From positions 1-11,721 of the forward strand of contig CAIJMQ010000117.1 in the NCBI GenBank assembly GCA_903821905.1: a DNA stretch of 11,721 nucleotides, written 5' to 3'. The notes under the pieces were generated by a model. That model saw only the letters and a list, made by a program, of their open reading frames with translations. It did no database searches and was not told where the DNA came from. The DNA is from an uncultured bacterium. Its GTDB lineage: Bacteria > CAIJMQ01. Positions 1 through 11,721 of the stretch are shown here, in pieces (the stretch's first letter is position 1; each line of letters opens with the position of its first letter). A program made the translations under genes and the position numbers.

Positions 1-221
1 AAACATACAGCCTTTAGTGCTTTCTGCCGGGCTATATTAAGAGCAGGTAGTACTAATCCAACTAACATCCCAATAATGCTGACGACTACTAATAATTCTA
101 TAAGGGTGAAGCCTGTTGGGGAGGGAAAGTTTTTATTACAGAGATAAGTCTTTAGAAATTCTTTTCTTCTATTTCTTATAAAACTGAAAGATTTTAAGCT
201 GTCTATTATCAGTTTATTCAT
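1..221 (-). CDS. Type IV prepilin / type II secretion pseudopilin-like protein, N-terminal part (partial)
   Basis: About 73 codons are visible before the window edge cuts the gene. The protein starts [10 protein letters not shown] and has a long basic leader of about 37 residues ending PTG. It continues [20 protein letters not shown], the classic class III signal: prepilin peptidase would cut after Gly37 and methylate Phe38, and Glu42 is the conserved Glu5 of the mature protein. The hydrophobic helix runs to about residue 57 and is followed by [11 protein letters not shown], a form common in pilin-like proteins of Planctomycetes/Lentisphaerae/Omnitrophota-type bacteria. Such proteins are inner-membrane subunits of type IV pili, type II secretion pseudopili or related filaments; which one cannot be told without the C-terminal domain. 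The ATG at 221-219 has only a weak GAG-like element upstream. It is divergent from recG across a 91-nt gap. The prepilin motif is certain; the start codon is less so because the leader is unusually long. Confidence 0.85.
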
Positions 222-312
222 ATTCTCGTTATTAAAATTATACCCCTCTTGTCAAGATAAAACAATTTAGAAAACATCTCGAAATGACTGCAGGCAAGAA
301 TACTCACCAGCT

Positions 313-2673
313 ATGATAAAATACAATAAAATGCTAAAAATAGAGAAACGGTTATCTCTAATTGACATCTTTACTGTCTTAGAGCGTCCATTTCAACTTG
401 AACAGAAATATAATTTTAACAATCGTTCTTGTGAACCTTCATTTCATTATTACATAAACCTATGGTTGGATAAAACTTTAGGAATGCTCCAGTCACAACT
501 CTCATTGAAACGGTTAAGAAAACTGAAAAAGATTTTTGAAGATTATGATTCGCAAACCGTCGATACCCGACGGAAAACATTTAAAACAGGCAAAAAGCTA
601 TTAAATGAAGCCAAAACCTTTGCATTTATAGAAAGGGATATCCAGTACATTAAAGGCGTCGGGCCTAAAAGAGCTACCTCTCTTGAAAAGTTAGAGATTA
701 ATAAGGTCCGAGACTTATTAATGCATTTCCCTCATCGGTACGAAGACCGTTCAGAGTTCACCAAAATTTCACAAATCAATTCAGGAGATGATGTAACCAT
801 AAGGGGAGAAATAAGAGCAAGAGATGATGTTTTTACTTCCAGAAGAAAACGAATAACAAAAGCAATTGTTGACGACGGAAGCGACAGAATTGTTTGCGTC
901 TGGTTCAATCAGCCATACATGAAAAAACTTCTTCCTATAGGCAAAGAAATTATTTTGTCAGGCAAGGTTACTGGATTTGGCGAAAAACAAATAGTACATC
1001 CTGTTTTTGAAATGGTGGAAAAGAATGACCCGATACACACCGGAAGAATTGTGCCTATGTATCCTTTAACCAGCAAAATAGGGATGCGTTACTTACGGTC
1101 TTTAGTTGATAGAGTGCTTAAAGAATCAGAGGGTTTTCTTGCAGAGTATTTGCCTGAAAATTTAATCAGCACAAGGGAGTTAATGTATTTTGAAGAAGCC
1201 ATAAGAAAAATCCATTTCCCCGAAAATATGGAAGAAAAAGAAAAAGCAAGGACAAGATTTATATATGAAGAGTTTTTATTCCTGCAGATTGGTCTGTTGA
1301 TTATGAGAAATATGAAGAAAGTGGATAAAAAGACCGAATTTAAAAGTGAAGGCGATTTGATAGAAAGATTAGAAGAAGTCCTCCCATTTTCTTTGACGGA
1401 TTCCCAGAAAAAAGTATTAAACAAAATAAAAGAAGACATGACTTCGTCTCACCGTATGATGAGATTACTACACGGCGAAGTAGGTTCAGGTAAAACAGTG
1501 ATTGCTCTGGGAGCAATACTTCTTGCAAAAAACAGCGGTTATCAATCTGCCATAATGGCTCCAACAGCAATACTTGCTGAACAACATTATCTTACACTTC
1601 AGAAGTTTGCTCTGCCTTTGGGAATGGAAATAGGACTTATCATCTCCGGACAAAAAGAAAGTGAACGGAATGACATTCTTAAAAGATTAAAAGAAGGGAG
1701 TATTGATGTTTTAATAGGAACACATGCACTCTTGGAGAAAAATGTTGACTTTAAAAAATTGGGGCTTGCAGTTATAGACGAAGAGCATAAATTCGGCGTC
1801 TTACAAAGAGCACATTTCTTTGAAACGCTAAACAAGCAAACAGAAATTTTAGTAATGAGCGCAACCCCTATACCGCGGTCATTAGCTTTGGCTCTATATG
1901 GTGACATGGACATATCAACTCTTAATGAATTACCTCCGGGTAGAGCCGAAATTTCAACTTTCTGGATAGAAGAAAAAGAGAAAGATAATGTCTATAATTT
2001 TATAAAGGAAGAAGTAAAGAAAAGTAGGCAAGCCTTCATTGTAACGCCGCTAATTGAAGAATCCGAGAAATTAGAAGTAGATTCTGCTACTGAAATTTTT
2101 GAATCTCTGAAAGAGAATGTTTTCCCATCACATAAACTTGCCCTTTTACACGGAAAAATGAAGAAGAATGAGCAACAAGCAATAATGGAAGAATTTCGCA
2201 ATCAAAAAACGGATATTCTAGTAGCAACATCTTTGGTAGAAGTCGGCATAGATATACCTTCTGCAACGGTTATGGTTATCCTTAATGCTGAAAGATTCGG
2301 GCTCGCACAACTTCATCAACTTCGGGGCAGAATAGGAAGAGGTGAACATAAATCCTACTGTATTCTTGTTTCTACTCCCAAGACCGAAGAAGGCAAAAAA
2401 CGACTTGAAGCAATGGTTTCCACAAAGGACGGATTCGAGATTGCAGAAGAAGACTTGGAAATACGCGGGCCGGGGGAACTTCTCGGCATTAAACAACATG
2501 GTTTCCCTGGAATGAAATTAGGCAACATACTGAAAGACTTAAAACTTCTTGAACAAGCCCGGGAAGATGCAGAATCACTTTTAAAAGAAAATCCAACTTT
2601 AGGGAATTACAGTATGCTGGGAGAAATTTTATGCGAGAAATTCCCGTATATAAAGAAATTACTTATCAAATAA
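313..2673 (+). CDS. recG: ATP-dependent DNA helicase RecG
   Basis: Monomeric superfamily 2 helicase that reverses stalled replication forks and branch-migrates Holliday junctions. The 786 residues include an N-terminal extension of about 105 residues, as in the long Thermotoga-type RecG (E. coli RecG is about 690). A helix-hairpin-helix-like YIKGVGPKRA segment (112-121) opens the wedge/OB domain (about 110-235), which contains HFPHRYEDR (138-146). Helicase motifs follow: Walker A GEVGSGKT (388-395), Walker B DEEH (489-492; many RecGs have DEQH), motif III SATPIPR (516-522), motif V ATSLVEVGIDIP (638-649), and motif VI QLRGRIGRG (669-677). The preceding ERFGLAQLHQ is the RecG translocation-type segment, and the RGPGELLG region closes the protein. 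No Shine-Dalgarno precedes the ATG at 313. An alternative in-frame ATG lies at 331, and TATGAT at 312-317 resembles a -10 box, so the true start may be downstream. It converges with the HAD gene, with 29 nt between stops and no convincing terminator. Identity is secure; the start is uncertain. Confidence 0.97.
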   Translation: MIKYNKMLKIEKRLSLIDIFTVLERPFQLEQKYNFNNRSCEPSFHYYINLWLDKTLGMLQSQLSLKRLRKLKKIFEDYDSQTVDTRRKTFKTGKKLLNEAKTFAFIERDIQYIKGVGPKRATSLEKLEINKVRDLLMHFPHRYEDRSEFTKISQINSGDDVTIRGEIRARDDVFTSRRKRITKAIVDDGSDRIVCVWFNQPYMKKLLPIGKEIILSGKVTGFGEKQIVHPVFEMVEKNDPIHTGRIVPMYPLTSKIGMRYLRSLVDRVLKESEGFLAEYLPENLISTRELMYFEEAIRKIHFPENMEEKEKARTRFIYEEFLFLQIGLLIMRNMKKVDKKTEFKSEGDLIERLEEVLPFSLTDSQKKVLNKIKEDMTSSHRMMRLLHGEVGSGKTVIALGAILLAKNSGYQSAIMAPTAILAEQHYLTLQKFALPLGMEIGLIISGQKESERNDILKRLKEGSIDVLIGTHALLEKNVDFKKLGLAVIDEEHKFGVLQRAHFFETLNKQTEILVMSATPIPRSLALALYGDMDISTLNELPPGRAEISTFWIEEKEKDNVYNFIKEEVKKSRQAFIVTPLIEESEKLEVDSATEIFESLKENVFPSHKLALLHGKMKKNEQQAIMEEFRNQKTDILVATSLVEVGIDIPSATVMVILNAERFGLAQLHQLRGRIGRGEHKSYCILVSTPKTEEGKKRLEAMVSTKDGFEIAEEDLEIRGPGELLGIKQHGFPGMKLGNILKDLKLLEQAREDAESLLKENPTLGNYSMLGEILCEKFPYIKKLLIK

Positions 2674-2702
2674 AAAGTTAGCGGATGAAAAAACGAGGAG
2701 CT

Positions 2703-3299
2703 TTATTCTTTCAAAAGGAGAAACAGTTCTTTTTTAAACTGCTCTGAATTTTTGAAGAGAATTGTATTTATGCCTATATCCTGAGCCGCTTTTACATTTT
2801 CTTCCTTATCATCGACAAAAACCACTTCCTCTGGTTTTACTCCTAATTTTTTTAAGGTTATTTCATAAATCTTTCTATCAGGTTTGATTACCCCCTCTAT
2901 GCAAGAGAAAACTTTTACATCAAAGAATCCATACTTTTTTTCATGGAAATAATCCAGCATTGGGACTTCGGTATTTGATAAAAGAGCGATTTTGTACCCC
3001 TTACCCTTTAAAGAAGAAATGATTGAAAGAACATCGCTTTTTTCTGAATATACAGATTTAAACGCTTCGCTTAATAATGAAGGAATGGACGGTTTGGGAA
3101 CTTTCAACTTAAGACAAACACCATCCCAGAAATTATCTTCTGTAATTAGCCCTCTGGAAAAATCTGAATAAAATCTTATTACAATCTTCTTAAGTTTTTC
3201 TTCTGATACTTTAAGATATTTAGAGCAATATTTTATAAATCCTGGGACAGGATCGTCTATTAAAACTCCGCCCTAGTCAAAAATAATTGCTTTAATCAT
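2703..3299 (-). pseudogene. HAD-superfamily (subfamily IA) hydrolase interrupted by an in-frame TAG at codon 9
   Basis: Read from the ATG at 3299-3297, the frame gives MIKAIIFD, then TAG at 3275-3273, then GGVLIDD and an uninterrupted run to a TAA, 198 codon positions in all. This is a complete HAD phosphatase-like protein. Motif I is FD-x-GGVL with nucleophile Asp8 directly before the stop. An alpha-helical cap covers about residues 15-80. Motif II is LLSNT (Ser108), motif III is GVIKPD (Lys139), and motif IV is VFVDDKEEN (Asp163/Asp164). Residue 9 in relatives is usually Phe, Leu or Trp; TGG to TAG or TTG to TAG is a single-base change. Internal initiation (for example TTG at about 3107) would give a product lacking the nucleophile, so the natural alternatives are a recent nonsense mutation, a sequencing error, or stop-codon suppression. 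The rest of the frame is intact, which argues that any loss is recent. The gene follows the EIIA-like gene by 15 nt in the same frame, with no Shine-Dalgarno. Substrate unknown. Confidence 0.75.
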
Positions 3300-3314
3300 G
3301 ATACGAGGATGGAA

Positions 3315-4007
3315 CTATTTTAAACCTAAACGTGTTCTCTCTGTGAGTAAAATAATTTTCCTTAGCTCTTCAATATTTCTTGCCTTAGACCATTTCCAAT
3401 CAAACTCCTTGTCTTGTGCAATCTGAGCAATAGCTGCAAGAGCTTTGAGATGGAAATTACGTTCATCCCTCGTGCCTATAAGAATAAACACTCTGGTTAC
3501 AGGAGAAGATTCCTCATTGAAAATTATACCTTTGTTACATCTTGCCAAAACTATATCAAAGATTTTTTTGCCCGGGACTATAAGGTGAGGGATAGCCAAT
3601 CCTGGAATAATAACTGTAGATGACTCTCTTTCCCTTACCCATAAAAGTCTACAAATTCTATTATGTTCTATATTGAGTCTTTTACTCAAAACCTTCGCTA
3701 CCTTATCAAAAAACTCAGTAAGTGTAATACTTTCTTCAAAATCCAGAATCGGACAGGTCTGTATCAATTTATCAAACCTATCCAAAACAACCGTATCCTT
3801 CTCTTTTATTATCCGCCTTAAATCTCTTCTTTGTATCCCTTTTGCTAGACGGCGGGGAAGAAGCCGTTGAATAATACGGATAAGTCTGGATTCTTTGATT
3901 GATTGGTGGCGTATAAAAACAAAATAAAATATTAATCCAGCCAGGATTATTAAAAGAATACCAACAGGAAAACGGGTTAAATATTCTAAATTAAAGAAGT
4001 CACACAT
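3315..4007 (-). CDS. Membrane-anchored PTS EIIA-like (fructose/mannitol-type) domain protein
   Basis: 230 residues. One transmembrane segment lies at about 13-32 (FPVGILLIILAGLIFYFVF). It is followed by a strongly basic linker (about 33-75, including RRLAKGIQRRDLRR), which predicts a cytoplasmic C-terminus. Residues about 91-225 form a PTS EIIA type 2 domain: the active-site stretch is IPGLAIPHLIVPG with His141, the expected phospho-accepting histidine, and the second conserved histidine sits in NFHLKALAAIAQI (His186). In sugar PTS this domain passes phosphate from HPr to EIIB. Similar domains are also found fused to cation antiporters or acting in regulation. No EIIB, EIIC, HPr or EI gene is visible here, so a regulatory or transporter-modulating role is as likely as sugar uptake. 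It lies 18 nt after lon, with an AT-rich gap and no Shine-Dalgarno, and 15 nt before the HAD gene. The stop is TAG. The fold assignment is good; the function is unknown. Confidence 0.85.
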   Translation of the reverse strand: MCDFFNLEYLTRFPVGILLIILAGLIFYFVFIRHQSIKESRLIRIIQRLLPRRLAKGIQRRDLRRIIKEKDTVVLDRFDKLIQTCPILDFEESITLTEFFDKVAKVLSKRLNIEHNRICRLLWVRERESSTVIIPGLAIPHLIVPGKKIFDIVLARCNKGIIFNEESSPVTRVFILIGTRDERNFHLKALAAIAQIAQDKEFDWKWSKARNIEELRKIILLTERTRLGLK

Positions 4008-4025
4008 TTTAATTTAAATTTAAAA

Positions 4026-6461
4026 CTAACTAGCAAATATTTTTTTAAAAACTTGTTCGATTTCTTCCACTAACAAAAATTCTATATTCTTCTTCACGTA
4101 TGCAGGAATCCCAATTAAGTCTTTCTCATTTTCTTTGGGGAGAATTATAGTTTTAATCCCGTCCCGATATCCAGCTAAAACTTTACCTTTAATGCCTCCT
4201 ACCGGCAGAATTTTGCCTCTTAATGTAATTTCTCCTGTCATGGCTACTTTTTTCTTTACACATTTTTTAGCCAGTGCTGAAGCTATTGCCACCGCCATAG
4301 CTACTCCTGCAGAAGGACCATCTTTAGGAATAGCACCTTCCGGGACATGCACGTGTATATCAATATCTTTGTAGAAATTTTTCTTCAATTTTAATTTTTC
4401 TTTATGTGAACGAATATAGGATAGAGCTGCTTGAGCAGATTCCTGCATTACTTCCCCTAACTGACCGGTTAAAACAAGTTTCCCTTTCCCCTCCATTACA
4501 GTAGCTTCAACAGATAGAATTTCTCCTCCCGTCTCGCTTACAGCTAATCCAATAGCAACTCCTACTTCATCCTTTTCCTCTGCAATCAAATGACGATATC
4601 TTGGAGGTAAGAGTAACTTTTCTATCATTTTTTCGGTAACAACAAATTTTGCGATTTTTTTCTGCTCAACTTTTCTTCTTGCCATTTTCCTGAAAACAGC
4701 AGCAAGCTCGCGCTCCAAATTTCTTACTCCAGCTTCACGGGTATAATATCTTATTATCTTATTAAGTGCACTGTTGGATATCGATATTTCATTTTTCTTA
4801 AAACCGTGTGCTACCTCAAGCTTAGGGATTAGAAACTTAATTGCAATTAGTCTTTTTTCTTCCTCTGAATATCCGTCAAAATCAATAGTTTCCATTCGGT
4901 CCATAAGAGAATGATGTATTGTATAAGCGGTATTGGCAGTAGTTATAAACATAACTTTTGAAAGGTCAAAATCAACATCCAAATAGTGGTCATTGAATTG
5001 AGTGTTTTGTTCGGGGTCAAGAACTTCAAGTAGTGCAGCCGACGGGTCGCCCCTGAAATCCATACTCATCTTGTCGACCTCATCCAAAAGAAAAACCGGG
5101 TTTTTGCTGCCTGCTTTCCCCATAGATTGAATTATCTTCCCGGGCAAAGCTCCTATATATGTTCTTCTATGTCCTCTTATCTCTGCTTCGTCTCTTACTC
5201 CACCCAACGAAACACGGATAAACTTCCTTCCCAAAGCTCTTGCAATAGATTTTGCAATAGACGTTTTCCCTACACCAGGAGGTCCTACAAAACACAAAAT
5301 GGGACCCTTGGGGCTTCCGACAAGTTTCCTCACTGCCAAATATTCCAATACTCTTTCCTTTACTTTGTCCAGCCCGTAATGATCTTCATCTAAAATCTTC
5401 GCTGCTCTTTTTGTATCAAGTTTATCTTTCGTTTCTTTACTCCAAGGCATACTAATTAACCATTCAACATAATTTCTTGCAACGGTTGCCTCAGGAGAAA
5501 TACTCATCATTTTAGAAAGTTTTTCAATCTCCTCCAAAGCTTTCTTCTCTACTTCTTTTGGCATAGCACTCTCGCGAATTTTCTCTCTTAAAGAAGAAAT
5601 TTCAGGGTCTTCTTCTCTGCCTAATTCTTTCTGGATAACTTTCATCTGCTCCTGTAAATAATATTCTTTTTGTGTCTTGCGTATCCTCTCTTTAACTCTC
5701 CCGTGGATTTTTTCCTCGACCTTTATAACCTCAATTTCTGCCTTAAGAAGTTCCAGGATTTTATCCAATCTTTCAAAAGGAGATAACGTTTCCAAAAGTT
5801 GTTGTTTTACTTCAAATTTTGCAGGCAAATGGGAAGAGACTATATCAGCCAATTTGTCCGCCTGTTCAATCTGTTGGATAGAATTCACATATTCAGAAGA
5901 TATTTTGGGATTCAGTTTTCCATATTGCTTGAATTCATTTTTGACTAAACGAATAATTGCTCCAATATCGGTGGACTTACTAACATCGGATAGGATTTCT
6001 TCTTCTTGGGAAGAAACTTCTACCAAGAAAAGCTTCTCAGAGTCATCCTTAACAGAATCGGAATTTTCGCCGGTCGAAGCAGGATAAAGAGAGAAAGATT
6101 CTATTTTTACTCTCTTAATCCCTTCAACGAGAATTTTTAAAGAACCATCATTTATTTTAACAACCTGAAGAATTTCCCCCAAAGTTCCTATTTTATTTAA
6201 ATCTTCCGGTTTAAGAATTTCTATTGACGGATCCTTTTGTGCAACAAGAACTATTTTCTTGTCTTTATTTTTCCACGCCATATCAACAGCATTTATAGAT
6301 ATCCTGCGCCCAACCATAAGCGGAACAACCATATAAGGGAAAACAACAACATCTCTTAATGGAAGAAGCGGAAATACGTCCAAGGGACGATTGATAATAT
6401 TTACTCCCCCTTTGTCATCAGGGGTAAGTGGTGTAGAAAATTTTTTACTCTTAAAGGACAA
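4026..6461 (-). CDS. lon: ATP-dependent endopeptidase Lon
   Basis: Cytosolic AAA+ serine protease that unfolds and degrades misfolded and regulatory proteins as a hexamer. The 811 residues match bacterial LonA length. The N-terminal substrate-recognition domain begins at about residue 28 (FPLLPLRDVVVFPYMVVPL), and a charged helical region covers about 235-320 (YYLQEQMKVIQKELG at 267-281). The AAA+ module has Walker A GPPGVGKT (393-400), Walker B FLLDEVDK (457-464), and the sensor-1-like ITTAN. The protease domain has PKDGPSAG with catalytic Ser717 and GGIKGK with catalytic Lys760; their spacing of 43 equals that of E. coli Ser679/Lys722. The start is TTG at 6461-6459, supported by an AGGAGG at 6476-6471 with a 9-nt spacer; the first ~25 residues are poorly conserved, but no better start is seen. 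It follows amaP by 73 nt. I see no CIRCE-type inverted repeat, so heat-shock control cannot be shown from sequence. The stop is TAG. Confidence 0.98.
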   Translation of the reverse strand: MSFKSKKFSTPLTPDDKGGVNIINRPLDVFPLLPLRDVVVFPYMVVPLMVGRRISINAVDMAWKNKDKKIVLVAQKDPSIEILKPEDLNKIGTLGEILQVVKINDGSLKILVEGIKRVKIESFSLYPASTGENSDSVKDDSEKLFLVEVSSQEEEILSDVSKSTDIGAIIRLVKNEFKQYGKLNPKISSEYVNSIQQIEQADKLADIVSSHLPAKFEVKQQLLETLSPFERLDKILELLKAEIEVIKVEEKIHGRVKERIRKTQKEYYLQEQMKVIQKELGREEDPEISSLREKIRESAMPKEVEKKALEEIEKLSKMMSISPEATVARNYVEWLISMPWSKETKDKLDTKRAAKILDEDHYGLDKVKERVLEYLAVRKLVGSPKGPILCFVGPPGVGKTSIAKSIARALGRKFIRVSLGGVRDEAEIRGHRRTYIGALPGKIIQSMGKAGSKNPVFLLDEVDKMSMDFRGDPSAALLEVLDPEQNTQFNDHYLDVDFDLSKVMFITTANTAYTIHHSLMDRMETIDFDGYSEEEKRLIAIKFLIPKLEVAHGFKKNEISISNSALNKIIRYYTREAGVRNLERELAAVFRKMARRKVEQKKIAKFVVTEKMIEKLLLPPRYRHLIAEEKDEVGVAIGLAVSETGGEILSVEATVMEGKGKLVLTGQLGEVMQESAQAALSYIRSHKEKLKLKKNFYKDIDIHVHVPEGAIPKDGPSAGVAMAVAIASALAKKCVKKKVAMTGEITLRGKILPVGGIKGKVLAGYRDGIKTIILPKENEKDLIGIPAYVKKNIEFLLVEEIEQVFKKIFAS

Positions 6462-6470
6462 AAAGGAAAC

Positions 6471-6476
6471 CCTCCT
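6471..6476 (-). promoter_or_regulatory. Strong Shine-Dalgarno deciding the TTG start of lon
   Basis: On the minus strand the sequence reads AAAAAGGAGGGTTT, followed by CCTTT and then TTG. AGGAGG is a full anti-16S match, with 9 nt between it and the TTG. No in-frame ATG lies nearby, which makes TTG the supported initiator. Confidence 0.8.
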
Positions 6477-6533
6477 TTTTAAAAAATTTACGTCTTTCTT
6501 GTTCTTAAATTATTTAATTTTTTCGTTTTGTTT

Positions 6534-6539
6534 ATTATA
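6534..6539 (-). promoter_or_regulatory. Possible -10 box for a lon-proximal promoter
   Basis: A perfect TATAAT on the minus strand overlaps the amaP stop codon, about 60 nt upstream of the lon Shine-Dalgarno. No convincing -35 lies 16-18 nt upstream (the hexamer there is GAAACC), so this may be chance in AT-rich DNA. If real, it would let lon be transcribed separately from the pepQ-amaP operon. Confidence 0.3.
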
Positions 6540-7101
6540 CCGTTTCTTCTTCAGATGGTTTCTTTTCTTCCTCAGCAACTAGACTCTTCTTCGAAGAAAT
6601 CTTCTGTATATAAACCTGAATTGATGTGATACTGTCTATTCCCATAACATCTTTGACATATCGCGATACTAAATCCTGGAATCTTGAAGTAAGTTCCGGC
6701 AGGTTAACATCCCTTTCCACAACCAAGCGAGTATGAATTTCAATGCCGTCCCTACCTGCAACTATCTGTGGCCTGGCATCTTTTATTTCCGCGATTTCAG
6801 TGCTCAAATTTTTCACATAATCTTCAAGCGCCTCATATGCAACCCTTACTTCTCCTAACGGATTACTGAAAGCTACTACCGGTATTTTCCCTAAATTTTT
6901 CATTACCAAAATTATCTCTGTTATACTAAGAAGAATAAGAACTATTCCCACTATAGAGAATAAACCACTGTTAAAACGCAAAAATGATACTAATGATTCG
7001 ATTTGGTTCTGTCCCATTACTCCAAAGGAGATTAAACATATCCCTAAAGTTATAAAAACTATAATAGCAATAAAGAGCATGAAACCATTGTATATTTTCA
7101 T
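6535..7101 (-). CDS. AmaP-like alkaline-shock membrane protein with Asp23-type C-terminal domain
   Basis: 188 residues. Two transmembrane helices lie at about 6-30 (GFMLFIAIIVFITLGICLIS) and 44-68 (FNSGLFSIVGIVLILLSITE), separated by a short loop, so both termini would be cytoplasmic. The soluble part (about 75-168) runs from NPLGEVRVAYEALEDYV to GRDGIEIHTRLVVERDVNLPE, MGIDSITSIQVYI and a charged acidic tail (EEEKKPSEEE). The pattern of a beta strand, an N-x-P-E-L helix and a terminal strand ending in V-x-I resembles Asp23/Gls24 proteins. The whole matches AmaP, which in Firmicutes tethers Asp23 to the membrane in envelope-stress physiology. The ATG overlaps the accC stop by 4 nt (ATGA) and is preceded by a strong AAGGAGG (7115-7109) with a 7-nt spacer. 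The family assignment is by pattern. Its exact role outside Firmicutes is not established, and no separate asp23 gene is present here. Confidence 0.75.
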   Translation of the reverse strand: MKIYNGFMLFIAIIVFITLGICLISFGVMGQNQIESLVSFLRFNSGLFSIVGIVLILLSITEIILVMKNLGKIPVVAFSNPLGEVRVAYEALEDYVKNLSTEIAEIKDARPQIVAGRDGIEIHTRLVVERDVNLPELTSRFQDLVSRYVKDVMGIDSITSIQVYIQKISSKKSLVAEEEKKPSEEETV

Positions 7102-8462
7102 TCCGGTTCCTCCTTCTTCGCCCTGTTTAATATTTTATCGATAAGTTCAAAATAATCATCTCCTTTAATGAAAAGCGGATGTGATATTAGTTGTTTGTGG
7201 AAAGGTATTGTAGTTTTAACTCCTTCGATATGAAATTCATCCAAAGCTCTTCTCATTCGCGCAAGAGCTTCACTTCTATTCCTTCCCCAAGAAATGAGTT
7301 TTGCCAATAGTGAATCATAATATGGAGGGATGAGATATCCGCCATAAAGATGCGTATCTACCCGGATAAAAGGACCGCCGGGAAGATGAAGTTCCGTTAC
7401 TCTGCCCGGTGCCGGCATAAAATCGGCGTGGATATCTTCGGCATTTATCCTGCATTCTATAGCCCAACCTTTCGGCTCTAGATAATCGGAGGAATACCTA
7501 AGAATTTCACCGGACGCAACTTTAAGTTGTTCCTTGACCAGATCAATATTGCAAACCATCTCCGTCACGGGATGTTCTACCTGCAATCTTGTATTCATCT
7601 CCATGAAATAGAAATTACCCACTCTATCCATAAGAAATTCTACAGTCCCAGCATTAGTATAATTAATGGCTTTAACCGCATCTGTTGCATATTTAAAAAG
7701 TTTCTTCCTCATCTTGGAATTTACTACAGGCGAAGGAGATTCTTCAACCAATTTCTGATATCTCCTCTGAATTGAACAGTCTCTTTCTCCAAGAGTAAAT
7801 ATATTACCTTTTTTATCTGCTAATACCTGAACCTCTATATGCCGAGAATTGGGCATATATTTTTCAATATAAAGACTCGGGTCCCCGAATGCCATTTCCA
7901 CTTCTCTTTGACATGCAATAAATAAAGAAACAAGTTTGCCGTCGTTGTAAGCTATGCGCATGCCTTTACCGCCACCGCCTTTTGCGGCTTTAATAATTAC
8001 GGGATATCCTATCTTCTTGGCTATTTTTAAAGCGTCGTCTTTATTACCAACAACATCTTCACTGCCCGGGATAATGGGCACTCCGGCTTTCTTCATAACT
8101 TTTCTTGCTTGAACTTTGTCCCCCATTAATCTTATTGCCTCAGCCGTGGGGCCTATAAAAGCTATGTTGCAGGATGTGCAGACATCCGCAAAATGGGCAT
8201 TTTCCGCCAAAAAACCATATCCCGGATGAATGGCTTCTACGTTTGTTATTTCGGCTGCAGAAATTATTGCAGCCATATTTAGATAACTTTCGGAAGCTGA
8301 AGCAGAACCAATACAAACAGCTTCATCGGCGAGTTTAGTATGCAGCGAATCTTTGTCAGCTTGTGAATACACGGCAACAGAGTGTATTTCCATCTCGCGG
8401 AGAGTTCTGATAACTCTTACCGCTATCTCTCCTCTATTTGCTATAAGTACTTTTGAAAACAT
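7098..8462 (-). CDS. accC: Biotin carboxylase subunit of acetyl-CoA carboxylase
   Basis: Catalyses ATP- and bicarbonate-dependent carboxylation of biotin on AccB, the first half-reaction of malonyl-CoA formation for fatty-acid synthesis. The 454 residues match the usual length of about 450. The N-terminal preATP-grasp domain starts VLIANRGEIAVRVIRTLRE. The ATP-grasp fold includes the glycine-rich loop KAAKGGGGKGMR (158-169). Active-site residues lie in FMEMNTRLQVEHP with Glu288, Asn290 and Arg292, numbered as in the E. coli enzyme, and ERDCSIQRRYQK (227-237) is also conserved. The C-terminal biotin carboxylase domain ends with DSLLAKLISWG and a mobile tail. The ATG directly follows the accB TAG with no intervening base and no Shine-Dalgarno, so expression probably relies on translational coupling from accB. 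The end overlaps amaP by 4 nt. accA/accD are not in the window. The family also includes pyruvate and propionyl-CoA carboxylase subunits, but the accB pairing favours AccC. Confidence 0.97.
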   Translation of the reverse strand: MFSKVLIANRGEIAVRVIRTLREMEIHSVAVYSQADKDSLHTKLADEAVCIGSASASESYLNMAAIISAAEITNVEAIHPGYGFLAENAHFADVCTSCNIAFIGPTAEAIRLMGDKVQARKVMKKAGVPIIPGSEDVVGNKDDALKIAKKIGYPVIIKAAKGGGGKGMRIAYNDGKLVSLFIACQREVEMAFGDPSLYIEKYMPNSRHIEVQVLADKKGNIFTLGERDCSIQRRYQKLVEESPSPVVNSKMRKKLFKYATDAVKAINYTNAGTVEFLMDRVGNFYFMEMNTRLQVEHPVTEMVCNIDLVKEQLKVASGEILRYSSDYLEPKGWAIECRINAEDIHADFMPAPGRVTELHLPGGPFIRVDTHLYGGYLIPPYYDSLLAKLISWGRNRSEALARMRRALDEFHIEGVKTTIPFHKQLISHPLFIKGDDYFELIDKILNRAKKEEPE

Positions 8463-8936
8463 CTATTGTTTGGGTGGAAGTTGTACAAGGAATAACGGCT
8501 GTCCAAATTGAACAGGTGAACCGTTCTCCACCAATACTTTAACAATTTTACCTTTAATATCCGCTTTTATTTCATTCATTATCTTCATCGCTTCAACAAT
8601 ACAAACTGTGTCATCTTCTTTTATTTCCTGGTCAACAGTTACAAAAGGTGGAGAATCAGGCGAAGGCGCAACATAAAAAGTCCCAATCATCGGGGAAACT
8701 ATTTCATGCATACCTTCTTGCTTCTTAGGTTCTTCGGTTTGTTGTAATTTTTGTTCCGCAGTTTGAACAGGAATAGATATCACTTCTACTGGGACTTCTT
8801 TTACAAGCGGAGCTTTTCTCTCCGTTACTTCCTTCTTCAATCTGAATTTTACCCCATCCTTACTCTCCACTTCCAGCTCGGCAATCTTTGCCTTCTGAAA
8901 AATTGCAATTATCCTTTTTAACTCTTTTAGGTCCAT
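8463..8936 (-). CDS. accB: Biotin carboxyl carrier protein of acetyl-CoA carboxylase
   Basis: 157 residues, the usual BCCP length. The N-terminal helical segment (MDLKELKRIIAIFQKAKIAELEV) matches the AccB docking region for AccC. A flexible low-complexity linker (about 38-77, rich in Pro, Gln, Glu and Val) follows. The C-terminal biotinyl/lipoyl domain (about 78-155) carries SPMIGTFYVAPSPDSPPFV, the thumb region typical of acetyl-CoA carboxylase BCCPs, and the biotinylation site VEAMKIMNEI with Lys118 as the biotin acceptor. It carries the carboxyl group from AccC to the carboxyltransferase. The ATG overlaps the efp stop by one base (TAATG) and has a GAGGG (8948-8944) with a 7-nt spacer. The stop is TAG, immediately followed in the same frame by the accC ATG. 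Confidence 0.97.
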   Translation of the reverse strand: MDLKELKRIIAIFQKAKIAELEVESKDGVKFRLKKEVTERKAPLVKEVPVEVISIPVQTAEQKLQQTEEPKKQEGMHEIVSPMIGTFYVAPSPDSPPFVTVDQEIKEDDTVCIVEAMKIMNEIKADIKGKIVKVLVENGSPVQFGQPLFLVQLPPKQ

Positions 8937-9508
8937 TATTCTGCCCTCGTTAAATATTCACCAGTTCTGGTGTCTACTTTTATTATATCTCCCTCTTTTA
9001 TAAAAAGAGGTACTTTAATTGAAAGGCCTGTTTCAAGTTCTGCGGGTTTAGAACCGCCTGCAGCAGTATCCCCTCTAACTCCGGGCGGAGTTTCTACTAC
9101 TTTGAGTGTAATAGATATAGGAAGTTTCAAGGTTATCGGGTCACCGCCACTTTCAGCAATAATTACATTATCCCCTTCTTTTAGATAAAATTTTTGGTCT
9201 GCAACTTTTTCCTTAGATAAAGCCATTTCTTTACCTGTTTCCGTTTCCATGAAATGGAAAGAGTCACCGTCAGCGTAAAGGTAGGTCACTTCTCGGTCCT
9301 CCACGATAACCTGCGGTATCGTTTCGCCGGACCTTAAGGCATATTCCAACACTTTGCCTGTAAGTAGGTTTTTCATCCTCACCGTCATAGTGGCACGACG
9401 CTGCGCCGTCTTATTATGCTGCAAATCTATAACGCTATAAATTTCTTTATCAAACAAAATATACATCCCCTTACTAAATTGATTGGGTGTAACATTTCTA
9501 GTTTCCAT
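8936..9508 (-). CDS. efp: Translation elongation factor P, variant tip loop
   Basis: Binds between the P and E sites of the ribosome and promotes peptide-bond formation at consecutive prolines. 190 residues, the standard length. Three beta-barrel domains are seen: the KOW-like domain I (1-65), the OB domain II (about 67-125; TYLYADGDSFHFME), and domain III, which carries the EF-P signature (ETPPGVRGDTAAGGSKPAELETG, 139-161) and ends VDTRTGEYLTR. In domain I the tip loop is QHNKTAQRRA (30-39). Aligning without gaps to canonical QHVKPGKGAA, the residue that is lysylated or otherwise modified (Lys34 in E. coli) is Gln36, followed by two Arg. No EpmA/EpmB-type modification genes lie nearby. The ATG overlaps the pepQ 3' end by 11 nt and has AAAGGAG (9519-9513) with a 4-nt spacer. 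Domain signatures leave no doubt about EF-P rather than IF-5A; subfamily placement relative to YeiP-like factors is open. Confidence 0.97.
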   Translation of the reverse strand: METRNVTPNQFSKGMYILFDKEIYSVIDLQHNKTAQRRATMTVRMKNLLTGKVLEYALRSGETIPQVIVEDREVTYLYADGDSFHFMETETGKEMALSKEKVADQKFYLKEGDNVIIAESGGDPITLKLPISITLKVVETPPGVRGDTAAGGSKPAELETGLSIKVPLFIKEGDIIKVDTRTGEYLTRAE

Positions 9509-10577
9509 AATGCTCCTTTAAAGAAGATGTAAGAACCTCACATCCTTTGGAAGTGACTAATACCGTATCTTCTATCCTTACTCCAAATTTATTCGGGAGA
9601 TATATTCCCGGTTCAATCGTTATAACCATACCTGCCTTGAGTTTAACCGAACCATGAGAAGAAAGAGCTGGCGCTTCATGTATCTGTAAACCAACCCCGT
9701 GCCCAAGTCCGTGAATAAAAAATTGCACAACGTCTTCTTCGAAAAATCTCTCACGCACTAAATCGCACAAATCAGAAGTTTTAATCCCAGGCTTGATATT
9801 ATTTATTGCAGCTTCTTGAACTTCGAGAACAAGGTTATAGATTCTCTTCTTCTCCTGGTCCATTATATTTTTACCCAGGGTCCGTGTCAAGTCAGAACCA
9901 TAACCTTTATAACTTGCACCACAGTCAATAATGACAAATTCCCCCTCTTTAAGCGGTTCATCCGTTGGCTGAGCGTGCGGGAAAGAAGCTCTCGCTCCCC
10001 CGGCTATAATAGGTTTAAACGGCAATTCTCCTGAACCTTCCTTCTTTAACTTGTATTCCAGCTCATTTGCCAATTCTATCTCCGTAATCCCCCACCTCAT
10101 ATCCTTACTTATGGATTCCATAACCCTGTCTACAATATTACAAGCACGACGGATATTAGCAATTTCCACCTCATCCTTTATTATCCTTAAATTTTCAACC
10201 CAATCTTTGATGGGATGAATCTTAACTCCCTTGCATTTGACCTTAAGTTTCTCAAAAAAATCATAAGTTATATATTCGCCTTCAACTGCTACACTCTTTA
10301 TGCCAGCTTTAGTGAATAATTTTTGCAAGCTGACCCAAAAAGGTTTCTTCATATCAACCACTTCAACCCCTTTTTCGCTCTTCACTTCAAGTTTAGCTTG
10401 CTCAGTATAACGGGAATCTACCAAAAGAAAGGTAATATCCTTTGTGATAAGAATTACCCCATCACCACTAAACGATGGGCATAAATAATGCATATTAAAT
10501 TTGCGGGTCAGAAAAGAATCAATACCATCCCGTTTTAACTTTTTTACTACCTTTTCTCTTCGAAAATCGTAATTCAT
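9498..10577 (-). CDS. pepQ: M24 family metallopeptidase, Xaa-Pro dipeptidase/aminopeptidase-like
   Basis: Cytosolic two-metal peptidase of the pita-bread fold, predicted to cleave Xaa-Pro bonds. From ATG 10577 it has 359 residues. The N-terminal creatinase-like domain (1-125) contains FLTRKFNMHYLCPSFSGDGVILI and LLVDSRYTEQA. The catalytic domain (about 130-355) keeps all five metal ligands: Asp218 (IIDCGA), Asp229 (GSDLTRT), His293 (HGLGHGVG), Glu322 (TIEPGIY) and Glu336 (VRIEDT). His201 (FPHAQP) and His300 (QIHEAP) are also present. An in-frame TTG at 10586 would add three residues, but the only Shine-Dalgarno-like AGAG lies right against that TTG and 9 nt from the ATG, so I prefer the ATG. 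It is first in the operon and overlaps efp by 11 nt, a common pairing of an Xaa-Pro peptidase with the polyproline factor. PepP versus PepQ specificity cannot be settled by eye; the symbol is tentative. Confidence 0.92.
   Translation of the reverse strand: MNYDFRREKVVKKLKRDGIDSFLTRKFNMHYLCPSFSGDGVILITKDITFLLVDSRYTEQAKLEVKSEKGVEVVDMKKPFWVSLQKLFTKAGIKSVAVEGEYITYDFFEKLKVKCKGVKIHPIKDWVENLRIIKDEVEIANIRRACNIVDRVMESISKDMRWGITEIELANELEYKLKKEGSGELPFKPIIAGGARASFPHAQPTDEPLKEGEFVIIDCGASYKGYGSDLTRTLGKNIMDQEKKRIYNLVLEVQEAAINNIKPGIKTSDLCDLVRERFFEEDVVQFFIHGLGHGVGLQIHEAPALSSHGSVKLKAGMVITIEPGIYLPNKFGVRIEDTVLVTSKGCEVLTSSLKEHYGN
9513..9519 (-). promoter_or_regulatory. Shine-Dalgarno of efp inside the pepQ 3' end
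   Basis: AAAGGAG on the minus strand lies 4 nt before the efp ATG and within the last codons of the M24 peptidase gene. It gives efp its own strong initiation site despite the overlap, consistent with higher expression of EF-P than of the peptidase. Confidence 0.7.
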
Positions 10578-10614
10578 ATATTTCAACTCTACTTAGATAA
10601 AAAACAATGAATTA

Positions 10615-10620
10615 AGTATA
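10615..10620 (-). promoter_or_regulatory. Probable -10 box of the pepQ-efp-accB-accC-amaP operon
   Basis: TATACT on the minus strand matches TATAAT at 5 of 6 positions and lies about 38 nt before the pepQ ATG. A TTGTTC at a 15-nt spacing is a weak -35 candidate, and it overlaps one copy of a 10-bp direct repeat. Position and direction are plausible; the -35 is poor. Confidence 0.45.
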
Positions 10621-10629
10621 AAATAGCAC

Positions 10630-10680
10630 ATTTTTGAACAAAAAGCTACAAAAATATGCAAAAAATGATGATTTTTGAAC
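10630..10680. repeat. Direct repeat ATTTTTGAAC x2 in the divergent control region
   Basis: Exact copies of ATTTTTGAAC lie at 10630-10639 and 10671-10680, 41 bp apart start to start, about four helical turns. A weaker relative (GTTTTGAGC) follows the second copy at 10681-10689. They sit upstream of and over the putative -35 of the pepQ operon and 58 bp or more before the tRNA promoter. They could be operator half-sites, or simply chance in very AT-rich DNA. Confidence 0.4.
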
Positions 10681-10737
10681 GTTTTGAGCATTTTCATTTG
10701 ACTCCATATTTCTAAATATTAACATTAAAAAGTAAAA

Positions 10738-10766
10738 TTGACAATAACCATTGATTCTGGTAGCCT
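10738..10766 (+). promoter_or_regulatory. Sigma70-type promoter for the tRNA cluster
   Basis: A perfect TTGACA (10738-10743) is followed after exactly 17 nt by TAGCCT (10761-10766), a weak -10 matching the three most conserved positions (T, A and final T). The first tRNA begins at 10792, so transcription from about 10773 would leave a short 5' leader for RNase P. Between this promoter and the pepQ start the rest of the gap is AT-rich with no gene. Confidence 0.6.
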
Positions 10767-10791
10767 ATTCCTTACATTTAAGCTTGTAATA

Positions 10792-10879
10792 GGAGAGATG
10801 GCTGAGCGGCTTAAAGCGTCCGATTCGAAATCGGATTTCCCGTAAGGGAACGGGGGTTCAAATCCCTCTCTCTCCGCCA
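10792..10879 (+). tRNA. tRNA-Ser(CGA)
   Basis: Class II tRNA, 88 nt including an encoded CCA. The acceptor GGAGAGA pairs with TCTCTCC, with discriminator G as expected for serine. The anticodon stem TCCGA/TCGGA encloses the loop TTCGAAA, giving anticodon CGA for codon UCG. The long variable arm TTCCC-GTAA-GGGAA is a perfect 5-bp hairpin, and the T arm has loop TTCAAAT. First gene of a three-tRNA cluster, 5 nt before tRNA-Arg. Confidence 0.97.
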
Positions 10880-10884
10880 AATTT

Positions 10885-10957
10885 GCCCCGATAGCTTAGT
10901 TGGATAGAGCGCTTCCCTGCGGAGGAAGTGGTGGCCGTTCGAATCGGCCTCGGGGCA
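10885..10957 (+). tRNA. tRNA-Arg(GCG)
   Basis: 73 nt without an encoded CCA (the sequence runs into ACTC). The acceptor GCCCCGA pairs with TCGGGGC, with discriminator A. The D arm holds TTGGA, giving A20, an arginine identity base. The anticodon stem CTTCC/GGAAG encloses CTGCGGA, so the anticodon is GCG (C35 is an Arg identity base) and reads CGC and CGU. The T arm GGCCG/CGGCC has loop TTCGAAT. Most bacteria instead use an ACG gene edited to ICG for these codons. The fold is complete, so the gene looks functional; the CCA must be added after transcription, unlike its two neighbours. Confidence 0.95.
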
Positions 10958-10961
10958 CTCT

Positions 10962-11050
10962 GGAGGGATGGCTGAGCGGTCTAAAGCGGCGGTCTTGAAA
11001 ACCGTTGTCCCTTTTTGGGACCGTGGGTTCGAATCCTACTCCCTCCGCCA
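10962..11050 (+). tRNA. tRNA-Ser(UGA)
   Basis: Class II tRNA, 89 nt including an encoded CCA. The acceptor GGAGGGA pairs with TCCCTCC, with discriminator G. The anticodon stem GCGGT/ACCGT encloses CTTGAAA, giving anticodon UGA for UCA and probably other UCN codons. The variable arm GTCCC-TTTTT-GGGAC is a clean 5-bp hairpin, and the T loop is TTCGAAT. It starts 4 nt after tRNA-Arg, so the three are surely co-transcribed. It resembles the first serine tRNA closely in the acceptor and D arms, suggesting duplication and anticodon divergence. Confidence 0.97.
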
Positions 11051-11100
11051 TATCGTCCCTATAAAATAGTTCATACTGAGTAATTCATAAAGAAGCAAAC

Positions 11101-11721
11101 ATGAAAATAACCGCAATAAACGGCAGTCCAAGAGGTGTTAACAGCAATACGGCGGTAATGATAAAATCATTGCTTGATGGTTTTGCTTTAAATGGCGATT
11201 CAATCTTTAATATTTTACTTTCAGAAAAAAAGATTAATTATTGTTCCGGTTGCTATTCTTGTTGGACAAAAACACCGGGAGTATGTATTCACAATGATGA
11301 TATGCAAAATATAATTAAGGATATGCAAGATACAAATGTTTTTATAATTGGTTCCCCTTTATATTTTAATAATGTCTCCGGACCTTTAAAAGTTTTTTTT
11401 GATCGACTGGCCGTGGTGGGCGGTGATCCGCGTAAAAACAGTAAAAATCTACAAAACAAGGTCATCCCAAGTTATATCATGGTTTCAAATTGCGGTTTTC
11501 CCATTCGAAGTCAATTTGATATTGTTTCATTATGGATAAACAGAGTTGCTAATATGATGCAATCTAAGGTAATTGCAGAATTCTATACAACTAATGGAAA
11601 AGTTTTAACATTACCTACGGAGGAACAAAAGAAGTCAAGAACAAATTACCTTGAATATCTAACGAATTGTGGAAAAAATATTTCAAAAAATATAATATTA
11701 GACACAGAATACTCAATTTTG
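11101..11721 (+). CDS. Iron-sulfur flavoprotein-like NADPH-dependent FMN reductase family protein (partial)
   Basis: 207 codons are visible and the frame is open to the window end. The flavodoxin-like fold begins MKITAINGSPRGVNSNTAVM, the FMN phosphate-binding loop. Cysteines 48, 51, 54 and 62 form a compact C-x2-C-x2-C-x7-C (YCSGCYSCWTKTPGVC), the spacing described for the 4Fe-4S site of archaeal-type iron-sulfur flavoproteins (Isf). VFIIGSPLYFNNVSGPLKVF (80-99) is the conserved second flavin-contact segment. Such proteins carry FMN and a cluster, act as small electron carriers, and are linked to oxidant detoxification in anaerobes. The ATG lies 50 nt after tRNA-Ser(UGA) with only an AAGAAG-like element before it. 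A TATAAA at 11060-11065 may be a -10, but it has no good -35. Related multimeric reductases keep only some of these cysteines, so cluster binding is inferred. Confidence 0.85.
   Translation, partial: MKITAINGSPRGVNSNTAVMIKSLLDGFALNGDSIFNILLSEKKINYCSGCYSCWTKTPGVCIHNDDMQNIIKDMQDTNVFIIGSPLYFNNVSGPLKVFFDRLAVVGGDPRKNSKNLQNKVIPSYIMVSNCGFPIRSQFDIVSLWINRVANMMQSKVIAEFYTTNGKVLTLPTEEQKKSRTNYLEYLTNCGKNISKNIILDTEYSIL

Follow-up and report, generated by a model that had tools for sequence, protein, structure and literature searches.

A HAD-IA hydrolase gene interrupted by a single TAG

The window, that is, the whole stretch of 11,721 nucleotides that was analyzed, comes from a draft metagenome-assembled genome (MAG) of 1.30 Mb in 121 contigs that is 84% complete. 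On its minus strand, at positions 2703 to 3299, it carries a gene for a HAD-IA hydrolase that is interrupted by a single in-frame TAG, an identification based on the sequence, on profile matches and on orthologs. The gene adjoins recG (313 to 2673, plus strand), an adjacency that is conserved in relatives, and upstream of it lies an EIIA/PTS-like gene (3315 to 4007, minus strand), which was named by eye and has a normal TAG end at 3315-3317.

Read on the minus strand from position 3299, the HAD gene begins ATG ATT AAA GCA ATT ATT TTT GAC TAG GGC GGA GTT, which translates as MIKAIIFD, the TAG (3275-3273, codon 9) and GGVLIDD, and it continues as an open frame of 189 codons (2703 to 3272) that ends with a TAA at 2705-2703. 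Given the base composition, an open run of this length would arise by chance with a probability of ~4e-6. An earlier note had placed a TAG directly after the catalytic Asp and had described the codons that follow it as preserving HAD motifs II, III and IV, and both statements were confirmed: motif II is LLSNTE, motif III is represented by the Lys in VIKPD and motif IV is FVDD. The catalytic residues of motifs I to IV thus all lie within the frame, with the TAG cutting motif I, and there was no further stop and no frameshift in the frame after it. The second Asp of the canonical DxD of motif I is a Gly in this frame, and since the relatives of the frame also have the Gly, DxGGV is a trait of the family and not a sign of decay.

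The assignment to the HAD superfamily is supported by the match to PF00702, which scored 76 bits for the frame read across the stop and 64 bits when the first nine codons were left out (cut-off 26.4), and the match to TIGR01509 (HAD-IA variant 3) scored 53-62 bits (cut-off 29.4). The best subfamily was TIGR02247, which reached 104.7 bits when the frame was read across the stop and so fell below its cut-off of 125.4, followed by the YihX glucose-1-phosphatase (PRK09456) at 60-65 bits, below its equivalog cut-off of 295; YihX was also the best match among solved structures. Because the scores for TIGR02247 and PRK09456 fall under their cut-offs, the substrate was left without assignment. The gene resembles HAD-IA variant 3 hydrolases such as Escherichia coli YihX in its whole-protein profile match with the stop read through, in the presence of motifs II to IV and in the DxGG motif I of its relatives, and it differs from them in having an in-frame stop after the nucleophile.

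A restart of translation downstream of the TAG was considered as a source of active enzyme and rejected. The first ATG, GTG or TTG past the TAG is a TTG that is too far into the gene and would give a product of 134 amino acids lacking motif I, and so, as the earlier note had anticipated, an enzyme without its nucleophile.

Orthologs and selective constraint

Intact orthologs of the HAD gene, at 63-64% identity, were identified in G001 and G002, which belong to the same family as the genome of the window, and the window shares with both of them the gene order pepP, efp, accB, accC, Asp23/AmaP-like, lon, HAD, recG. Both orthologs have a Trp at the position of the TAG, which bears out the earlier suggestion that Trp often occupies the site, and the Trp codon in each is one transition away from TAG. 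Among more distant relatives in public genomes the residue at the site varies (Trp, Met, Leu, Ile, Tyr, Cys, Phe, Val and Ser), and no stop was found there in any relative whose motif I was read. G003 (81% complete) and the genomes G004-G006, which are of the same class, yielded no clear ortholog.

The frame beyond the TAG carries the marks of purifying selection. Across 182 aligned codons after the stop, the differences from G001 and G002 were 0.27, 0.15 and 0.51-0.52 at codon positions 1, 2 and 3, respectively, a pattern that matches that of the neighboring Asp23-like gene; dN was ~0.23 and dS was saturated, with a dN/dS of ~0.1. In addition, the HAD protein of the window was about as distant from outgroups as the intact orthologs were, with no relative-rate excess. 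Based on the number of codons at risk, the lack of a further stop limits neutral divergence since the event to ~0.11 changes per site or less. An old pseudogene in decay would be compatible with a stop at codon 9 that precedes almost the whole protein, but given the 189 intact codons with their motifs kept, the constraint and the relative rate, we rejected it as most improbable. The lack of a second lesion, the constraint and the bound of ~0.11 per site together led us to conclude that the stop is either recent or not real.

Isolated stops in the assemblies

In order to place the TAG against a background, stops inside ortholog alignments were sought in a sample of 606 kb of the genome of the window and 751 kb of G002, and other stop hits were set aside because inspection by eye suggested that the alignments had extended into antisense frames or into the non-coding region at the 5′ end. 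Internal stops were found in 3 of 204 alignments for the window's assembly (two TAG and one TGA) and, in the reverse comparison, in 1 of 200 (TAA); these numbers are small and the difference between them is not meaningful. An excess specific to TAG was considered and rejected, as the window's assembly also has a TGA and G002 has a TAA. Since TAG, TGA and TAA were all found internally, isolated stops are a background feature of these assemblies, regardless of whether they arose by error or by recent mutation.

The other instances were as follows. In the window's assembly, an in-frame TGA occurs in a phosphomannomutase/phosphoglucomutase-like gene (G000:C26, L173, position 15743, plus strand) that shares 86% identity with its intact ortholog in G002, where the site is occupied by a Gly. 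On the same contig (position 3273, minus strand), a trigger-factor-like gene ends in TAG, and similarity to the C-terminal tail of the G002 ortholog extends over the 30 codons past it. In G002, a TAA lies inside a WrbA/flavodoxin-like gene (G002:C11, L203, position 5449, minus strand).

TAG as a terminator in this genome

The intact frame past the TAG and the second TAG ahead of a conserved trigger-factor tail could be taken to indicate that TAG is read through or recoded in this organism, to give a full-length enzyme with a residue inserted at codon 9. Against this, release factor RF1, with its GGQ motif, is present at full length in the genome, as is RF2. None of the 34 tRNAs detected (with an Rfam model, and typed with ARAGORN) had the anticodon CUA in this 84% complete genome, and the best match in the genome for pyrrolysyl-tRNA synthetase (PylS) reached 22 bits against a cut-off of 178.15. 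TAG is also a regular terminator: four of the nine genes in the window close with it (EIIA-like, lon, accB and pepP), as do 37 genes in a sample of 189 that have orthologs. Neither the loss of RF1 nor a rarity of TAG as a terminator, by which recoding would be recognized, was therefore observed. Moreover, programmed read-through that is conserved would keep the stop in orthologs, whereas G001 and G002 have Trp, and another internal stop in the assembly is a TGA.

The locus shares with amber recoding (pyrrolysine or TAG reassignment) an in-frame TAG within a conserved reading frame, and is unlike it in the presence of RF1, the lack of a detected CUA tRNA, the PylS score below the cut-off, the regular use of TAG as a terminator and the Trp of relatives. 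Recoding was thus rejected on the tRNA set, the release factors, the PylS score and the usage of stop codons, and reassignment or suppression of TAG is not supported, with the reservation that ~16% of the genome is missing and, since it is only 84% complete, a suppressor tRNA could sit in the missing part. In the body of papers searched, nothing was found on read-through in bacterial pseudogenes. We judge read-through at this site to be very unlikely. At a similarly low level of probability, one might speculate that a lineage-specific, low-level amber read-through, via a suppressor tRNA missing from the draft genome, sets the amount of the phosphatase, and perhaps also extends trigger factor in this organism.

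Origin of the TAG

The reading that we favor, and consider very probable on the comparisons above, is that a single-base nonsense change affects an ordinary HAD gene, as either a consensus error or a recent null allele. Specifically, one base change would have turned codon 9 of an ordinary, syntenic HAD-IA phosphatase-like gene into a terminator. Should the base be real, RF1 would be expected to stop translation after eight residues in the cell, and as the TAG is not followed by a start codon close to the N-terminus, the strain would have no active enzyme and would carry what is presumably a very recent null allele. Otherwise, the TAG would be an error in the consensus of a fragmented MAG, and the gene itself would be normal. 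A counterpoint to this explanation is that efficient read-through would give the same open frame and the same constraint. Of the three options that the earlier note had raised, a recent nonsense mutation and an assembly error both stand, and read-through found no support either in the aligned relatives, with their sense codon, or in the search for a suppressor tRNA.

The first of these two, a consensus or assembly error in which codon 9 is a sense codon in the organism and the enzyme is normal, has in our estimation about an even chance of being correct. Consistent with an error are the fragmentation and incompleteness of the MAG, the lack of any other lesion in a frame under normal constraint, and the report of Cooley and Wright that spurious internal stops arise in bacterial assemblies from low coverage and reads of low quality (PMC11017572). 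The rate of internal stops in the relative's assembly is similarly low, and those stops could be real pseudogenes. We nevertheless lean slightly toward an error because a second isolated stop occurs in the same assembly in a strongly conserved gene, the sugar-phosphate mutase described above.

The other, a genuine nonsense mutation of very recent date that would abolish a dispensable phosphatase, whether it occurs within the population or has become fixed in the lineage, is a serious possibility that falls a little short of an even chance. A single transition would turn the Trp codon found in the nearest relatives into TAG, and the divergence permitted by the lack of further stops leaves room for it. 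The HAD gene may be dispensable, given that no clear ortholog was found in G003 or G004-G006. Conversely, the window copy shows no accelerated change and no second lesion.

In either case the locus presents an isolated stop in an ordinary phosphatase gene in a draft metagenome assembly. It resembles the single-stop pseudogenes, spurious or recent, of draft assemblies (PMC11017572) in combining a lone internal stop, within a gene that is intact in other respects, with intact orthologs and a draft assembly. Its importance beyond annotation is little: the HAD gene would be missed or called a pseudogene here although it is intact in close relatives. The locus also serves as an example that an isolated internal stop in a MAG needs a read check before recoding is proposed.

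Other features of the window

The EIIA/PTS-like gene, which in the window lies between lon and the HAD gene, is not at the equivalent position in G001 and G002. Its closest matches, at other loci, are in G004 and G005, of the same class (60-61%), and in G001 and G002, of the same family (41%). The matches in G005, G001 and G002 sit inside much longer open frames (613-624 amino acids), and therefore the gene in the window may be a detached soluble domain. Elsewhere in the window, three tRNA genes, for Ser(CGA), Arg(GCG) and Ser(TGA), form a tight cluster at positions 10792-11050 on the plus strand.
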